The position numbers were made by a program, and so were the translations under genes. A model generated the notes under the pieces. The model was not told the origin of the DNA and ran no database searches. It saw only the letters and a program-made list of their open reading frames with translations. From positions 186,001-250,000 of the forward strand of contig VXNJ01000001.1 of NCBI GenBank assembly GCA_009840625.1: a stretch of DNA of 64,000 nt. The letters run 5' to 3'. Positions 1 through 64,000 of the stretch are shown here, piece after piece. This DNA comes from Chloroflexota bacterium (lineage in GTDB: Bacteria > Chloroflexota > UBA11872 > VXNJ01). Numbering within the stretch: the stretch's first letter is position 1; each line of letters opens with the position of its first letter.

Positions 1-1017
1 CGCACCGCCGCCTATCTGGGATTCGAACCTGAGGTACTCGCCGGCATCGTCACCGCCGCCTGTACCGATCACCTCTACATGGGCGGAGGGCACACTTTGG
101 ACTTTGCCAACAAGTCGTTCGAGCTGCTCGACCATGTTGGCTGGGATGAAGCCGGCGAGATTCTCCCGGCGCTGGTGCCCGGCGGAAACCTGGTAAACGC
201 CGCCCGCATGGAGGAAAACGCCAGCTGGCGCATGCCGGCCGACCTGGCCGGGATGCTATTTGCCGTGCACGAGCAACTTGATGGACTCATTGCAAGCAGA
301 TTCGACGCCAACGGCCGGCGGGGGCGCTGGGACGGACACGAGGAGCTGGCCGATCTGATGCTGGACGGCGAACCCCGGACCGTCCTGGACGAACTCTGCC
401 GCCTGGTAGGCGAAGGAGTTGCCCTGACCGACCTTTCAGCGTCGGTCGCCTACGCGGCCGCCCGGCGATTGATCCATTTCGGCACCAGCAACGAATTCGG
501 CGACTGGGAAACGGTCCTGCACACCTTCACCTACGCCAACGCGGTCGACCAGGCGCTGCGCCGCGCGCCTTCGAACCTGCTGGCGCGCGGGATATTCGAC
601 GGCGCGATGTCGGTGCACCTGGACCGGTTCCTGAACGTGCCCAAGCAGGCGGTTCCGGTTCCCGGGACGGGCCCGGCGTCGGGGGTTGACCTGCTGGCGG
701 CGTTTGACGCCCAGGGCCACGTGGACGTCGCCGGCCAGGTCGTCGCCGACATGATCGCCGCCGAACGGGCCGACGAGGTGGTTGCGGTGCTGGGTCACGC
801 GCTATTGCGCGAGGATGCCGGATTTCATTCATTCCAGATGTACGAGGCCGCGGTGCGCCAGTACCGCCAGTTCGCCGGAAGCGCCTGCGCCGGCCACTTC
901 CTCATCGCCGCCGCCCGTTACCTGTCGGCCCACTCGCCGACGGTGAGGTCGCTCGGGCAGACTTACGAGATTGCCGCCCGGCTGTTGCGGGGCGAGGATC
1001 TTCACGGGGGTGCCTAA
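1..1017 (+). CDS. C-terminal part of a Rieske-associated-type helical protein (5' end outside window)
   Basis: The frame is open from base 1 and the first ATG, at 79, lies inside conserved-looking sequence, so this is the 3' part of a longer gene. The visible 338 residues are mostly alpha-helical and soluble, with no signal peptide or membrane segment. Motifs such as GGHTLDFANK, HFGTSNEFGDWETV and HLDRFLNVP, including several conserved His residues, remind me of the large helical C-terminal region of bacterial proteins that carry an N-terminal Rieske [2Fe-2S] domain. That assignment is from memory, and the Rieske ligands would lie upstream of the window. The next gene is on the opposite strand 41 nt away. 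The function is unknown. Confidence 0.55.
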   Translation, partial: RTAAYLGFEPEVLAGIVTAACTDHLYMGGGHTLDFANKSFELLDHVGWDEAGEILPALVPGGNLVNAARMEENASWRMPADLAGMLFAVHEQLDGLIASRFDANGRRGRWDGHEELADLMLDGEPRTVLDELCRLVGEGVALTDLSASVAYAAARRLIHFGTSNEFGDWETVLHTFTYANAVDQALRRAPSNLLARGIFDGAMSVHLDRFLNVPKQAVPVPGTGPASGVDLLAAFDAQGHVDVAGQVVADMIAAERADEVVAVLGHALLREDAGFHSFQMYEAAVRQYRQFAGSACAGHFLIAAARYLSAHSPTVRSLGQTYEIAARLLRGEDLHGGA

Positions 1018-1058
1018 GGCGGACCCCGGGGTCTCTCCGCGCAAGAGTTTGGCCGCTG

Positions 1059-1796
1059 CTACAGCGGGCGTCGCAGCAGGCTGAACGACTGGCCGGTCGG
1101 GCCCGGACTGGGCTGGGTGGCCAGAAACATGGCCACGTCCACCAGTTCTTCGGGTTGCTTGGCCCACTCGCCGGATGCGGCGAAACGCGTTGCCGGATCT
1201 GACACCAGCTCGCGGGCCAACTCGGTGTAAACCGGTCCGGGCACGATCTCGTTGACGTCGATCCTGTCTTCCAGCAATTCCTCGGACAGAATCCGCGTGA
1301 CCATCCATAGTCCCGCTTTCGAAGCCCCGTAGGACGAACCCCGCACCCGGCCGTGGTGGCCGTTGCCGGAACCGGTGATGATGATCTTGCCCTGTCCGCG
1401 CGCCTTCAACGGCGGGATGACGGCTTTGGCGCATAGGTAGGCGCCGATGAGGTTGACTTCGATCGTTCGGCGCCAGTCGTCGATCACGCTCTCTTCCAGC
1501 GTGCGGCCGCCGTCCAGCAACACCCCGGCGTTGAGCACCGCAATGTCCAGGCCGCCGAACGCGTTCGCCACACCCCTCACCATCGCTTGGACCGAGTCCC
1601 AGTCGGCCACGTCGGTCGGGACAGCGATTGCCCGACCGCCTGCAGCTTCGATCTCTTCGGCCACGGATCGAATCTGCGATTCGGTTCTGGCCGCCAGGCA
1701 GACACCGGCGCCCTCGCGCGCATACGCGATGGCAATCGCGCGCCCGATGCCGCGACCCGCGCCGGTCACGATCACCGATTTGCCACTGAGCCGCAT
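1059..1796 (-). CDS. SDR family NAD(P)-dependent oxidoreductase
   Basis: A 245-residue classical short-chain dehydrogenase. The nucleotide-binding TGAGRGIG motif lies at about residues 11-18, NAG at about 88-90, and the catalytic Ser and YxxxK (YGASK) in the middle third. It should oxidise or reduce a small alcohol or ketone with NAD(P); the substrate cannot be read from sequence. The ATG at 1796 is chosen because a GGAG lies about nine bases upstream; an in-frame ATG at 1811 is possible. The frame stays open far upstream into the divergent rarA gene, but that extension is antisense coding sequence and is not family-like. It is divergent from rarA across about 170 nt. Confidence 0.9.
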   Translation of the reverse strand: MRLSGKSVIVTGAGRGIGRAIAIAYAREGAGVCLAARTESQIRSVAEEIEAAGGRAIAVPTDVADWDSVQAMVRGVANAFGGLDIAVLNAGVLLDGGRTLEESVIDDWRRTIEVNLIGAYLCAKAVIPPLKARGQGKIIITGSGNGHHGRVRGSSYGASKAGLWMVTRILSEELLEDRIDVNEIVPGPVYTELARELVSDPATRFAASGEWAKQPEELVDVAMFLATQPSPGPTGQSFSLLRRPL

Positions 1797-1965
1797 GTAG
1801 TCAATCTCCATCCGCTGCTGTCCGCCGGGTCTGACCGGACCGGTACACGAATTCTCAGTGTATTGCCTGCCCGGACATCGCTGGAGGCGCCGTTGGCGCA
1901 TCCCGATTCCGGACCCGGGGCCCGGCAACCGGCCTGACATCCGGTCGCGGGCACTATCCTGACCC

Positions 1966-3321
1966 ATGGCCAGATCGCGGTCCGGAACCGACCCCAAGAT
2001 GCGCGGAATGTTCGAAATCTCACCCGAAAGCGACCGTTCGGCTCCACTGGCCGCCCGAATGCGACCCCGCACCCTGGACGAGGTGGTCGGCCAGGACCAC
2101 CTGGTCGGTCCCGACGCCCCCCTGCGTCGTGCCGTCGAGGCCGGAAAGCTGCCCTCCTGCATCCTCTGGGGGCCGCCGGGCAGTGGCAAAACCTCGATCG
2201 CCCGGGCGATCGCCCGCCACAGCGATGCACGTTTCGCCACGCTCTCGGCTGTTTCCGGCGGAGTTGCCGACCTGCGCAAGATCATCGCCGGCGCCGAGGC
2301 CGAGCGCGGGATGTTCAAGACCCAGACGTTGCTTTTCATTGACGAAATCCATCGATTCAACAAGGCCCAGCAGGACGCGGTGCTGCCGGCCGTCGAAGAG
2401 GGAACGATCACCCTGATCGGAGCCACCACCGAAAACCCCTCCTTCGAGGTGATCGCCCCGCTGCTCAGCCGCGCCCGGGTGTTGAAGCTTGAGCCGCTCG
2501 GACTTGCCGAAATCGAGGAATTGCTACGCCGGGCGATTGCGGACGGCAGCCGCGGTCTGAGGCAAGAGCCCCCGCACATTGAGGACGGGGCGATCGAGGC
2601 GCTGGCCGCGATTGGCGCCGGTGACGCGCGGGTTGCTCTGAACGCTCTCGAGGTCGCCGTCCACGATGCCGCGGCCCGCGGAAGCAAGGTGGACCGTGAA
2701 ACCATCAAGGCGGTCGTGCAGCGGGCCCTTCCCCATGACAAGGCCGGCGACGCCCACTACGACACCATCTCGGCATTCATCAAGTCGGTCCGCGGATCCG
2801 ACCCCCAGGCGGCGGTCTACTGGCTGGCACGCATGCTCGAAGCCGGCGAAGACCCGATGTTCGTGGCCCGCCGAATCGTCATCCTGGCCGCCGAGGACGT
2901 CGGCCTGGCCGACCCGCAGGCATTGCCGATCGCGGTAGCCGCCCAGCAGGCGACGCACCTGATCGGGATGCCCGAATGCTCGCTGGTGCTCTCCGAGGCC
3001 GCGATCTACCTGGCCCGGGCCCCGAAGAGCAATTCGGCGATGAAAGCCTATTCGGCGGCGGCCAGTTCGGTCCGCGATCTGGGCGCGATCCCGGTTCCGC
3101 TGCACCTGCGGAACGCTGCGACCGGCTTGATGGCCGAGCACGGCTACGGCCGCGGCTACCTTTACGCGCACGATTTCGGCGGCGCCATAGCTCCCCAGCA
3201 GCACCTTCCCGACGAGTTGCGGGGCGCGGAGTTTTACGAGCCGACCGAGCGCGACGCTCCGTCCAGGTCCTTCACGGAGTTCGACCCCGGCGCGCCGGGC
3301 GGGGAACCGACGGCAGAATGA
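1966..3321 (+). CDS. rarA: Replication-associated recombination protein A (RarA/MgsA), AAA+ ATPase
   Basis: 451 residues, the usual length for RarA (MgsA, WRNIP1 family), a clamp-loader-like AAA+ ATPase that acts at stalled replication forks. Walker A GPPGSGKT is at residues 69-76, Walker B with DEIH at 126-129, followed by the sensor region TTENPSF. The C-terminal half carries the MgsA tetramerisation region, with HYDTISAFIKSVRGSDP and conserved AEDVGLADP. The ATG at 1966 gives an N-terminus slightly longer than typical, and ATGs at residues 12 and 15 are alternatives. It is convergent with the alcohol dehydrogenase gene. A housekeeping gene, recognised with high confidence. Confidence 0.95.
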   Translation: MARSRSGTDPKMRGMFEISPESDRSAPLAARMRPRTLDEVVGQDHLVGPDAPLRRAVEAGKLPSCILWGPPGSGKTSIARAIARHSDARFATLSAVSGGVADLRKIIAGAEAERGMFKTQTLLFIDEIHRFNKAQQDAVLPAVEEGTITLIGATTENPSFEVIAPLLSRARVLKLEPLGLAEIEELLRRAIADGSRGLRQEPPHIEDGAIEALAAIGAGDARVALNALEVAVHDAAARGSKVDRETIKAVVQRALPHDKAGDAHYDTISAFIKSVRGSDPQAAVYWLARMLEAGEDPMFVARRIVILAAEDVGLADPQALPIAVAAQQATHLIGMPECSLVLSEAAIYLARAPKSNSAMKAYSAAASSVRDLGAIPVPLHLRNAATGLMAEHGYGRGYLYAHDFGGAIAPQQHLPDELRGAEFYEPTERDAPSRSFTEFDPGAPGGEPTAE

Positions 3322-3350
3322 TCACCGAAACTGGCTCCGTCGCGGTGATC
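3320..3350. terminator. Possible hairpin between convergent genes
   Basis: Eight-base inverted repeat, GATCACCG at 3320-3327 and CGGTGATC at 3343-3350, with a 15-base loop. It starts within the rarA stop codon and lies before the convergent alcohol dehydrogenase gene. There is no T tract, so Rho-independent termination is uncertain. Confidence 0.35.
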
Positions 3351-3429
3351 GATTCGACCAGTGCTGCACCCCGGATGCGGTCGGGTCGGCCTCTTCCCTT
3401 CGTGCCGGGTCCATTTGCGGCCGCGCTTG

Positions 3430-4518
3430 TTAAAGGGTCAGGACGCTGCGTGCGACCTTGCCTTCGGCCAACAACCGGAAGGCTTCGTTGACCCGGCCGA
3501 GGGGAAAGCTGCGGGTGATCAATCCGTCCAGGTTCAACCTGCCGGCTTGATACAGAGCAACCATCCGAGGGAAGTCGATCCGCGGCCGGGCGCTGCCGTA
3601 CATCGATCCGATCACGGTCTTCTCAAACATCAGGTCGTGGGCGTCCAGCGTGACCGGAGTGTTTTCCGGGGCATGCCCGACCCAGACGGTAGTGCCGCGG
3701 GTCCTGGTCGCACGTATCGCCTGGACGAACGGTTCGGGGACCAGGCCAATGGCTTCGAATGCGTAGTGGGCCCCTAGGCCGCCGGTCAGTTCCCGGATCG
3801 CTTCGACCGGGTCGCATTCGGCGGCGTTGACGGTTTGGGTGGCGCCCATTCGCCGGGCCCGCTCAAGCTTGTCATCCAGCAGGTCGACCGCGATGATCGT
3901 GGTAGCTCCGGCAATCGCGGCGCCCTGCACGACGCACAAGCCGACGCCGCCGGCCCCGAACACCGCAACCGTCGAACCCGGCCGAACCCGGGCGGTGTTG
4001 ATGACAGCGCCGACCCCGGTCGTGACGCCGCAGCCGATGAGCGAGGCCTGCGCGAAGGGCATCGACTTGTCGATAGGTATGGCCACGTTTTCGTTCACGA
4101 GCGAATGCGTCGACATCGAACCCACCCCGTACAGGAACGGCACGTCCTGGCCGGTTCGCGGTGAGCGGGCCGAAGCTGTGCTTGGCGGCGGGTCGTAACA
4201 AACGTTGGGATGCCCACGCTGGCACGCCTCGCAGCGACCGCAGTTCGGCATCCAGGAGAGGATCACGTGATCGCCTTCGCGGACGCTGTTTACTCCCCGG
4301 CCAATGGCCCTGACGATGCCCGCTCCCTCGTGCCCCAGGACCACGGGCGGAGGAACGTCCGACCAGTCACCCTTGATCACGTGCCAGTCGGAGTGGCAGA
4401 CGCCGCTGGCCTTGAGTTCAACCAGGACCTCCCCGCGGCCGGGATCGCTCAACTCCAGCCCTTCGACCGCGATCGGTTCGTTGTAACGGTGGAGGACGGC
4501 GCTCTCAATCTCCAGCAT
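3430..4518 (-). CDS. Zinc-dependent alcohol dehydrogenase, MDR superfamily (class III-like)
   Basis: 362 residues of the medium-chain dehydrogenase/reductase family. Catalytic zinc ligands are Cys41, His63 (GHEGAG) and Cys163 (GCGVTTG). Structural zinc ligands are Cys93, Cys96, Cys99 and Cys107. The Rossmann glycine motif GAGGVG is near residues 188-193. The spacing resembles the class III and plant-type alcohol dehydrogenases that oxidise primary alcohols or S-hydroxymethyl thiols with NAD. The ATG at 4518 is the only good start; the purine-rich GGAG upstream is rather distant. It is divergent from the esterase gene with about 218 nt between them. The substrate is unknown. Confidence 0.92.
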   Translation of the reverse strand: MLEIESAVLHRYNEPIAVEGLELSDPGRGEVLVELKASGVCHSDWHVIKGDWSDVPPPVVLGHEGAGIVRAIGRGVNSVREGDHVILSWMPNCGRCEACQRGHPNVCYDPPPSTASARSPRTGQDVPFLYGVGSMSTHSLVNENVAIPIDKSMPFAQASLIGCGVTTGVGAVINTARVRPGSTVAVFGAGGVGLCVVQGAAIAGATTIIAVDLLDDKLERARRMGATQTVNAAECDPVEAIRELTGGLGAHYAFEAIGLVPEPFVQAIRATRTRGTTVWVGHAPENTPVTLDAHDLMFEKTVIGSMYGSARPRIDFPRMVALYQAGRLNLDGLITRSFPLGRVNEAFRLLAEGKVARSVLTL

Positions 4519-4736
4519 GCGGTCGGCTGAACTCCCGGCGCCCCCCGGAGGGGGCGTATCACGTCGCAGGCTCGATTATTGGCCGGACTCCGACCGCGAC
4601 GTGCTGACTTGGCGGAAAGCCGCATCGGCGCCGGTGAAAATGGACACCGATCCGGGACGGCTCGAACCGGATCGACTCCGCCCAGACAGTCCGTGCTCCG
4701 ACACCGACATCGGCCCTCAGCGGGAAGGGAAAGCCA

Positions 4737-5687
4737 GTGCGAATTGACCCGGCCCAGTTTCGCCCGGAGGCGATCAGCCCGGAAATGAGTGCGTTCAATT
4801 CCCGCCTGAAGGACCTGATGGCCCAGGAGGCGGGCCAGGAAATCACGCCTGCCTACCTGCGGCGACGTCGCCGCGAGGGGAGTCCCTGGCAGAGCCCGCA
4901 GCGGCGGCTGGAAGTTGGGATCGACGAGAGTTGCCCCGGGGCAGCCGGCCCGATCCCGCTGCGGGTTTTTGTACCCGATCGCTGCGACGCCGTATACCTT
5001 CACATTCACGGCGGGGGATGGGTATTCGGCGGCGCCGACCTAGAGGACGAGAACCACTGGCGCCGCGCCCAGGAATGCAGCATCGCGGTGGTGAGCGTGG
5101 ATTACCGACTCGCGCCCGAGAACCCCTACCCGGCGGCACCGGACGATTGCGAGGCCGCCGCCCTCTGGCTGATCGAGAACTCGGCGGAGCGGTTCGGCAC
5201 CGAGCGGCTGCTAATCGGCGGCGAATCGGCCGGAGCGAATCTGTCCGCGGTGACGATGCTGCGCCTGCGCGACCGGCATGGATTTGCCGGTTGGTCAGGA
5301 GCCGACCTTATGTATGGTGCGTACGAGTTCGCCGGGGGCACCCCTTCGCGCCGGATCATCGGGCGAAACAGTCTGGTGCTGCGTCCGGAGTCGATGGAGA
5401 TGATGCAGCGCGGCTACTTCAGGTCCGCCGACCGCACCGATCCGGATGTCTCGCCATTGCGGGCATCGCTGCACGATCTGCCGCCGGCGCTATTTAGCTG
5501 CGGCACCGCCGACCCGCTGCTGGACGACAGCCTGTTCATGCATGCGCGCTGGATCGCGGCCGGCAACCGGGCCGAAATCGCAATCTATCCCGGTGCTACC
5601 CACGCATTCGATGATTTTGGGGCCCCGCCAACCGAGGCGTCGCACCTGCGCCGCTACGAGTTCATCCGCGCCGCGATCGCCGGGTAG
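4737..5687 (+). CDS. Alpha/beta hydrolase, hormone-sensitive-lipase-like esterase
   Basis: 316 residues. The oxyanion motif HGGGW is at residues 91-95, the nucleophile elbow GESAG at 162-166 (Ser164), and the likely Asp and His of the triad are Asp259 (GTADP) and His289 (GATHAF). This is the hormone-sensitive-lipase (bHSL, family IV) pattern, which cleaves short- to medium-chain acyl esters in the cytoplasm. The start is the GTG at 4737, preceded by a GGGAAGGGA purine run at suitable spacing. No signal peptide. It ends 19 nt before the convergent aminotransferase gene. Confidence 0.9.
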   Translation: MRIDPAQFRPEAISPEMSAFNSRLKDLMAQEAGQEITPAYLRRRRREGSPWQSPQRRLEVGIDESCPGAAGPIPLRVFVPDRCDAVYLHIHGGGWVFGGADLEDENHWRRAQECSIAVVSVDYRLAPENPYPAAPDDCEAAALWLIENSAERFGTERLLIGGESAGANLSAVTMLRLRDRHGFAGWSGADLMYGAYEFAGGTPSRRIIGRNSLVLRPESMEMMQRGYFRSADRTDPDVSPLRASLHDLPPALFSCGTADPLLDDSLFMHARWIAAGNRAEIAIYPGATHAFDDFGAPPTEASHLRRYEFIRAAIAG

Positions 5688-5706
5688 GCGCCTCCGCCGA
5701 ACGGAT

Positions 5707-7080
5707 TCAAAGCGCGCGCAGGGACTCCTCGACGGCCGCTACAGTCTGCTCGATGTCGGCTTCGGTATGCGTCGAGGCCAGGTGCCAGCGCCCGTTTGGG
5801 GCTATGCGCACGCCGCGATCCAATAGGGAACTGCGGAAGCGCTGATATTTGTCCTCATCGCAATGCCGCGCGTGATCGCGGTAATTGAAGATCTTGGCCC
5901 GGTCGGTGAATGCGGTCGAGAATACCGAGCCGAACCCGGCAACCCGCAGATTGGCACCGGTACGAGCGGCGGCGACTTTAAGTCCCTCCATGAGCGCCTG
6001 CCCGCGCCGGTTTAAGTCCGCGTAGAAGCGGTCGCTGTCCTCCATGATGTGCGAAAGGCTGGCGTGGGCGGCTTCGATCGAGGCCACGTTCGAGTTGAAG
6101 CTGCCGCCGTGGTTCACGGTGCCGTCACCGAGCACGGCCATCACGTCGGGGCGACCTACCAGCATCGCGATCGGAAAACCGCCGGCCATCGCCTTGGCGT
6201 AAGTCGCCAGATCGGGAGTGATTCCGGTCAGTTCCTGGGCGCCCCCAAGCGCCACCCGGAACCCGGTTATCACCTCGTCGAATATCAGCAACGCGCCTTC
6301 CCGCGCGCACACTCGCTGGGCCGCCTCCAAGTACCCTTCGCGCGGCGGCGCGAAGTTGGTGTTCAGCAGGAACGGCTCCATCACGACCCCGGCGATCTGG
6401 CCAGGGTTGTCGGCAAATGCCCGCGACAGCGCGGCGGTGTCGTTCCAGGGACAGACGACGATGTTCTCGCTGGTGGCCGGATCCATTCCAGCGGAGTCGG
6501 CAACCGGGGTCGGCGCCGCTTCTGACCCGGCCACCGCCAGCGGCGGATGGTAGCTGTAGCTGACCGAATCGGCCCAGCCGTGGTAGTGGCCCTCGAACTT
6601 CACGAACTTGGCGCGCCCGGTATAGCCGCGGGCCAGGCGGATGACCAGCTGCAGGATCTCGGTCCCCGAGCTGGCGAAACGCACCGGCCCCTTAAGGGGC
6701 ACCGCGCGGCGAACCATCTCGGCGACCTCCAATTCGCGCTCGAACTGGCCGGTGTACACCACCCCGCGTCGGATGGCATTTGCGACCGCGTCGGTGACAA
6801 ATCCAGGGGAGTGACCGAACAGGTTCGGCCCCATTCCCTGGACGAAATCGACGTATTCGTTCCCGTCGACATCCCACATCCGCCCATCCTTGGCGCGATC
6901 GAAGAAGAGCGGGACCGGGCGTTCCTGGCGGCGCAGCTGACTTGATATCCCGCCGGCCACCAGGTCCTGGGCGGCTTCAAACAGCTGTTGGGACCGGGTG
7001 TACCGCTCGGGACGCGTAGGCATAGATTTGTCCGGCCGGGGAGAGATTCGATCGGAAGGCATTCCGGCAATTCGCCGCAA
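5707..7080 (-). CDS. Class III PLP-dependent aminotransferase, glutamate-1-semialdehyde aminomutase-like
   Basis: Up to 457 residues. The fold-type I motifs are present: SSGTE at 137-141 (phosphate binding), DEV at 268-270 (Asp contacting the pyridine nitrogen) and Lys296 in YAKAMAGG (Schiff base). Overall it resembles HemL-like enzymes, but no haem genes surround it, so a catabolic omega-aminotransferase is at least as likely. The start is uncertain: TTG at 7080, ATG at 7062 and ATG at 7023 are in frame and none has a convincing ribosome site; the shortest fits homologous N-termini. It is the last gene of the minus-strand run behind DUF1800, DUF1501 and the NHL gene, 83 nt after the latter. 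Confidence 0.88.
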   Translation of the reverse strand: MRRIAGMPSDRISPRPDKSMPTRPERYTRSQQLFEAAQDLVAGGISSQLRRQERPVPLFFDRAKDGRMWDVDGNEYVDFVQGMGPNLFGHSPGFVTDAVANAIRRGVVYTGQFERELEVAEMVRRAVPLKGPVRFASSGTEILQLVIRLARGYTGRAKFVKFEGHYHGWADSVSYSYHPPLAVAGSEAAPTPVADSAGMDPATSENIVVCPWNDTAALSRAFADNPGQIAGVVMEPFLLNTNFAPPREGYLEAAQRVCAREGALLIFDEVITGFRVALGGAQELTGITPDLATYAKAMAGGFPIAMLVGRPDVMAVLGDGTVNHGGSFNSNVASIEAAHASLSHIMEDSDRFYADLNRRGQALMEGLKVAAARTGANLRVAGFGSVFSTAFTDRAKIFNYRDHARHCDEDKYQRFRSSLLDRGVRIAPNGRWHLASTHTEADIEQTVAAVEESLRAL

Positions 7081-7163
7081 TTATTGCCGCGCGCTTAGGC
7101 GCCGAATCGTGCCGCCCGGTTGCACACATGCATTCGGCCTGGTGGCGACCTTTCGGCCGGCTA

Positions 7164-8177
7164 TTAAGTGACCGAAAGGCTCGGCGACTGGCGCTCGGGG
7201 GCGATCTGGTCGGCGCTCAGCTCGATCGCCTGCTTCTGGTAGATCTGGACCCGGAACGCGCCGTAGTCGGCTACGAACAATCGTTTCCGTTCGTCGGTCG
7301 CCAGCCCCAGCGGCCCGCGGAACCGCTTCTGCGGCTCGAGCGATGTCATCTCGCGCAGCCGCAGCGGTACCGGATTGGCCAGCACGTAGTCGATCCCGCA
7401 CTTGGACATCGTGGCATCACCGATGAAGGTGTCCAGGTACCTGCCGTCGGCGGCGAATTGCTGGACGCGGTCGTTGCCCCAATCGGACACGTATATGTCG
7501 CCGTCTCCGTCGACCGCAATTCCGGTCGGGCGGTCGAATTGGCCGCGCCCGTTCCCGGACGTCCCGACCGCAAATTCAAATTGACCGTCCGGCCCGAATT
7601 TCTGGATCCGGTCATTGCGCCAGTCGGACACGTACACCGCGCCAAGCTCGTCAATGTCCACGCCCCAGGGCATGTTCAGTTCGCCGTCGCCGTCGCCGTG
7701 GGATCCCCAACTCTGCAGGAAATCCCCGTCCTTGGAGAACTTTTGGACCCGGTGATTCATCGTGTCGGACAGGTAAAGGTCGCCGTCGCCGTCGAACCGC
7801 AACCCCGAAGGCCGATCGAGCTGGCCCTCGCCGCTGCCGGGTGAACCCCAGCAGGAAATGAACTCCCCGTCCAGCGAGAAGATCGATATGCGGTTCAAGG
7901 CCTCATCGGAGATGTAGAGGTTTCCGTCGGGCCCGACTGCCAGCGAAGCCGGCCAGGTGAACTTGCCCTCGGCCGTGCCTCTTCCGCCGAAAGAGCCGTG
8001 GTCGACGTCATCCATGTCGGTGCGCCTGACCTCGGCGGTCGTGTCGCCACGGCAAAGAACGAACAGGCGGTCATCGTCGGTTACGGCAACGTCGATCGCG
8101 TAACTTGTAACCCGGCGCATGCCGATGGTCTTCAGGTAAGGAAAGCCGGTCCTGAAGAGCGCGTGCGGTCTGCCCAT
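7164..8177 (-). CDS. NHL-repeat beta-propeller protein
   Basis: 337 residues built almost entirely from NHL repeats. At least five blades can be seen with the pattern 'P-x-G-[IL] ... G-D-[IL]-Y-[VI]-[SA]-D ... N-R-[IV]-Q-x-F', for example VYVSDWRNDRIQKF and IYVSDWGNDRVQQF, which predicts a six-bladed propeller. NHL propellers bind proteins, RNA or ligands, and some are enzymes; nothing points to one choice. No signal peptide is visible. The ATG at 8177 has GGCAGG four bases upstream. It lies 23 nt downstream of the DUF1501 gene in the same direction, so the two are probably co-transcribed. Confidence 0.88.
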   Translation of the reverse strand: MGRPHALFRTGFPYLKTIGMRRVTSYAIDVAVTDDDRLFVLCRGDTTAEVRRTDMDDVDHGSFGGRGTAEGKFTWPASLAVGPDGNLYISDEALNRISIFSLDGEFISCWGSPGSGEGQLDRPSGLRFDGDGDLYLSDTMNHRVQKFSKDGDFLQSWGSHGDGDGELNMPWGVDIDELGAVYVSDWRNDRIQKFGPDGQFEFAVGTSGNGRGQFDRPTGIAVDGDGDIYVSDWGNDRVQQFAADGRYLDTFIGDATMSKCGIDYVLANPVPLRLREMTSLEPQKRFRGPLGLATDERKRLFVADYGAFRVQIYQKQAIELSADQIAPERQSPSLSVT

Positions 8178-8200
8178 TTACCTGCCCGCCTGCCGGCCGC

Positions 8201-9364
8201 TCAGGCGGAAGCGGCGGCCGTCGAGCCGGCCTGCTTGAAGGGCTGGAATTGCTCGTAGCTGCCGCCGACGATGTCGGTGGGGTCCATTGCCATCCACTTC
8301 TCGAGCATCACCGAGTAGACGCTGCGGAAGTCGACCGTGTGGCGCAGGTCTTCGCCGTTGAGCCAGTCGTTGGGGTTCAGCGACGGGTATTCGCAGTAAA
8401 GGCCGCCGTTAACGTTCTTGCCGATGATGAAAGCGCCGCCACCGGAGCCGTGGTCGGTGCCGCTCCCGTTGCCGCGCATGCGGCGGCCGAATTCGGTAAA
8501 GACCAGCATCGCGACTTCGTCATCGGCATCGTGGTCGCGCAGGTCCTGGAAGAAGTCCCGGATCGCGCCGGATAGTTCCGACAACAGCCGGGGATGGGTC
8601 GGGTTCTGGATCGCGTGGGTGTCGTAGCCGCCGTGTTGGGCATAGAAGATCCTGGTGCCCAGACCGGCCAGGTGCACGCGCGCCACGTCGCGCAGGCTCT
8701 GGGCGATCGCGTTTTCGGCGTAAGTGACCCGCGATTGATACGCGGCCGGCGCGGCCTTGAGAATCTCGGCCCCCTTGATCACGTCCAGACCGGTGCGGGC
8801 GATGTAGTCGGCCACCGGCCCGGAACCGATCGCCGGAGCGTACATTTCCTGGAATCGGGTCAGCGCCAACGAGCGCTGCTCGAGGGCCGAAATCCCTGAC
8901 ATCAATCCGTAGCTGTCCAGGTCGCCGACCGAGGTGATCGGGACTCCCGGACAGGCCAGCGCCCGAGGCATGCCGCGACCGATGTTCACGGTGGTCAGCA
9001 CCGATTCGCGTTCCGGGTCCAGCTGTCGGGTGGCCCGGCCGACCCAGCCCTCGGTGCCGACGATCTCCGGCTCGCAGGTGTGCATTATGTCCATCGCGCG
9101 GAAATGCGAGCGGGACGAATTTTGGTAGCCGACCCCCTGTACGATCGCGACCGTGCCCTCGTCGTAAAGCTCCTTGAGCGGGGCCAGATTGGGATGAAAC
9201 CCGAGTTCGCCGTCGATGGGCAGGACATCTTCCTGGGCAATCGCCAAGCTCTGGCGGGCATCGTAGTACACCGGGCTGTTGTAGGGAACGACCGAGTTCA
9301 TGAAGTCGTTCCCTCCGGTTAGCTGCAAGACCACCAGAACCGGCGGCTTCCCGTTGGCTGCCAC
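8201..9364 (-). CDS. DUF1501 domain-containing protein
   Basis: 387 residues matching DUF1501, an alkaline-phosphatase-fold family of unknown function. It opens with VLVVLQLTGGNDFMNSVVP and later has SRSHFRAMDIMHT, TEFGRRMRGNGSGTDHGSGG and the DLRHTVDFRSVY segment, the usual family landmarks. Many members start with a twin-arginine signal; here the GTG start at 9364 places the conserved domain almost at the N-terminus, so this copy looks cytoplasmic or is exported in another way. AGGAG lies about ten bases before the GTG. It sits 95 nt downstream of the DUF1800 gene, the standard partner. Confidence 0.92.
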   Translation of the reverse strand: MAANGKPPVLVVLQLTGGNDFMNSVVPYNSPVYYDARQSLAIAQEDVLPIDGELGFHPNLAPLKELYDEGTVAIVQGVGYQNSSRSHFRAMDIMHTCEPEIVGTEGWVGRATRQLDPERESVLTTVNIGRGMPRALACPGVPITSVGDLDSYGLMSGISALEQRSLALTRFQEMYAPAIGSGPVADYIARTGLDVIKGAEILKAAPAAYQSRVTYAENAIAQSLRDVARVHLAGLGTRIFYAQHGGYDTHAIQNPTHPRLLSELSGAIRDFFQDLRDHDADDEVAMLVFTEFGRRMRGNGSGTDHGSGGGAFIIGKNVNGGLYCEYPSLNPNDWLNGEDLRHTVDFRSVYSVMLEKWMAMDPTDIVGGSYEQFQPFKQAGSTAAASA

Positions 9365-9459
9365 GACGCGTTATCTCCTGGGTTTCCTCAAGGTTTTCAA
9401 TTCCAAGTACTCAAAGCCTGCCCCACAGCGAGGCTGGCCGTGCGCTGGCCGGCGGGCGT

Positions 9460-10866
9460 TTAAGCAAATTGGTATTCCATGGATGAGACGATCAGGCGCA
9501 GCATGGCCGCAACCTTTTCGGTGGATTCGCCGTTGCCTTTGCCGGTGTCCAGTCCACCACCGGATTCAGCATGGCGCAACAGCGCGGCGCGGGTATCGTC
9601 GCTCACCTCAAGCGCGCCTACCCCGTCCAGGCAGCGGTCGACGAATTCCTGTGCGCTGACCGAACCGGGGTCGGAGCCGTGGTTGCACACGCCCTGGACG
9701 ACCTCGCGAACGCCGGGCCGCGAGGCGTCCGACATCAGGTCGGCGGCAAAGTTGACGCGTTCGCTTAAAGTCCCGCCGTCTATCCACTCCTTGCCGGTAT
9801 GCCAGCCTTCGACGGTCGGAGGGTTCAACACCCACTGACCCATGACCGCGGCCGCGTCAACCAGATCGAGCAACCCGGGTTCGGGAAAGCGTTGATCGCC
9901 GGCCAGACGGGCGGTGCCGACGACGTATTCGATCGGACTCTTGACCTTGCGTTGCCGGGCCTGCTTGAAGAAGTCCGAATTGAGCAACACCCGCATAACC
10001 GACCGGATGTCCCCGCCGGAAACCTCGAACGCGTCGGTCAGCATCGCCATCGCCTCCGGGTCCTGGGGCGGCACGGTCTGCCAGGCCGGTACCTGCGGCT
10101 CGTCGGCCACGAAGAAGTTGTAAAGGTGCCGGCAGATGAACCGGGCGGTGGCCGGCTGGCGGACGATGATGGCAATTATGTCTTGTCCGTTGAACCGTCC
10201 GGTGTGGCCGAGGAAGGTCTTTTCGCCGTCATCGTGATCGTCCGCGCGGTAGACGAACCGGGTGGGGTAGTGTCCGTAGGGATAGAGGGGAATCGGCTGC
10301 TCGAAAGTCCAGCCGGTGAACGCCCGCGAGGCCTCTTTGATGTCGGTCTCGGTGTAGTTGCCGACACCCATCGAGAAAAGTTCGAGCAACTCGCGCCCGT
10401 AGTTCTCGTTGATGGCGCCGTTGTGGTTTTCCTGGTTGTCAAGCCAGTCGATCATGGCCGGGTCGCGCGAGAGGTCCAGCAGGATCTGGTCGAATCGGCC
10501 GAGCCCGTTGTCGCGGAAGGTGTTGATCTGTTCGACCATGGCGGGGACGAATTCGTTCTTGTGCCAGCCGGTGGCGAACACGTGGTGCCAGAAGAGCGCC
10601 ATCTTCTCCTGCAGCGGCCGCCGGGTGTTGATCATCCGGTACATCCAGGCCCCGCCGAAGGTCGAAATCGATTCCCAGCTCCGCAGGTTGGGATAGTAGC
10701 GCTTGAGGACGTCATCCTCGATGTCCGGAAAACGCTCGGGATTGACCAGGTCTTCCACCACGGCTTCGTAACCGCGGTCGGCCAGTTCCGCCAGCTCGGA
10801 CCGGGTCGCTCCGAATCCGGCGCGCCGCATCAGGTGCGCTAGCAGCGCGACATCGCTACTCGACAC
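9460..10866 (-). CDS. DUF1800 domain-containing protein
   Basis: 468 residues of the DUF1800 family. Landmarks are LMRRAGFGAT at the N-terminus, KMALFWHHVFATG around residue 90, NENYGRELLELFSMGVGNYTE in the middle and GWTFEQ after it. DUF1800 genes are nearly always next to DUF1501, and the biochemical role of the pair is not established. The GTG at 10866 has GAGG seven bases upstream. No signal peptide is apparent. First gene of the DUF1800-DUF1501-NHL run; the gene upstream encodes a lipoprotein and is 131 nt away. Confidence 0.92.
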   Translation of the reverse strand: MSSSDVALLAHLMRRAGFGATRSELAELADRGYEAVVEDLVNPERFPDIEDDVLKRYYPNLRSWESISTFGGAWMYRMINTRRPLQEKMALFWHHVFATGWHKNEFVPAMVEQINTFRDNGLGRFDQILLDLSRDPAMIDWLDNQENHNGAINENYGRELLELFSMGVGNYTETDIKEASRAFTGWTFEQPIPLYPYGHYPTRFVYRADDHDDGEKTFLGHTGRFNGQDIIAIIVRQPATARFICRHLYNFFVADEPQVPAWQTVPPQDPEAMAMLTDAFEVSGGDIRSVMRVLLNSDFFKQARQRKVKSPIEYVVGTARLAGDQRFPEPGLLDLVDAAAVMGQWVLNPPTVEGWHTGKEWIDGGTLSERVNFAADLMSDASRPGVREVVQGVCNHGSDPGSVSAQEFVDRCLDGVGALEVSDDTRAALLRHAESGGGLDTGKGNGESTEKVAAMLRLIVSSMEYQFA

Positions 10867-10997
10867 CGCACATCCTCAGAAAGTGTCTTTCGACAGGTTG
10901 GAAAAAGCTTATTGGCGCCCGGAGGCGGTGTCAAGTTTGGGCGGTCCTATCCGGGCACCTAGGGGCGGTCGGCGCGGTGACCGCAATTGCCGCAAAC

Positions 10998-12278
10998 CTA
11001 GGTCGCCGCCAGCTCCGCCGCGTTGCCCAGAACCCGGTAACCATAGTTTTCTGCGGTGCGTTCGCGGGGCGGCAAGACTTCGACCACGCTCCGTGAAAGC
11101 CCGACTACTTCGCCGTCGGAATCGAAGCTGTAGCCATCGCCGATCGCACCGCTCCAGGTGATCTCGTAGAGGCAATCGCGAAATCCGTCGGCGTCCTGAT
11201 CGTCGCCGGTCCGACGCAAGCACTCGGCGGCAATATTGACGGTGTCGTAGGCCGACCCCAGGTGCCAGGGCAGGGTTATGTACTCGTAGCGCTCGCGAAA
11301 TCGGGCCAGCAGGTCCTGGGCCGTCTCGTTTTCTGGGTCGGGGGCGGCGGTTATGGCCTTGACGCCGGTTGCCGCGTCACCGGCGATTTCAAGCGCCGTG
11401 GCCCCGACCGAAACTGTTTCGGCGTAGATCGGCCCGGCGAATCCCAATTCGCGGGCCTGCTTGATGATTGTGCCGCCGGCAAATTCCGACTGCGGAGACA
11501 CGTGCAGGGCGTCCGGGCCGGCATCGAACAGCTTGGTCAACTGGGTTCTGAAGTCAGTCGTGTCCGGAGCGAACCGCTCGGCGGCCACGATGCTCCCGCC
11601 GTGCTGCTCGAAGCGCTCCGCCGTTACCCGGCGAATTCCGGCGGCGTAATCGGTTTCTTCGGAAATCATCGCCAACCGCCGGATGCCATCCGACCACAGG
11701 ATGTCCCCGGTGCTGTGGCCGACCTCGATGTCGCTGATCTGAGTCCGGAATATGTAGTCGCCGGCGTTGGCGATGTCGGGGTTCGATGCCAGGCCCGAGA
11801 ACAGGATCACCCCGTCGCGCTCGGCCAGCGGCGCGACCCCCAGCATGGCGCCGCTGCACGAGGTACCGAGGATGATCTGCACGCCCTCGACGTCGGTGAG
11901 TTTGTTGTAGGCGTTGATCGCGTCCTGGGCGTTGCACTTGGAGTCCTCGACCACCAGCTCCAGCGGGCGCCCGTCGATGCCGCCAGCGGCGTTGATGTCT
12001 TCCACCGCCAATGTCTTGGACTGTATCGCCACCGTCCCGTAGGTCTCCCCGGCGCCGGTCAGCGATTCCATCACGCCGATCCGGAAAGCCGGCGACTCAG
12101 CCGCATCCGGATCGCAGCCCACCAGAACTGTCAGCATCAGCGTCAGCGCCACCACCCAAGCGCAATGCCGCAACGCTGGCGCCCAACGAATGGGAATCCC
12201 TGCGTGCGCCGCGCACGTTTGCCGGACCGACAGTCCGAGGATTTCGTGCCGGAAGTTGAACGTATTCCGCGCGCCCAA
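10998..12278 (-). CDS. ABC transporter substrate-binding lipoprotein, branched-chain amino acid (LivJ-like) type
   Basis: Periplasmic-binding-fold protein of the Liv/amide type (PBP1 fold), seen in RIGVMESLTGAGETYG, DINAAGGIDGRPLELVVEDSKC and YNKLTDVEGVQIILGTSCSG. A hydrophobic stretch ends in the lipobox LVGC, so it should be a lipoprotein outside the membrane. The start is not settled: TTG at 12278 has GGAGG five bases upstream but gives a 54-residue leader before the Cys, while TTG at 12173 gives a normal 19-residue leader without a clear ribosome site. No Liv permease or ATPase gene is in the window, so it is an orphan. Confidence 0.85.
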   Translation of the reverse strand: MGARNTFNFRHEILGLSVRQTCAAHAGIPIRWAPALRHCAWVVALTLMLTVLVGCDPDAAESPAFRIGVMESLTGAGETYGTVAIQSKTLAVEDINAAGGIDGRPLELVVEDSKCNAQDAINAYNKLTDVEGVQIILGTSCSGAMLGVAPLAERDGVILFSGLASNPDIANAGDYIFRTQISDIEVGHSTGDILWSDGIRRLAMISEETDYAAGIRRVTAERFEQHGGSIVAAERFAPDTTDFRTQLTKLFDAGPDALHVSPQSEFAGGTIIKQARELGFAGPIYAETVSVGATALEIAGDAATGVKAITAAPDPENETAQDLLARFRERYEYITLPWHLGSAYDTVNIAAECLRRTGDDQDADGFRDCLYEITWSGAIGDGYSFDSDGEVVGLSRSVVEVLPPRERTAENYGYRVLGNAAELAAT

Positions 12279-12307
12279 GGAGCCCTCCGCTGCCGGTAGC
12301 AGACAAG

Positions 12308-12327
12308 TATTAAACACCCGTGTAATA
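12308..12327 (-). promoter_or_regulatory. AT-rich imperfect palindrome, possible promoter/operator of the LivJ-like gene
   Basis: In a GC-rich gap between divergent genes, TATT (12308-12311) and AATA (12324-12327) flank ACAC-CC-GTGT, forming an interrupted palindrome. On the minus strand it holds -10-like hexamers and lies 30 bases before the TTG at 12278. No clear -35 box. Suggestive only. Confidence 0.25.
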
Positions 12328-12548
12328 GGGTAACTGCGGCGGGTTGACGCGGGTGGACCAGCCCCGTTCGCATTCCTGAATTGGGCCGGGTTGGCGACGG
12401 GCGGCCAGCAACGGATCGCGCAGCGAATGCAGTCGGCCGGTACGTTAGCAGGAGAAAATCTTGCCGCGACCGCAATGCGGGCCCGCATCCAGCGGATGCC
12501 ACGGCCGATGCGGTTCCGCGAGCAACAACCGCAATTGATTGAGGCGCG

Positions 12549-14036
12549 ATGGCAACTCAATGGATCATCGCGCCGTTCGGAGCCTACTTCCTGCTCCTGA
12601 TCGGGATCGCGGTGTTGCGGGCGCGGCGGATGCGCAATATGTCCGATTACGTGCTGGGGGCACGGCGCCTGGGCAGCTTCACGACTGCCCTGAGCGCCGG
12701 TTCGTCGACCACCAGCGCCTGGACTATGCTCTCGCTCCCGGCGCTTGCCTACGTCGGCGGGGCAGTCGCCTGGTGGATACCGGCGAGCGCGGTTATTGGA
12801 ATCTGGTTGAGCTGGTCGCTGCTGGCCAAGCGGTTGCGCCGCTACACCGTCGAGGCGCGCGATGCGCTCACCATTCCAGAGTTTTTCGAGACTCGCTTCG
12901 ACGACCGCTCGGGGGCGCTTAGAACCCTGGCATCGCTGGTCACCATCCTGTTCGTGGTCTTCTACATAAGTTCCGGGCTGGTGGGGGGTTCGAAACTGCT
13001 CGAAACCATCTTTGGCATCGAACCTATTGCCGGCGTCGTATTGACCCTGGCCGCGGTGGGCTCCTACACCCTCATCGGCGGATATCTGGCGGTTTCACGG
13101 ACTGATGTTTTCCAAGCCCTGCTGATGCTGGCCAGTCTCCTGCTGATCGCGGTGACGCTGGCACTGAACCTCTCCCCCGCCATCGGGGCCGAGGGCCGGA
13201 CCGGGTTCTGGAACCCGTTCAGCGATGTTGACGGTGAAATACTGACGCCCTTGTTCTTCCTGTCCACCGCCGGTTGGGCATTGGGGGCATTCGGTGCCCA
13301 GCGGATTCTGCAGCGATTCATGGCCCTGGAAAGCCGCGCCCGGGTTGAAGGCAGCCGCAACATCTCCATCGTTTGGCTCATCGCCGTATACGGTCTGGCC
13401 CTGGCGGTCGGCCTGATGGCCCATTCCGCCCTCGCCGACGCCGGCCTGCTCGATCAGCTCGGGGACTCAGAGCGCGTCTACTTGGTAGTTTCGGAGTACT
13501 TTTTCCATCCCGCGGTCGCCGGCCTGCTGTTGACGGCGGTGATCGCGGCAGTCATGAGCACCGCCGATTCGCAGCTGCTGCTGGCCTCGGCGGTCGCGAC
13601 CGGGGACCTCCCCGGGATCCGTGAATATGCCGCTCGCATCCAGGAAAAATCGCGTGTTTGGCTGGGCCGGGCGCTGCTGGTGGTCATCGGCTGCGTGGGA
13701 GCAGCCATCCCGATCCTGCATCCGGAATCGATCTTCGAATTCGTCAGCTACGCCTGGGGTGGGATGGGGGCAGCGTTCGGGCCGGTCACGATCCTGGCCC
13801 TCTACTGGCGGCGCTTCAATCGCTGGGGCGCGATCATTTCGATCCTGTCAGGGACCCTGGTGGCCTCCATCTGGGCGCTGCAAAGCGGTGGTCCGGGGGG
13901 CATCTGGGACGTACAACCGGCCACGCCGGGATTCATTGTTGCGATGCTGGCCGGGGTTGTAGCCTGTCTCCTGACCGCCCCGCCCTCGGACCGGGTGCTC
14001 AATCTATTCGACCGCGCCACCGGCGCAACAACCTGA
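12549..14036 (+). CDS. Sodium:solute symporter, PutP-like (SSS family)
   Basis: 495 residues with about 13 hydrophobic helices, the layout of the sodium/solute symporter family. NMSDYVLGARRLG near residue 30, SAGSSTTSAWTMLSLPA near 50-65, SYTLIGGYLAVSRTDVFQ near 180 and VMSTADSQLLLAS near 335 are close to PutP, so sodium-driven proline or related amino acid uptake is the best guess. The ATG at 12549 follows a GAGG four bases upstream. It is divergent from the Liv-type binding protein gene with about 270 nt between them, which hold the AT-rich palindrome and nothing else I recognise. Confidence 0.92.
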   Translation: MATQWIIAPFGAYFLLLIGIAVLRARRMRNMSDYVLGARRLGSFTTALSAGSSTTSAWTMLSLPALAYVGGAVAWWIPASAVIGIWLSWSLLAKRLRRYTVEARDALTIPEFFETRFDDRSGALRTLASLVTILFVVFYISSGLVGGSKLLETIFGIEPIAGVVLTLAAVGSYTLIGGYLAVSRTDVFQALLMLASLLLIAVTLALNLSPAIGAEGRTGFWNPFSDVDGEILTPLFFLSTAGWALGAFGAQRILQRFMALESRARVEGSRNISIVWLIAVYGLALAVGLMAHSALADAGLLDQLGDSERVYLVVSEYFFHPAVAGLLLTAVIAAVMSTADSQLLLASAVATGDLPGIREYAARIQEKSRVWLGRALLVVIGCVGAAIPILHPESIFEFVSYAWGGMGAAFGPVTILALYWRRFNRWGAIISILSGTLVASIWALQSGGPGGIWDVQPATPGFIVAMLAGVVACLLTAPPSDRVLNLFDRATGATT

Positions 14037-14093
14037 TTCGACTGGCATGAATCGCGCCGGGCCCGGAAAGATCTTGCTGGCCGGGGGTCTTGT

Positions 14094-14714
14094 ATGAATC
14101 CGGGTCCACCGAATCGCCGTTTCGCAAACCGGGCCGCAGCAGGGCTATTCGCGTCAACTCGCGAGCGCCGCATGTGGTACCTGGTGCTAGCGGTGATTGC
14201 GGCGATCTTCGCGACCCTGGGGTTTGGTGGCTGGTTGGCCGGGGAGCTGGCCGCCGCCGGGTTGCTCGAGGCGGCCGCGGCGTTCATATTCCTGGCCGGC
14301 ATGATCCTGGTTGCCGCCACCGTTCTCGTCCAGGGCCTGAACCAAAGGCCGAGCGGTCTAAACCTGGTAATCGCGGTCGGGGCGACCGCCATGCTGCTGA
14401 TGCTGTTCCTGCGCACCGCGGTGCTGGCGGAACGCTCGCACCTTGTGGAATACGCGGTCCTGGGTGCATTCGTCTATGCCGCGCTGGCCGAACGGGTCGC
14501 CGGGGGCCGCCGGGTGCCCTTCGCCTGGCTCTGGGCGCTCGTGCTCACCACCCTGGTCGGGACGCTCGACGAGTTGGTGCAGCTGTTTATCCCTGGCCGC
14601 CATTTCGATCCGGTCGACATCCTGTTTAATTTCCTGGCCGCGACGTTTGCCATCGCGGGCCGCGCCGGCATCGGCTGGACCCACCGCCGCATCGGACGGA
14701 AATCTGGTCCCTAG
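14094..14714 (+). CDS. VanZ-like membrane protein
   Basis: 206 residues, of which the last 180 are mostly membrane helices. The end matches the VanZ-like pattern: a helix with SHLVEYAVLGAFVY, then GTLDELVQLFIPGRHFDPVDILFN and a final helix. VanZ in enterococci gives low-level teicoplanin resistance, but most VanZ-like proteins have unknown roles. The first 26 residues are hydrophilic and basic, so translation may start at the ATG at 14172 instead; a run of Gs precedes the ATG at 14094. It follows putP by 57 nt and precedes an SDR gene by 97 nt, all in the same direction. Confidence 0.8.
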   Translation: MNPGPPNRRFANRAAAGLFASTRERRMWYLVLAVIAAIFATLGFGGWLAGELAAAGLLEAAAAFIFLAGMILVAATVLVQGLNQRPSGLNLVIAVGATAMLLMLFLRTAVLAERSHLVEYAVLGAFVYAALAERVAGGRRVPFAWLWALVLTTLVGTLDELVQLFIPGRHFDPVDILFNFLAATFAIAGRAGIGWTHRRIGRKSGP

Positions 14715-14811
14715 TCCGCGGGAGAGAGTGCCCGCGCCGCGGCCGATTCCGGAAAATTTTGGTGACCCGACGGGCATGATTGGCCGGTTTGCAGATTTGG
14801 GAGGTTGATCA

Positions 14812-15762
14812 GTGGGCGGCAGATGGTCCAGTCGCTGGACGGCTGCGGACATCCCCGAACTGAATGGGCGGATCGCCCTGGTGACCGGGGCCAGCAGCGG
14901 GACCGGATACGCCGCCGCGGTCGAACTGGCCCGGCAGGGGGCCGAGACGATCTTGGCCTGTCGCTCGCCCGAACGGGGCGGGGCCGCCCTGGCCGGGTTG
15001 CAGGCATCGGTGCCGGGAGCGCGCGCCAAGTTGATGGATCTCGACCTGGCCTGCCTGGAGTCGATCGCCGGTTTCGCCGACGAATTCCAGCGACGTCATT
15101 CAAGTCTCGACATCCTGGTCAACAACGCCGGAGTAATGGCCGCGCCCTACCTGCGGACCCGCGACGGGTTCGAGCTCCACGTCGGGATCAACCACCTGGG
15201 CCACTTTGCCCTGACCGGACGTTTGCTCGGCATGATCGCCGGAACCCCCGGGTCGCGTATCGTGACGGTGAGCAGCCTGATGCACCGTTTCGGGCGGATC
15301 GATCGCGAAGGGCTGATGCACTCCGAAGCCAACTACTCCACCTGGGGCGCGTACGCGCGCTCGAAGCTCTACAACCTGCTGTTCGCCTATCACCTGGAGC
15401 GCCTTTTCAGCCGGGCCGGGATCGACGCCGCTTCGCTGGCCGCCCATCCCGGCTACACGGCGACGAATCTCGGCAGCCGGTTCGGGCGAAGGCGCCCGCG
15501 CTGGCGACAGTGGCTGCGAAGCAGGCTGATCCAGGGACCGCCGATGGGGGCCCTCCCGATACTGCGCGCGGCCACCGCGCTGGAAGCGGTCGGCGGGCAG
15601 TATTACGGCCCGCGGGGCCTCTTCGGCGAACGCGGGCACCCGGTCCTGGTTTCGTCTTCACGGCTGTCCCGCAGCGAGCCGCATGCGCAACGGGTCTGGG
15701 AGATGTCGGCGCAGTTGACCGGCGTCGAATTCGCCGGTTTGCACGCGGATCGGGACGTGTGA
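14812..15762 (+). CDS. SDR family oxidoreductase, retinol/protochlorophyllide-reductase-like
   Basis: 316 residues. Cofactor motif TGASSGTG at about residues 25-32 (Thr where most have Ile before the last Gly), NNAGVM near 104, and the catalytic pair in YARSK near 183. The long C-terminal part and INHLGHFALTG resemble the retinol dehydrogenase and WWOX-like branch of SDRs, which often use NADP. The GTG at 14812 is supported by GGGAGG seven bases upstream. The substrate is unknown. It lies between the VanZ-like gene and the M81 peptidase gene on the same strand. Confidence 0.88.
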   Translation: MGGRWSSRWTAADIPELNGRIALVTGASSGTGYAAAVELARQGAETILACRSPERGGAALAGLQASVPGARAKLMDLDLACLESIAGFADEFQRRHSSLDILVNNAGVMAAPYLRTRDGFELHVGINHLGHFALTGRLLGMIAGTPGSRIVTVSSLMHRFGRIDREGLMHSEANYSTWGAYARSKLYNLLFAYHLERLFSRAGIDAASLAAHPGYTATNLGSRFGRRRPRWRQWLRSRLIQGPPMGALPILRAATALEAVGGQYYGPRGLFGERGHPVLVSSSRLSRSEPHAQRVWEMSAQLTGVEFAGLHADRDV

Positions 15763-15836
15763 ATGGTGACCGCTCGGGTTCGGACTGGTAAAGAACCCTC
15801 GGCAGCGCAACCGGTCGGCGCCGACGGCGGCCGCCG

Positions 15837-17339
15837 ATGAGGTTTGCCTTGCTCGGGCTCTCGCACGAGACCAACACCTTCTCGTCAGTGCCGGCCGACT
15901 ACGCCGCGTTCGAGCGGGAGGGGATTCTGCGCCACGGCCAGATCGTGGAGAAATTCGGGCGATCGCAGGCCACCCTGGCCGGATTTCTTGAAGCCGGCCG
16001 GGAGCTCGGGTTCGAAGCTGTCCCGTTGCTGCACGCCCGCACCGGCCCGATCGGACTAATCACCAAGGACGCGTTCGACCGGATAGTCGGCGAAATGATC
16101 GACATGCTGAGCGACGGGGGTCCCTGGGACGGCGTTTTGCTGGCCAATCACGGCGCGGCGGTTTCGGAGGAATACCCCGACGTGGACGGCGAAATCGCGG
16201 CCCGGGTCCGCAACGTGGTCGGTCCGCAAACCCCGGTCGGGATGGCCCTCGACATGCACGGAAACATCTCGCCGGCGACGATCCGGGCAACCGACGTCGT
16301 GACCATCTATCGCACCAATCCGCACCTCGACGCCCTTCAGCGAGGCTTCGAGTGCGCCGAATTGATTTACCGAACCGCCAATGGCGAGATCCGGCCCCGG
16401 CAGTGGCTTGAAACGCCCCCGCTGGTCATCAACATCGTGCGCCAGTTCACCGGCGAAGAACCCATGCGGGGGCTGGTCGAAGACAGCCTGGCGGTCCAGT
16501 CCGAGCCCGGAGTTCTGTCGACTTCGATCGCCGAAGGCTATCCCTACGCCGACGTGGCGGAAATGGGGATGTCATTCCTGGTCGTGTCCGACGGCGATCC
16601 GGGCCTGGCCCGCCGGCGGTGTACCTGGATGGCTAAACGCGCCTGGGAACGTCGGGCCGAAATGGACGCGAAAATACCCGGCATCGATGAAGCGCTTGCG
16701 ATTGCCGCCAGCCACCGACCGGACGACCGCGCGACCGGCCCGGTGGTCTTGATGGACGTAGGCGACAACATCGGCGGGGGATCGTCGGCCGATTCGACCC
16801 ACATACTGAGCCGGGCGCAGCAACTGGGGATCCGCGGCCTGCTGCAGACCCTTTACGATCCTGTCGCGGTGCAGGCCTGCCTGGTCGCCGGCGTGGACAG
16901 CAAGGTCGATCTGATGGTCGGCGGCAAGACCGACGGATTGCACGGCGCCCCCGTTTCGGTCAGCGCCAGGGTCGTCGGGATTTCGGATGGCAAGTACGAG
17001 GACAGTGGTCCCACCCATGCTGGCTACCGGTTCTTTGATTCCGGCACGACCGCGGTGCTCGAAACCTCCGACGGACACACCCTGGTGCTGACCAGCCACC
17101 GGGACGGCAATACGTCCCGCGAGCAGATGTACGCGGTCGGCATCCGGCCGGAGGAGTACCGCATAGTGGTGGCCAAAGGAGTCGTTTCGCCGCGACCCGC
17201 TTATGAACCGATCGCATCGCGGATAGTCCTGGTCAATACGCCCGGGCTCACCAGCGCCGACCTCTCAACATTCGATTACTGTCGTCGGCGCCGGCCGCTA
17301 TATCCCTTCGAGCCGGAGGCGCAGTACCGACCGACCTGA
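15837..17339 (+). CDS. M81 family metallopeptidase (MlrC-like)
   Basis: 500 residues across the whole MlrC/DUF1485 family. Start motif LLGLSHETNTFS with the His-Glu that binds zinc, then LLANHGAAVSEEYPDVDGE, ALDMHGNIS and YRTNPHLDALQRG, which carry the other conserved Asp and His residues, and the C-terminal domain with VGDNIGGGSSADSTH. MlrC of sphingomonads cleaves linearised microcystin; most members in other bacteria have unknown peptide or amide substrates. No signal peptide, so cytoplasmic. The ATG at 15837 comes 74 nt after the SDR gene. It is convergent with the copper amine oxidase gene. Confidence 0.93.
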   Translation: MRFALLGLSHETNTFSSVPADYAAFEREGILRHGQIVEKFGRSQATLAGFLEAGRELGFEAVPLLHARTGPIGLITKDAFDRIVGEMIDMLSDGGPWDGVLLANHGAAVSEEYPDVDGEIAARVRNVVGPQTPVGMALDMHGNISPATIRATDVVTIYRTNPHLDALQRGFECAELIYRTANGEIRPRQWLETPPLVINIVRQFTGEEPMRGLVEDSLAVQSEPGVLSTSIAEGYPYADVAEMGMSFLVVSDGDPGLARRRCTWMAKRAWERRAEMDAKIPGIDEALAIAASHRPDDRATGPVVLMDVGDNIGGGSSADSTHILSRAQQLGIRGLLQTLYDPVAVQACLVAGVDSKVDLMVGGKTDGLHGAPVSVSARVVGISDGKYEDSGPTHAGYRFFDSGTTAVLETSDGHTLVLTSHRDGNTSREQMYAVGIRPEEYRIVVAKGVVSPRPAYEPIASRIVLVNTPGLTSADLSTFDYCRRRRPLYPFEPEAQYRPT

Positions 17340-17364
17340 CCTGGAAGGCGCCTGGGCAGAAACA

Positions 17365-17382
17365 GTCCGCCGCGTGGCGGAC
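17365..17382. terminator. Perfect hairpin between convergent genes
   Basis: GTCCGCC (17365-17371), loop GCGT, GGCGGAC (17376-17382): a perfect seven-base stem with a four-base loop, 26 nt after the M81 gene and 33 nt after the end of the convergent amine oxidase gene. No T tract on either side. A plausible bidirectional terminator or mRNA 3' end. Confidence 0.45.
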
Positions 17383-17415
17383 ATGAACCGCCGGCGCTTA
17401 CCGGCCGCGATCGGT

Positions 17416-19404
17416 TCAGTGGCAGCCCGCTCTGCTCGATTCGCCGTTTCCGGTCAATCCGTCTTCGCTGAGAATGCTCTCGATTTCGCCGGGCAGACCG
17501 AGCGCCGGGTTGTTTTGGAAGAAACCGTCCGGCTTGAGCATGAAGCCGATCTTGTGCGCCGGCATGACCGGCCATTCCTCGGTGCGCGGGATGTGCGTGT
17601 GGCCGAACGTGTACCAGACGACAAGGTCGGTATTGGCAAGCGGGCGGTCCTTGCCCGACCACCTGGCGAGCCCGGCATCGCCGGGCCGCTGGTTCGGGTA
17701 GTCGCCAGCCGCAAACCGTTCGGCCGGATCGTAGGCGGTCACCCACAGATGGTGCCGCAGGAATCCGGCCCGCCGTGAAACCGCCGCCGCCTCATGGGCC
17801 AGTGGAACCGAATTCTCGCCCGGAACCAGGCGGTAACCGGTCGGCTGTCCGGTGCGGTTCCGGGTGTTGGGGTTGACGATCTGCCAGTAGCGACTGGCCG
17901 AGGGATCGCAGCGTCGGCGTGCAACCGCTTCCGATTCGAGGGACTTGGGTCGGGCGACGAAGGCGTTCAGATGGGGGTTGCCCTCGCCCGGCGGCAGGCC
18001 GACCGCATCCACCTCCAGGACGCTGTTGCCCGGCCCGTCGACGTCCAGGTCCATCCGGACGTTGAAGAAGTGCTGGTGCACGGTGGCGCTGAGGCGGGGC
18101 GCCACTTCCACGCCGTGCATCGGGCGTTCACCCGGCGCCAGCGCCGTGACGCTCGGTATACCGGTGAGTTTTACTTCGAGTTCCAGGGATCCGTCCTGGC
18201 CAAAGATCCAGTAGAAGCCATATTCGTAGATCCCGACGGTGGTTATGAACGAGACCACCAGCCGGCGCGATCTGCGGACTTCCACGTCGCCGGTGCGCCA
18301 ATCGGTGTGCTTCCAGAGGATGCCGTCATCCTCCTCGTGCAGGCATATCGCGTTCTTTATCGTCCTGGGGTTGCCGGAGGAGTCGACCATGTGGGCGTCG
18401 AGATAGCGAATCTCGCCCAGGCAATCGCAACCCAGGGCCAGCGAATTCGCGGTCACACCGATCCCGTATTCGCCCACGTCGAATGCGTTCTTGCGGTAGC
18501 TGGTGATGCCGGGGTCGCCGTAGGGCACCAGCATTTCCGAGACCGCGGCGCGGTAAAGGATCGGTCGCAGACCGGCGCCATCCTCGTATCCAACCGTGTG
18601 CAGGACAAGCCCCTCGCGGGCGTTGAATCCGATCCGGAACCGCCATCCCTGCCAGCGGATTTCCCGGCCGCAGATGGTAAATCCCGGCCCCTGCGGTTGG
18701 GTTATCTGGAGCGGGCTGGGCGCCGGGCGCGTCGGGGCAACGTAGCGACCGGTCCAATTGGCCGGTTCCGGCGGGAGCGGGACCGCCCCGTGGTCCTCCA
18801 CCCGGACGACCTCCATCCGATTCAGGTCAATGATCGTCAGAAGGTTTTCGATCGGGCGGGCGTAACCGTTGTCGTGCGACTCCGCCCGCGCGTAGGCCAG
18901 CGCCCGGACCAGCCTTCGGCCCTTATCGCCGGCGGGTTCGTCGCCGTAATGGCCGGCCGACCACGGATCGAGCATCACCAGGTCGGGATCGCTCACGCCG
19001 CGTTTATTGATTGCGGCCAGAAACTCCGGGCAATTGCGCGCCACCCGTTGGCATTCGGCGGCCTCGTCCGGGGTAATCGCCGGTTGCACCCCCTCGATCA
19101 CCCGCCAGCTTGCGATTTCCGCACGGTTAAGGCAGACCATGACTTCGACGCAATCCCCGCTTTCGCGATCCAGCAGCACCGCGCTCGCCTGGCGATCGCA
19201 GTCCGCGCCCGGATCGTAGGCAAGCACTTCGGCCTTCGGAGGTTCGCGCACTTCGACGCTTATGAACCGCGGCGCTTTCGGGGCGCGAGCGTCGACACGG
19301 ATCAGGCCCACCACCGCGTCAATCTCCACGGTAGTGAGCGGATCCAGCGGGTGAACGCCGGCGGTTGCGGCGTCTAAGCGACGCGTGGGGTTGGAAATGC
19401 TCAT
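17416..19404 (-). CDS. Copper amine oxidase with altered topaquinone motif
   Basis: 662 residues from the ATG at 19404. Copper amine oxidases turn primary amines, O2 and water into aldehyde, H2O2 and ammonia, using topaquinone made from a Tyr. The catalytic base Asp309 lies in FDVGEYGIG, the conserved Cys pair in GCDCLGEI and AICLHEEDDGILWKH, and copper ligands are His443, His445 (HQH) and His604 before PRTEEWPVMP. The cofactor Tyr is Tyr393, but the residue before it is Ile392 (TVGIYEYG) where nearly all family members have Asn. Everything else is intact, so the gene is not simply decayed. No signal peptide is visible. Convergent with M81, divergent from the enolase-family gene. Confidence 0.93.
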   Translation of the reverse strand: MSISNPTRRLDAATAGVHPLDPLTTVEIDAVVGLIRVDARAPKAPRFISVEVREPPKAEVLAYDPGADCDRQASAVLLDRESGDCVEVMVCLNRAEIASWRVIEGVQPAITPDEAAECQRVARNCPEFLAAINKRGVSDPDLVMLDPWSAGHYGDEPAGDKGRRLVRALAYARAESHDNGYARPIENLLTIIDLNRMEVVRVEDHGAVPLPPEPANWTGRYVAPTRPAPSPLQITQPQGPGFTICGREIRWQGWRFRIGFNAREGLVLHTVGYEDGAGLRPILYRAAVSEMLVPYGDPGITSYRKNAFDVGEYGIGVTANSLALGCDCLGEIRYLDAHMVDSSGNPRTIKNAICLHEEDDGILWKHTDWRTGDVEVRRSRRLVVSFITTVGIYEYGFYWIFGQDGSLELEVKLTGIPSVTALAPGERPMHGVEVAPRLSATVHQHFFNVRMDLDVDGPGNSVLEVDAVGLPPGEGNPHLNAFVARPKSLESEAVARRRCDPSASRYWQIVNPNTRNRTGQPTGYRLVPGENSVPLAHEAAAVSRRAGFLRHHLWVTAYDPAERFAAGDYPNQRPGDAGLARWSGKDRPLANTDLVVWYTFGHTHIPRTEEWPVMPAHKIGFMLKPDGFFQNNPALGLPGEIESILSEDGLTGNGESSRAGCH

Positions 19405-19584
19405 GTCTTCGTCGATTCGATTCCCCGCCGCAGGTCCCGGGCGGCTGCCTAACCAAGCGCGCTCGGCGCTGGTCCGAGTCAATTATTTGCTGGCAGAGCG
19501 GGGAACGCTGGCGGTTCCCTCGCCGCCCAGATGTCTGGGCCGTGGAAGAATCTGCCCGTGAACAGTCCGGACGCGGAGTCATGC

Positions 19585-20754
19585 ATGAATCAGGGCCCGA
19601 AGATTACCGCCGTGGAGATCACCTCGTTTGAATTCCACCTGAACCAGATGGGACGCGACCACAACGGCTTCAACCTGGTATTTGAGCCCGGCGGGAAGCT
19701 GCGGCAGGAAGGCAGCATCCTGCAAATCCACACCGACCAGGGCGTCAGCGGCGAATTCCCGATCGGCGCCGGGCCGGCCGAATCACAGGTCCGGATGTGC
19801 GCAAATTACCTGATCGGTAAGGATGCGACCGCGCGCGAACAGATCTACAACGATCTCAAGCGCGGACTGCGGCACTTCGACAAGCTGGCGGTGGGCGTGA
19901 TCGACATCTGCCTCTGGGACATCGCCGGAAAACTTTACGGCGAACCGCTGTACCGGCTGCTCGGCGGGAGCCGGCGCCCGCTGCCGGCATACGCCTCCAC
20001 CCTGCACGGTGACGAGAACGGCGGGCTATCTGATCCGCAGCAGTTTGCCGAGTTCGCCGTTCAGTGTCGCGAGATGGGTTATCCGGCATTCAAGATCCAC
20101 GGCTGGGGCCTGGCCGCAAGGCACATAAAGCGCGAGATCGACAACATTCTGGCCGTGCGCGCCGCAGTCGGACCGGACTTGGAGCTGATGCTGGACCCGG
20201 CCTGCGAGATCGACACGTTCGGGCAGGCGCTCGCGGTCGGTAGGGCCTGCGACGAAGCCGATTTCTTCTGGTACGAGGACCCATTCAAGGATGGCGGCGT
20301 ATCGGCGTTCGCGCACCGCAAGCTGCGGCAGCTGCTCAGCACTCCGATCCTGCAAACCGAGCACGTGCGCCTCCTGGAACAGCACGTCGACTTCATCCTG
20401 GCCGAGGGGACCGACTACGTGCGGGCCGGGGCACACGAGGACGGCGGCATTACCGGCGCGCTCAAGATCGCTCACGCCGCCGAGGGATTCGGCCTGGACG
20501 TCGAATTCCACGGTCCGGGGCCGGTCCACCGGCACCTGATGTCGGCGATTCGCAACACCAACTACTACGAATTGGGCCTGGTGCACCCCCGTGTTCCGAC
20601 CACCAGGGCGTCGGTCTACCTGGACTACAACGACGATCTGGACGGGATCGATTCGGACGGAAACGTGTATGCCCCGCAGGAACCCGGGATCGGAGTCCAA
20701 ATCGACTGGGACTGGATCGGCGCACACCGGACCGGCCACTGGCGGATCGACTAG
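19585..20754 (+). CDS. Mandelate racemase/muconate lactonising enzyme (enolase superfamily) protein
   Basis: 389 residues with an N-terminal capping domain and a C-terminal barrel. Likely Mg ligands are Asp in MLDPACE, Glu in WYEDPF and Glu in LQTEHV. A Lys sits in FKIHGW at the end of the second barrel strand and a His in EFHGPGP, the typical acid/base positions. The Asp that pairs with this His in mandelate racemase has no obvious counterpart (the region reads RAGAHEDGGITG), so I would not assign racemisation; dehydration of a sugar acid is equally possible. The ATG at 19585 has GGAG eight bases upstream and is preferred over an upstream in-frame start at 19531. Confidence 0.9.
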   Translation: MNQGPKITAVEITSFEFHLNQMGRDHNGFNLVFEPGGKLRQEGSILQIHTDQGVSGEFPIGAGPAESQVRMCANYLIGKDATAREQIYNDLKRGLRHFDKLAVGVIDICLWDIAGKLYGEPLYRLLGGSRRPLPAYASTLHGDENGGLSDPQQFAEFAVQCREMGYPAFKIHGWGLAARHIKREIDNILAVRAAVGPDLELMLDPACEIDTFGQALAVGRACDEADFFWYEDPFKDGGVSAFAHRKLRQLLSTPILQTEHVRLLEQHVDFILAEGTDYVRAGAHEDGGITGALKIAHAAEGFGLDVEFHGPGPVHRHLMSAIRNTNYYELGLVHPRVPTTRASVYLDYNDDLDGIDSDGNVYAPQEPGIGVQIDWDWIGAHRTGHWRID

Positions 20755-20824
20755 GCCACGGCGCAGGCCGATGGCGACCCGAGCCCGCCCGCGCGGAGCC
20801 GGCGTCGGCGGTAAGTCCCGGGGG

Positions 20825-22198
20825 CTATCTGATTAGAAATCGCAGCGCATGGGCCGGTGAATCCGGCAGCGGAACCGACGGCCGGAGCAGGAGGCGTCCG
20901 TCGTCGTAGCTGGCCGGCGCCGCGGCGCTCGACCCGAGCAGGGTCGCGTGCCGCAGCCGTCCGGGCAGGTCCAGCCGCAGGCTGATTCCGTCCGGGCCGG
21001 GCCGGCCGAGCACGATCGCGTAAACGGCATCGCCCTTGGCGGTGAAGCGGACTGGCATACCGTCTTCGGTTTCGCCGGTGGCGCGCACCCATGGCCGGGT
21101 GCCGAATATCGCCTCGCCGTTTCGCTCCAGCCAGGCGCCCAGGCCGCGCAAGCGTTCCGCCTGGATCTGCGGGATGCTCCCGTCGGCCCGCGGCCCGACG
21201 TTGAGCAGCAGGTTGCCGTTCTTGCTGACGATGTCGCAGAGCAGGTGGATCAGGTCGGTCTCGGATACGGTGTGCTCGGCGGTCTCGGACCGGTTGTACC
21301 CGAATGAATAGCCCAGGCCGCGACAGGACTCCCACTTGTAGGGAGCGATTTCGTCTAGCTGGGAGTATTCGGGGGTCGTGAAGTCGTGATGGCGCCTACT
21401 CGAGCCGGGCTTGCGGGTTTCGAAGCGGTCGTTGATCAGGCCGTCGGGATGGTCGTTGTAAAAGTCGGCCACGATCGCGGCCAGGTCCGCCTGTTCCGGG
21501 TAACCGATGTCGTTCCAGAGGATGATCGGATCGTAACGCTCCCGCAGCTCGCGCCAGTGCGCGTCGGCGTAGGCGGCGAATTCGGGTGTGTGATTGATCG
21601 TCGCGCCGACCAGCTCCTGGGATTTGATGGGTGTCGGGTTGAAGCTCCAGTCGAGTCCGCCCGAGTAATAGAGCCCCATGCGCAGACCCAGGCCGCGGAC
21701 CGCGTCGGTCAATTCCCCGACCAGGTCGCGTTCGCTGCAGCGCCGATCGGGCGGCAAATGCGGGTTCTCCACCCGGCTGGGCCAGAGGGTGAAGCCATCA
21801 TGGTGCTTGCTGGTCAGCACCACGTAGCCGGCGCCGGAGGACTTGAACAGCTTCGCCATTGCAAGCGGGTCCCATCGCCGCGTCCGGGCATTGAATTCCT
21901 CGGCAAAGTCCATGTAGTCGAAGCCGTCGCCGAAGGTCGTCCGGTGGTGCTCGAATGTCGGTGAGCCCTCGATCCGGAGCGTATTCAGATACCACTCCGA
22001 ATATGGATTGTTGGCAAACCACCGGTCCCAGTCGACGGTTCCGAATTCACCTACCGGCGTCGCCCAAGCCGGAACCGAGAAAAGTCCCCAGTGGACGAAG
22101 ATCCCGAGCTTGGCGTCGTGGTACCAATCCGGTACCCGGTGCATGCGGATGGATTCCCAATTGGGTTCAAATCGCACATCTTGCTGGGCATTGCTCAT
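20825..22198 (-). CDS. Alpha-L-fucosidase, GH29
   Basis: 457 residues. N-terminal catalytic barrel with WYHDAKLGIFVHWG near residue 25, LTSKHHDGFTLWPS near 128 and ILWND near 226, where Asp230 is the expected nucleophile, then LLLNVGPRADGSIP and a C-terminal beta-sandwich. GH29 enzymes remove alpha-L-fucose from glycans with retention. No secretion signal is visible, so it may act on imported oligosaccharides. The ATG at 22198 is used because it begins family-like sequence and has AAGGAAG upstream; a TTG at 22216 is in frame. It is convergent with the enolase-superfamily gene and divergent from a methyltransferase gene. Confidence 0.93.
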   Translation of the reverse strand: MSNAQQDVRFEPNWESIRMHRVPDWYHDAKLGIFVHWGLFSVPAWATPVGEFGTVDWDRWFANNPYSEWYLNTLRIEGSPTFEHHRTTFGDGFDYMDFAEEFNARTRRWDPLAMAKLFKSSGAGYVVLTSKHHDGFTLWPSRVENPHLPPDRRCSERDLVGELTDAVRGLGLRMGLYYSGGLDWSFNPTPIKSQELVGATINHTPEFAAYADAHWRELRERYDPIILWNDIGYPEQADLAAIVADFYNDHPDGLINDRFETRKPGSSRRHHDFTTPEYSQLDEIAPYKWESCRGLGYSFGYNRSETAEHTVSETDLIHLLCDIVSKNGNLLLNVGPRADGSIPQIQAERLRGLGAWLERNGEAIFGTRPWVRATGETEDGMPVRFTAKGDAVYAIVLGRPGPDGISLRLDLPGRLRHATLLGSSAAAPASYDDGRLLLRPSVPLPDSPAHALRFLIR

Positions 22199-22475
22199 GC
22201 AGGGGACTTCCTTCAATGCTGCGGATCGAAATCACCCCCGCCACAATCGCTCTCGGGTTTGGCATCGGGATCTCGCGCGGACTCGGCAACGCTCTGCAAG
22301 GGATGCCCTCGGCGCATGCCGTTAAATGATCTTCGCTGCGCGACGGCGGATCCGGCGGGACCTGCGCCGGGTGACCCGGCAACCGCGACCCGGTCCGGTT
22401 CGGCGTCAGGCACAATCTCCGGGATGTCGGTCCTCAAGATGCACGGCCGGCGCGAGGACGTTCGAGGAGTCGCAA

Positions 22476-23075
22476 ATGGATGACTGCCCAATCGAGAAAG
22501 TCGATGCCGGGCACGAACCGACGATGGCCGAGCGGTTGCTGTCGCCGGACCGCGAGCGGTGGGCGGATTCGGCGACGGTGCTTTCACACCTGGGGATTGC
22601 GTCCGACGCCCGAATCGCCGATATCGGATGCGGTCCAGGGTATTACACGGTCCGTCTGGCGGGCGTCGCCGGCCGCGGCTTGGTCTACGCGCTGGACGTT
22701 GACCCGGACATGCTGGAGCTTTGCCGCCTGACCGTTTCCAAATCCGGCCTGAAAAACGTCCTCGTCCGCCGCTGCGGGGAATACGAATTCGGTCTGGAGG
22801 ACATGACGCTGGACCTTGTATTCCTTTCCTGCGTGGTCCACCACGCCGATGACCACGTCCGGTTCCTGGTCGCTGCGCGGCGGCTGCTCAAGGCCTCCGG
22901 ACGATGCGCAATGCTGGAGTGGGTTGAGCGCGAGTCCGATTTCGGCCCGCCGCGGGAGCGGCGCATCGGACACGACCGGTTGATGACCTTGGCGTCCGAG
23001 GCCGGGTTTGCCGGCCTCGAGTACCACAGCCTCAGCGAACACCAGTACCTTGTGTTGGCCGCTTCCGGCAACTGA
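22476..23075 (+). CDS. Class I SAM-dependent methyltransferase
   Basis: 199 residues with a Rossmann-like methyltransferase fold. SAM-binding motif I is ADIGCGPGYYT near residues 47-57, an acidic residue ends strand 2 in YALDVDPDM, and FLSCVVHHADD marks motif IV. Near the end EWVERESDFGPPRERRI resembles UbiE-like methyltransferases common in anaerobes and thermophiles. The methyl acceptor is unknown. The ATG at 22476 is clearly the start, with GAGGAG seven bases upstream. Divergent from the fucosidase gene across 277 nt in which I see no other feature. Confidence 0.87.
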   Translation: MDDCPIEKVDAGHEPTMAERLLSPDRERWADSATVLSHLGIASDARIADIGCGPGYYTVRLAGVAGRGLVYALDVDPDMLELCRLTVSKSGLKNVLVRRCGEYEFGLEDMTLDLVFLSCVVHHADDHVRFLVAARRLLKASGRCAMLEWVERESDFGPPRERRIGHDRLMTLASEAGFAGLEYHSLSEHQYLVLAASGN

Positions 23076-23113
23076 ATTGACGGTGCCCTTTTAGGCCGGG
23101 CCGATCCCAGCGC

Positions 23114-23131
23114 CCGGCGCAGCCGCGCCGG
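23114..23131. terminator. Perfect GC hairpin between convergent genes
   Basis: CCGGCGC (23114-23120), loop AGCC, GCGCCGG (23125-23131), about 40 nt after the methyltransferase stop and 30 nt from the end of the convergent AIM24-like gene. No T tract. A plausible shared terminator or processing site. Confidence 0.4.
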
Positions 23132-23159
23132 CCCGGTGCGGACCCGATTCGCAGCCGCG

Positions 23160-23852
23160 TTACTGCCCGCGTTTGCTGGTGGGCAGGAAGGGGACCAGCC
23201 GCGCCGCCAGCGATGAGAGGTTGCGGGTCTGGACCCACACTTGGCCCTCGCCAGTGAACCGCATCACCAGTCCCTCGCCGCCGACCAGAAGGGACCGCAG
23301 GCCGCCGACTTTGCCGATCGTGTAGTCGACGTCGTCGCTAAATGCGACCAGGTGGCCGGTGTCGACCACCAGCTCGCTGCCCGGTTCGACGGCCAGTTTC
23401 TTGATGGCCCCGTAGGAGTTGTAGTAGACCGTCCCCGCGTCGCCTTCCGAGAACGCGCGCAGAAAGAAGACGCTTTCGCCGCTGAAAAACCCGCGAAAGC
23501 CCTGGAATTGCGAGTCGGTCTGGACGTTGGCGCTGCAAGCCATGAATGAACTGGCCTGAATGAACAGGTTCTGGCCGGGTTCCAGATCGAAGGTCCCGAT
23601 GTCGCCCGGCGTCGCAGGCGCCAGGCTCACCTGGCCACCTCCGGATTCGGCGGTGAACGTATTGATAAAGAACGACTCGCCGCCCAGCATCCGTTTGAAT
23701 CCGCTCACCAGGCCGCCCCCGGCCGACCCGGTCTGCATTGACACTCCGCGCTGGGCGACCATCGCGCCCGGCTCGGCCTTGATGCTTTCGCCCGGATCAA
23801 GATTGACCGTAAGCAGCGCGTAGGCCGGATCGAATTCGATGTGGGTCTGCAT
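23160..23852 (-). CDS. AIM24/TIGR00266 family protein
   Basis: 230 residues of repeated beta-structure typical of the TIGR00266/AIM24 family, with EPGAMVAQRGVSMQTG near the N-terminus, GGGLVSGFKRMLGGESFF, and LVVDTGHLVAFSDDVDYT near the C-terminus. Yeast Aim24 is a mitochondrial inner-membrane factor; the bacterial role is unknown. Cytoplasmic, no membrane segment. The ATG at 23852 is preceded by AGGGAAG eight bases upstream. Divergent from the hydroxyacid dehydrogenase gene. Confidence 0.92.
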   Translation of the reverse strand: MQTHIEFDPAYALLTVNLDPGESIKAEPGAMVAQRGVSMQTGSAGGGLVSGFKRMLGGESFFINTFTAESGGGQVSLAPATPGDIGTFDLEPGQNLFIQASSFMACSANVQTDSQFQGFRGFFSGESVFFLRAFSEGDAGTVYYNSYGAIKKLAVEPGSELVVDTGHLVAFSDDVDYTIGKVGGLRSLLVGGEGLVMRFTGEGQVWVQTRNLSSLAARLVPFLPTSKRGQ

Positions 23853-24036
23853 TCTGCAACTTCCCTGTGGTTTCCGGACCGGCAGTCGGACCGGTGTCGC
23901 TAATTCAAGCTACGAAACCAACGATTTGCCGGATTCATCTGCGGCCGCGCCGCCACGGCGCTCACCGGCGGGCCGCCGGACCCAGGCGATAGCGGCAATA
24001 ATCTGCACCGAGCAGGAAAACCAAGAACACTCCGCG

Positions 24037-25026
24037 ATGGCGCCAGCATCAGCAACCGACAAGCCGCCGACACCGGTCCGGATAGTCGTGCCCGGCGACT
24101 TCCCGCCGCAAATCCAGGGTTCGCCGCACCTGGAGCTTTTAGACGGCTACGGGGACGTGAAGATCTACCGCGACCTGCCGGCCGACGTCGCCGATCTGGT
24201 CGCCCGCTCGCGCGGGGCGGAGGTGATCATAAACACCCGAAGTTCGGTCGCCTGGCCGGCCGCAGCGCTGCGCCGGTTGCCCGAACTGCGGCTCATCGCA
24301 ACTTGCTCAATCGGTGTCGACATGATCGACCTGGCGGCCGCCCGCGACTGCGGCGTCGCCGTATGCAACCTTCCCGGGCGGACTGCCCCGGTTGTCGCCG
24401 AACACGCCGTGGCCCTGATGTACGCGGCCGCCCGCCGCCTTGCCGAGCAAACCGCCGCGATTCGCTCCGGCGAATGGCCTTCCGGGCACTCCATGTCGCT
24501 CCGCGGCAAAACCGTCGGCATTGTCGGAACCGGCAACATCGGGGCGGATTTCGCCCGCGTCTGCAATGCGCTGGGCATGCGTTGCATCGCCTGGACTTTC
24601 AATCCCGACCCGGAGCGGGCCAAGCGCCTCGGCGTGCGCTACGTCGAATTCGACCAGTTGCTTGCCGAAGCCGACGTGGTTAGCCTGCACCTGCGGCTCA
24701 GTCCGCAGTCGCAGGGATTGATCGGCCCGCGCGAATTCGGGTTGATGAAGCCCGGCGCGCTTTTCGTGAACGTCAGCCGCGGCGGGCTTGTCGACGAGGC
24801 GGCGCTGGTCGATGCCCTTCGCTCAGGTCATCTGGCCGGGGCCGGACTGGACGTGTTTGAACCCGAGCCGCCCCTGCCGGACAATCCGCTGCTGGCCTGT
24901 CAAAACGTGGTGTTCAGTCCGCACGTGGCCGACATGACCCCGGAGGGGGCCGACCTCCTGAATGAAGGCGCGGTCGAGAATGTGATCGCTTTTCTGCAGG
25001 GCCGCGCCCAGAACCGGGTGGCCTGA
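24037..25026 (+). CDS. D-isomer-specific 2-hydroxyacid dehydrogenase
   Basis: 329 residues of the phosphoglycerate dehydrogenase-like family. NAD-binding motif GTGNIG near residue 167, catalytic Arg in NVSRGGLVD near 247, Glu in DVFEPEPP and His in FSPHVADMT. It reduces a 2-keto acid or oxidises a D-2-hydroxyacid; whether it is SerA-like, glyoxylate reductase or other cannot be told, and no ACT domain is present. The ATG at 24037 is chosen because family similarity begins soon after; the frame is open further upstream but reads as non-coding. Followed 37 nt later by a methyltransferase gene. Confidence 0.9.
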   Translation: MAPASATDKPPTPVRIVVPGDFPPQIQGSPHLELLDGYGDVKIYRDLPADVADLVARSRGAEVIINTRSSVAWPAAALRRLPELRLIATCSIGVDMIDLAAARDCGVAVCNLPGRTAPVVAEHAVALMYAAARRLAEQTAAIRSGEWPSGHSMSLRGKTVGIVGTGNIGADFARVCNALGMRCIAWTFNPDPERAKRLGVRYVEFDQLLAEADVVSLHLRLSPQSQGLIGPREFGLMKPGALFVNVSRGGLVDEAALVDALRSGHLAGAGLDVFEPEPPLPDNPLLACQNVVFSPHVADMTPEGADLLNEGAVENVIAFLQGRAQNRVA

Positions 25027-25063
25027 TCGGGGCCGGCCCATTTCCGATAGAAAGCAGCCTGAT

Positions 25064-25867
25064 TTGGACCAGCGCCTGTCGCTCAACCGCCGCAACTGGA
25101 ACCAGCGCACCCCGGTTCACGCCGGTTCGCGTTCCTACGACCTGGACGGTTTTCGAGCCGGCCGCCAGTCGCTGCGCCCGATCGAACTTGAGGCGGTGGG
25201 GGATGCCGCCGGGCGCAGCCTTTTGCACCTGCAGTGCCACTTCGGCCTGGACACGATTTCCTGGGCGCGGCTGGGGGTCCGCGCCACCGGCGTGGACTTC
25301 TCCGACCGGGCGATCGCCCTGGCCCGTGAGCTGAACGCCGAAGCCGGCACCAACGCCAGGTTCATCTGCTCCGACGTCTACTCCCTGCCGGCGGTCCTGA
25401 AGCAACAGTTCGATTGGGTCTTCACGTCTTACGGGGTGTTGGCCTGGCTCCCCGATCTTGCCCGCTGGGCTCAGGTCGTCCACCGCCACCTTGTGCCCGG
25501 CGGGTCGTTCCTGATCGTCGATTTCCATCCGCTGCTCAGCACCTACGAACCCGCCCCGCAGGGTCATGAGGTCGCCAATTCCTATTTCCATCACGAACTG
25601 GCGGTTCCCGGCAACCAGCCCACTTATGCCGGCGGCGGGCGAATCGAATCGCCCTGCTTTGAGTGGCAGCACAGCCTCGGAGACGTGGTAAGCGCGCTGT
25701 GCGATACGGGTCTTGTGATCGAATCCTTGACCGAGTTTCCTTTCTGCTACTACCGGGCTCTCCCGCACATGGTCCGCGGCGCCGACGGTTGGTGGCGGTT
25801 TCCCGAAAACAACGATTCCATTCCCCAGATGTTTTCGATCAAGGCCCGCAAGCCAAAAACGCGATGA
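25064..25867 (+). CDS. Class I SAM-dependent methyltransferase
   Basis: 267 residues. SAM motif I is unusual: LLHLQCHFGLDTISWA rather than the common GxGxG, followed by ATGVDFSDRAIALARELN, a pattern seen in a recognisable bacterial methyltransferase group of unknown substrate. Later motifs include VFTSYGVLAWLPDLARWA and GGSFLIVDFHPLL. It starts at a TTG (25064), since no ATG or GTG gives the conserved N-terminus; the ribosome site is weak. Probably co-transcribed with the hydroxyacid dehydrogenase gene 37 nt upstream. Convergent with the agarase-like gene. Confidence 0.85.
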   Translation: MDQRLSLNRRNWNQRTPVHAGSRSYDLDGFRAGRQSLRPIELEAVGDAAGRSLLHLQCHFGLDTISWARLGVRATGVDFSDRAIALARELNAEAGTNARFICSDVYSLPAVLKQQFDWVFTSYGVLAWLPDLARWAQVVHRHLVPGGSFLIVDFHPLLSTYEPAPQGHEVANSYFHHELAVPGNQPTYAGGGRIESPCFEWQHSLGDVVSALCDTGLVIESLTEFPFCYYRALPHMVRGADGWWRFPENNDSIPQMFSIKARKPKTR

Positions 25868-25896
25868 AGCGCAATCCGGCCGGACTATTGGCCCGG

Positions 25897-27015
25897 TTAC
25901 GCGTCCTCCGGCGTAACTGTCTCCCTGGAGGTGGGTGGCGGTGGCGAGTACCCGCACCGTTCGTTGGCCCACCGGGCGGCCTGCCGGTTGGCGGCGGTGA
26001 TCCTGGCCAGGTTTTCCCGGTCCTCCCGCTCCAGTTCGTCGAGCAGCCCCCGCCGGCGCGCTCGGTTACGCTGGTAGGCGCCGCAGAGGTGGAATCCCAC
26101 GCAGCCCGGGTTCTCCAGAAGGGCCCCCAGAACCTCGGCGTACCAGTTCCCGTCGTTGGCGACGAAACCGTCGCCGTCGACCTCCCCTTGGCCGGCCGCA
26201 TCGGCCAATAGCACCGGTTTCCCGGTGCGGCGGTGCCAGCGGTCAAGGTGCTCGGCCGGCCGCTGAAAGTCCTGGAAAGAGAGCACGTCCACATACGGCA
26301 GGGCGGCGTCGACGACCTCGCCGGGGATGCGGGCGTTGGCCTCGTAGCGGTCGCCGAGGATCAGGTGGCCCGGATCGTAGCGCCGGATCGCATCGAGAGT
26401 CGTCTTGTAATAGCTCCGCGCCAATTCGGTCAATTCGCGCCTGCCGCTGGCGCTGGTAAGGAGGTCCGGATCGAAGATCGGTCCCCGCCACCGGTTCTGC
26501 GGCAGGTCGTGCACCCAGGTCGGGCAGTCGCTGTAGAAGTAGCCGATCAGATTTGGGTCGCCGGACAGCTCGGCGCAGTGCGATCGGGCGACGTAGTCGA
26601 CCCAATCAGTCCAGTCCGGGCTCCGGTAATCGAAGTGCCGGGTGTGTTGTTCCCACTGGTGGGATTCGGTAAACGGCAGCAGATGACAGTACGGCATCCC
26701 CAGGGCGCGGTACTCCTCTGCGGTGAACGAACGTGAATGCCGCCAATGCCTGACGGTCACTTCCTGCACCCAGCCGACCGTGTTGAATCCCCGGCGGCGC
26801 AGGTTGGGGGCCACCGACTCGCGGATCCAGCGGATCGTGTCGCCACCGTAGCGTTCTTGCCAGACGTGGAGGTTCTCAGGGTAGCGCAGGCTGGCCGGGT
26901 CGATGTGGTTCAGCCCCAGCGAGAAGAATGGCCCGCCGCCGGGTTCGATCAGCCACCAGCGCCCGGCAAGCCGGCCGACGGTGAATACCCCGCTCGGGTT
27001 GACCTGGGTCGTCAC
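25897..27015 (-). CDS. Agarase-like (GH50-related) TIM-barrel protein with altered catalytic positions
   Basis: 372 residues. The opening GRWWLIEPGGGPFFSLGLNHID and RRRGFNTVGWV resemble the start of beta-agarase-type barrels. The strand-4 position, where such hydrolases have Asn-Glu, reads GYFYSDCPTW, and the strand-7 nucleophile region reads KPVLLADAA, without Glu. If the alignment is right, both catalytic Glu residues are missing, so it may have a changed mechanism or bind rather than cut. No signal peptide. GTG start at 27015. It lies 92 nt downstream of a beta-propeller gene in the same direction. Confidence 0.65.
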   Translation of the reverse strand: MTTQVNPSGVFTVGRLAGRWWLIEPGGGPFFSLGLNHIDPASLRYPENLHVWQERYGGDTIRWIRESVAPNLRRRGFNTVGWVQEVTVRHWRHSRSFTAEEYRALGMPYCHLLPFTESHQWEQHTRHFDYRSPDWTDWVDYVARSHCAELSGDPNLIGYFYSDCPTWVHDLPQNRWRGPIFDPDLLTSASGRRELTELARSYYKTTLDAIRRYDPGHLILGDRYEANARIPGEVVDAALPYVDVLSFQDFQRPAEHLDRWHRRTGKPVLLADAAGQGEVDGDGFVANDGNWYAEVLGALLENPGCVGFHLCGAYQRNRARRRGLLDELEREDRENLARITAANRQAARWANERCGYSPPPPTSRETVTPEDA

Positions 27016-27107
27016 GCTATCGGCCGGCGTGACAGTTCTCGCCGTCGGCCGGCCGGACCCTGGCCGCGATCAACGCGCCGCCGCGGTGCCCGCCCCCAAG
27101 CCAGCAA

Positions 27108-27830
27108 TCAGGCTACGACCCGGCCGATCTCCGGCCAGCCGCGCCAGGTGCCTTCGAAACCGGCCACCCGGTAGTCGGCATCGCAGTACCAGAGTTCACC
27201 GCCGCGGATCGACAGACCGTGCGGAAACGCGTCCTCGGCGCCGAAGGTGATCCGGTCAAGCTCGCTGCCGTCCTCGACGGCGTACTTGACGATCAGGCGA
27301 TCCCCGGTGTGCGCGCACCAGATCCCCTCGCCCTCGCGGGCCAGTCCGTGCAGTCTCGGCAGCTTGACCGGGAAGGTGGCCAGGACTTGGTAGCTGTCCC
27401 CGTCCACAAGGTGCAGCGCCAACGGATTGAATCCGGTGACCCAGATATTCCCGTCATCCCATTCCAGGCCGTGCACGCCCCCTCCGTCCGGCGTCCGGAA
27501 GCGGTCGACCATTTCCCCGGATTCGGGATCCAATTTGAGCACCCAGCCCAGGCCGGTGTCGCTGGGCCGGGGCGGTCGAACCGCGGTCTTGCCGTTCGAT
27601 GCGGTCCAAATGAATCCCCCGCCGGAGGCGATCCCGGAACCGTTCTCGGTCGGTGTCGGGATGCGGCGCTTAACGTCCCCGCCGGCGTCCATGACGAATA
27701 CATCGTCGGTCTTTTGATCCATCACCAAGAGTTCGTCGCCCGCCCACTGCAGTCCATTGGGATGCACGCAGGGCGAATCGAATTCCTTGACCGTTCTCAC
27801 GCTTGCCGGCTCCGCGTCTTCAAGGCCCAC
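27108..27830 (-). CDS. Beta-propeller protein (glutamine-cyclotransferase/SMP-30-like), function unknown
   Basis: 240 residues of regular four-stranded repeats: HPNGLQWAGDELLVMDQKTDDVFVMD, GGVHGLEWDDGNIWVTGF, LHGLAREGEGIWCAH and FPHGLSIRGGELWYCDAD. Each blade has an HGL or NGL turn followed by an aromatic strand, as in SMP-30/gluconolactonase and glutamine-cyclotransferase-like propellers. I cannot name a substrate. GTG start at 27830 without a clear ribosome site; the true start may be a little downstream. It precedes the agarase-like gene, which suggests a shared sugar-related role. Confidence 0.72.
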   Translation of the reverse strand: MGLEDAEPASVRTVKEFDSPCVHPNGLQWAGDELLVMDQKTDDVFVMDAGGDVKRRIPTPTENGSGIASGGGFIWTASNGKTAVRPPRPSDTGLGWVLKLDPESGEMVDRFRTPDGGGVHGLEWDDGNIWVTGFNPLALHLVDGDSYQVLATFPVKLPRLHGLAREGEGIWCAHTGDRLIVKYAVEDGSELDRITFGAEDAFPHGLSIRGGELWYCDADYRVAGFEGTWRGWPEIGRVVA

Positions 27831-27972
27831 TCTGTCAGGTTACCGATCCGACCCCGGAGACTTCCCCCGCGCCTCCCCGCACGTTGCCGTTCCCAGGCGG
27901 CACGCCGCGGACTCCAGGGACCGCCGCCGATTCAATTGGAGAATAGGCCGCTACGATCCAGATCCGCAATCC

Positions 27973-28764
27973 ATGGAGAAACTCGTGAGGCTCGCCAAGA
28001 AAGTTGCCCTGGTTACCGGGGGCGGTTCCGGAATCGGCCGCGCAACGGCGGTACTGTTCGCCCGCGAGGGCGCCCAGATCGTCGTCGCCGACAAGTCCGA
28101 GGATTCGGCCCGACGGACCGCCGATCAGATCAATTCCGCCGGCGGCCAAGCCGTTTGCGCGGCCGGCGATGTCACCCGTTCCGAAGACGCCGAGGCAATG
28201 GTTGCGGCCGCAATTGATTCCTTCGGCGGGTTGGATGTGGTGGTCAACAGCGCCGGGGTGTCGCCGCGCAACGCCACCAGCCCCGAAGCCGACGAAGACG
28301 AAGTCTGGGACGCGGTGCTCGATGTCAATCTGACCGGCACCTACCGGGTGAGCAAATTCGCCGTCCCGCAGCTGCTGCGCCGCGGCGGCGGATCGATCGT
28401 CAATCTGGCCTCGATCATCGGGGTCGTCGGCTATCCCCGCGAGATTCCCAGCATTCTGGGGGCGTTCAATCCCTACCCTCCGTCCAAGGGCGGCGTCGTG
28501 CAACTGACCCGAAACATGGCTACCCAGTTGGCCGCCGACGGAATTCGCGTCAACTGCATCTGTCCGGGGTACGTCGAATCGAACCTGATCGCAACCCTTA
28601 TCGCCGACCCGGCGATGCACCAGAAGCTGATCGACCGACACCCCATTGGCCGACTTGGCAAACCCGAGGAGATCGCCCAGGCGGCCCTGTTCCTGGCGTC
28701 CGATGAATCATCGTTCGTCACCGGCGCGCCGCTGATGGTGGACGGGGGTTACACCGCCTTGTAG
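27973..28764 (+). CDS. SDR family oxidoreductase (FabG-like)
   Basis: 263 residues. TGGGSGIG near residue 14, NSAGVS near 92, and a catalytic YPPSK where most SDRs have two other residues between Tyr and Lys. C-terminal GRLGKPEEIAQAALFLASDESSFVTG and DGGYTAL are typical of FabG-like sugar or alcohol dehydrogenases. ATG at 27973 is given; a GTG at 27985 has a better ribosome site (GGAGAA six bases upstream) and may be the true start. It ends 8 nt before the convergent nucleoside hydrolase gene. Confidence 0.9.
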   Translation: MEKLVRLAKKVALVTGGGSGIGRATAVLFAREGAQIVVADKSEDSARRTADQINSAGGQAVCAAGDVTRSEDAEAMVAAAIDSFGGLDVVVNSAGVSPRNATSPEADEDEVWDAVLDVNLTGTYRVSKFAVPQLLRRGGGSIVNLASIIGVVGYPREIPSILGAFNPYPPSKGGVVQLTRNMATQLAADGIRVNCICPGYVESNLIATLIADPAMHQKLIDRHPIGRLGKPEEIAQAALFLASDESSFVTGAPLMVDGGYTAL

Positions 28765-28772
28765 ACGGCCGT

Positions 28773-29672
28773 TCAGCCGCCTTGGACCAAGTCCCCAATC
28801 ACCGCCAGGGCGCGAACTGCGTCGACTCCGACGGCGGCGCGATCCGAACCGTCACCGTCCTCCAGCACGGTCCTGCCGCGCTCCGGCCCGTCGCCGGAGT
28901 CCACCGCTAGCCTGCCGCTCCGCCATTCGCAAATCCCGGGATCTATCGCGGCGGCCACGGTCAGCGGATCGTGCAGGTCGTAGCGGTCGAAATCGGGGTG
29001 CGTGTCATACCAGGTGTCCAGAATCCGGCGCGCCAGCACAGCGGTCCGCGACCGCTCCCCGCGCCAGTGGTCGGCGGACCGGTCGATCGAGACCGCGGTG
29101 GTCACGTCGAGTCCGACCAGCGCGACCGGGACGCCGCTTGAAAAAACGGAGGCGGCGGCCCGGGGGTCGTTGTATATGTTGAATTCGGCGTGCGCGGTGA
29201 CGTTGCCGGGCACCTGCAGCGCTCCGCCCATTACGAGGATTTCGGCCAAATCGCCGGCCAGTTCCGGCCAGTTGCCGAGCGCGACGGCAACGTTGGTGAG
29301 CGGGCCCAGCGCAATCAGGGTCAATTCGCCCGGCCGCCGGCGCGCCGCGGCCGCGATCGCCTCATCGGCCGATCCCGATCGGGCGTCGGACGCCGCCGCC
29401 GGCAACCGCGCGCCTATCCCGCCGGCGCCGTGAAACTCATACGCGTAGGTGAACTCTCCGGACAGCGGCCCGGCCGCGCCGCGCCAGACCGGTATGTCGC
29501 CGCGGCCGCAAACTTCAAGCAGGTCCAGGGCGTTGCGGGTCGTATCGGCCAGCGAGGCGTTGCCGCCCACCGTGGTGACTCCGACAACTTCCAGGTCCGG
29601 TGAATTAAGGGCCGCAAAAATCGCCAGGGCATCGTCGGTCCCCGGGTCGCAATCAATCAGGACGGGCCGCAT
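28773..29672 (-). CDS. Nucleoside hydrolase (IUNH family)
   Basis: 299 residues. The N-terminal LIDCDPGTDDALAI carries the Asp cluster (Asp7, 9, 13, 14) that binds calcium and the ribose. ALGPLTNVAVAL and MGGALQVPGNVTAHAEFNIYNDP are further family motifs, and the late Asp is in YDLHDPLTVAAAI. The enzyme splits a ribonucleoside into base and ribose. The ATG at 29672 has GGAGG seven bases upstream. It follows xdhB by 131 nt on the same strand, and guanine deaminase is just beyond xdhA, so release of purine bases for oxidation is likely. Confidence 0.94.
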   Translation of the reverse strand: MRPVLIDCDPGTDDALAIFAALNSPDLEVVGVTTVGGNASLADTTRNALDLLEVCGRGDIPVWRGAAGPLSGEFTYAYEFHGAGGIGARLPAAASDARSGSADEAIAAAARRRPGELTLIALGPLTNVAVALGNWPELAGDLAEILVMGGALQVPGNVTAHAEFNIYNDPRAAASVFSSGVPVALVGLDVTTAVSIDRSADHWRGERSRTAVLARRILDTWYDTHPDFDRYDLHDPLTVAAAIDPGICEWRSGRLAVDSGDGPERGRTVLEDGDGSDRAAVGVDAVRALAVIGDLVQGG

Positions 29673-29803
29673 CGCATGCCTCCGGGGCGGGCGTTCTTGG
29701 GGCCGTGGAAGCCACCCTCCCACGTTCGCCCGATATTCTGCGGGCCGGAGCCGCGAATGAAAAGCGGTATGCCGTTCGGGTATCCGGAGATGTCGCCTGG
29801 GCC

Positions 29804-32128
29804 CTATCCCGGACCGGCGCGGCGGCCGTCGAATTCGCAGATCGCCGCGAGCACGGCCTCGGGGGTGGCCGGCGCCTGCAGACGCAGCGCCGCCTCGGGA
29901 CCGGCGGCGGCGGCGACCGCCTCGCGGATGGCCAGCCAGACCGAAATCGAAAGCATCAGCGGCGGTTCGCCCACGGCCTTGGAACGGAAGATAGTCGGTT
30001 CGCGGTTGGGTGCATCCTCCAGGATTTGCACGTTAAACACCGGCGGCACGTCGCGGCTGCCGGGAATCTTGTACGTCGAAGGACCGTGGGTAAGGAGCGC
30101 TCCCTGCTCGTCCCAGCAGAGTTCCTCCATCGTCAGCCAGCCCATGCCCTGGACGAATCCGCCTTCGATCTGCCCCATGTCGATCGCGGGATTCAGCGAA
30201 GCGCCGCAGTCTTGGAGGATGTCGGTCCGCAGGACCCTTGTCTCGCCGGTCAGGGTGTCAATCGCGACCTCGGAGATCCCCACGCCGTAGCAGAAGTAGA
30301 AGAAGGGGCGCGGGGCTTCCCGACGCTCGTCCCAGCCGATTTTCGGGGTCGCATAGTATCCGGTCGCCGAGAGCGAGACCCGCCGGCGCCAGGCCATCTC
30401 GGCGAGCTCGGCAAATTCGACCTCGGATTGCCCGGCCCGCACCACGTTGCGCCGGAATTGGACCTGGTCCTGATCCACGTCGAAATGTTCGGCCGCCACC
30501 GCGGCCATGCGCGCGCGGATCTTCAGGGCCGCATCGCGCGCCGCCATTCCGTTCAGGTCCGAACCCGACGACGCCGACGTCGCGGAAGTGTTGGGCACCT
30601 GGGCGGTGCTGGTTGCGGCGTTCTTGATCCGGTCAATGTCGATTTGAAAGACCGAGGCCACCACCTGGGCGACCTTCACGAAGAGGCCCTGGCCCATTTC
30701 GACACCGCCGTGGCTGAGGTGCACCGTCCCGTCGGTGTACACATGCACCAGCGCCCCGGCCTGGTTGAGATGGACGACGTTGAACGAGATCCCGAACTTG
30801 GCCGGCATCAGCGCGATCCCCTTTTTCAGGATTCGGCTGCCGCGGTTGAACTCGGCCACCGCGCGTTTGCGATCCGCGTAGTCCGCTGACCGGCTGAGGC
30901 GCCCGACCATCTCGGCGATGATGTTGTCCTCGAGCACCTGGCCGTAGTGGGTGACGTTGCGTTCGCCTGGGGCGTAGAAATTGGCCTCCCGCACCGCATC
31001 CGGGTCCAGCCTGCGATCACGGGCGATGTGGTCGATCACGCCTTCGATGGCCAGCATCCCCTGCGGACCGCCGAACCCGCGGAAGGCGGTGTTGGAGACG
31101 GTGTTGGTCCGGCAGGGGTACCCGCGCACCGAAACGTTGGGCAGGAAATAGCAGTTGTCGGCGTGGTGGACGGCGCGGTTCAGCACCGCCGATGAGAGAT
31201 CGGCGACGTTCCCGGCGCGGCTGGCCAGCACCAGTTCGATCCCTTCGATCCGGCCCCGGTCGTCGAAACCGGCTTCGTAGTGGAAAAGGAAGTCGTGTCG
31301 CTTGCCGGTGGCGACCATGTCCTGATCGCGGACCAGGCGTAGCTTGACCGGCCTTTGGGTGGCGGAAGCGGCCAGCGCGGCCAGGGCCGCAATCGCGGTC
31401 GCCTGACTTTCCTTGCCACCGAATCCCCCACCGAGCCGGCGGGTCTCGGCCGTGACCGCATTAGCCGGCAGCCCGAGCACGTTGGCGATAACGTGCTGGG
31501 CCTCGGTAGGGTGTTGGGTGGAGGAGTAGATCAGCATGTGCCCGTCCTCCTGCGGCACCGCCAACGCGATTTGCCCTTCCAGGTAGAAGTGGTCCTGGCC
31601 GCCGCACCTGAACGTTCCCGCGATCCGGTGCCGGGCGGACGCGATGGCCCTGCGCGGATCTCCCCGTTCGATCGTCTGCGGGGGACTCGTGAATTGACCA
31701 CGCTCGAGCGCCGTTTCGATTGCAAGCAGCGGCTCCAGCGGTTCGTATTCGACCCTCACCAGGGCGGCTGCGGATCTCGCGCAGTCCAAGTCTTCGGCGG
31801 CGACGATCGCCACCGGCTGGCCGCGGTAGCTGACCTCGATGTCGGCGAGCAGCGGTTCGCCGGCAAATATCGGTGCGACGTCGTTCGCCCCCGGTATGTC
31901 GGCGGCGGTAAGGGCCGCGTGAACGCCGTCCTGGGCCACCGCCGCACCGGCATCGATCGAATTGATCCGCGCCCGCGCGTGCGGGCTCAGCACGATCGCC
32001 GCGTGCAGGGTACCGGCCGGCTCGGGCATGTCGTCGATGAATACCGACCGCCCGCGGACGTGGTTGGCCGCGCTGTCGTGCGCCAGCGCCGCGTGGGCGG
32101 CCCCCCGCGGGCCGGTGATGGTCTTCAC
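29804..32128 (-). CDS. xdhB: Xanthine dehydrogenase, molybdopterin-binding subunit
   Basis: 774 residues, the usual length of the separate molybdenum subunit. LGGGFGGKESQA has the Glu that contacts substrate in xanthine dehydrogenases, AFRGFGGPQGM has the matching Arg, and VGEPPLML near the C-terminus has the catalytic Glu. These three argue for xanthine or hypoxanthine rather than CO or aldehyde. GTG start at 32128, overlapping the xdhA stop as GTGA, so translation is coupled. With XdhA it oxidises hypoxanthine and xanthine to urate. No xdhC maturation gene is seen in the window. Confidence 0.95.
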   Translation of the reverse strand: MKTITGPRGAAHAALAHDSAANHVRGRSVFIDDMPEPAGTLHAAIVLSPHARARINSIDAGAAVAQDGVHAALTAADIPGANDVAPIFAGEPLLADIEVSYRGQPVAIVAAEDLDCARSAAALVRVEYEPLEPLLAIETALERGQFTSPPQTIERGDPRRAIASARHRIAGTFRCGGQDHFYLEGQIALAVPQEDGHMLIYSSTQHPTEAQHVIANVLGLPANAVTAETRRLGGGFGGKESQATAIAALAALAASATQRPVKLRLVRDQDMVATGKRHDFLFHYEAGFDDRGRIEGIELVLASRAGNVADLSSAVLNRAVHHADNCYFLPNVSVRGYPCRTNTVSNTAFRGFGGPQGMLAIEGVIDHIARDRRLDPDAVREANFYAPGERNVTHYGQVLEDNIIAEMVGRLSRSADYADRKRAVAEFNRGSRILKKGIALMPAKFGISFNVVHLNQAGALVHVYTDGTVHLSHGGVEMGQGLFVKVAQVVASVFQIDIDRIKNAATSTAQVPNTSATSASSGSDLNGMAARDAALKIRARMAAVAAEHFDVDQDQVQFRRNVVRAGQSEVEFAELAEMAWRRRVSLSATGYYATPKIGWDERREAPRPFFYFCYGVGISEVAIDTLTGETRVLRTDILQDCGASLNPAIDMGQIEGGFVQGMGWLTMEELCWDEQGALLTHGPSTYKIPGSRDVPPVFNVQILEDAPNREPTIFRSKAVGEPPLMLSISVWLAIREAVAAAAGPEAALRLQAPATPEAVLAAICEFDGRRAGPG

Positions 32129-33537
32129 AGGTCCATCAGGTCCGTTGCGGGAGCCAATTCCAGTTCGGCGTAAAGGCGCCGCAGGAGATTGCCCGCCACC
32201 CGTTGCCGATAGGCCGCGCCGGCCCGGAGATCGGAAATCGGATTGAAATCCCGTTCCAGCGCCGCCGCCGCGGCCTCGATCGTCTCGCCGGACCAGGGTG
32301 ACCCGGTCAGCGCGGCCTCGCAGGCCGGGGCGCGTGCCGGGGTCGCGGCCATCCCGCCGTAGGCAACCCGCGCGGTGCGGATTTCGCCGTTCTCGATTGC
32401 GATCGCAAACGCCCCGATCAGGGCCGCTATGTCCTGGTCGAACCGTTTGGCGACCTTGTAGGTACGAAAGATTTCGCCGCGGCGCGGCAGCGGCAATCTG
32501 ACCGCTTCGAGTACTTCGTCGTCCGCCAAGGCGGTCCGGCGGTATCCGGTGAAGAACTCCTCGGCGGAGATGCGACGTCGGCCGCGCACCGACCGGACGT
32601 CCATCTGCGAGCCCAGCGCCAGCAGCGGCGGCAGGGTGTCACCGATCGGAGAAGCCGTGCAAACGTTGCCGCCCAGCGTCCCCAGGTTGCGGATCTGTGG
32701 CGAGCCGATGCGGCGGACCAAACCTCCCAGCGCGGGCAGGTTCGCATCAAATGCCGGCAGCGCCTCGGTGTAGGTCGCGGCCGCGCCGACCACCAGCTCC
32801 CGCTCAGAGATCCGGATGCGGCCGAGCTCGGGGACGCGGCGCGTCCAGATGATTTCGCCGAACCGCCGCCGCTCCTTGCTGGCCAGCAACCCCAGATCGG
32901 TCCCACCACCGAGCAGATTTGCTCCGGGGTGCTCCGACCGCAGCGCGAGAAGTTCGGCCAAGCTCGCGGGCGCATGGAAGTTCTCGCCGCCGCATTCGTA
33001 GCTCCATCCGCCGGACCGGGTCGGTGGTGAACCGTTGGCGGGCGCCGGCGGGGCCGGATCGGGGAGGCGCAGCGCCGCTTCGACGATTGGGCGGTAACCG
33101 GTGCAGCGACAGAGATTCCCTGCCAGGGATTCGTGGATGTTGGAGTCGTCGCGCGGATCGCCCGAGTGTTGGTAGGCGTACAGCGCCATCACGATTCCCG
33201 GCGTGCAGAAGCCGCATTGGGTGCCATGCGAATCCAGCAGCGACCTCTGGACCGGATGCAAGTCCCCGCCCTCGCGTTCAAGCCCCTCGACGGTGAGCAC
33301 CGCCTTGCCGTCCAGTTGCGGCACCAGCATCAGGCACGAATTGACCGCCTGCACACCGCCACCGGCCCGGTCGGCGATGGCGGTCACGATCGTACAGGCG
33401 CCGCAATCTCCCTCGGCGCAGCCTTCCTTGGTGCCCTTAAGCGCCATCCGATCGCGCAGATAGTCGAGCACCGTGGCCGATGGGGCAACGCCCGTTGTCT
33501 GCCTCGGCCGCCCGTTGAGGGTGAATCTGACCGCCAC
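32125..33537 (-). CDS. xdhA: Xanthine dehydrogenase, iron-sulfur and FAD subunit
   Basis: 470 residues in three parts. Residues 1-80 form a ferredoxin-type domain with Cys40, Cys45, Cys48 and Cys68. Residues 85-160 form the helical [2Fe-2S] domain with Cys108, Cys111, Cys143 and Cys145 (NLCRCTGYRP). From about 180 an FAD-binding domain follows, with LLGGGTDLG and GGNVCTASPIGD. This is the standard bacterial small subunit that passes electrons from the molybdenum centre to NAD. The GTG at 33537 has GGGGAG just upstream. First gene of the xdhA-xdhB-nucleoside hydrolase unit and divergent from guanine deaminase. Confidence 0.95.
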   Translation of the reverse strand: MAVRFTLNGRPRQTTGVAPSATVLDYLRDRMALKGTKEGCAEGDCGACTIVTAIADRAGGGVQAVNSCLMLVPQLDGKAVLTVEGLEREGGDLHPVQRSLLDSHGTQCGFCTPGIVMALYAYQHSGDPRDDSNIHESLAGNLCRCTGYRPIVEAALRLPDPAPPAPANGSPPTRSGGWSYECGGENFHAPASLAELLALRSEHPGANLLGGGTDLGLLASKERRRFGEIIWTRRVPELGRIRISERELVVGAAATYTEALPAFDANLPALGGLVRRIGSPQIRNLGTLGGNVCTASPIGDTLPPLLALGSQMDVRSVRGRRRISAEEFFTGYRRTALADDEVLEAVRLPLPRRGEIFRTYKVAKRFDQDIAALIGAFAIAIENGEIRTARVAYGGMAATPARAPACEAALTGSPWSGETIEAAAAALERDFNPISDLRAGAAYRQRVAGNLLRRLYAELELAPATDLMDL

Positions 33538-33833
33538 TAACTCCCCGCAGATTTCCCGGTCCTGGTCATATCAAATAAAGATACCGCTCGCACGAAAAAC
33601 GCGGATCCACCGGCGAAGAGCTCGCGGCTCGGTCGCGTCCCGCCGCGATTTTGCAAACGTGCGAAGATGTTCCCGGAATGTGCGGTCAAAAAACCAAGGA
33701 CCGGGCCATGGCAGCGGACCGACGAAACGGATCCGAAAAAAGCGCCCGGCCGGGAATTGCCGGAAACGAATCGATTGGCGCCGGAATTGAATCGCGAGGA
33801 ACTGCGGAGGCAGGGGCGAAGAGGAGAAGGACA
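33538..33833. promoter_or_regulatory. Divergent intergenic region between xdhA and guaD
   Basis: About 296 nt without a convincing gene. An AT-rich patch at about 33567-33583 (reading ATATCAAATAAAGATA) is unusual for this DNA and lies 30-45 nt before the xdhA start, so it is a reasonable place for the xdhAB promoter. The stretch before guaD is purine-rich and ends with GAGGAGAAGG. A shared regulator site for both purine genes would be expected here, but I could not find a clear inverted repeat. Confidence 0.35.
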
Positions 33834-34307
33834 TTGAATTCACCGAGATTCTTCATGAAGCGGGCGGTCGACCTCTCGCACTCGAACATGCGCGCCGGCC
33901 TGGGAGGGCCCTTCGGCGCGGTGGTGGTGCGCAATGGCCGCGTAATCGCCGAAGGATTCAACCAGGTCACGTCCGCCAACGACCCCACCGCGCACGCCGA
34001 GGTGGTGGCCATCCGGGCCGCCTGCCGGGCGCTGGGGACCTTCACGCTGGCCGGGTGCGAGCTCTACACCAGTTGCGAGCCCTGTCCGATGTGCCTGGCC
34101 GCGATTTACTGGGCCCGACTGGACCGGGTTTACTTTGCCAACGACCGGGCCGACGCGGCGCGGATCGGGTTCGACGACGAATCGCTGTATCAGGAAATCT
34201 CGATGCCGATCGAGAACCGCTCGCTGCCGCTTATCCGCCTCCCGCTGGCGGAAGCCAGCGCCGCGTTTCGCGAGTGGGAGTCCCTGGAGGACAAGACTCC
34301 CTACTAA
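33834..34307 (+). CDS. guaD: Guanine deaminase, cytidine-deaminase fold
   Basis: 157 residues. Zinc-binding and catalytic motifs are HAE (His54, Glu56) and PCPMC (Cys84, Cys87). GGPFGAVVV, NDPTAHAEVVAIR, YTSCEPCPMCLAAIYWAR and the C-terminal GFDDESLYQEI closely follow the small Bacillus-type guanine deaminase, which turns guanine into xanthine. TTG at 33834 is chosen over ATG at 33855 because GAGGAGAAGG precedes it and the resulting N-terminus (MNSPRFFMKRAV) lines up with that enzyme. It is divergent from xdhA, whose product uses xanthine. Confidence 0.92.
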   Translation: MNSPRFFMKRAVDLSHSNMRAGLGGPFGAVVVRNGRVIAEGFNQVTSANDPTAHAEVVAIRAACRALGTFTLAGCELYTSCEPCPMCLAAIYWARLDRVYFANDRADAARIGFDDESLYQEISMPIENRSLPLIRLPLAEASAAFREWESLEDKTPY

Positions 34308-34424
34308 CTCCACACCCGTCCGGCGGCGGGTGCAATTATTGGGGGTGACCCCGCTCAACGACGGCCGGACGGCCCGGCAACTCCCTCATTGCGGATCCCG
34401 GCGCGTTCCGATTCCGGGCATTAA

Positions 34425-35918
34425 TTGCTAGCCGGCGCCGTCGCCGGCAGCCCCCATTACAAGTGGTGGGTGTTCGCCGCAGTTGGACTTGGCACGTTCA
34501 CCGGGGTCATGACTTTCGGGTCGGTAAACGTGGCCCTGCCCACCATCGCGGATCACTTCGGCAGCGACCTGCCAACCATCCAGTGGGTCGTGATCGCCCA
34601 GACGTTAACGATCAGCGCGCTGCTGCTGCCGATGGGCCGGCTCAGCGACCTGGTCGGGCGGAAGCGGGTCTACATGACGGGTCTGCTTTTTCTGGTTGGA
34701 GCCTCAGTCTTTGCCGCGCTCTCGCCAAACGTCACGCTCCTGATACTTTCCCGGGTCGTCCAGGGGGTGGGGGCGGCCATGACCCAGGGCACGGCGATGG
34801 CCATGATCACGACGGTCTTCCCCGACGAAGAGCGCGGCAAGGGGATCGGGTCCCACATGAGCATGGTCGGCGCCGGCGGGATGGCCGGACCGGCAATCGG
34901 CGGGTTGCTGGTAAGCGCATTCGGCTGGCGGTCGGTCTTCCTGATCAACCTGCCGCTGGCCTCAATCGCGCTGCTGGGGGCCCTGCTCTTGTTGGACTCC
35001 AAGCTGTTCCACCGCGAGCAGCGCGGGATCGGCTTCGACTGGCCCGGAGCCACGCTTTCGACGGCCGCGCTGGTGACTTTCCTGCTGCTGATGACCAACG
35101 GAAACCGGCTGGGCTGGGATTCGCCGATCGCGATCGCGGCCGCCTTGCTGTTCGTGGCGTTGGTGGCCGGTTTTCTGGCTTGGGAGTCGAAAGCGCCGGC
35201 TCCGATGCTGGATCTCGGACTTTTCCGAAACCGCGTCTTTTCACTGGGCGTTCTGGCCTCGTTCATGTCTTTTCTGAGCACCGGGTCGGTCCGCTTTCTC
35301 ATGCCTTTCTACCTGCAGGGAGTCCTGGGTTTTCCGGCCGGTCAGGTGGGCCTGATCATGCTTCCCACCGCGGTGACCATGACCATCACCGGGCCGATCG
35401 CGGGGCGGCTGTCGGACCGCTTCGGCTATCGAATCTTCAACGTCCTGGGACTGGTGATCGCCGCGGTCGGAATCTTTGTGATCTCGAGAGTTTCCGAGTC
35501 GACTCCGGTGGCGCTCATCATCGCGGCCCTGGTCGTCCAAAGCGCCGGCAGCGGACTGTTCTCATCGCCTAATTCGGCATCGATTTTCAGCGCCTCCAGC
35601 TCGGCGCGCCACGGCATCGTCTCGGCGCTGCTGAGCCTGGTCCGCAATTCGGCCAACGTCACTTCAATTGCGCTCGGAACCGCAGTCGTGGCCGCGACCA
35701 TGGCGGGGATGGGGTTCGCCCCCGATTTGCGCGGTGTGGCCAGCGCCGATGGTTCCGGAGCCGGAGCCGCATTCGTCTCGGGAATGAACCTGCTGTACAC
35801 CGGCACCGGGTGCCTGCTGCTGCTGGGCGCGGTCGCTTCGTTCTTCAAGGGCGGGGATCTTCCTTCAATTGGAAGTGCCCGCGGCCGGCCGCGACGCGGA
35901 CGGGCCCGCACCAGTTAG
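34425..35918 (+). CDS. MFS transporter, DHA2 (EmrB/QacA) drug-exporter type
   Basis: 497 residues with about 14 predicted membrane helices, the DHA2 layout. The loop 2-3 motif is GRLSDLVGRKRVY, and helix 5 carries GAGGMAGPAIGGLL, the antiporter motif C region. The C-terminus is short, basic and cytoplasmic. Proton-driven export of drugs or metabolites is the family role; the substrate is unknown, though its place beside the purine genes allows a nucleobase or nucleoside exporter. TTG start at 34425 without a clear ribosome site. It ends 8 nt before the convergent LLM gene. Confidence 0.9.
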   Translation: MLAGAVAGSPHYKWWVFAAVGLGTFTGVMTFGSVNVALPTIADHFGSDLPTIQWVVIAQTLTISALLLPMGRLSDLVGRKRVYMTGLLFLVGASVFAALSPNVTLLILSRVVQGVGAAMTQGTAMAMITTVFPDEERGKGIGSHMSMVGAGGMAGPAIGGLLVSAFGWRSVFLINLPLASIALLGALLLLDSKLFHREQRGIGFDWPGATLSTAALVTFLLLMTNGNRLGWDSPIAIAAALLFVALVAGFLAWESKAPAPMLDLGLFRNRVFSLGVLASFMSFLSTGSVRFLMPFYLQGVLGFPAGQVGLIMLPTAVTMTITGPIAGRLSDRFGYRIFNVLGLVIAAVGIFVISRVSESTPVALIIAALVVQSAGSGLFSSPNSASIFSASSSARHGIVSALLSLVRNSANVTSIALGTAVVAATMAGMGFAPDLRGVASADGSGAGAAFVSGMNLLYTGTGCLLLLGAVASFFKGGDLPSIGSARGRPRRGRARTS

Positions 35919-35926
35919 CAATCCGC

Positions 35927-37105
35927 TCAGCTAGATTTGTGGTCGGCCTGGGACTTGAATCGCGGCATTACGTCTTCGGCGAACCAGCCCAACTGCTCCA
36001 GGATCACGTCCTTGGGGGTGCCAACGACCGACCCGACGTTGATCTCCGCCAGGCCCGGGTAGCGCTCCTGGACATCGAAGATCTTTTCGGCGACCAGATC
36101 GGGCGGCCCGCACAGCCACGAACCCGCCGCCACCCCGTCGCGGACCGTGGGCAGACCCGCCCCCACCGCCGCGGAAGGGTCCCCGAGCGCGGCAAGATGC
36201 TCGTCGGAGAGTTTGCGGAACCCCAGCGGGGCGAACATCTTCATGTCCTCCTCGGCGAACCGCTCGGCCTCGGCGATGGCCTTTGCCTCGGTGTCGGCCA
36301 GGTGGACCGAAAACCCGATGATCAGGTCCTGGCCCAGCTCGGTTTCGCGGCCTGAGCGGGCGAGCGCGTCGCGCCACGCCGCAACGACCCGGTCGGCGGC
36401 ACCGCCGGGAGCCGCCCCGCCGCCCAGCATGCCCTTGATTCCGTGTTTGATCATGAAGTCGATCCCGCGCGGGCTGGCGCTGACCAGGGGCTGGTAGCAC
36501 TCGACCGGGAGGTTTGCGGGCCGCGGCACGAGGGTGATTTCCTCCAACTGGTAGCCGCGGTATGGGACTGGGGGCGGAATCGTGTAGTTGGGACCGCGGT
36601 GCGAGAACGAGCGGCTGTTGAAGGCCTTGAAGATTATGTCGACCTGTTCTTCGAAAAGATCGCGGTTGGCGTGCTGGTCGAGCATCGGCGCGCCGAACGA
36701 TTCGACCTCGCGCGTGTGATATCCCCTGCCAACCCCGAAGATGACCCGGCCACCGGTCAGAATGTCGGCCGTCGCGTAGTCCTCGGCCAGGCGCAACGGG
36801 TTCCACATCGGGGCGATGTTGAAGCCGCAGCCGATCCTTATCTTTTCCGTCAAGTGGCAGAGATGGACCCCGAAGAGCAGCAGATTCGGGATGCACTCGT
36901 AGCCTTCGCGCTGGAAGTGGTGTTCGGCCAGCCAGAACGTGTCGTATCCGCAGTCGTCCATCAGCACCGCGATCGACTCGGCCTTCTCGAACACCGTAGC
37001 CAACTGATCGTCGGGCAGCCAGCGATCGTTTACCGGGATTCCGGCCAGGCCGATGTCCTCCAGATCGACGTGACCGGCGAAGAGAGTTCCGAATCTGGTT
37101 ATCAC
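35927..37105 (-). CDS. LLM-class flavin-dependent oxidoreductase (luciferase-like)
   Basis: 392 residues of the luciferase-like monooxygenase barrel. ESIAVLMDDCGYDTFWLAEHHF near residue 45, RIGCGFNIAPMWNPLRLAEDYATADILTGGRVIFGVGRGYHTREVESF near 90-135, and GSWLCGPPDLVAEKI near 340 are the family landmarks. Such enzymes use FMNH2 or F420H2 with O2 to oxidise small organics; which one is not clear. GTG start at 37105 with AGGG six bases upstream. It lies 119 nt downstream of panC on the same strand and is probably a separate transcription unit. Confidence 0.92.
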   Translation of the reverse strand: MITRFGTLFAGHVDLEDIGLAGIPVNDRWLPDDQLATVFEKAESIAVLMDDCGYDTFWLAEHHFQREGYECIPNLLLFGVHLCHLTEKIRIGCGFNIAPMWNPLRLAEDYATADILTGGRVIFGVGRGYHTREVESFGAPMLDQHANRDLFEEQVDIIFKAFNSRSFSHRGPNYTIPPPVPYRGYQLEEITLVPRPANLPVECYQPLVSASPRGIDFMIKHGIKGMLGGGAAPGGAADRVVAAWRDALARSGRETELGQDLIIGFSVHLADTEAKAIAEAERFAEEDMKMFAPLGFRKLSDEHLAALGDPSAAVGAGLPTVRDGVAAGSWLCGPPDLVAEKIFDVQERYPGLAEINVGSVVGTPKDVILEQLGWFAEDVMPRFKSQADHKSS

Positions 37106-37224
37106 CTGTGCCCTTGCCCCTCACGCTGCGCCGAAGTCCTAGCCGGGTGCTGCAACGCGGCTCCCGGTACCCAGTGACATTATTCGCGACCGCCGGCCGC
37201 CGGCCGGGACTTGCCGAATTCGGA

Positions 37225-38061
37225 TCAGGTGAACAGGACGTTGTCGATCAGGCGGACATCCCCCAGCCGGACTGCCGCCGCCAGCATGCAGGGGCCGTGC
37301 CCGGTCCAGGGTTCGATCGTGTCCGGGTCTACCGCGGCGACGTAGTCGATGCGATCGATCAGCGGCTCGGATTCAATGATTCCGCGGCAGAACGCCTCCA
37401 CATCGCCGGGATCGGCTTTTTCTCCACCGAATCGATCGCGCGCGCTCGAAAGGGCCCGGTAGAGCACCGTTGCCGCCGCCCGCTGGACGGGCGCCAGGTA
37501 GGAATTGCGGCTGCTGAGCGCCAGGCCGTCGCCTGCACGTACCGTCGGCTCAACCGCGATCTCGGTGGGAATATCAAGGTCGCGCAACAGGCGACGAATC
37601 ACCGCGACCTGTTGGCCGTCCTTCTGGCCGAGATACACCCGGTCCGGCAAAGACTGCCCGAGCAGCTTGGCAACGATTGTGGCCACGCCGTCGAAATGCC
37701 CGGGGCGGGCGGCGCCCTCCAGCGGCAGCGCCGGCCCCCCGACGCTTATCGTGCTCGCGAATCCGTCCGGGTACATCTCCTCCGACGAAGGCGCGAACAC
37801 AATGTCGACGCGCTCCTCCTCAAGCAGGGCCAGATCGCGACTTAAGGGGCGCGGGTAGTCGGCCAGATCTTCGCCGCGGCCGAATTGGGTCGGATTGACA
37901 AATATCGACGCCACCACGCAGGCGCATTCTCCCCGCGCCCGTTTGACCAGCGCCAGGTGCCCGGCGTGCAAGGCGCCCATCGTTGGGACCAGGCCAAGCG
38001 GACGCTGCGAACGCGCCAGCGCCGCCCGCAGGTCGGCAACCCTATCTAGCTTTTCGATCAG
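37225..38061 (-). CDS. panC: Pantothenate synthetase, apparent CTG start
   Basis: Joins pantoate and beta-alanine with ATP to give pantothenate. From the first ATG (37980) the protein would lack its first strand, because the conserved GLVPTMGALHAGH begins before it: 27 in-frame residues upstream match normal PanC N-termini (VADLRAALARSQRPLGLVPT). No ATG, GTG or TTG lies in that stretch; the only plausible start is CTG at 38061, which overlaps the panB stop as CTGA. Other motifs: FVNPTQFG, LGQKDGQQ and LALSSRNSYL. Full length is then 278 residues, normal for PanC. Confidence 0.92.
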   Translation of the reverse strand: MIEKLDRVADLRAALARSQRPLGLVPTMGALHAGHLALVKRARGECACVVASIFVNPTQFGRGEDLADYPRPLSRDLALLEEERVDIVFAPSSEEMYPDGFASTISVGGPALPLEGAARPGHFDGVATIVAKLLGQSLPDRVYLGQKDGQQVAVIRRLLRDLDIPTEIAVEPTVRAGDGLALSSRNSYLAPVQRAAATVLYRALSSARDRFGGEKADPGDVEAFCRGIIESEPLIDRIDYVAAVDPDTIEPWTGHGPCMLAAAVRLGDVRLIDNVLFT

Positions 38062-38885
38062 TCCGCGCCGTCTATCGCGTCCAGGACTTGCGGGTCTACG
38101 GCCAGGGTGTGCTCGGAGGACGGGAATCCGCCGCCGGCCACTTCGGCGGCGTAGCTGGCCAGGGCCCCGGCAATCTCGCCGTTGAGCGACGCGTATTGCT
38201 TGCTGTGGCGCGGCAAACGCGGTCCGAGTCCGAGGATGTCGGAGATGACCTGTATCTGGCCGTCGCAGCCCGGTCCGGCGCCGATGCCAATGGTGGGAAT
38301 TTCGAGTCGCTTGGTGATCGCGGCGGCGATTGCGCCGGGGATCAGCTCCAAGACCACCGCGAACGCCCCGGCCGCTTGGACCGCCAGCGCGTCGGCCAGC
38401 AACTGGCGCGCCTCATCCGCGGTTCGCCCGCGGGCGCGATAGCCGCCCAAGTGGTGCACCGACTGCGGTTGCAGCCCGATGTGCGCCATCACCGGTATGC
38501 CGCATTCGGTCAGGCGTCGAATGGAGTCGGCGACGACCTCGCCGCCTTCGAGCTTGACCGCTTGCGCACCGCCCTCCTGCAGCAGCCGCGATGCGTTGCG
38601 CAGCGCGTCGGCGGTGTCCGTCTGGTAAGTCATGAACGGCATGTCGGCGACGATCAGCGATCGGCGGGCGCCACGAACGACCGCCTTGGTGTGGTGGACA
38701 ATGTCGTCCAATGTCACCGGAATGGTGGAATCCAAACCGAGAACGACTTCGCCCAGCGTGTCGCCCACCAGGATCACCGGAATCTGAGCTTCGTCCACCA
38801 GCCGTGCGGTCGCATGATCGTACGCGGTCACGCAGGCTATCGGCTGCCGCGCGCGTTTCATGGCCGCAAGCTTGGTGACCCGCAC
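38058..38885 (-). CDS. panB: 3-methyl-2-oxobutanoate hydroxymethyltransferase
   Basis: 275 residues of the PanB barrel, which adds a one-carbon unit from methylene-tetrahydrofolate to 2-oxoisovalerate to make ketopantoate. Motifs: VTAYDHATARLVDEA, LVGDTLGEVVLGLDST (Mg-binding Asp), HHTKAV, GIPVMAHIGLQPQS and PTIGIGAGPGCDGQ. The GTG at 38885 is preferred because it begins the typical VRVTKLAAMKR N-terminus; an earlier start at 38963 would add 26 atypical residues. The end overlaps the start of panC. The upstream neighbour encodes a phosphopantetheinyl transferase. Confidence 0.94.
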   Translation of the reverse strand: MRVTKLAAMKRARQPIACVTAYDHATARLVDEAQIPVILVGDTLGEVVLGLDSTIPVTLDDIVHHTKAVVRGARRSLIVADMPFMTYQTDTADALRNASRLLQEGGAQAVKLEGGEVVADSIRRLTECGIPVMAHIGLQPQSVHHLGGYRARGRTADEARQLLADALAVQAAGAFAVVLELIPGAIAAAITKRLEIPTIGIGAGPGCDGQIQVISDILGLGPRLPRHSKQYASLNGEIAGALASYAAEVAGGGFPSSEHTLAVDPQVLDAIDGAD

Positions 38886-38981
38886 CCTGTTTGTGATGGC
38901 GCTTCGCCTTACTGATCGCCGACCAAGCCAGCCCAGTCTAGCGACCGATCCGGACCGCCCCATGCCATGGGTTCGGGATGA

Positions 38982-39743
38982 TCAGGGCGCGGGTGGCAAC
39001 TCCCGGGCCAGGGAGGCCGCGAAAACCGCGGTGCCAAGGTTTGAGATTTCCCACCGTCCGCCTAGCACGTCCCGGTCATGGAAACATCGCGTTTCGCCGG
39101 ATCGACCAACCGAATCGACCAGATTGAGCCGGGACACGTCGATGGCGTGACCCAGACCGTTTGCCTTCACCAACGCTTCCTTGGCGGTCCAAAGATCATA
39201 GAAGCGCGAAATCCTGCGGTCCGAATCCATTTGCTCCATTTGCCGTCGCTCGGCCTCGGTCAACAGGATCTCAATCAGCTGATCGATCGCCTTGCGCTCG
39301 CGGCGCACCTCGACGTCGACACCGAGCCTGCCGCCGGGGGCAATTGCGATCATCCCGTGATCGCCGCTGTGGGACACGTTGAAGCTGAATCCGCACCGCT
39401 CATCCCCAATCAGGGCGAACGGTTTGCCGCGCCGGCCCTCCTCGAACCTCAGCGAGCGGTTCGGACAATCAAGGCGCCGCACCAGCAGGATCCGCAGGGC
39501 GGCCCGGCAGAGGGCGAACTGGCGCTTCGGCAGATCGCCCAGGTACCGGCGCCGGCGCTCGTTTTCAGACTCGTCCAACCACGCCAGGGCCGCCGACTCC
39601 GAACCATTTGCTGGCGTGAGGTCGACGTGGTACACGACAAGATCGCCCTGCCGCAAATGCGGCCGCCACCACGGCCGGAACGCGCTGGCCGGCCCGGGCG
39701 TCAAGTCGCCGCCATTTCCCAGCGCCCGGGAGCCGGCCGCCAC
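38982..39743 (-). CDS. 4'-phosphopantetheinyl transferase (Sfp type)
   Basis: 253 residues, the length of Sfp-type enzymes that move phosphopantetheine from CoA to a Ser of carrier proteins. Mg-binding Asp and Glu are in LGVDVEV near residue 140, and the second motif FYDLWTAKEALVKANGLG is near 185. NVSHSGDHG before the first motif is also typical. GTG start at 39743. It stands directly upstream of panB and panC on the same strand, so the enzyme that uses CoA is beside genes for a CoA precursor. No polyketide or peptide synthetase is in view, so the target is probably the fatty acid carrier protein or something encoded elsewhere. Confidence 0.92.
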   Translation of the reverse strand: MAAGSRALGNGGDLTPGPASAFRPWWRPHLRQGDLVVYHVDLTPANGSESAALAWLDESENERRRRYLGDLPKRQFALCRAALRILLVRRLDCPNRSLRFEEGRRGKPFALIGDERCGFSFNVSHSGDHGMIAIAPGGRLGVDVEVRRERKAIDQLIEILLTEAERRQMEQMDSDRRISRFYDLWTAKEALVKANGLGHAIDVSRLNLVDSVGRSGETRCFHDRDVLGGRWEISNLGTAVFAASLARELPPAP

Positions 39744-39826
39744 CGGGCGAGCCTGGCGGGGCGAATGGTCCGTCCCGGAACCCTATGCATTGGTTGCGTG
39801 ATCGGCAATCGTGACATTGGCGAGGT

Positions 39827-41551
39827 TTATCCGTGCGCCCTCACCTGTACCGCAACGACATCCAGGCCGAAATACTTGCGGTGCTGAACCGCCGCCGCGT
39901 AGTGGCCCAGCAGCCGCATCGACAGCTGGTTGTCGGCCATATCCGTGTCCTCCTCCTCCTCGAGGTGGGCCAGCCGGTCCTCGAGATTGGCGTCGTCGAA
40001 CGCGGCCACGAATTCGAGTTCGATGACCTCACCGGCCGGACGCACGGTGAGCACGAGACGCGGTACGTCGCCAGCGGATTGTTCATTTGGCATCAGGCTG
40101 TGCAGGGTTTCCTCGGCCGCCGAACGCAGCCGGTCGGCCGAACCCTGGTCCCAGCCGGCGCGGGTCGCGGCGGCGCCAACGAACCCGTCGATCTCGGCGA
40201 ACGCGGCCTGGCCAAGGTCGGTCTTGAGCCGCGAGGGCCGACGCGGATTGGTTGCATCCAGGAAAAGCGTCAGGGCGACCGCCGTCAGCGACCCGATCAG
40301 CATCCCATTGTCCAGCAGCGGCCCCCAGGTCCCACCGATCAGATCGGCGAAAACGCTTTGCTGTTCGATTCCGGCGCCGAGCGCGAACGATATGCCGACA
40401 ACGACCATCTTGGGAAAGTCCAGGCCGTCCCGGCTGATCGTGCGCAGGCCTTCCGCGAAAAGCAGTCCGGTCGCGGTGAGTATGTAGGTCCCCAGCACGG
40501 CGCTTGGAATGGCCAGCAGCAGGGAGGTGAGTTTGGGCAGAAACGCCAGGGCAACCAGGAACACACCCACCATGTAACCAACGTTCCGGGACGCGACCCC
40601 GGTCAGATTCATCAACGCCACGCTGGTTGCCGAATAAACCGTCGTTGGCGGCGTCCCGGCCAGTCCGGAAAGAAGCACCCCAAGGCCATTGACGTTGAGC
40701 GATCCCTGGACGGACCGGAAATCGGTCGCCCGCACGCCGCGCTGCGACGCCTGCTGGGCGGCTATGCTGTCGCCGATGTTCTTTACCGCCCCGACAAGGG
40801 TGATCACCACGAACACTGGCAGCAAGGCCAGGAACTGGGCGTCGGGCGATAGGTCGAAGCCGGCCAGCCCGGCGGCAGGGATCCCGAACCAGGCCGCCTC
40901 GGCCAGCGGCGCAAGGTCGTAGGCGCCGAAAGCGGCGGCGGCGGCGCAGCCGAACGCGATGCCGATCAGCGGCGACCAGAGGCGCAGAACCCCGCCGGAC
41001 CGCAGCGCCATGGCGATGATTACCACCAGCGTCACCAGCGCAATGACCGGGGCCGCCGCTTCCGGGGCGTCGCCCTGGACCTGCCGCATCTGGCCGATCG
41101 CAATTGGCAGGATCGCCACCGCGATCAGCATGAGCGCGGTCCCGGAAACGATCGGGGTGATGACCCGCCTCAGGGCGGGCAGCCAATTGGCCAGGGCCAG
41201 GTAGAAAAGCGATGACACGACCACCAGACTAGCCAGCAGGGCCGGTCCACCGGCCTGAAGGGCAAGGACGGACACCGCCACGAAATTGGGAGTCGTGCCC
41301 ATGATCAGCACGTGTCCGGCGCCGACCCTCCCGAACCGGACTGCCTGCAGGGCGGTGAGGACGCCGGCGATGATCAGCGCCGCAAAGACCGCCCAGGAAA
41401 GATATGCGTCATCCTGCCCGCCGGCCCGCGCGGTGATGGCGACCACCAGAACAAGGGGGGCCAGCGCGAAAATCGCCCCCTGGATTCCAACGCCGGCGGC
41501 CGTCGGAAGAGGGCAGCGCTCGCCGGGGGCGAAACGCATCGGCGCGCTCAT
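39827..41551 (-). CDS. NCS2-type nucleobase permease with an extra C-terminal cytoplasmic domain
   Basis: 574 residues. The first 435 form about 14 membrane helices of the xanthine/uracil permease family, with GTTPNFVAVSVLAL, GAVKNIGDSIAAQQ and LTGVASRNVGY. The usual Gln-Asn signature before LTGVASR is replaced by SATSVALM (residues 307-314). From residue 440 a soluble domain of about 135 residues follows, with RLRSAAEETLHSLM, an acidic stretch (EEEEDTD) and LSMRLLGHYAAAVQH; the pattern recalls a GHKL ATPase/anti-sigma-like fold, which is my inference. Substrate probably a purine or related ring. It precedes the phosphopantetheinyl transferase gene by 83 nt. Confidence 0.82.
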   Translation of the reverse strand: MSAPMRFAPGERCPLPTAAGVGIQGAIFALAPLVLVVAITARAGGQDDAYLSWAVFAALIIAGVLTALQAVRFGRVGAGHVLIMGTTPNFVAVSVLALQAGGPALLASLVVVSSLFYLALANWLPALRRVITPIVSGTALMLIAVAILPIAIGQMRQVQGDAPEAAAPVIALVTLVVIIAMALRSGGVLRLWSPLIGIAFGCAAAAAFGAYDLAPLAEAAWFGIPAAGLAGFDLSPDAQFLALLPVFVVITLVGAVKNIGDSIAAQQASQRGVRATDFRSVQGSLNVNGLGVLLSGLAGTPPTTVYSATSVALMNLTGVASRNVGYMVGVFLVALAFLPKLTSLLLAIPSAVLGTYILTATGLLFAEGLRTISRDGLDFPKMVVVGISFALGAGIEQQSVFADLIGGTWGPLLDNGMLIGSLTAVALTLFLDATNPRRPSRLKTDLGQAAFAEIDGFVGAAATRAGWDQGSADRLRSAAEETLHSLMPNEQSAGDVPRLVLTVRPAGEVIELEFVAAFDDANLEDRLAHLEEEEDTDMADNQLSMRLLGHYAAAVQHRKYFGLDVVAVQVRAHG

Positions 41552-41671
41552 GCTCTCAGACCCAACCCCTGCTCCCGCCTATTCGGGCCGCCGCAGTAGG
41601 GCGTGGCCCGGGTGCGATGAAGGGCTTCACGTGGCCCGGTCCGCGGTTCCCGGCCACCGGTCGGATCCGCG

Positions 41672-42607
41672 CTACCAGCCGATTTCGTAGCTGAGCAGCT
41701 TGGCGTTGATGAAGGTGACGATCGCTATGACGACAAACAGCGTGAACGATAGGGCGGCCGCGAACCCCATTTTCAGCGCCAGGAAGGCTTCCAGGTAAAT
41801 CAGCATCACGATCGTGATCGTCGAATCGACCGGCCCCCCACAGATCCGGGTGCCGTCGTCGCAGGCCATGATGAAAACCTGGGTGAACATCTGCAGGGCG
41901 CCGATGAAGTAGATGATCACCACGAAATACGTGGTCGGGGCCAGCAGCGGCACCGTCACCTTGAACATCTGCGACAGCCTTCCGGCGCCGTCGATCTCGG
42001 CCGCCTCGTATAGGTGCGGCGGGATTGACTGCAGGCCGGCCAAATAGATGACCATGTTCAGGCCCATGTTCTTCCAGATGCTCATCAGGATGATTGCCAG
42101 CAGGGCGAAATCCGGATCCCGCATCCACTTGATCGGCACCAGTCCCAGCATCTGCATGAATTCGCTGATGATGCCGGTCTGGGGTTCGTATATCCAGAGA
42201 AAGATTACCGACACCGCCACCATCGACGAGACGACCGGCATGTAGAACATCGCCCGGAAAAAGTAGATTCCGCGAATGCCGCGGTTGATCAAAACCGCCA
42301 GCAGGAGCGAAGTGATCACGCCCGCCGGTACGGTGCCGATCGCAAACAGCACGGTGTTGCGGATGGCCGGTGGGAACCGCGGCTCGCTGGAGATATCGAG
42401 GTAGTTTTCGAACCCGGCGTACCGGGGGGCGGTCAGGAGATCGTAGGTGGTGAAGCTGTAGGCGAGCGCCCCCAGGATGGGAACGATCACAAATAGGGAA
42501 ATGAACACGATCGACGGCAGGACGAACAGGTAGGCCGCGAACCCGCCGCGGAACGTGAGCCCGAACCGCGAGCGCAACGCCCGCAAAGGGACTGGATTTG
42601 CCGCCAT
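41672..42607 (-). CDS. MalF-type sugar ABC transporter permease, copy A (intact)
   Basis: 311 residues with six predicted membrane helices. The ATPase-docking EAA loop is YEAAEIDGAGRLSQMFKVTVPLLAPT near residue 200. It belongs to the MalF/UgpA-type permeases of carbohydrate importers. The ATG at 42607 has AGGGGAAG just upstream. Normally a MalF gene is followed by MalG and preceded by a binding protein; none of these is adjacent. By eye most positions are identical to copy B at 43381-44331, and the pseudogene at 45857-46845 is a third copy. Confidence 0.92.
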   Translation of the reverse strand: MAANPVPLRALRSRFGLTFRGGFAAYLFVLPSIVFISLFVIVPILGALAYSFTTYDLLTAPRYAGFENYLDISSEPRFPPAIRNTVLFAIGTVPAGVITSLLLAVLINRGIRGIYFFRAMFYMPVVSSMVAVSVIFLWIYEPQTGIISEFMQMLGLVPIKWMRDPDFALLAIILMSIWKNMGLNMVIYLAGLQSIPPHLYEAAEIDGAGRLSQMFKVTVPLLAPTTYFVVIIYFIGALQMFTQVFIMACDDGTRICGGPVDSTITIVMLIYLEAFLALKMGFAAALSFTLFVVIAIVTFINAKLLSYEIGW

Positions 42608-42767
42608 CTACTTCCCCTGACCCAGATCTGCCCTATATCCACACCGCCCGGCTCATGTTACGGGAATGGCGACAAATCCCTCGGCAATCCGCGCCCGGGG
42701 CGTTGCGGCATAGCACGCAATCCGGTTCGGATAATCGACCCGGTCAACCGGTTCGGGTCAGGCGATC

Positions 42768-43247
42768 GTGTCGAGATTCCGCATCCTCAGGGAAATCTGG
42801 CTGCCGCAGCCGCGGGAGAGGGTCTTCGAGTTCTTCGCCGACCCGCGCAACCTTGAAAAGCTCACTCCGGCATGGCTGCGGTTCGAAGTCCTGGATCCAG
42901 AATCGATCCAATTGGACGCCGGCGCATCAATCGACTACCGCTTGCGGCTGCGCGGTTTCCCGCTTCGCTGGCGCAGCCAAATCGTCATTTGGGATCCCCC
43001 GCGCAGGTTCGTTGACATCCAGATCCGCGGCCCCTACCAAGAATGGGCGCACGAGCACCGTTTCGAGTCCCAATCCGACGGGACTCTCGTAATCGACCGC
43101 GTCGACTACACGGTGCCGGGTGGGCGCCTGGTCAACCGGCTGTTTGTGCGCAGGGACCTGGAGAAGATATTCGACTACCGCACCGCCGCGTTGCGCAGCA
43201 TATTTGTACGCGGTGACGCCCGCGCCGGCCCGGCAAACCCTCCCTGA
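42768..43247 (+). CDS. SRPBCC-fold (polyketide cyclase/START-like) protein
   Basis: 159 residues with the helix-grip pattern of the SRPBCC superfamily: PRERVFEFFADPRNLEKLTPAWLRFEVL at the start, strands with YRLRLRGFPLRWRSQIVIWDPPRRFVD, and a C-terminal helix LEKIFDYRTAALRSIF. These bind hydrophobic ligands in a central pocket; the ligand is unknown. GTG start at 42768 with AGG seven bases upstream. It sits between permease copies A and B on the other strand, divergent from A by 160 nt. Confidence 0.85.
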   Translation: MSRFRILREIWLPQPRERVFEFFADPRNLEKLTPAWLRFEVLDPESIQLDAGASIDYRLRLRGFPLRWRSQIVIWDPPRRFVDIQIRGPYQEWAHEHRFESQSDGTLVIDRVDYTVPGGRLVNRLFVRRDLEKIFDYRTAALRSIFVRGDARAGPANPP

Positions 43248-43380
43248 GCGAATCAATCAAAATCTGCCCGGCAAACGTTTGCCGCATTCCGATCCGGGGC
43301 CCGGATTAAGCACTTCGACCCGGCCTGGGCAAGTTGACCGCCGTTCGCGTCCGGACCCGCACCGCCGGATGCCGCGTCGC

Positions 43381-44331
43381 TCAGTACCCGATGTCGTATG
43401 AGAGCAGTCGCGCGTTGACAGCGGTGACGATCCCGATGACCGCGAAAAGGGCGAACGAGAGCGCCGCCGCAAATCCCATCTTCAGCGCCGCGAACGCCTC
43501 CAGGTAGATAAGCATCACGATCGTGATCGTCGAGTCCACCGGACCCCCGCAGATGTTGGTCTCGTAGTCGCAGGTCATAAAGAACACCTGCGTGAACATC
43601 TGCAGGGCGCCGATGAAGTAGACGATCACCACGAAATATGTCGTCGGGGCGAGCAGTGGCAGCGTGATGCGCAAGAGCTTTTGCAGTCGACCCGCCCCGT
43701 CGATGTCGGCGGCCTCGTAAAGGTGCGGCGGGATCGATTGCAGCCCGGCCAGATAAAGGACCATGTTCAAACCCAGGTTCTTCCAAACACTCATCAGGAT
43801 GATCGAAAGCAGGGCCGTATCCGGGTCGCGGACCCACCTGATCGGCGCCATGCCCAGCGACTGCATGAACTTGCCGATGATCCCTACCTGTGGTTCGTAC
43901 AGCCAGAGAAATATGATCGAGACCGCCGCGAACGAGGAAACGACGGGCATGTAGAACATTGCCCGGAAAAAGACGATTCCGACGATGGAGCGGTTGATCA
44001 AGACCGCCAGGAGCAGTGAAATCAGCACCCCGGTGGGCACCGTGCCCAGGGCGAAGAGCAGGGTGTTGCGGACCGCGGGCGGGAATCTGGGTTCGCTGCC
44101 GAGGGCCCGGTAGTTGTCGATTCCGGTCAGTTTGGGGGCGGTCAGCAGATCGTAGGTGGTGAAGCTGTAGTAGAGGGCGGCCAGGATTGGCAGGATGATG
44201 AACACGACAATGAAAACGATGGACGGGAGGACGAACAGGTACGCGACCAGCCCGCCGCGGAAAGTCAGTCCCAGCCGGCGCCGCGCGCCGTCGCCGCGAA
44301 CCGCGCTGAATTGAGCCACCCTGCCCCGCAA
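43381..44331 (-). CDS. MalF-type sugar ABC transporter permease, copy B (intact)
   Basis: 316 residues, six predicted helices, EAA loop YEAADIDGAGRLQKLLRITLPLLAPT. Very similar to copy A over the whole length, including LYLAGLQSIPPHLYEAA and ICGGPVDSTITIVMLIYLEAF; the N-terminal 20 residues differ. It starts at a TTG (44331), and a GTG four codons downstream is an alternative. Again there is no MalG, binding protein or ATPase beside it. It is flanked by plus-strand genes for the SRPBCC protein and an M24 peptidase. Confidence 0.92.
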   Translation of the reverse strand: MRGRVAQFSAVRGDGARRRLGLTFRGGLVAYLFVLPSIVFIVVFIILPILAALYYSFTTYDLLTAPKLTGIDNYRALGSEPRFPPAVRNTLLFALGTVPTGVLISLLLAVLINRSIVGIVFFRAMFYMPVVSSFAAVSIIFLWLYEPQVGIIGKFMQSLGMAPIRWVRDPDTALLSIILMSVWKNLGLNMVLYLAGLQSIPPHLYEAADIDGAGRLQKLLRITLPLLAPTTYFVVIVYFIGALQMFTQVFFMTCDYETNICGGPVDSTITIVMLIYLEAFAALKMGFAAALSFALFAVIGIVTAVNARLLSYDIGY

Positions 44332-44411
44332 CCACCGCTTATGGTTCGTTCAAGAACTCATTATCGGTCGGGCCCACCCCGATCCCGCGCCGGCGTCGCG
44401 GCAATTGCAGA

Positions 44412-45635
44412 ATGGCCTCTGAACCGGCCGAGTTGCGGAAGGCGGTTGCCGTGCCCGTACCCGAACTGCTAAACCACGAACGCGCCATCGCCCGGATGGC
44501 CGAACGCGGCATCGATCTGCTCCTGGCCGGCGGGTACGTGAACTTCGGGTACCTCGCCGGCTTCTTCACCCATTTCGGACGCGACTTCCCGGGGCCGCTC
44601 TACAACGGACTGCCGCTGGTCCGCTTCGCCGCCCTGCCGGCCGACCCGGACATTCCGCCGTTTTTTGTCACCTGTCCCGACGAAGCCGAAGACGTGGCTT
44701 TCCAGGGCAGCTGGATCGAGGACCGCCGCTTCGTGGGTCCGGCTTCGGAGTTGCCCGGACCGGACGTTTCCCCCAACACCGAAGCCGAGCCTTTCGAGGA
44801 GTTGGCGCGCGCCCTCGCCGCCAGGGGGCTCGCGGAGGCGGTAATCGGAGTCGACCTGGCCGATATTTCTGCCCGCACCGCCAGTCGCCTGGCCGCACAT
44901 TCGCCGCTCGCCGAACTAGTCGACGCCACGCAGGACTTCATCTACGTCCGGATGGTCAAGACCCCGGCGGAACTGGCCCGGCTCGAGGGGGCCGTGGAGG
45001 GCAGCGAACGCGGACACGCAGCAGTCCCGCGGCATCTCGCCACCGGGTTGAGTGAACGCGAACTGGCCGGCCATGTTCGCCGCGCGGTCGCCGATTCCCG
45101 CACCGTTCCCTACATCTTGCACCTGAACGCCGGCCCGGTCGGCCCGACCCTGCTGCCGCCAACCGATCGGCGCATCGCACGCAATTCGGTCGTGTCGGTC
45201 GACGTCGGTTGCATTCACCGCGATTACGCCGGCGACAAGTTTCACGTGTACGCGTTCGGCGACCCTCCGCTGCGGGCATTCGAAATCCATGAAGGGCTCG
45301 ATAGGGTGAACGCGGCCCTGCTTGATGCCTTGCGACCGGGGACAAGCGGAGCTGAGCTATTTCAGCTGGGGCGGACGCGGATGGAGTCCGAGGGATTGGA
45401 AATGGCCGGGGCCTTCATTGGTCACGGAATCGGCATCGATATCCACGAAACGCCGTACCTGGCCCCGGTCGACCCGACGCCGCTTGAGGCGGGGATGGTG
45501 ATAGTCCTCGAAGCCGGAACGAGGGTCGCAGATCTAGGTCATTTCTGTTCCGAGATAACCTGCCTGATCGAGCCCGACGGCGTTCGCCCGCTCACTCGGA
45601 TCGGGCACCAGATCAGCCGCGTTGCGGCAAACTAG
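44412..45635 (+). CDS. M24 family metallopeptidase, Xaa-Pro aminopeptidase-like
   Basis: 407 residues: an N-terminal creatinase-like domain (to about 170) and a C-terminal pita-bread domain. The five metal ligands are present: Asp264 and Asp275 (VDVG and GDKF), His338 (GHGIGIDIHETP), Glu367 (LEAGT) and Glu381 (SEITCLIE). Family members cleave X-Pro bonds or hydrolyse creatine-like molecules. The Arg three after the second Asp in most prolidases is His here. Cytoplasmic. ATG at 44412. It lies between permease copies B and C, and the dipeptide importer further right would supply peptides. Confidence 0.9.
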   Translation: MASEPAELRKAVAVPVPELLNHERAIARMAERGIDLLLAGGYVNFGYLAGFFTHFGRDFPGPLYNGLPLVRFAALPADPDIPPFFVTCPDEAEDVAFQGSWIEDRRFVGPASELPGPDVSPNTEAEPFEELARALAARGLAEAVIGVDLADISARTASRLAAHSPLAELVDATQDFIYVRMVKTPAELARLEGAVEGSERGHAAVPRHLATGLSERELAGHVRRAVADSRTVPYILHLNAGPVGPTLLPPTDRRIARNSVVSVDVGCIHRDYAGDKFHVYAFGDPPLRAFEIHEGLDRVNAALLDALRPGTSGAELFQLGRTRMESEGLEMAGAFIGHGIGIDIHETPYLAPVDPTPLEAGMVIVLEAGTRVADLGHFCSEITCLIEPDGVRPLTRIGHQISRVAAN

Positions 45636-45856
45636 GCAGACTTGGTTCCGCCAGCGATCGATCGCGCGGCGGCTTCGCGCCAACCGGCGCAGCGCCTAGT
45701 CGCGTTTAGCCGAGTTTCGCGACCCGCCAGGGGTTTTCATTCGCGGATGCGAAGGGCTTATGCAGCGAGCCCGATCATGCGATGACTGGTTCGGATCCGA
45801 AGGCCATTGCCCCCGACTGCGACCGGCCCGCGGCCTGAAACCGCGAGGTCTGCCGG

Positions 45857-46845
45857 TCAGTATCCGATGTCGTAACTCAGGATTCGCGAGTTGATGATCG
45901 TGATCAGCGCGATCACCGCGAACAGGATGAAGGATAGCGCGGCGCCGAATCCCATCTTCAGGGCCAAGAACGCTTCCAAGAAAACGAGCAGAACGATCGT
46001 GATGGTGGTGTCTAAAGGTCCGCCGCAAACCATCAGAAAGTCGTCCTACAAGTCATGATGTACATCTGCACGAATACCTGCAATGCGCCAATGAAGTAAA
46101 CAATGACGACAAAGTAGGTTGTCGGTGCCAGCAGGGGCAACGTGATCCTGAACATCTTGGACACGCGGCCGGCTCCGTCGATGTCCGCCGCTTCGTACAG
46201 GTGCGGCGGGATCGACTGCAGGCCGGCCAGGTAAAGAACCATGTTGAGGCCCATGTTCTTCCAGATGCTCATGATGATGATGGCCATCAGGGCCGTTTCC
46301 GGACCCAGCAGCCACTTGGACCCCGGCAGGCCCACCGCCCGCAGGGTCTCGTTGGCGAACCCGACTTGGGGTTCGTACAGCCAGAGGAAAATCAGCGAAA
46401 CCGATACGAAAGAGGAAACGACCGGCATGTAGAACATGGCCCGGAAGAAGTAGATTCCGCGGATCGCGCGGTTGATCAGCACCGCCAACAGCAGCGAGGT
46501 GACCACCCCGGCCGGAACCGTGCCGAGCGCGAAGAACAGCGTGTTGCGTATAGCCGGGAAGAACCGGGGCTCGTCCGGCGCCTTTTGGTAGTTTTCCAGA
46601 CCAACCCATTTCGGCGGGGTGAGCAGGTCGTAGTCGGTGAAGCTGTAGTAGAGGATTCCGAAGATCGGGATGATGACGAACACCGTGATAAACAGGATCG
46701 ACGGCAGAACGAACAGGTAAGCCGTCGCTCCGCCTCGGTAAGTCAGTCCGAGCCGCCTGCGAAGCGTCATCCGGGGCGCAGTGCCAGCTTCAGTCGCCGT
46801 TTGAGGACTCCTCGATACGAATGTGCTGCACCGGCCCACTACCAC
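45857..46845 (-). pseudogene. MalF-type permease, copy C, broken by a 2-nt frameshift
   Basis: The first 270 codons match copies A and B through YFIGALQVFVQMYIMTC, then read RTTF and stop at 46033. Dropping two bases at about 46046-46047 restores DDFLMVCGGPLDTTITIVLL and the rest of the family C-terminus to RILSYDIGY and a TGA at 45857-45859. In both intact copies exactly six residues separate the Cys from CGGP, as in the restored reading. The lost part holds the last two helices, so the product should not work unless the ribosome slips. The start is unclear (GTG 46845 or ATG 46770). A sequencing error is possible. Confidence 0.88.
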
Positions 46846-47221
46846 GGACCGGTGACATCGTCGTTTTCAGTCGCGGAATGGCCTCATTGTAGCTACGGGT
46901 ACCGGCTTCGCCGCCATATCCGTGGTGTCGCCGCGGTTTGGTGCCGTAGCGCCGCAGATTCGCAATCGCGCGCGCTCAGCTACCTCGCGCGGCGCCAGGT
47001 CGTTTCACCTGGTCAATCGCCGCGGCCAGCGCGGGTGAGGAGTTGGTCCGGCGGGTTCGATTGGGTCGCTCTAGCTCACAAATCAGGCACGATTCCCCGC
47101 CCGGCGCATCCGCTTTCTTGTAGCCGCCCGAGCCCGAACCGGGAACTTGGCCGCATAGCTTCGGAAGGCCATGCGCCGCCGCTTGCGGAGGCGTGCATTC
47201 TGTAACGGATGTGCCGTTCGG
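46846..47221. other. Gap upstream of permease copy C
   Basis: About 376 nt with no convincing gene on either strand. One short perfect hairpin is present, CCAGGT (46995-47000) and ACCTGG (47007-47012) around a six-base loop. An open plus-strand frame crosses the area but is antisense to the permease copy and shows no recognisable protein. With the remnant to its right, this looks like decayed sequence left by loss of a permease gene. Confidence 0.5.
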
Positions 47222-47392
47222 TCAATACCCTACGTCCTAGCTCAGGATTCGCGAATTGATGATGTCCATCAGCGCGATCACCGCGGACAGGACGAACTAG
47301 AGCGCTGCCCCGAACCCTATCTTCAGGACCTTGAGCCATTCCAGGAATACCAGCAGCACGATCGTGATCGTGGTGTCCAAGGGTTCGCCGCA
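47222..47392 (-). pseudogene. Remnant of the C-terminus of a fourth MalF-type permease (copy D)
   Basis: On the minus strand the bases translate as CGEPLDTTITIVLLVFLE, then WLKVLKIGFGAAL, a TAG, FVLSAVIALMDIINSRILS, a TAG, and DVGY before a TGA. This is the last 55 or so residues of the permease family, closest by eye to copy C (CGGPLDTTITIVLLVFLEAFL and ALITIINSRILSYDIGY). Two in-frame stops and loss of everything upstream of the CGGP motif show a dead fragment. It lies about 260 nt before the dipeptide-type binding protein gene on the other strand. Confidence 0.85.
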
Positions 47393-47651
47393 ACCGGCGG
47401 TTGAATCTCGCCTGCGCGGAGCTGAGCGCGGCGGTCGGCTAATCACCCCCGCTTGCCCGCATCTTTCGGCCCATCCCCCGCGCCACCCGACGGTCGCCCG
47501 GACGCCCCCAATGGTGCGCCGATCGCTGGATCCCCTCCGCGGTCGCCTATCGACGTGGCCACCGGCGATTTCCATGAAGCTATCTATATTGGTGAGGGAA
47601 GCAAGCAAGTCGATCCCAGCCCGCTCCAGAAATTGCACTTAAGGCGTCAAC

Positions 47652-49676
47652 GTGCCAAGTCCATTCAGACGGCCCGGACCCAGCCTGGCCCTGACCTTAT
47701 CCGCATTGCTTGCCGCATTTCTGTTGACGGGGTGCGACCTTCGGTCCGAAGAGGTTGACACTGCGTCCACCCCGGTCCCGGCGCCAGCACCCGCACCGAT
47801 TTCGGCTTCCTCTTCACCCGGCCCGGAGCCCGTCCGACGGGCCGAGGCTTATTCGATGGCCGTTTTTGCCGAACCGATCACTCGCAACGTCTGGAATTAC
47901 TACGGCGGTCCGGGGGGTTCGGTCTGGACTGGTTACGTCGTCGGGGCCTACAACCTGAGCCTGTACGGTCTCTCTGACCAGCGCTTCGACTGGGTCCCGG
48001 TGGCGGCCGCCGATTTCCCGACCGACCTGGCGATCGAGCAATCGGGCGGCCAGGATTTCTGGACCACCCAGGTTCCCCTGCGCCAGGGAATACTCTGGAG
48101 CGACGGCGAGGCATTGGATGCCGACGATTTCGTGTTCACGGTCGAGACGGTGCAGGCGCTGCGACTCGGCTCAAACTGGGCCCAGGCGGTCGATCCGAAT
48201 TTCGTGGAGCGCGTGGAAGCCCTCGACCCGCACACCGTGAAAGTGTGGTTCAAAGCCACCGACGAAGACGGCGATCCGCAGACTCCGGGCCTTGGCGTGT
48301 GGCAATTCGGTCTCGCGTTCATGCCCATCATGGCCGAGCATTACTGGCGACCGGTCGTCGATGAAGCTTTGGCCCTGGGCGACAACGCCGCGCAGGTGGA
48401 GGCACTGTTCGCGCACGTCCCGGATGGCGAACCCTCGGCCGGCGGTCTCGATTTCCGCCAGTGGGAGCCGGGTGCGTTCTATCAGAACGGGGCCGCTCCA
48501 AACTTTGCGTTCGAAGGTGCCCAGATCACCCAGTTCGGAGATGGTTCGATCCGCACCCAGAATCCGGTGCTCGGCTACGACGAAACCGTCCTGGGCGATG
48601 GCGATGGCGAGGTCGACCTTGAATACGTGGTCGGACCGCACGCGGAGCACGCCTCATTCAACATTTACGGAAACCAGGACACCGCCATCCTGGCCCTGAC
48701 CAACGGCGATGTCGACTACGTCTTCAACCCCCTGGGACTCGAGCAGGGTTTCCGCAACCGGGTCGAAGCGGCCGACGACCTCACGCTGGTCAGCAACGAG
48801 AACAACGGGACCCGGTACCTGGGTTTCAACGTGCGCAAGGCCCCGTTCGACTCGCTGGAATTTCGCCGTGCTGTCGCGATCCTGATCGACAAGGAATTCG
48901 TGACCCAGACGGTCCTGCAGGCGACCGCCTTTCCGCAGTACGGGATGGTCGCGGAGGGGAATTCCTTCTGGCACAACCCGGACATCGAACGAATCGGCGA
49001 GGGCCTTACCCGCGCCGAGCGGATCGACCAGGCGGTGGCGCTGCTCGAGGGTGCCGGATTCGAATTCGAAGTCCGGCCGGAGGTCAGCGAGGACGGCAAT
49101 TTCGTCAGCGTGCAGGGGAAAGGGCTCACAATGCCCGGCGGAGAGCCGGTCCCGCAGCTGGAGATACTGGCCCCCAGCGCAGGCTACGACCCGCTGCGTT
49201 CGACGTTTGCGATCTGGATCGAGCGCTGGCTAAACGACGTCGGGATCCCGGCCCGGGCCAACCTGGCCGGATTCAACGTGATCGTCGACAAACTTTTCTC
49301 AGATAACGTGGCCGAGGAATTGGACATGTGGATCCTGGGCTGGGCATTCAACATATTCCCCAACCACCTGGAATCCTTCTTCCACTCGCGCTACGCCCCC
49401 GAGAACCAGAAGGGCGGCAACAACTGGGGCGGATTCTCCGACCCGGAATTCGACGCCCTGGCCGACCAGTTCCTGCAGGCGACAACGTTTGCCGAGGCAC
49501 GCGACCTGGCCTACCGCATGCAGGCCATGATCGCCACCCGCCTGCCTTACGTGACCCTCTTCGAAACCCCCAAACTGGACGCTTACCGCCCCGCCAAGGT
49601 CGAGTTCCCCTACACCAAGGTGCTGGGCGGGATCGAACAGGCCCAAGGGATGCAGACGGTAGCCCTGATCAAGTAG
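47652..49676 (+). CDS. ABC transporter substrate-binding lipoprotein, peptide (SBP family 5) type
   Basis: 674 residues, long for the DppA/OppA group. Signal peptide with lipobox LLTGC, Cys28 at the anchor, followed by a Pro/Ala/Ser-rich linker to about residue 60. Family 5 signatures: LRQGILWSDGEALDADDFVFTVE near 135-157, TRYLGFNVRKAPFDSLEFRRAVAILIDKEF near 395 and WILGWAFNIFPNHLESFFHS near 560. It captures peptides or other oligomeric solutes for the permeases that follow. GTG start at 47652. First gene of an operon with two permeases and two ATPases; the next gene begins 49 nt later. Confidence 0.93.
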   Translation: MPSPFRRPGPSLALTLSALLAAFLLTGCDLRSEEVDTASTPVPAPAPAPISASSSPGPEPVRRAEAYSMAVFAEPITRNVWNYYGGPGGSVWTGYVVGAYNLSLYGLSDQRFDWVPVAAADFPTDLAIEQSGGQDFWTTQVPLRQGILWSDGEALDADDFVFTVETVQALRLGSNWAQAVDPNFVERVEALDPHTVKVWFKATDEDGDPQTPGLGVWQFGLAFMPIMAEHYWRPVVDEALALGDNAAQVEALFAHVPDGEPSAGGLDFRQWEPGAFYQNGAAPNFAFEGAQITQFGDGSIRTQNPVLGYDETVLGDGDGEVDLEYVVGPHAEHASFNIYGNQDTAILALTNGDVDYVFNPLGLEQGFRNRVEAADDLTLVSNENNGTRYLGFNVRKAPFDSLEFRRAVAILIDKEFVTQTVLQATAFPQYGMVAEGNSFWHNPDIERIGEGLTRAERIDQAVALLEGAGFEFEVRPEVSEDGNFVSVQGKGLTMPGGEPVPQLEILAPSAGYDPLRSTFAIWIERWLNDVGIPARANLAGFNVIVDKLFSDNVAEELDMWILGWAFNIFPNHLESFFHSRYAPENQKGGNNWGGFSDPEFDALADQFLQATTFAEARDLAYRMQAMIATRLPYVTLFETPKLDAYRPAKVEFPYTKVLGGIEQAQGMQTVALIK

Positions 49677-49725
49677 CGCATCGTTGCAAAACGATTGACT
49701 GCGACCGCTCATTGAGGCCGGTTCC

Positions 49726-50874
49726 ATGACCAGGTACCTGCTGCGGCGGGGCCTGCAGATCGTGCTCACGCTTTTCATTTTCGTCACCCTGGTCTTCTTC
49801 CTGGTCAACGCCCAGCCCGGCGACGTGAGCAATTTCTTCGCCCTCGATCCGAACATTCCGCCAGAGACGCGCGCCCAGATCCAGGAGAGATTCGGTCTCG
49901 ACCAGCCGCTGTGGCGCCAGTATCTGACGTACCTGGGCAACTTCGTGCGCGGGGACCTTGGAACCTCCTTTTCGCTGTATCCGCGCGGGGTGGGCGAGGT
50001 GATCGCCGAACGACTCCCGCGCACGGTAATGCTTTTCGCGACGGCCACGGTCGCGTCGTTCTATCTGGGGTTTGCGCTGGGCAAGGTCGTGGCCTGGCGC
50101 CGCGGGCAGTGGTTCGAGTACGTAGCCACCGTCGGCGGCGTCTCGCTCTATACCGTATTTACCCCGTGGTTCGGCCTGATGATGATCTGGGCGTTCGCCT
50201 ACAAACTCGGCTGGTTCCCGCTCGGCAAGTTCCTGGACCCGCGGGTCTGGTCCGGCGCCGAGGTCGATGCCAACACCCTTTTCGGGCAAATGCTGATCGC
50301 CGCCGGGCTGGTCTCGGTCCTGGCGCTCGCCGCGCTCGTAATCGCGCGCCGCCGCCGGCTGCCGCACACGACCCTGATCGGGGTAGGAGTGCTCGCGGCG
50401 GCCAGCGCCGCCGCGCTTGGAGCCTTCGCCCTTGCCGGGACCGCCCATCTGGCGCTCGACGTGATCTCGCACATGGTCCTGCCGGTTGCGACCCTGACGC
50501 TGATTTCATTCGCCGGCACTATGCTGCTCACCCGCAACAGCATGCTCGAGACGATGCGCGAGGACTACGTCCTGGCGGCGCGCGCCAAGGGGCTGTCGGA
50601 AGCGGTGGTTCGCGACCGCCACGTCGCCCGCAACGCCATCCTGCCGGTGGTTACCAGTCTGGTGTTTTCGCTGGCGTTCGCGATCGACGGCGGCGTGATC
50701 ATCGAGACGGTGTTTTCCTGGCCCGGCATGGGCCAGACACTGGTCGCGGCCGCCCAGCAGGAGGACCTGCCGCTGGCAGTCGGGGCCTTCGTGTTCGTCG
50801 GGGTATTCGTGCTGCTGGCCCACCTGGCGGTGGACATCCTGTACGCCCTGCTCGATCCCAGGATCCGGCTGTAG
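49726..50874 (+). CDS. ABC transporter permease, DppB type, with extra membrane insert
   Basis: 382 residues, about 50-80 longer than usual DppB. N-terminal helix RRGLQIVLTLFIFVTLVFFLVN, then the periplasmic PGDVSNFFALDP and GLDQPLWRQYLTYLGNF. EAA loop ARAKGLSEAVVRDRHVARNAILPV near 285-308 and the end ILYALLDPRIRL are standard. Between about residues 178 and 245 there is an insert with two additional hydrophobic segments (MLIAAGLVSVLALAALVIA and LIGVGVLAAASAAALGAFAL). ATG at 49726. Its TAG stop abuts the ATG of the next permease gene. Confidence 0.92.
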   Translation: MTRYLLRRGLQIVLTLFIFVTLVFFLVNAQPGDVSNFFALDPNIPPETRAQIQERFGLDQPLWRQYLTYLGNFVRGDLGTSFSLYPRGVGEVIAERLPRTVMLFATATVASFYLGFALGKVVAWRRGQWFEYVATVGGVSLYTVFTPWFGLMMIWAFAYKLGWFPLGKFLDPRVWSGAEVDANTLFGQMLIAAGLVSVLALAALVIARRRRLPHTTLIGVGVLAAASAAALGAFALAGTAHLALDVISHMVLPVATLTLISFAGTMLLTRNSMLETMREDYVLAARAKGLSEAVVRDRHVARNAILPVVTSLVFSLAFAIDGGVIIETVFSWPGMGQTLVAAAQQEDLPLAVGAFVFVGVFVLLAHLAVDILYALLDPRIRL

Positions 50875-51822
50875 ATGAGAGCCGACGCCGACTACGGCGA
50901 AGGGGTCCCGATCTGGCGGGTCCGGGCCGGCTTGTTCTGGGCGACCACGCGGCGCAACTGGCGGCTGTTCGCCGCCACCCGGATCGGCCTCGCCGGACTC
51001 GCCATCATTTCGCTGTACGCGTTAATGGCGATCGCCCATCCGCTCCTCATGGCAACCTTCTGGGACCCGGCCGTTTACGATCCCGTGGTCGGCTACGCGT
51101 TCGATCAGACCCTACAGCCCGCCCCGCCCAGCCGCGCCCACCCGCTCGGCACCGACCCGCTTGGCCGGGACATCCTCTCGCAGCTGATGTTCTCGGCGCG
51201 GACCGAGTTCGTGCTCGGCCTGTCAGCCGCGGTCATCACGGTGACCATCGGCACCACGGTAGGGGCGGTCGCGGCCTACTTCGGCGGCGTCGTGGACGCC
51301 GTCCTGATGCGCTTGGCCGACACCATGATCATGGTCCCGGGAATCAGCGTGCTGATCGTTCTTTCGGCCCTGATCGGTGTCCAGCAGTTCGAACTGGCCC
51401 TGGTAATCGGGGTGTTGTCCGGATTCGGCGGCACCGCAGTGCTGCTCAAGTCCCAGGCCTTGACGGTGGTGGTCAAACCCTACATCGAAGCCGCCCGCGC
51501 GGCCGGCGGCGGGCCCTGGCACGTCGTTTTCACGCACATCGTCCCCAACCTATTGCCGCTGGCGTTCCTCTACATGATGTTCACCGTCACCGCCGCCATT
51601 TTTTCCGAGGCGGTCCTCTCTTTCCTGGGCCTGCTCGACGTGCGCATGTCCTGGGGGCTGATGATCCACACCACCGAATCGGCCGGGTACCTGCTCGACG
51701 TCGGCAGCTACTGGTGGCTGATCCTGCCGGCCAGTCTCTCGATCACTCTCCTTTGCTCCTCCTTCTACCTGGTGGGACGAGCCCTCGACGAGGTCGTTAA
51801 CCCCAGGCTCCGCCGGCGATGA
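50875..51822 (+). CDS. ABC transporter permease, DppC type
   Basis: 315 residues. HPLGTDPLGRDILSQLMFSARTE near residues 85-107 is the DppC hallmark, and the EAA loop is EAARAAGGGPWHVVFTHIVPNLLP near 205. Six predicted helices including an N-terminal one after a cytoplasmic lead. It pairs with the preceding permease to form the membrane channel. It begins directly after the stop of that gene and ends in an ATGA overlap with the first ATPase gene, so the three are translated together. Confidence 0.94.
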   Translation: MRADADYGEGVPIWRVRAGLFWATTRRNWRLFAATRIGLAGLAIISLYALMAIAHPLLMATFWDPAVYDPVVGYAFDQTLQPAPPSRAHPLGTDPLGRDILSQLMFSARTEFVLGLSAAVITVTIGTTVGAVAAYFGGVVDAVLMRLADTMIMVPGISVLIVLSALIGVQQFELALVIGVLSGFGGTAVLLKSQALTVVVKPYIEAARAAGGGPWHVVFTHIVPNLLPLAFLYMMFTVTAAIFSEAVLSFLGLLDVRMSWGLMIHTTESAGYLLDVGSYWWLILPASLSITLLCSSFYLVGRALDEVVNPRLRRR

Positions 51823-52793
51823 GTCCAGAACCGCTGCTCAGGGTTCAGGACCTGACCCTGGAATACCTGACCGGCGACGGACCGGTGGCCGCCGTAGACC
51901 AGGTTTCATTCGAACTGCGGCCGGGCCAGGCGCTCGGACTGGTGGGCGAATCCGGCTGCGGCAAGACGACCGTGGCCAACTGCCTGCTGCGCCTTCTGCC
52001 GGAGAACGCCCGCGTCCGCTCGGGGAGGGTCCTGCTCGGCGGGGAGGACATCCTGGGTTTTTCACCGGCCCAGCTGCGCGAGTTGCGCGGGAACCGGGTG
52101 GCGATGGTCTTCCAGGCGGCGATGAACTCGCTGAATCCGGTTTACCGGGTCGGCGATCAGATCATCGAGGCCATCCGCGCGCACCGCTCGCTGCCGCGCG
52201 AGAGGATGCAGGAAAGGCTCGAAGAGCTCTACGAGCTCGTCGGCCTGGATCCCGCCGTCATGTGGTCCTATCCGCACGAGTACAGCGGCGGCATGCGCCA
52301 GCGCGCGGTGATCGCGATGGCGCTCTGCTGCGATCCCGACGTGCTGGTGGCCGACGAGCCGACCACCGCCCTGGACGTGATCGTGCAGCGGCAGATCCTG
52401 CGGCGCCTGGCCCGGATCCACCGCCGGTCGCAAAGGGCGATGATCCTGGTCTCGCACGACCTGGCGGCGATCGCCCAGGTCTGCGATCACGTGGCGGTCA
52501 TGTACGCCGGCCAGCTGATCGAATCGGGTCCCACCGACCGGGTGCTTTCCGCGCCCATCCACCGCTACACGCGCGCCCTGCTCGATGCGGTGCCCAGGCT
52601 CCAGGGGCCGCGCCGCGATCTGGCGGTCATCGGCGGCGAGCCGCCCGACCTGCTCGAGCCTCCGCCGAGCTGCCGTTTTCATCCCCGCTGCCGGCAGGCC
52701 CTGCCGGAGTGCCGCACCGCGCAGGCGCCCCGAATCGAACGCTCGGCGGATCACTGGGCCCTGTGCTTCGACCCATGTCCGGAGCCCGCATGA
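51819..52793 (+). CDS. ABC transporter ATP-binding protein, DppD type
   Basis: 324 residues. Walker [10 protein letters not shown] near 46-54, Q loop [15 protein letters not shown], signature [15 protein letters not shown], Walker [14 protein letters not shown] and switch His in LVSHD. After about residue 240 comes the oligopeptide-ABC C-terminal domain with [15 protein letters not shown], whose Cys residues often bind an iron-sulfur cluster in this family. It hydrolyses ATP to drive import together with the next gene product. Starts with an ATGA overlap and ends in another. Confidence 0.94.
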
Positions 52794-53626
52794 AGGATCC
52801 GGCCGGTGACCCAATCGTGACCGTCAAGGGTCTGGGCAAGACTTTCGAGCAAGGCGGCGGCTTCTGGGCGCGCGGCGAAGCGTTGCGGGCAGTCGACGGC
52901 GTCAGCTTCCAGATCGGGCGCGGACAGTGTTTTGGGCTGGTCGGCGGCTCCGGATCGGGCAAGACGACGACCGGTCGCATGCTGGTTCGACTGGAGGACC
53001 CCAGCGACGGGCAGATCATCTTCCACGAAGGTCGGGCGAGTTTCGACGTGGCCGGCCTGCGCGGTCGGGCGCTCAAATCATTCCGGCGCCGCGCCCAGAT
53101 CATCTTCCAGGATCCCTACGAGTCGCTGAACCCCCGGCGAACCGTGTACGACAGCGTCATCGAGCCCTTGCGGGTGCACCGGGTCGGGGGGCCGCGGCAT
53201 TGGCGGGCAAGCGCCGAGGAGTTCCTGGCCAGAGTCGGGATAGCCCCGCCGCACCGCTACCTCTTCCGCTACCCCCACGAGCTATCCGGCGGCCAGCGGC
53301 AGCGGGTCGCCATTGCCCGCGCGCTGATCATCGAACCGGACCTGGTGGTGGCCGACGAACCCACCTCGATGCTGGACGTCTCGGTGCGGGCCGGCGTGAT
53401 CGCGTTGCTCGACCGGTTGCGGCACGAGCTGGGGGTCAGCTTCCTGCTGATTACCCACGACCTGGCGGTCGCCCGTTACCTGTGCGACGAGATCGCGGTC
53501 ATGCAGAACGGCCGCATCGTCGAGCAGGGCAGCGTGGAGAAGCTGTTGGCAGAGCCCGACCACGAGTACTCAAGAGCGCTGCTGGAGGCCGCCGGCGCCG
53601 CCCCGGACCGTCCCCAACCGGACTGA
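52790..53626 (+). CDS. ABC transporter ATP-binding protein, DppF/OppF type
   Basis: 278 residues. Walker A GGSGSGKTT, Q loop IIFQDPYESLNPRRTV, signature HELSGGQRQRVAIARAL, Walker B LVVADEPTSMLDVS and switch His in LITHDLAV. It lacks the long C-terminal Cys domain of many DppF proteins. ATG at 52790 is preferred over ATG at 52775 because GGAG lies five bases upstream and it makes an ATGA overlap with the preceding gene. An open frame extends further upstream within the previous gene but is not translated product. Last gene of the importer operon, 7 nt before the convergent PhyH gene. Confidence 0.94.
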   Translation: MKDPAGDPIVTVKGLGKTFEQGGGFWARGEALRAVDGVSFQIGRGQCFGLVGGSGSGKTTTGRMLVRLEDPSDGQIIFHEGRASFDVAGLRGRALKSFRRRAQIIFQDPYESLNPRRTVYDSVIEPLRVHRVGGPRHWRASAEEFLARVGIAPPHRYLFRYPHELSGGQRQRVAIARALIIEPDLVVADEPTSMLDVSVRAGVIALLDRLRHELGVSFLLITHDLAVARYLCDEIAVMQNGRIVEQGSVEKLLAEPDHEYSRALLEAAGAAPDRPQPD

Positions 53627-53633
53627 AGCCGGC

Positions 53634-54515
53634 CTAGTTGTAGTCCCCGTGCGCCCCGGTGCCGCTGGGGTCGGCCAGTTCTCCGGCGCCGCAAAGGTAC
53701 CGCCACCACCGGGCGCGCTCGCCTACGACCCATGCGCTCTCGCCGGTCAGGACATGGGTGTCCTTGTTGGTCAGGAAATAGCGGCGAATCTCGGGGTTAT
53801 CCCAGCCGTCGGTGTTGAACGTCGCCCGCTGCTCGGTCCTTGGGTTGTAGCGGATCTTGAACATGAAGCGGTGCTGCTCGGTCTCGTTGGTCTGGGCGCA
53901 GTGCCATAGCGCTTCGTGCAGGAAGCAAATCCGCCCGCCCTTGCCGGCCAGGCGTTTCTGGCCTTTGATGTTCTTGTAGCGGCCGGTGTCGGGACCCATC
54001 ATCGACCGCAGGTGCGATCCCGGCAACACGAGGGTGGGGCCCATCTCGTAGGGGACATCGTGGGCAAAGTAGGCGGTGAGGATGTCGAAAGAGTAGGGGT
54101 GCGCGCCGGGCAGGCGGACCTGGCGCCTGCCGCCCGAGTCGACGTGCCAGAGCTGGGCTTCCTCCTGATACGGATAGGTAACGTGCAGGGCCGAGTGGTT
54201 CTGGGCATATCCGGGGCCCAGCAGGCTCTGCAGGACGCCCCGCACCGCCGGCAGTTCGTGGATTTGCCGAATGGCGTCCGAATAGTTGAAAAAACCGTCC
54301 TTGTTATCGGTGATGTGCCAGGCGAATTCGGCCTTGCGTCCCGAATCGTCAACCGCGGTCAGCTCGTCCTCCAAGGCGCGCTCATTCAAATCCGCCGGGA
54401 TCAGGTCGTCGAATTCGAGGTATCCGTCGACCACGAAGCGGGCCATCTGTTCGACGTTCAGAAGGTGTCTTTTCTCGACCGGCGCCAGCTTGCGGTCAGA
54501 TTCAGCTATTGCCAT
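53634..54515 (-). CDS. Phytanoyl-CoA dioxygenase (PhyH) family protein
   Basis: 293 residues of the Fe(II)/2-oxoglutarate double-stranded beta-helix family. Iron ligands are His124 and Asp126 (LWHVDS) and most likely His205 (ALWHCAQTN); Arg in [10 protein letters not shown] may hold 2-oxoglutarate. PhyH proteins hydroxylate a wide range of small molecules, and the bacterial substrates are mostly unknown. The ATG at 54515 is strongly supported by AGGAG eight bases upstream. It follows a small unknown gene by 29 nt on the same strand, so the two probably form an operon. Confidence 0.92.
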
Positions 54516-54544
54516 TAGCTTGCTCCTTGCATAAGCTCACCGGG

Positions 54545-54811
54545 TCAGTCAACTAGTTTTTCAAGCATGTATTCATTGGAAAGACCGCCAAGCGGTCGAC
54601 CGGCAGTGCGTTCGGGCACCGGGCCCGCCTGGATTACCCGCCAGCCGTCGCGCAGGGCCGCAATCCCGGTGGCGTACGGCGGTTCGTTTTCGCTGCCGGC
54701 CTGCATCTGGACTTGATCTTCGGCCAGCGACCCGTCGTAGAGGGCCCAGGCAACAACTTCGGAGTTCAAGTCACCATTGCGAAGGTTGAGGAACAACAGT
54801 TTCTGGCGCAC
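54545..54811 (-). CDS. Small unknown protein upstream of the PhyH dioxygenase
   Basis: 88 residues, soluble, no signal or membrane segment. It starts MRQKLLFLNLRNGDLNSEVV and contains ALRDGWRVIQAGP and a C-terminal NEYMLEKLV. I do not know a named family, though the GWRVIQ ... EYMLEK pattern looks conserved. It has a GTG start (54811) and ends 29 nt before the PhyH gene. The DNA is less GC-rich than its neighbours at its 3' end. It is real in my view because of its position and unbroken, non-shadow sequence, but coding is not proven. Confidence 0.55.
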   Translation of the reverse strand: MRQKLLFLNLRNGDLNSEVVAWALYDGSLAEDQVQMQAGSENEPPYATGIAALRDGWRVIQAGPVPERTAGRPLGGLSNEYMLEKLVD

Positions 54812-54964
54812 TGGGTGAGCCCGGCTCCGCGGCGATTGAACGTGGCTGCAACGATGATACCGGGGATCGGGCGCCCGGCCCTCCGGGGTTCGCCAAGGGC
54901 AGACAAGGACTTACGCCCGAAAATAGTCTGGGCTCATGACCGCCGGATTTCCCAAGGACATCAA

Positions 54965-57403
54965 GTGACAGCTGAACGCGCTGCCGACCTCTTCAACGAG
55001 CTTTCGATCGCCGAAAAAGCCGCCCTCACCGCCGGGGGCTCGATGTGGGGCATGAACGGCGTAAATCGACTTGGCATTCCGGCCTTGAAGGTCACCGATG
55101 GGCCCAACGGGGCGCGCGGGAACGGCATTTTCGGAAGCGGTCGCAGCGCGGCCTGCTTTCCCTGCGGATCGGCGCTTGGCGCGACCTGGGACCCGGAGCT
55201 GGTGCGGAGGGTCGGAGTCGCCCTGGGCCAGGAGGCCAAGACCAAATCGTGCACGGTCCTGCTGGCGCCGACCGTGAACCTGCACCGTTCGCCGCTCTAC
55301 GGGCGCAATTTCGAGTGCTTTTCCGAGGACCCGCATCTCTCGGCGCGACTGGCGGTGGCCTACGTGAGCGGGGTGCAGGACCAGGGGATCGCCTGCGTGA
55401 TCAAGCACTTCGTGGCCAACGATGCCGAATTCGAGCGCATGACCATCAATTCAGTAGTCGACGAACGAACCCTGCGCGAGATCTACCTGCCCCCGTTCGA
55501 GGCCGCCGTGAAGGAGGCCGGAGTCTGGGGCGTGATGACCGCCTACAACCAGCTCAACGGGACCGCCTGTTCGGCCAACAGTTGGCTGCTGGCCGATTTG
55601 TTGAGGGGCGAATGGGGTTTCGACGGGATCGTGATGACCGACTGGTTCGGCTTCGTCGACACGGTCGAATCAGCGCGCGCCGGATTGGATGTTGAGATGC
55701 CCGGGCCGGCCCGCATGTTCGGAGCGGCGCTGGCCGAAGCCGTCGACGATGGCCGCGTCGCCGTTCGGCACCTTGAAGACCAAGCAGATCGGGTACTGAA
55801 ACTGATCGATCGCGTCGGCGCGTTCGGTTCCGAATCTTCCGACGACGAAAAAGAAGTTGACCTGCCCGAACACCGCGCCCTGCTGCGCGAGGCGGCCGCC
55901 CGCTCGATCGTTCTGCTGAAAAACCGCTCCGGGCTGCTTCCGCTCGGCGGCGACGCCAAGGTCGCCCTGATCGGGCACAACGCCGGGCGGCTGCAGCTCT
56001 ACGGGGGCGGATCGGCGCAGCTGCGCCCGCACTACCGGTTGAATCTGCAGGAATCCTTGCGCGCATCGATGGGCCCTGAGGGCTCGGTCGAATATGCGCC
56101 CGGAACTTTTGTGGGCAAGTTCCTGCCGCTGCTGGAGGGTCCCAACCTGCGCCAGCCCAACGGACTGCCCGGACTGCGTATCGAGGTCCTGGGTGAAGGC
56201 GGCGGCGTTCTCCGGACCCAGTCGTCGGCGCATTCGGAACTCTTCGTCGTGACCGCATCCGGCGAGGGCGGTTCCGCGGTGCGGGCCACCGGGTCCTTCG
56301 ATGTGCTCGAACACGGCAATTACCAGTTCTCGCTGGCCCAGGCCGGCGGGGCCCGCCTGCTGATCAACGACGAAGTCCTGGTCGACGGCGTCGCCGACCC
56401 GCTGCCGCCAGGCGATTCCTACATGGGATTCGGCAGCGCAGAAAAGCGAGTGGCGGTAGACCTGGCCCCGGGCAAGCATTCGCTGCGGATCGAGATGGAG
56501 GGCGAAGCCGGCGCCGGCGGCCTGCTCCAGGCGGCCCGGGTCGGGTTCCTGCCGCCGCAGCCCGCAAACATGCTTTCCGAAGCAGTTTCCCTGGCGCGCC
56601 GGAGCGACGTGGCCGTGGTGGTGGTCGGGACCAACGAGGACTACGAGACCGAGGGCCGCGACCGCCCCGACATGGCCCTGCCCGACCGGCAGGACGAGCT
56701 GGTCCGCGCAGTCTGCCGGGCCAACCCGAACACGGTCGTGGTCGTCAATGCCGCATCGCCGGTGGACATGGGCTGGGACGACGACGCGGCAGCGGTATTG
56801 CAGTGCTGGTTCGGCGGCCAGGAGCTCGCCAACGCCCTGGCCGACGTGATGACCGGGGCCGCCGAGCCCGGCGGCCGCCTGCCGACCAGCATCCCCCGGC
56901 GCCTGGAACATTCGCCCGCCTACGGAAACTTTCCGGGCGAAGCCGGCCAGGTTCGCTACGGCGAGGGCCTATTGATGGGCTACCGGCACTATGACACCCG
57001 CGACCTGCCGGTTCGCTACCGCTTCGGTCACGGTCTTTCCTACACCAGCTTCGCGCTGGCCGAGCCGCAGATCACCCAGCGCGGCCGCGGCGGCGACCTC
57101 AAGCTGGCGGTCAAGGTCACCAACACCGGGGCGCGGGCCGGCTCCGCGGTGGTGCAGGCTTACGTCGAACCCCCGGCCGGGCCGCTGTTTAGGCCGCGCC
57201 GCGAATTGCGCGCGTTCGACCGGGTCGACCTCGAACCGGGAGAGACTGGCACCGCGATCCTGGGATTTGACGATCGCTCGTTCTCCTACTGGGACCCGGC
57301 GGCGAATGCTTGGCAGCTGCACGGCGGAAAGCATTTGATACACATCGGTTCCGCGGTCGGCCGGTACGACCACCAGCTGTCCGTGAACATATCGGCCAAG
57401 TGA
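54965..57403 (+). CDS. Beta-glucosidase, GH3, with PA14 insert
   Basis: 812 residues. Catalytic barrel first, with LKVTDGPNGARG, VIKHFVANDAE near 145-154 (substrate-binding Lys-His) and the nucleophile Asp226 in GIVMTDWFG. The second domain starts near ARSIVLLKNRSGLLPLG and contains an inserted PA14-like domain (FDVLEHGNYQFSLAQAGGARLLIND), then VVGTNEDYETEGRDR, and the C-terminal fibronectin-III-like domain. It removes terminal beta-linked glucose or similar sugars. No signal peptide, so intracellular. GTG at 54965 has AAGGA seven bases upstream. Its stop overlaps the next start as GTGA. Confidence 0.93.
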   Translation: MTAERAADLFNELSIAEKAALTAGGSMWGMNGVNRLGIPALKVTDGPNGARGNGIFGSGRSAACFPCGSALGATWDPELVRRVGVALGQEAKTKSCTVLLAPTVNLHRSPLYGRNFECFSEDPHLSARLAVAYVSGVQDQGIACVIKHFVANDAEFERMTINSVVDERTLREIYLPPFEAAVKEAGVWGVMTAYNQLNGTACSANSWLLADLLRGEWGFDGIVMTDWFGFVDTVESARAGLDVEMPGPARMFGAALAEAVDDGRVAVRHLEDQADRVLKLIDRVGAFGSESSDDEKEVDLPEHRALLREAAARSIVLLKNRSGLLPLGGDAKVALIGHNAGRLQLYGGGSAQLRPHYRLNLQESLRASMGPEGSVEYAPGTFVGKFLPLLEGPNLRQPNGLPGLRIEVLGEGGGVLRTQSSAHSELFVVTASGEGGSAVRATGSFDVLEHGNYQFSLAQAGGARLLINDEVLVDGVADPLPPGDSYMGFGSAEKRVAVDLAPGKHSLRIEMEGEAGAGGLLQAARVGFLPPQPANMLSEAVSLARRSDVAVVVVGTNEDYETEGRDRPDMALPDRQDELVRAVCRANPNTVVVVNAASPVDMGWDDDAAAVLQCWFGGQELANALADVMTGAAEPGGRLPTSIPRRLEHSPAYGNFPGEAGQVRYGEGLLMGYRHYDTRDLPVRYRFGHGLSYTSFALAEPQITQRGRGGDLKLAVKVTNTGARAGSAVVQAYVEPPAGPLFRPRRELRAFDRVDLEPGETGTAILGFDDRSFSYWDPAANAWQLHGGKHLIHIGSAVGRYDHQLSVNISAK

Positions 57404-59457
57404 CCGACGCGGCCAGCGGCGGGAGGATTCCGTCCGGCCCGGACCGGCATTCGGGGGTAGGCGCCCTCTTTGCGCCGGGCGGAGCGATCGCCCGGACCCT
57501 GGGCGGGACGTTCGAGCCGCGCCCCGGTCAGGCCCGGATGGCCGAAGCCGTCGCCGACGCGATCGCCGGAGAGCAGGTTCTGCTGGTGGAGGCCGGCACC
57601 GGAACCGGCAAGACTTTCGCCTACATCGCCCCCGGGCTCATGGCCCGAAAGCGCATGGTGATTGCGACCGGCACCCGCGCCCTCCAAGACCAGTTGGTGG
57701 GCAAGGACCTGCCGCAGATAACGGCCGCCCTGGGTCTGCCCGCCCTCGCGGTCGTGAACCTGAAGGGCGCCAGCAATTACCTGTGCAAATTCAAATTCGC
57801 CCAGCTCCGCACCGGCCAGCTGGAACTTGAGATGGGTACCGGCCGGCCGAATTCCCGGGTTCTGCGGCAGATCGGGGAATGGTCAGAAGAGACCGCGACC
57901 GGGGACTTCGCCGAACTCACTGGCGTAGGTCCCGATGATCCGTTGCTCTCATCGATCGACGGATCGGGTGACATGTGCCACGGGCAACGCTGCGAACTCT
58001 ATTCGGAATGCCACGTGACCAAGGTGCGCCGCGAGGCCGCCGAGGCCGACGTGATTGTGACCAACCAGGCGCTGTACCTGGCCGGCATCTCGCCCCAGCC
58101 CGGCGCCGAGCCGTTGCTGCCGCCGCACGACCTGGCGGTCATCGACGAAGCCCATCAGTTGGAGGGGTTCGCCTCAAGCGCGTTTTCGATCGAGGTCTCG
58201 CGCTCGCGCTGGCGCCGAATCGCCCGCAACCTGCGAACCGCCAGCCAACTGTCCGGTACCCGAATCCCGGTCGGAGGGGGCTTGGACAACGCGGCCGAAC
58301 CTTTCTTTAATCGGCTTGAACGATACGTCCGGGACGTGGCCGGCGGGGCCGACGACGGTCCCTACCGGCGCCAGGTCGTCATCGACGCGGCCGCCCACGA
58401 GGGTTTCGTCGGCTTCATCTCCGAAGCAGCGGCCGGCCTGATCAGCACGATTGATGCAATGAAACGGTCGCTCGAGGAACGGATCGAAACCGAAAACTCC
58501 CAATTCGATCCGCTAATTCCGGTGGCCTCCAACCTTTTGGCCCAGCACGAGGCTTTGCATCGCCTGCTCGACGACCCCGATCCCGAATGGGTCTTGCACC
58601 TGCAGCCCGACCGCCAGGGCCGCTACGCGCTGCTGTCCACGCCGCTTTCGGTTGGACCGATTCTTGAAGCCCAGATGTTCGGCCCGACCAGGCCGGCGAC
58701 CGCGGTAACGCTTACCTCGGCGACCCTGGCCACCGCTCAGGGATTCGGGTTCACCCGCGAGCGGCTGGGGATCGGCGAGGCCGACGAACTGGCGCTGGAG
58801 AGCCCGTTCGATCACGAGCGCCAGGCACTGCTCTACGTTCCCCGGGATCTTCCGCCGCCGGCAGTCGGGGATGAACGCGGCGCGCTGGCGCCGGTGGTGG
58901 ACCAGATCGTCGATTTGATTTCCGCCAGCGACGGCGGAGTTTTCGTGCTCTGCACCAGCCGCCGGCGCATGCTCCAGTACCACGAACTGGTCGCCGAACG
59001 GGCCGCCGGGCGCACGTTCCTGTTGCAGGGCCGGGCCTCGCCGGCCGCTTTGATCAGCCGGTTTCGCCGAGAGCGGAACGCGGTCCTATTTGCCACCAAG
59101 AGCTTCTGGCAGGGCGTGGACATTCCGGGACGCGCGCTTTCGATGGTGATAGTCGACCGCCTGCCGTTCCCTTCGCCCGCAGAACCGGTTTTTGCGGCGC
59201 GGTGCCGGGCAATAGACGCCGAAGGCCGTTCATCTTTCATTGCTCTTTCGCTGCCGCTGGCGGCGATGGATCTGAAGCAGGGATTCGGGCGACTCATCCG
59301 CAGCCGCCGGGACCGCGGCGTCCTGGCCCTGCTCGAGGACCGGATCCTAACCCGGCGCTACGGCCGATTCCTGCTGGACGCCCTGCCGGCGGTCCCGGTG
59401 ACCCGCGAAATCAGCAAGGTGCGGGCGCACCTGGCCGGAACGCGCGGTCAGTCCTAA
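57400..59457 (+). CDS. ATP-dependent DNA helicase, DinG/XPD family
   Basis: 685 residues, superfamily 2. Walker A EAGTGTGKT near residues 64-72, four Cys for the [4Fe-4S] cluster at Cys129, Cys193, Cys198 and Cys204, DEAH at 249-252, and late motifs VTLTSATLA, FATKSFWQGVDIPG and QGFGRLIRSRRDRG. It unwinds damaged or structured DNA 5' to 3', as DinG does. There is no exonuclease domain. The GTG start at 57400 overlaps the glucosidase stop as GTGA, an odd coupling of unrelated genes. It shares four bases with the convergent topA gene at its end. Confidence 0.92.
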   Translation: MTDAASGGRIPSGPDRHSGVGALFAPGGAIARTLGGTFEPRPGQARMAEAVADAIAGEQVLLVEAGTGTGKTFAYIAPGLMARKRMVIATGTRALQDQLVGKDLPQITAALGLPALAVVNLKGASNYLCKFKFAQLRTGQLELEMGTGRPNSRVLRQIGEWSEETATGDFAELTGVGPDDPLLSSIDGSGDMCHGQRCELYSECHVTKVRREAAEADVIVTNQALYLAGISPQPGAEPLLPPHDLAVIDEAHQLEGFASSAFSIEVSRSRWRRIARNLRTASQLSGTRIPVGGGLDNAAEPFFNRLERYVRDVAGGADDGPYRRQVVIDAAAHEGFVGFISEAAAGLISTIDAMKRSLEERIETENSQFDPLIPVASNLLAQHEALHRLLDDPDPEWVLHLQPDRQGRYALLSTPLSVGPILEAQMFGPTRPATAVTLTSATLATAQGFGFTRERLGIGEADELALESPFDHERQALLYVPRDLPPPAVGDERGALAPVVDQIVDLISASDGGVFVLCTSRRRMLQYHELVAERAAGRTFLLQGRASPAALISRFRRERNAVLFATKSFWQGVDIPGRALSMVIVDRLPFPSPAEPVFAARCRAIDAEGRSSFIALSLPLAAMDLKQGFGRLIRSRRDRGVLALLEDRILTRRYGRFLLDALPAVPVTREISKVRAHLAGTRGQS

Positions 59458-61838
59458 CCGGACGATTCAGCGGCGACGTAATCGGCGATCTTGCCGGTGA
59501 AGCGGCACCCCGGGAACCCGCTGCAGCCCACAAATTCGCCATAGCGTCCGCGCTTGACGCCCAGCTCCTTGCCGCAACGCGGGCATTCGCCCACGATGGC
59601 ACCGCCCGGCTCGCTTTTCGCGGATTTTTTGGCAGTTTTGGGAGGGGCGCTCTGGGCCGGCTTCTGGCGCGGGTCCTGCCAGGTCGAATACTCGCAGGCC
59701 GGGTAGCGCTCGCAGCCGTAGAAGGTCCGGCCGCGGCGGGTCTTTTTCACTACCAGCTGTCCCTCGCCGCAATCCGGGCACTGCACTCCGGTCGGCTCGG
59801 TGATCTGGCGCGTGTAGCGGCAGTCGGGGTAGGACTCGCAACCGATGAACCGGCCGAACCGGCCCTGTTTGTAGACCAGGTCCGAACCGCAGTCCGGGCA
59901 GGGTTCGCCGACCGCGGTCGGTTCCTCGCCGTTGCCGGAGTCCTGCAGGTCGCGGGTGAACCGGCACTCGGGGAATCCCGAACAGCCCACGAAAATGCCG
60001 TTCCGGCCCAGCCGTTTGACCAACTGACGCGAACAACGGGGGCATTCCTCCTCCAGCAATTCGTCGGCGACCGGCTTCTTCAGGTTCTCCCAGGCATTTG
60101 TAAGGTCCCGGTCCAGGCGTTCCCAGAACACGCCGGTGGCATCGACCCAGCCCAGCTCGCCGCTCGCCACGCGGTCGAGCTCGGTTTCCATCCGCGCGGT
60201 GAACGCCACGTCGACTATGTCGGCGAAGAACTCGGCCATTGCATCGGTTACGAATTCGCCTACCTGGGTGGGTTCCAGGACTCGGCGCTGGCTTGACACG
60301 TACTGGCGGTCCTTGAGCGTCCGGATGATCGCCGCATAGGTGCTGGGGCGCCCTATGCCTTCGTCTTCGAGCACCTTGATCAGGCCGGCCTCGGTATAGC
60401 GCGGCGGCGGCTCGGAAGCGTGCTTTTGCGATTCGATCTCGAGCAATTCGATCGGGTCGCCCACGGCGCGTCCGCTCAGGTAGTCGAAGCGGTCCGATTC
60501 CTCGGCGCTGATTCGCGGACCGTAACTTGCCACCTGAAGGCAGCCCGGTTCGATGACCCGCGAGGCGGTGACCCTGAATACGTGCTCTGAATCGGTTCCC
60601 GCGGCCACGTCGAGCGCCAGGCGCCGCGCGGTCCCGGGCACCATCTGACTGGCGACGAACTGACGCCAGATCAGATCGTAGAGCTTGCGCTGGTCCGAAT
60701 CCAGGGCCTCGCCGAGCACCGCCGCCGAAAGGGCGACCTCGGTGGGCCGGATCGCCTCGTGGGCCTCCTGCGCGTTGCGGGTCCGGGTCTTGTATGAATT
60801 GGGCCGCGCGGGCAGAAAATCCTCGCCGAGTTCGGTCCGGACATATCCGCGGACGGCGTCAAGGGCCTGGCCGGACACGCTGACCGAATCGGTTCGCATA
60901 TAGGTGATCAGGCCGATCTGGCCGCGACCCGGGACCCTAACGCCTTCGTACAGGCGCTGGGCGATGCGCATCGTCTGCGAGGGCGAGAGCCCCAGGCGGT
61001 TGGAGGCCGCTCGCTGCAGGCTGGCGGTCGTAAAGGGTGCCTGCGGGCGCAGGCGCCGGTCGCTCTGTTGCCGGTCGGTCACTTGGTATTCGGCCTGCCC
61101 CAACGGATCGAGCAGGGCCTCGGCGGAGGCGGCATCGAGCCTGAGTTCCTTGCCCTCCCGATACAACCGGGCGGAGAACGCGGCAACACCGGTTCCGGGA
61201 TCGCCGAACCGGCCGTCTACGGTCCACCACTCCTCGAGCACGAACTCGCGTCGCTGGCGCTCGCGGTCGACGACGATGCGCAACGCCACGCTCTGGACCC
61301 GGCCGGCCGAGGATCCGCCCGGAATCCGGCGTCGCAGGATGGGCGAGATCTTGAATCCCACCAGCCGGTCCAAAACGCGGCGCGCCTGCTGCGCCTCGAC
61401 CAAACGGTCATCGACCGGCTCCGGGGAGTTCAGCGCATCGCGTACCGCCGATTCGGTGATTTCATGAAACCGCACCCGGCTGGTCTTTTTCTCGTCCAGG
61501 TCGGCCGCCGCCATTAGGTGCCAGGCAATGGCCTCGCCCTCGCGGTCGGGGTCGGTGGCCAGGAGCACCGAGTCCGAGGCCGCAGCCGCCTTGCGGATCT
61601 GGGTCACGGTCTTCTGCTTGTCGCGCGGGACAACGTAGGTCGGCGCGAATTCGTTCTCGATGTCCACGCCCAGGTTGCCCTTGGGCAGGTCGCGGACGTG
61701 CCCCACCGAAGCCAGCACGTCATAGTCCCGCCCGAGATAGCGCTTGATGGTCTGCGCCTTGGTCCCGGATTCGACGATCACGAGATTCGGCGCCGGTCGG
61801 GAACGGCGCTTGGCGGGGGATTTGCGGCGTTGGGCCAT
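59454..61838 (-). CDS. topA: DNA topoisomerase I
   Basis: 794 residues, type IA topoisomerase that relaxes negative supercoils. Toprim domain first (LVIVESGTKAQTI, then ATDPDREGEAIAWHL with the Mg-binding acids), active-site Tyr in GLITYMRTDSV about two fifths along, and four C-terminal zinc ribbons, each with four Cys (CPRC...CSGFPEC, CPDC...CESYPDC, CPDC...CERYPAC, CPRC...CSGFPGC). The last linker is rich in Lys, Ala and Pro. The ATG at 61838 has no strong ribosome site. It lies 153 nt downstream of mfd on the same strand. Confidence 0.96.
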   Translation of the reverse strand: MAQRRKSPAKRRSRPAPNLVIVESGTKAQTIKRYLGRDYDVLASVGHVRDLPKGNLGVDIENEFAPTYVVPRDKQKTVTQIRKAAAASDSVLLATDPDREGEAIAWHLMAAADLDEKKTSRVRFHEITESAVRDALNSPEPVDDRLVEAQQARRVLDRLVGFKISPILRRRIPGGSSAGRVQSVALRIVVDRERQRREFVLEEWWTVDGRFGDPGTGVAAFSARLYREGKELRLDAASAEALLDPLGQAEYQVTDRQQSDRRLRPQAPFTTASLQRAASNRLGLSPSQTMRIAQRLYEGVRVPGRGQIGLITYMRTDSVSVSGQALDAVRGYVRTELGEDFLPARPNSYKTRTRNAQEAHEAIRPTEVALSAAVLGEALDSDQRKLYDLIWRQFVASQMVPGTARRLALDVAAGTDSEHVFRVTASRVIEPGCLQVASYGPRISAEESDRFDYLSGRAVGDPIELLEIESQKHASEPPPRYTEAGLIKVLEDEGIGRPSTYAAIIRTLKDRQYVSSQRRVLEPTQVGEFVTDAMAEFFADIVDVAFTARMETELDRVASGELGWVDATGVFWERLDRDLTNAWENLKKPVADELLEEECPRCSRQLVKRLGRNGIFVGCSGFPECRFTRDLQDSGNGEEPTAVGEPCPDCGSDLVYKQGRFGRFIGCESYPDCRYTRQITEPTGVQCPDCGEGQLVVKKTRRGRTFYGCERYPACEYSTWQDPRQKPAQSAPPKTAKKSAKSEPGGAIVGECPRCGKELGVKRGRYGEFVGCSGFPGCRFTGKIADYVAAESSG

Positions 61839-61991
61839 GGTCTTTTTGGTTCAGGGAGGTTTCGATTGCGGCCCAGATTCGGCCGCCGCCGGCGCGGGTA
61901 AGATGCGCGGTCTTCGGCGCCGGCCCGGTCCGCTCGGTTGGGCCGTTATGCGTCAAAGCACCCAACCTTAGCAGATACGGGTTGGGCAGGT

Positions 61992-64000
61992 CTAGCCCGG
62001 TGCGGCGGGCGCCGAGCGTCCGACCCGATCGGCGCGAGAGTGCTCAAAGTAGCCGAGCAGGCGCTGGCGCCAGTCCGGGAAATCTTCAAAGTCCGGCCAG
62101 GTGATCCCGAGCTGTCCGAGGCGCGCGCCGGGGCCCAGTCGGCGCCGCAAATCGGCCCGGTCGACGAATCTCTCGGGGTCCATCCGCATCACCAGGTCGG
62201 CGCCGGTGGTGGCGATCGAATCGATCCCCAGTTCGGTGGCGTGGGCTCGCACCTTGGCCACGTATATGAGGTTGGCCACCGGATCGGGGAACTCGCCGAA
62301 CCGGTCGCGCAGGCCCGCCGCCACCGCTTCGACCGCGCTCACCGTGTCAGCGCGCACCAGGCGCTGGTATTCGCGCAGCTTGGCCGCGTACGTCCCGGCG
62401 TATTCGTCGGGGATGTAGGCGCTCAGCGGCAAATCGACCGGGGTGAGCGGGCGTCGCTGCTGGCCGTCGGCGGGGCCTGATCCCTTGGCCTCGCGGACCG
62501 CGTCGCGGACCATCTGCAGATACATGTAAAGGCCAACCGAATTGGCGAATCCGGACTGGTTGGCGCCCAGCATGTCGCCGGCGCCGCGGATCTGCAGATC
62601 CCGCATCGCCAGGCGCAGGCCGGCGCCGAGATCGTTGGCCTCCAGCACGGCCTGCAGGCGTTTTTGCGCCGCTTCGGTCAGGCGGTCCTCGCGCGAGTAG
62701 AGGAAATACGCGTAGGCCTGGGTTGCCGACCTTCCCACCCGGCCGCGCAGCTGGTAGAGCTGGGCCAGCCCAAACATCCAGCATTCGTCTACGACCAGGG
62801 TGTTGACGTTCGGCAGGTCGACCCCGTTTTCGATGATCGCGGTGCAGACCAGGACGTCGTGCTGGCCGCCCGCGAATTCGACCATCACCGACTCCAGCGC
62901 GCTCGACGGCATCTGGCCGTGGGCTACCGCCACCTTGGCGCCCGGACAGATCCTGGAGATCTTGGCGGCCGCGCCGTAGATCGAATTGACCCGGTTGTGG
63001 ACGACGAACACCTGGCCGCCGCGGGCCAGTTCGGAATCGATCGCCTCGCGGACGACGCCCTCGTCGTAGGCGGTCACGTACGACTTGACCGGTCGGCGGT
63101 CGTGCGGGGGAGATTCGATCACCGAAATGTCGCGCACCTCGGTCAGCGCCATGTGCAGGGTCCGCGGGATAGGGGTGGCGGTGAGGGTCAGGACGTCCAC
63201 CTCGGCCCGCAGTTTCTTGAGGCGTTCCTTCTGGGCCACGCCGAACCGCTGCTCCTCGTCTACAACCACCAGACCCAGGTCGGCGAAATTGATGTCGCGC
63301 GAGAGCAATCGGTGGGTGCCGATGACGATGTCTACGGCGCCGGTTTCCAGATCCGCGACGATCTTTTTTTGGCGCCCGGGCGACTGGAAGCGCGAGAGCA
63401 GCGCCACCCGCAGCGGAAAGGAACCGAGCCGGCGCCGAAAGGTGTCGTGGTGCTGCTGCGCCAGAATCGTGGTCGGCACCAGGATGGCGACCTGCTTACC
63501 CTCCTGGGCGGCCTTGAACGCGGCCCGCACCGCGACCTCGGTCTTTCCGAATCCGACGTCGCCGCAGATAAGGCGGTCCATCGGCCGGTCGGATTCCATG
63601 TCGGCCTTCACCTGCTCAATGGCGGTGAGCTGGTCGGGGGTTTCAACGAACGGAAATGCCTGCTCCATGGAAAGCTGCCAGTCCGAGTCCGGTCCGAACG
63701 AGTGACCCGGACCGCTCTCGCGGGTGGCGTAGATCTCGAGCAGCTCGGCCGCAATCTCGCGCGCCGCCCCGGACGCCTTTCGCTTGGCGCGGGTCCAGTC
63801 CTTGGTGCCCAACCGGGAAAGCCTGGGAGTGGCTTCGCCGGCGCCGACGAACCGCTGCACCCGACCCAGCTGATCGACCGGGACGTAGAGCTTGCCGTCG
63901 CGGGCGTATTCGATCTGCAGATACTCGCGGTCGCCGGCCGCATTGGCCAGCCGCACCACGCCGCGGTAACGCCCGATTCCGTGCTCGACGTGAACGACGT
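61992..64000 (-). CDS. mfd: Transcription-repair coupling factor, C-terminal part (5' end outside window)
   Basis: The frame is open to the right edge, so only the last 669 residues are present. The visible part starts in the RNA-polymerase-interacting domain (VVHVEHGIGRYRG), continues with the RecG-like translocase: Walker A GDVGFGKTEV, Walker B VVDEEQRFG, TLTATPIPRTLHMAL and QLRGRVGRS, and ends with the C-terminal Mfd domain (ADLRRRLGPGARL). Mfd pushes stalled RNA polymerase off DNA lesions and recruits UvrA. The N-terminal UvrB-like region lies outside. Upstream of topA on the same strand. Confidence 0.96.
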   Translation of the reverse strand, partial: VVHVEHGIGRYRGVVRLANAAGDREYLQIEYARDGKLYVPVDQLGRVQRFVGAGEATPRLSRLGTKDWTRAKRKASGAAREIAAELLEIYATRESGPGHSFGPDSDWQLSMEQAFPFVETPDQLTAIEQVKADMESDRPMDRLICGDVGFGKTEVAVRAAFKAAQEGKQVAILVPTTILAQQHHDTFRRRLGSFPLRVALLSRFQSPGRQKKIVADLETGAVDIVIGTHRLLSRDINFADLGLVVVDEEQRFGVAQKERLKKLRAEVDVLTLTATPIPRTLHMALTEVRDISVIESPPHDRRPVKSYVTAYDEGVVREAIDSELARGGQVFVVHNRVNSIYGAAAKISRICPGAKVAVAHGQMPSSALESVMVEFAGGQHDVLVCTAIIENGVDLPNVNTLVVDECWMFGLAQLYQLRGRVGRSATQAYAYFLYSREDRLTEAAQKRLQAVLEANDLGAGLRLAMRDLQIRGAGDMLGANQSGFANSVGLYMYLQMVRDAVREAKGSGPADGQQRRPLTPVDLPLSAYIPDEYAGTYAAKLREYQRLVRADTVSAVEAVAAGLRDRFGEFPDPVANLIYVAKVRAHATELGIDSIATTGADLVMRMDPERFVDRADLRRRLGPGARLGQLGITWPDFEDFPDWRQRLLGYFEHSRADRVGRSAPAAPG

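Follow-up and report, generated by a model that had tools for sequence, protein, structure and literature searches.

Four copies of a MalF-type permease gene lie close together on one strand of this DNA, and the question is which partners they work with and why one permease half should occur in such number. The window (the whole stretch of 64,000 nucleotides that was analysed) corresponds to C1:186001-250000 of genome G000, a 2.27 Mb assembly in 20 contigs with an estimated completeness of 96.6% and a contamination of 1.3%. The array consists of the following features, among them the plus-strand SRPBCC and M24 genes which the first-pass annotation had placed between the copies and which were both located.

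41672..42607, minus strand: copy A, open frame of 311 aa, intact orphan MalF/UgpA-type permease
42768, plus strand: gene of an SRPBCC protein
43381..44331, minus strand: copy B, open frame with a TTG start, 316 aa, intact orphan MalF/UgpA-type permease
44412, plus strand: M24 peptidase gene
45857..46033, minus strand: copy C part 2 (TM6), 58 aa, in a different frame from part 1
46033..46845, minus strand: copy C part 1 (TM1-5), open frame of 270 aa, with the frameshift in the last predicted outer loop
47219..47393, minus strand: copy D, C-terminal MalF remnant of 175 nt with in-frame stops (seen in the translation)

Copies A and B are indeed intact and alike, with 77% identity in protein and DNA. 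They matched PF00528 (BPD_transp_1) with 46.4 and 38.8 bits, respectively, and part 1 of copy C did so with 47.3 bits (cut-off 26.4 bits). The best NCBIfam match of A and B was UgpA (138-150 bits, below the cut-off of 335); their match to the NCBIfam MalF model (65-69 bits) was also below its cut-off (392). The nearest solved relatives of the family are AlgM1 and MalF. In the EAA loop, the block YEAA-IDGAGR aligns with YEASAMDGAG of MalF and is nearly invariant across the copies. Hydropathy suggested about six membrane helices, and a structure model of copy B, based on seven sequences, was poor (pLDDT 44.6). Compared to the MalF of 2r6g (514 aa), A and B are short proteins that lack the large P2 insertion.

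The copies had been described as an array in successive states of decay. This applies to C and D only, since there is no decay in A and B, and in C the sequence before and after the break still bears the mark of purifying selection. Copy C is broken once, in agreement with the frameshift proposed earlier: the ATG of part 2 (46033-46031) overlaps the TGA of part 1 (46035-46033). The resulting TGATG overlap (46031-46035, minus strand) is located in the loop preceding TM6. Compared to the intact paralogues, part 1 of C had a dN/dS of 0.11-0.22 and part 2 one of 0.10-0.38, implying that the break is young, that it is an assembly error, or that the split gene is still working. The two parts of C could be translationally coupled, which would make it a split gene instead of a dead one. 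Copy D, which has stops and matches the end of C with 81% DNA identity across 175 nt, is the C-terminal fragment it had been taken for.

We looked for MalG, SBP_bac_1 and MalK-type genes around the array and found none nearby, as the first-pass annotation had stated for MalG, MalE and MalK. A search of the genome with copy B identified 10 intact members of the MalF family, in addition to C and D. Besides A and B, these are:

C9:126435-130638: four orphan MalF genes in tandem, intact
C1:183006-185092: two orphan MalF genes, intact
C19:29904: one orphan MalF gene, intact
C1:573941-574858: operonic MalF, in a complete SBP-MalG-MalF operon (C1:573.9-577.3 kb)

Only the copy at C1:573941 has the setting of a complete CUT1 operon; copies A-D and the other orphans of G000 have no MalG or binding-protein neighbours, and the remaining CUT1 permeases of this genome are paired. 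The earlier proposal that only one permease half had been duplicated was therefore borne out genome-wide, with 10 intact MalF genes against one cognate MalG, and the same imbalance was found in two further genera. An artefact of assembly or binning could be suspected in an assembly of 20 contigs with 1.3% contamination. However, DNA divergence between the copies amounts to 12-28%, most of them are located well away from the ends of their contigs (66-800 kb), the G000 orphans form one clade and the imbalance recurs in the two other genera, which makes such an artefact extremely improbable as the source of the copy excess. For the array itself, the DNA identity of 72-77% also makes an assembly artefact unlikely.

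The two other genera are represented by G001, with 7 intact MalF copies and 2 cut by contig ends, and G003, with 9 intact copies, 1 with an in-frame stop and 1 partial. The family was not found in G002 and G004, which belong to the same taxonomic family (best match 39-41%), nor in a further 36 genomes searched from the class. Across the phylum (400 genomes), relatives with 55-57% identity were present in three additional genomes, at four loci that are all complete 1:1 operons. Since these distant Chloroflexota loci are all of this type, the 1:1 state is ancestral and the MalF excess is derived. MalF alone was multiplied, from a binding protein-MalF-MalG operon, in three genera within one marine Chloroflexota family, and the cognate MalG stayed single.

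In a maximum likelihood (ML) tree the ten G000 orphans, including C, formed one clade (support 100/99) separate from the operonic MalF. When close outgroups were included, they were joined by G001_C2/C18 and G003_C22/C34 (96/94). Support for the deeper branching of the G001 and G003 orphans is weak. Copies A and B come out as sister genes (99/97), and the position of C was not the same in the two trees. By identity, the closest relative of C is a copy on C9 (80%) and not A or B. The view that the four copies are closest to each other thus holds for A and B, and is contradicted for C by one of the two trees and by identity. Gene order is partly conserved between orphan sites: G000 C9 and G003 C22 have a tRNA-Gly(TCC) gene immediately upstream and in the same orientation, dnaE follows the orphan site in G001 C2 and in G003 C22, and the sites of G000 C9 and G001 C2 have a TIM-barrel gene in common. 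Together, the trees and the synteny indicate that one orphan site predates the three genera and that the window copies descend from this site.

Genes for tRNAs (Gly-TCC twice, Arg-TCG and Thr-CGT) were observed at distances of no more than a few hundred bases from orphan MalF genes, at the following positions:

L055 7206-7283: tRNA gene
L073 1-75: tRNA gene
L070 8020-8095: tRNA gene
L063 8262-8336: tRNA gene

DNA homology among the copies runs from approximately codon 10 to the stop codon, and the flanks are not homologous. The dN/dS between paralogues was 0.09-0.27 at a dS of about 0.5-1 (0.20 for A versus B), showing that the intact orphan copies are under purifying selection. Copies of this age that are still under selection make a recent dosage amplification or an assembly duplication unlikely, and recent tandem amplification was rejected on the same dS values together with the homology ending at the gene borders. 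Two explanations put forward in the first-pass annotation are not supported. A local duplication hot spot is at odds with these homology borders, with the fact that only A and B are sisters and with the presence of the family on three contigs. Gene dosage during selection does not agree with the age and divergence of the copies, nor with an orphan state common to several genera.

Exactly one orthologue of the cognate MalG is present in each of the three genera (83-85% identical), and the operonic binding protein (SBP) also occurs once per genome (72-80% identical). A further SBP relative (55-57%) is present in G000 and G003 and is interrupted by a stop in G003. This second SBP is an orphan gene, intact on C11 of G000 (L076 6897-8597) and located at C3:66016-67181 in G003. 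Two similar SBP_bac_1-type genes without permease neighbours lie in tandem at C1:361-364 kb of G000 (L075 7813-11062). A stand-alone MalK/UgpC-type ATPase gene (UgpC, 292 bits) was found at C1:386 kb among neighbours unrelated to transport; in every genome checked there are only two OB_MalK proteins. A second CUT1 system, with properly paired MalF and MalG, is flanked by sulfatases in all three genera (L079, L086, L087).

Of the earlier idea of homodimeric permeases using distant parts, the second element agrees with there being one operon, at C1:573.9-577.3 kb, and a stand-alone ATPase at C1:386 kb; neither speaks for or against homodimers. Among other type I importers, MetI and ModB are examples of permeases that pair as homodimers; in CUT1 such pairs are not known to be the rule. 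Orphan MalFs that work without MalG, using a shared ATPase and binding protein, would agree with the missing MalG neighbours and the conserved EAA loop. However, the orphans are close to the operonic MalF that adjoins MalG, and their core is nearly invariant, whereas a switch to self-pairing should have marked the core they have in common. We consider this explanation improbable. In G001, an orphan MalF on C17 sits 46 nt behind an orphan MalG of another CUT1 family (L060 6633-8478). This MalG is 56-65% identical to that other family and about 35% to the cognate MalG, and a binding-protein gene does not adjoin. The location of this MalF behind a foreign MalG hints that MalF can change partner.

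We give nearly an even chance to the inference that the MalF copies are interchangeable halves with one MalG in common, together with the stand-alone MalK-type ATPase. In its favour are the ratio of MalF to cognate MalG in the three genera, the 1:1 operons of the outgroups, the single clade of the G000 orphans, the conserved orphan site, the low dN/dS, the stand-alone ATPase and the G001 orphan behind a foreign MalG. The fuller version, a modular ABC importer of type I with about ten exchangeable MalF halves that would be served by one MalG, one binding protein and one ATPase, is more tentative.

The divergence between the genera also counts in favour of this reading. The mean ML distance between the three genera was 0.645 for the operonic MalF, 0.194 for MalG and 0.387 for the SBP. 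The MalF/MalG ratio is therefore 3.3; in the outgroups it is about 0.9-1.2, with about equal distances for MalF (0.46-0.81) and MalG (0.53-0.70). In a paired control system from the same genomes the dN of MalF was similar to that of MalG (ratio about 1), and the dN of the cognate MalG was about half that of the control MalG. A role of MalG as an extra-constrained hub was considered and rejected: once outgroup distances are used for scaling, MalG does not differ in behaviour from the SBP and it is MalF that stands out, which limits the claim to an altered MalF:MalG ratio.

Redundancy alone could make MalF the outlier relative to MalG and the SBP, and this counts against exchange. MalF would then be duplicated frequently, copies being kept as spares or for dosage, with purifying selection of the ordinary kind, before they decay, in an importer of ordinary assembly. 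The broken copies C and D, the G003 copy with an in-frame stop and the faster evolution of the operonic MalF compared to MalG and the SBP, which mutual backup between copies would predict, are in line with this scenario. On the other hand, the dN/dS of 0.09-0.27 was found at a dS of 0.5-1, an age that useless duplicates do not usually reach, the orphan state is common to three genera with one site conserved, and surplus MalF alone would add importers only if MalF were limiting. On balance such birth and death of spare copies seems somewhat unlikely.

Conservation within the family differs between regions. In the nine intact orphans, with the topology assigned by hydropathy, the share of invariant positions was 64-81% in the predicted TM3-TM5 and in the EAA loop and 19-44% in the predicted outer loops, a contrast that favours exchange, with intermediate values in TM1 and TM6 (44-50%). 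That TM1 and TM6 are nearly as variable as some outer loops argues against exchange, as does the fact that outer loops are variable in most permeases. Residues Y325, S329, N376, L379, G380, Y383, S433, F436 and N437 are what we take to be the contact residues of E. coli MalF, and the positions aligned with them are invariant in the orphans. No change in specificity is thus visible, and what changed is more likely to be docking or regulation than substrate; this invariance is also what redundant copies would show. Substrate diversification at the membrane site was rejected for the same reason. The proposal that each orphan MalF confers a different substrate on the importer draws on E. coli MalFGK2, in which the membrane sugar site is built by MalF alone (PMC3150292), and on the differing gene neighbourhoods of the orphans. 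However, with the contact positions invariant and just one or two cognate binding proteins per genome, it is highly doubtful.

If the MalF halves are exchangeable, every orphan MalF would pair with the single MalG and the stand-alone ATPase, and substrate would come from the cognate binding proteins, of which there are one or two. Across the MalF copies, the core for translocation and the loop that contacts the ATPase are constant, and the outer loops (putatively facing the binding protein), the promoter and the neighbourhood differ. The gain would be one importer in versions that are regulated or dock differently, perhaps for glycans or other compounds processed by the many sulfatases. MalF copies would be born and lost, and C and D look like losses.

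Like the CUT1 importers UgpABCE, MalFGK2-MalE and AlgM1/AlgM2, the system has PF00528, the EAA loop and one SBP and MalG operon; it differs in having many MalF per MalG, scattered orphans and scores far below the UgpA and MalF cut-offs. MsiK of Streptomyces and MsmK of streptococci are likewise MalK/UgpC-type ATPases encoded apart from permeases and probably serve several importers, but those systems share the ATPase, whereas here the permease half MalG seems to be shared too. ECF transporters resemble the proposed importer in working only, with a common module and several exchangeable membrane subunits; there is no homology, and the S-components are not of the BPD_transp_1 type and work without a binding protein.

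Conserved sulfatases flank the SBP-MalG-MalF operon in all three genera. G000, G001 and G003, which have the MalF expansion, contain 46, 53 and 66 sulfatase matches, respectively, and G002, which is of the same family and has a larger genome but no expansion, contains 11. Many ABC permeases together with sulfatases have been described in another candidate phylum (PMC5596340). Proximity of orphans to sulfatases was rejected as evidence: some are adjacent, but the zones of about 5 kb around sulfatases already make up 14-18% of these genomes, limiting the sulfatase claim to the conserved operon synteny. A link of the importer to sulfated glycans or organosulfates is only a lead. With its many sulfatases and enolase-like neighbours the organism appears to resemble SAR202 groups I/II (PMC6946804). 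The SAR202 expansions (FMNO, enolase superfamily, dioxygenases, sulfatases) are similar in their lineage-specific paralogues and many sulfatases, but they are of enzymes; the main text of PMC6946804 names no permease or transporter.

Literature searches on orphan or multiplied MalF yielded nothing direct. Paired permease subunits are normally kept 1:1, and here one half has been multiplied in three genera and its partner is single and well conserved. This one-sided expansion of a subunit is unusual and real; the pattern is firm, its function tentative. With it, a transporter subunit joins the paralogue expansions already described in these ocean bacteria. If the halves are exchangeable, this would be a simple route to importer diversification, and the natural variants would reveal which faces of MalF fit MalG and which the binding protein.
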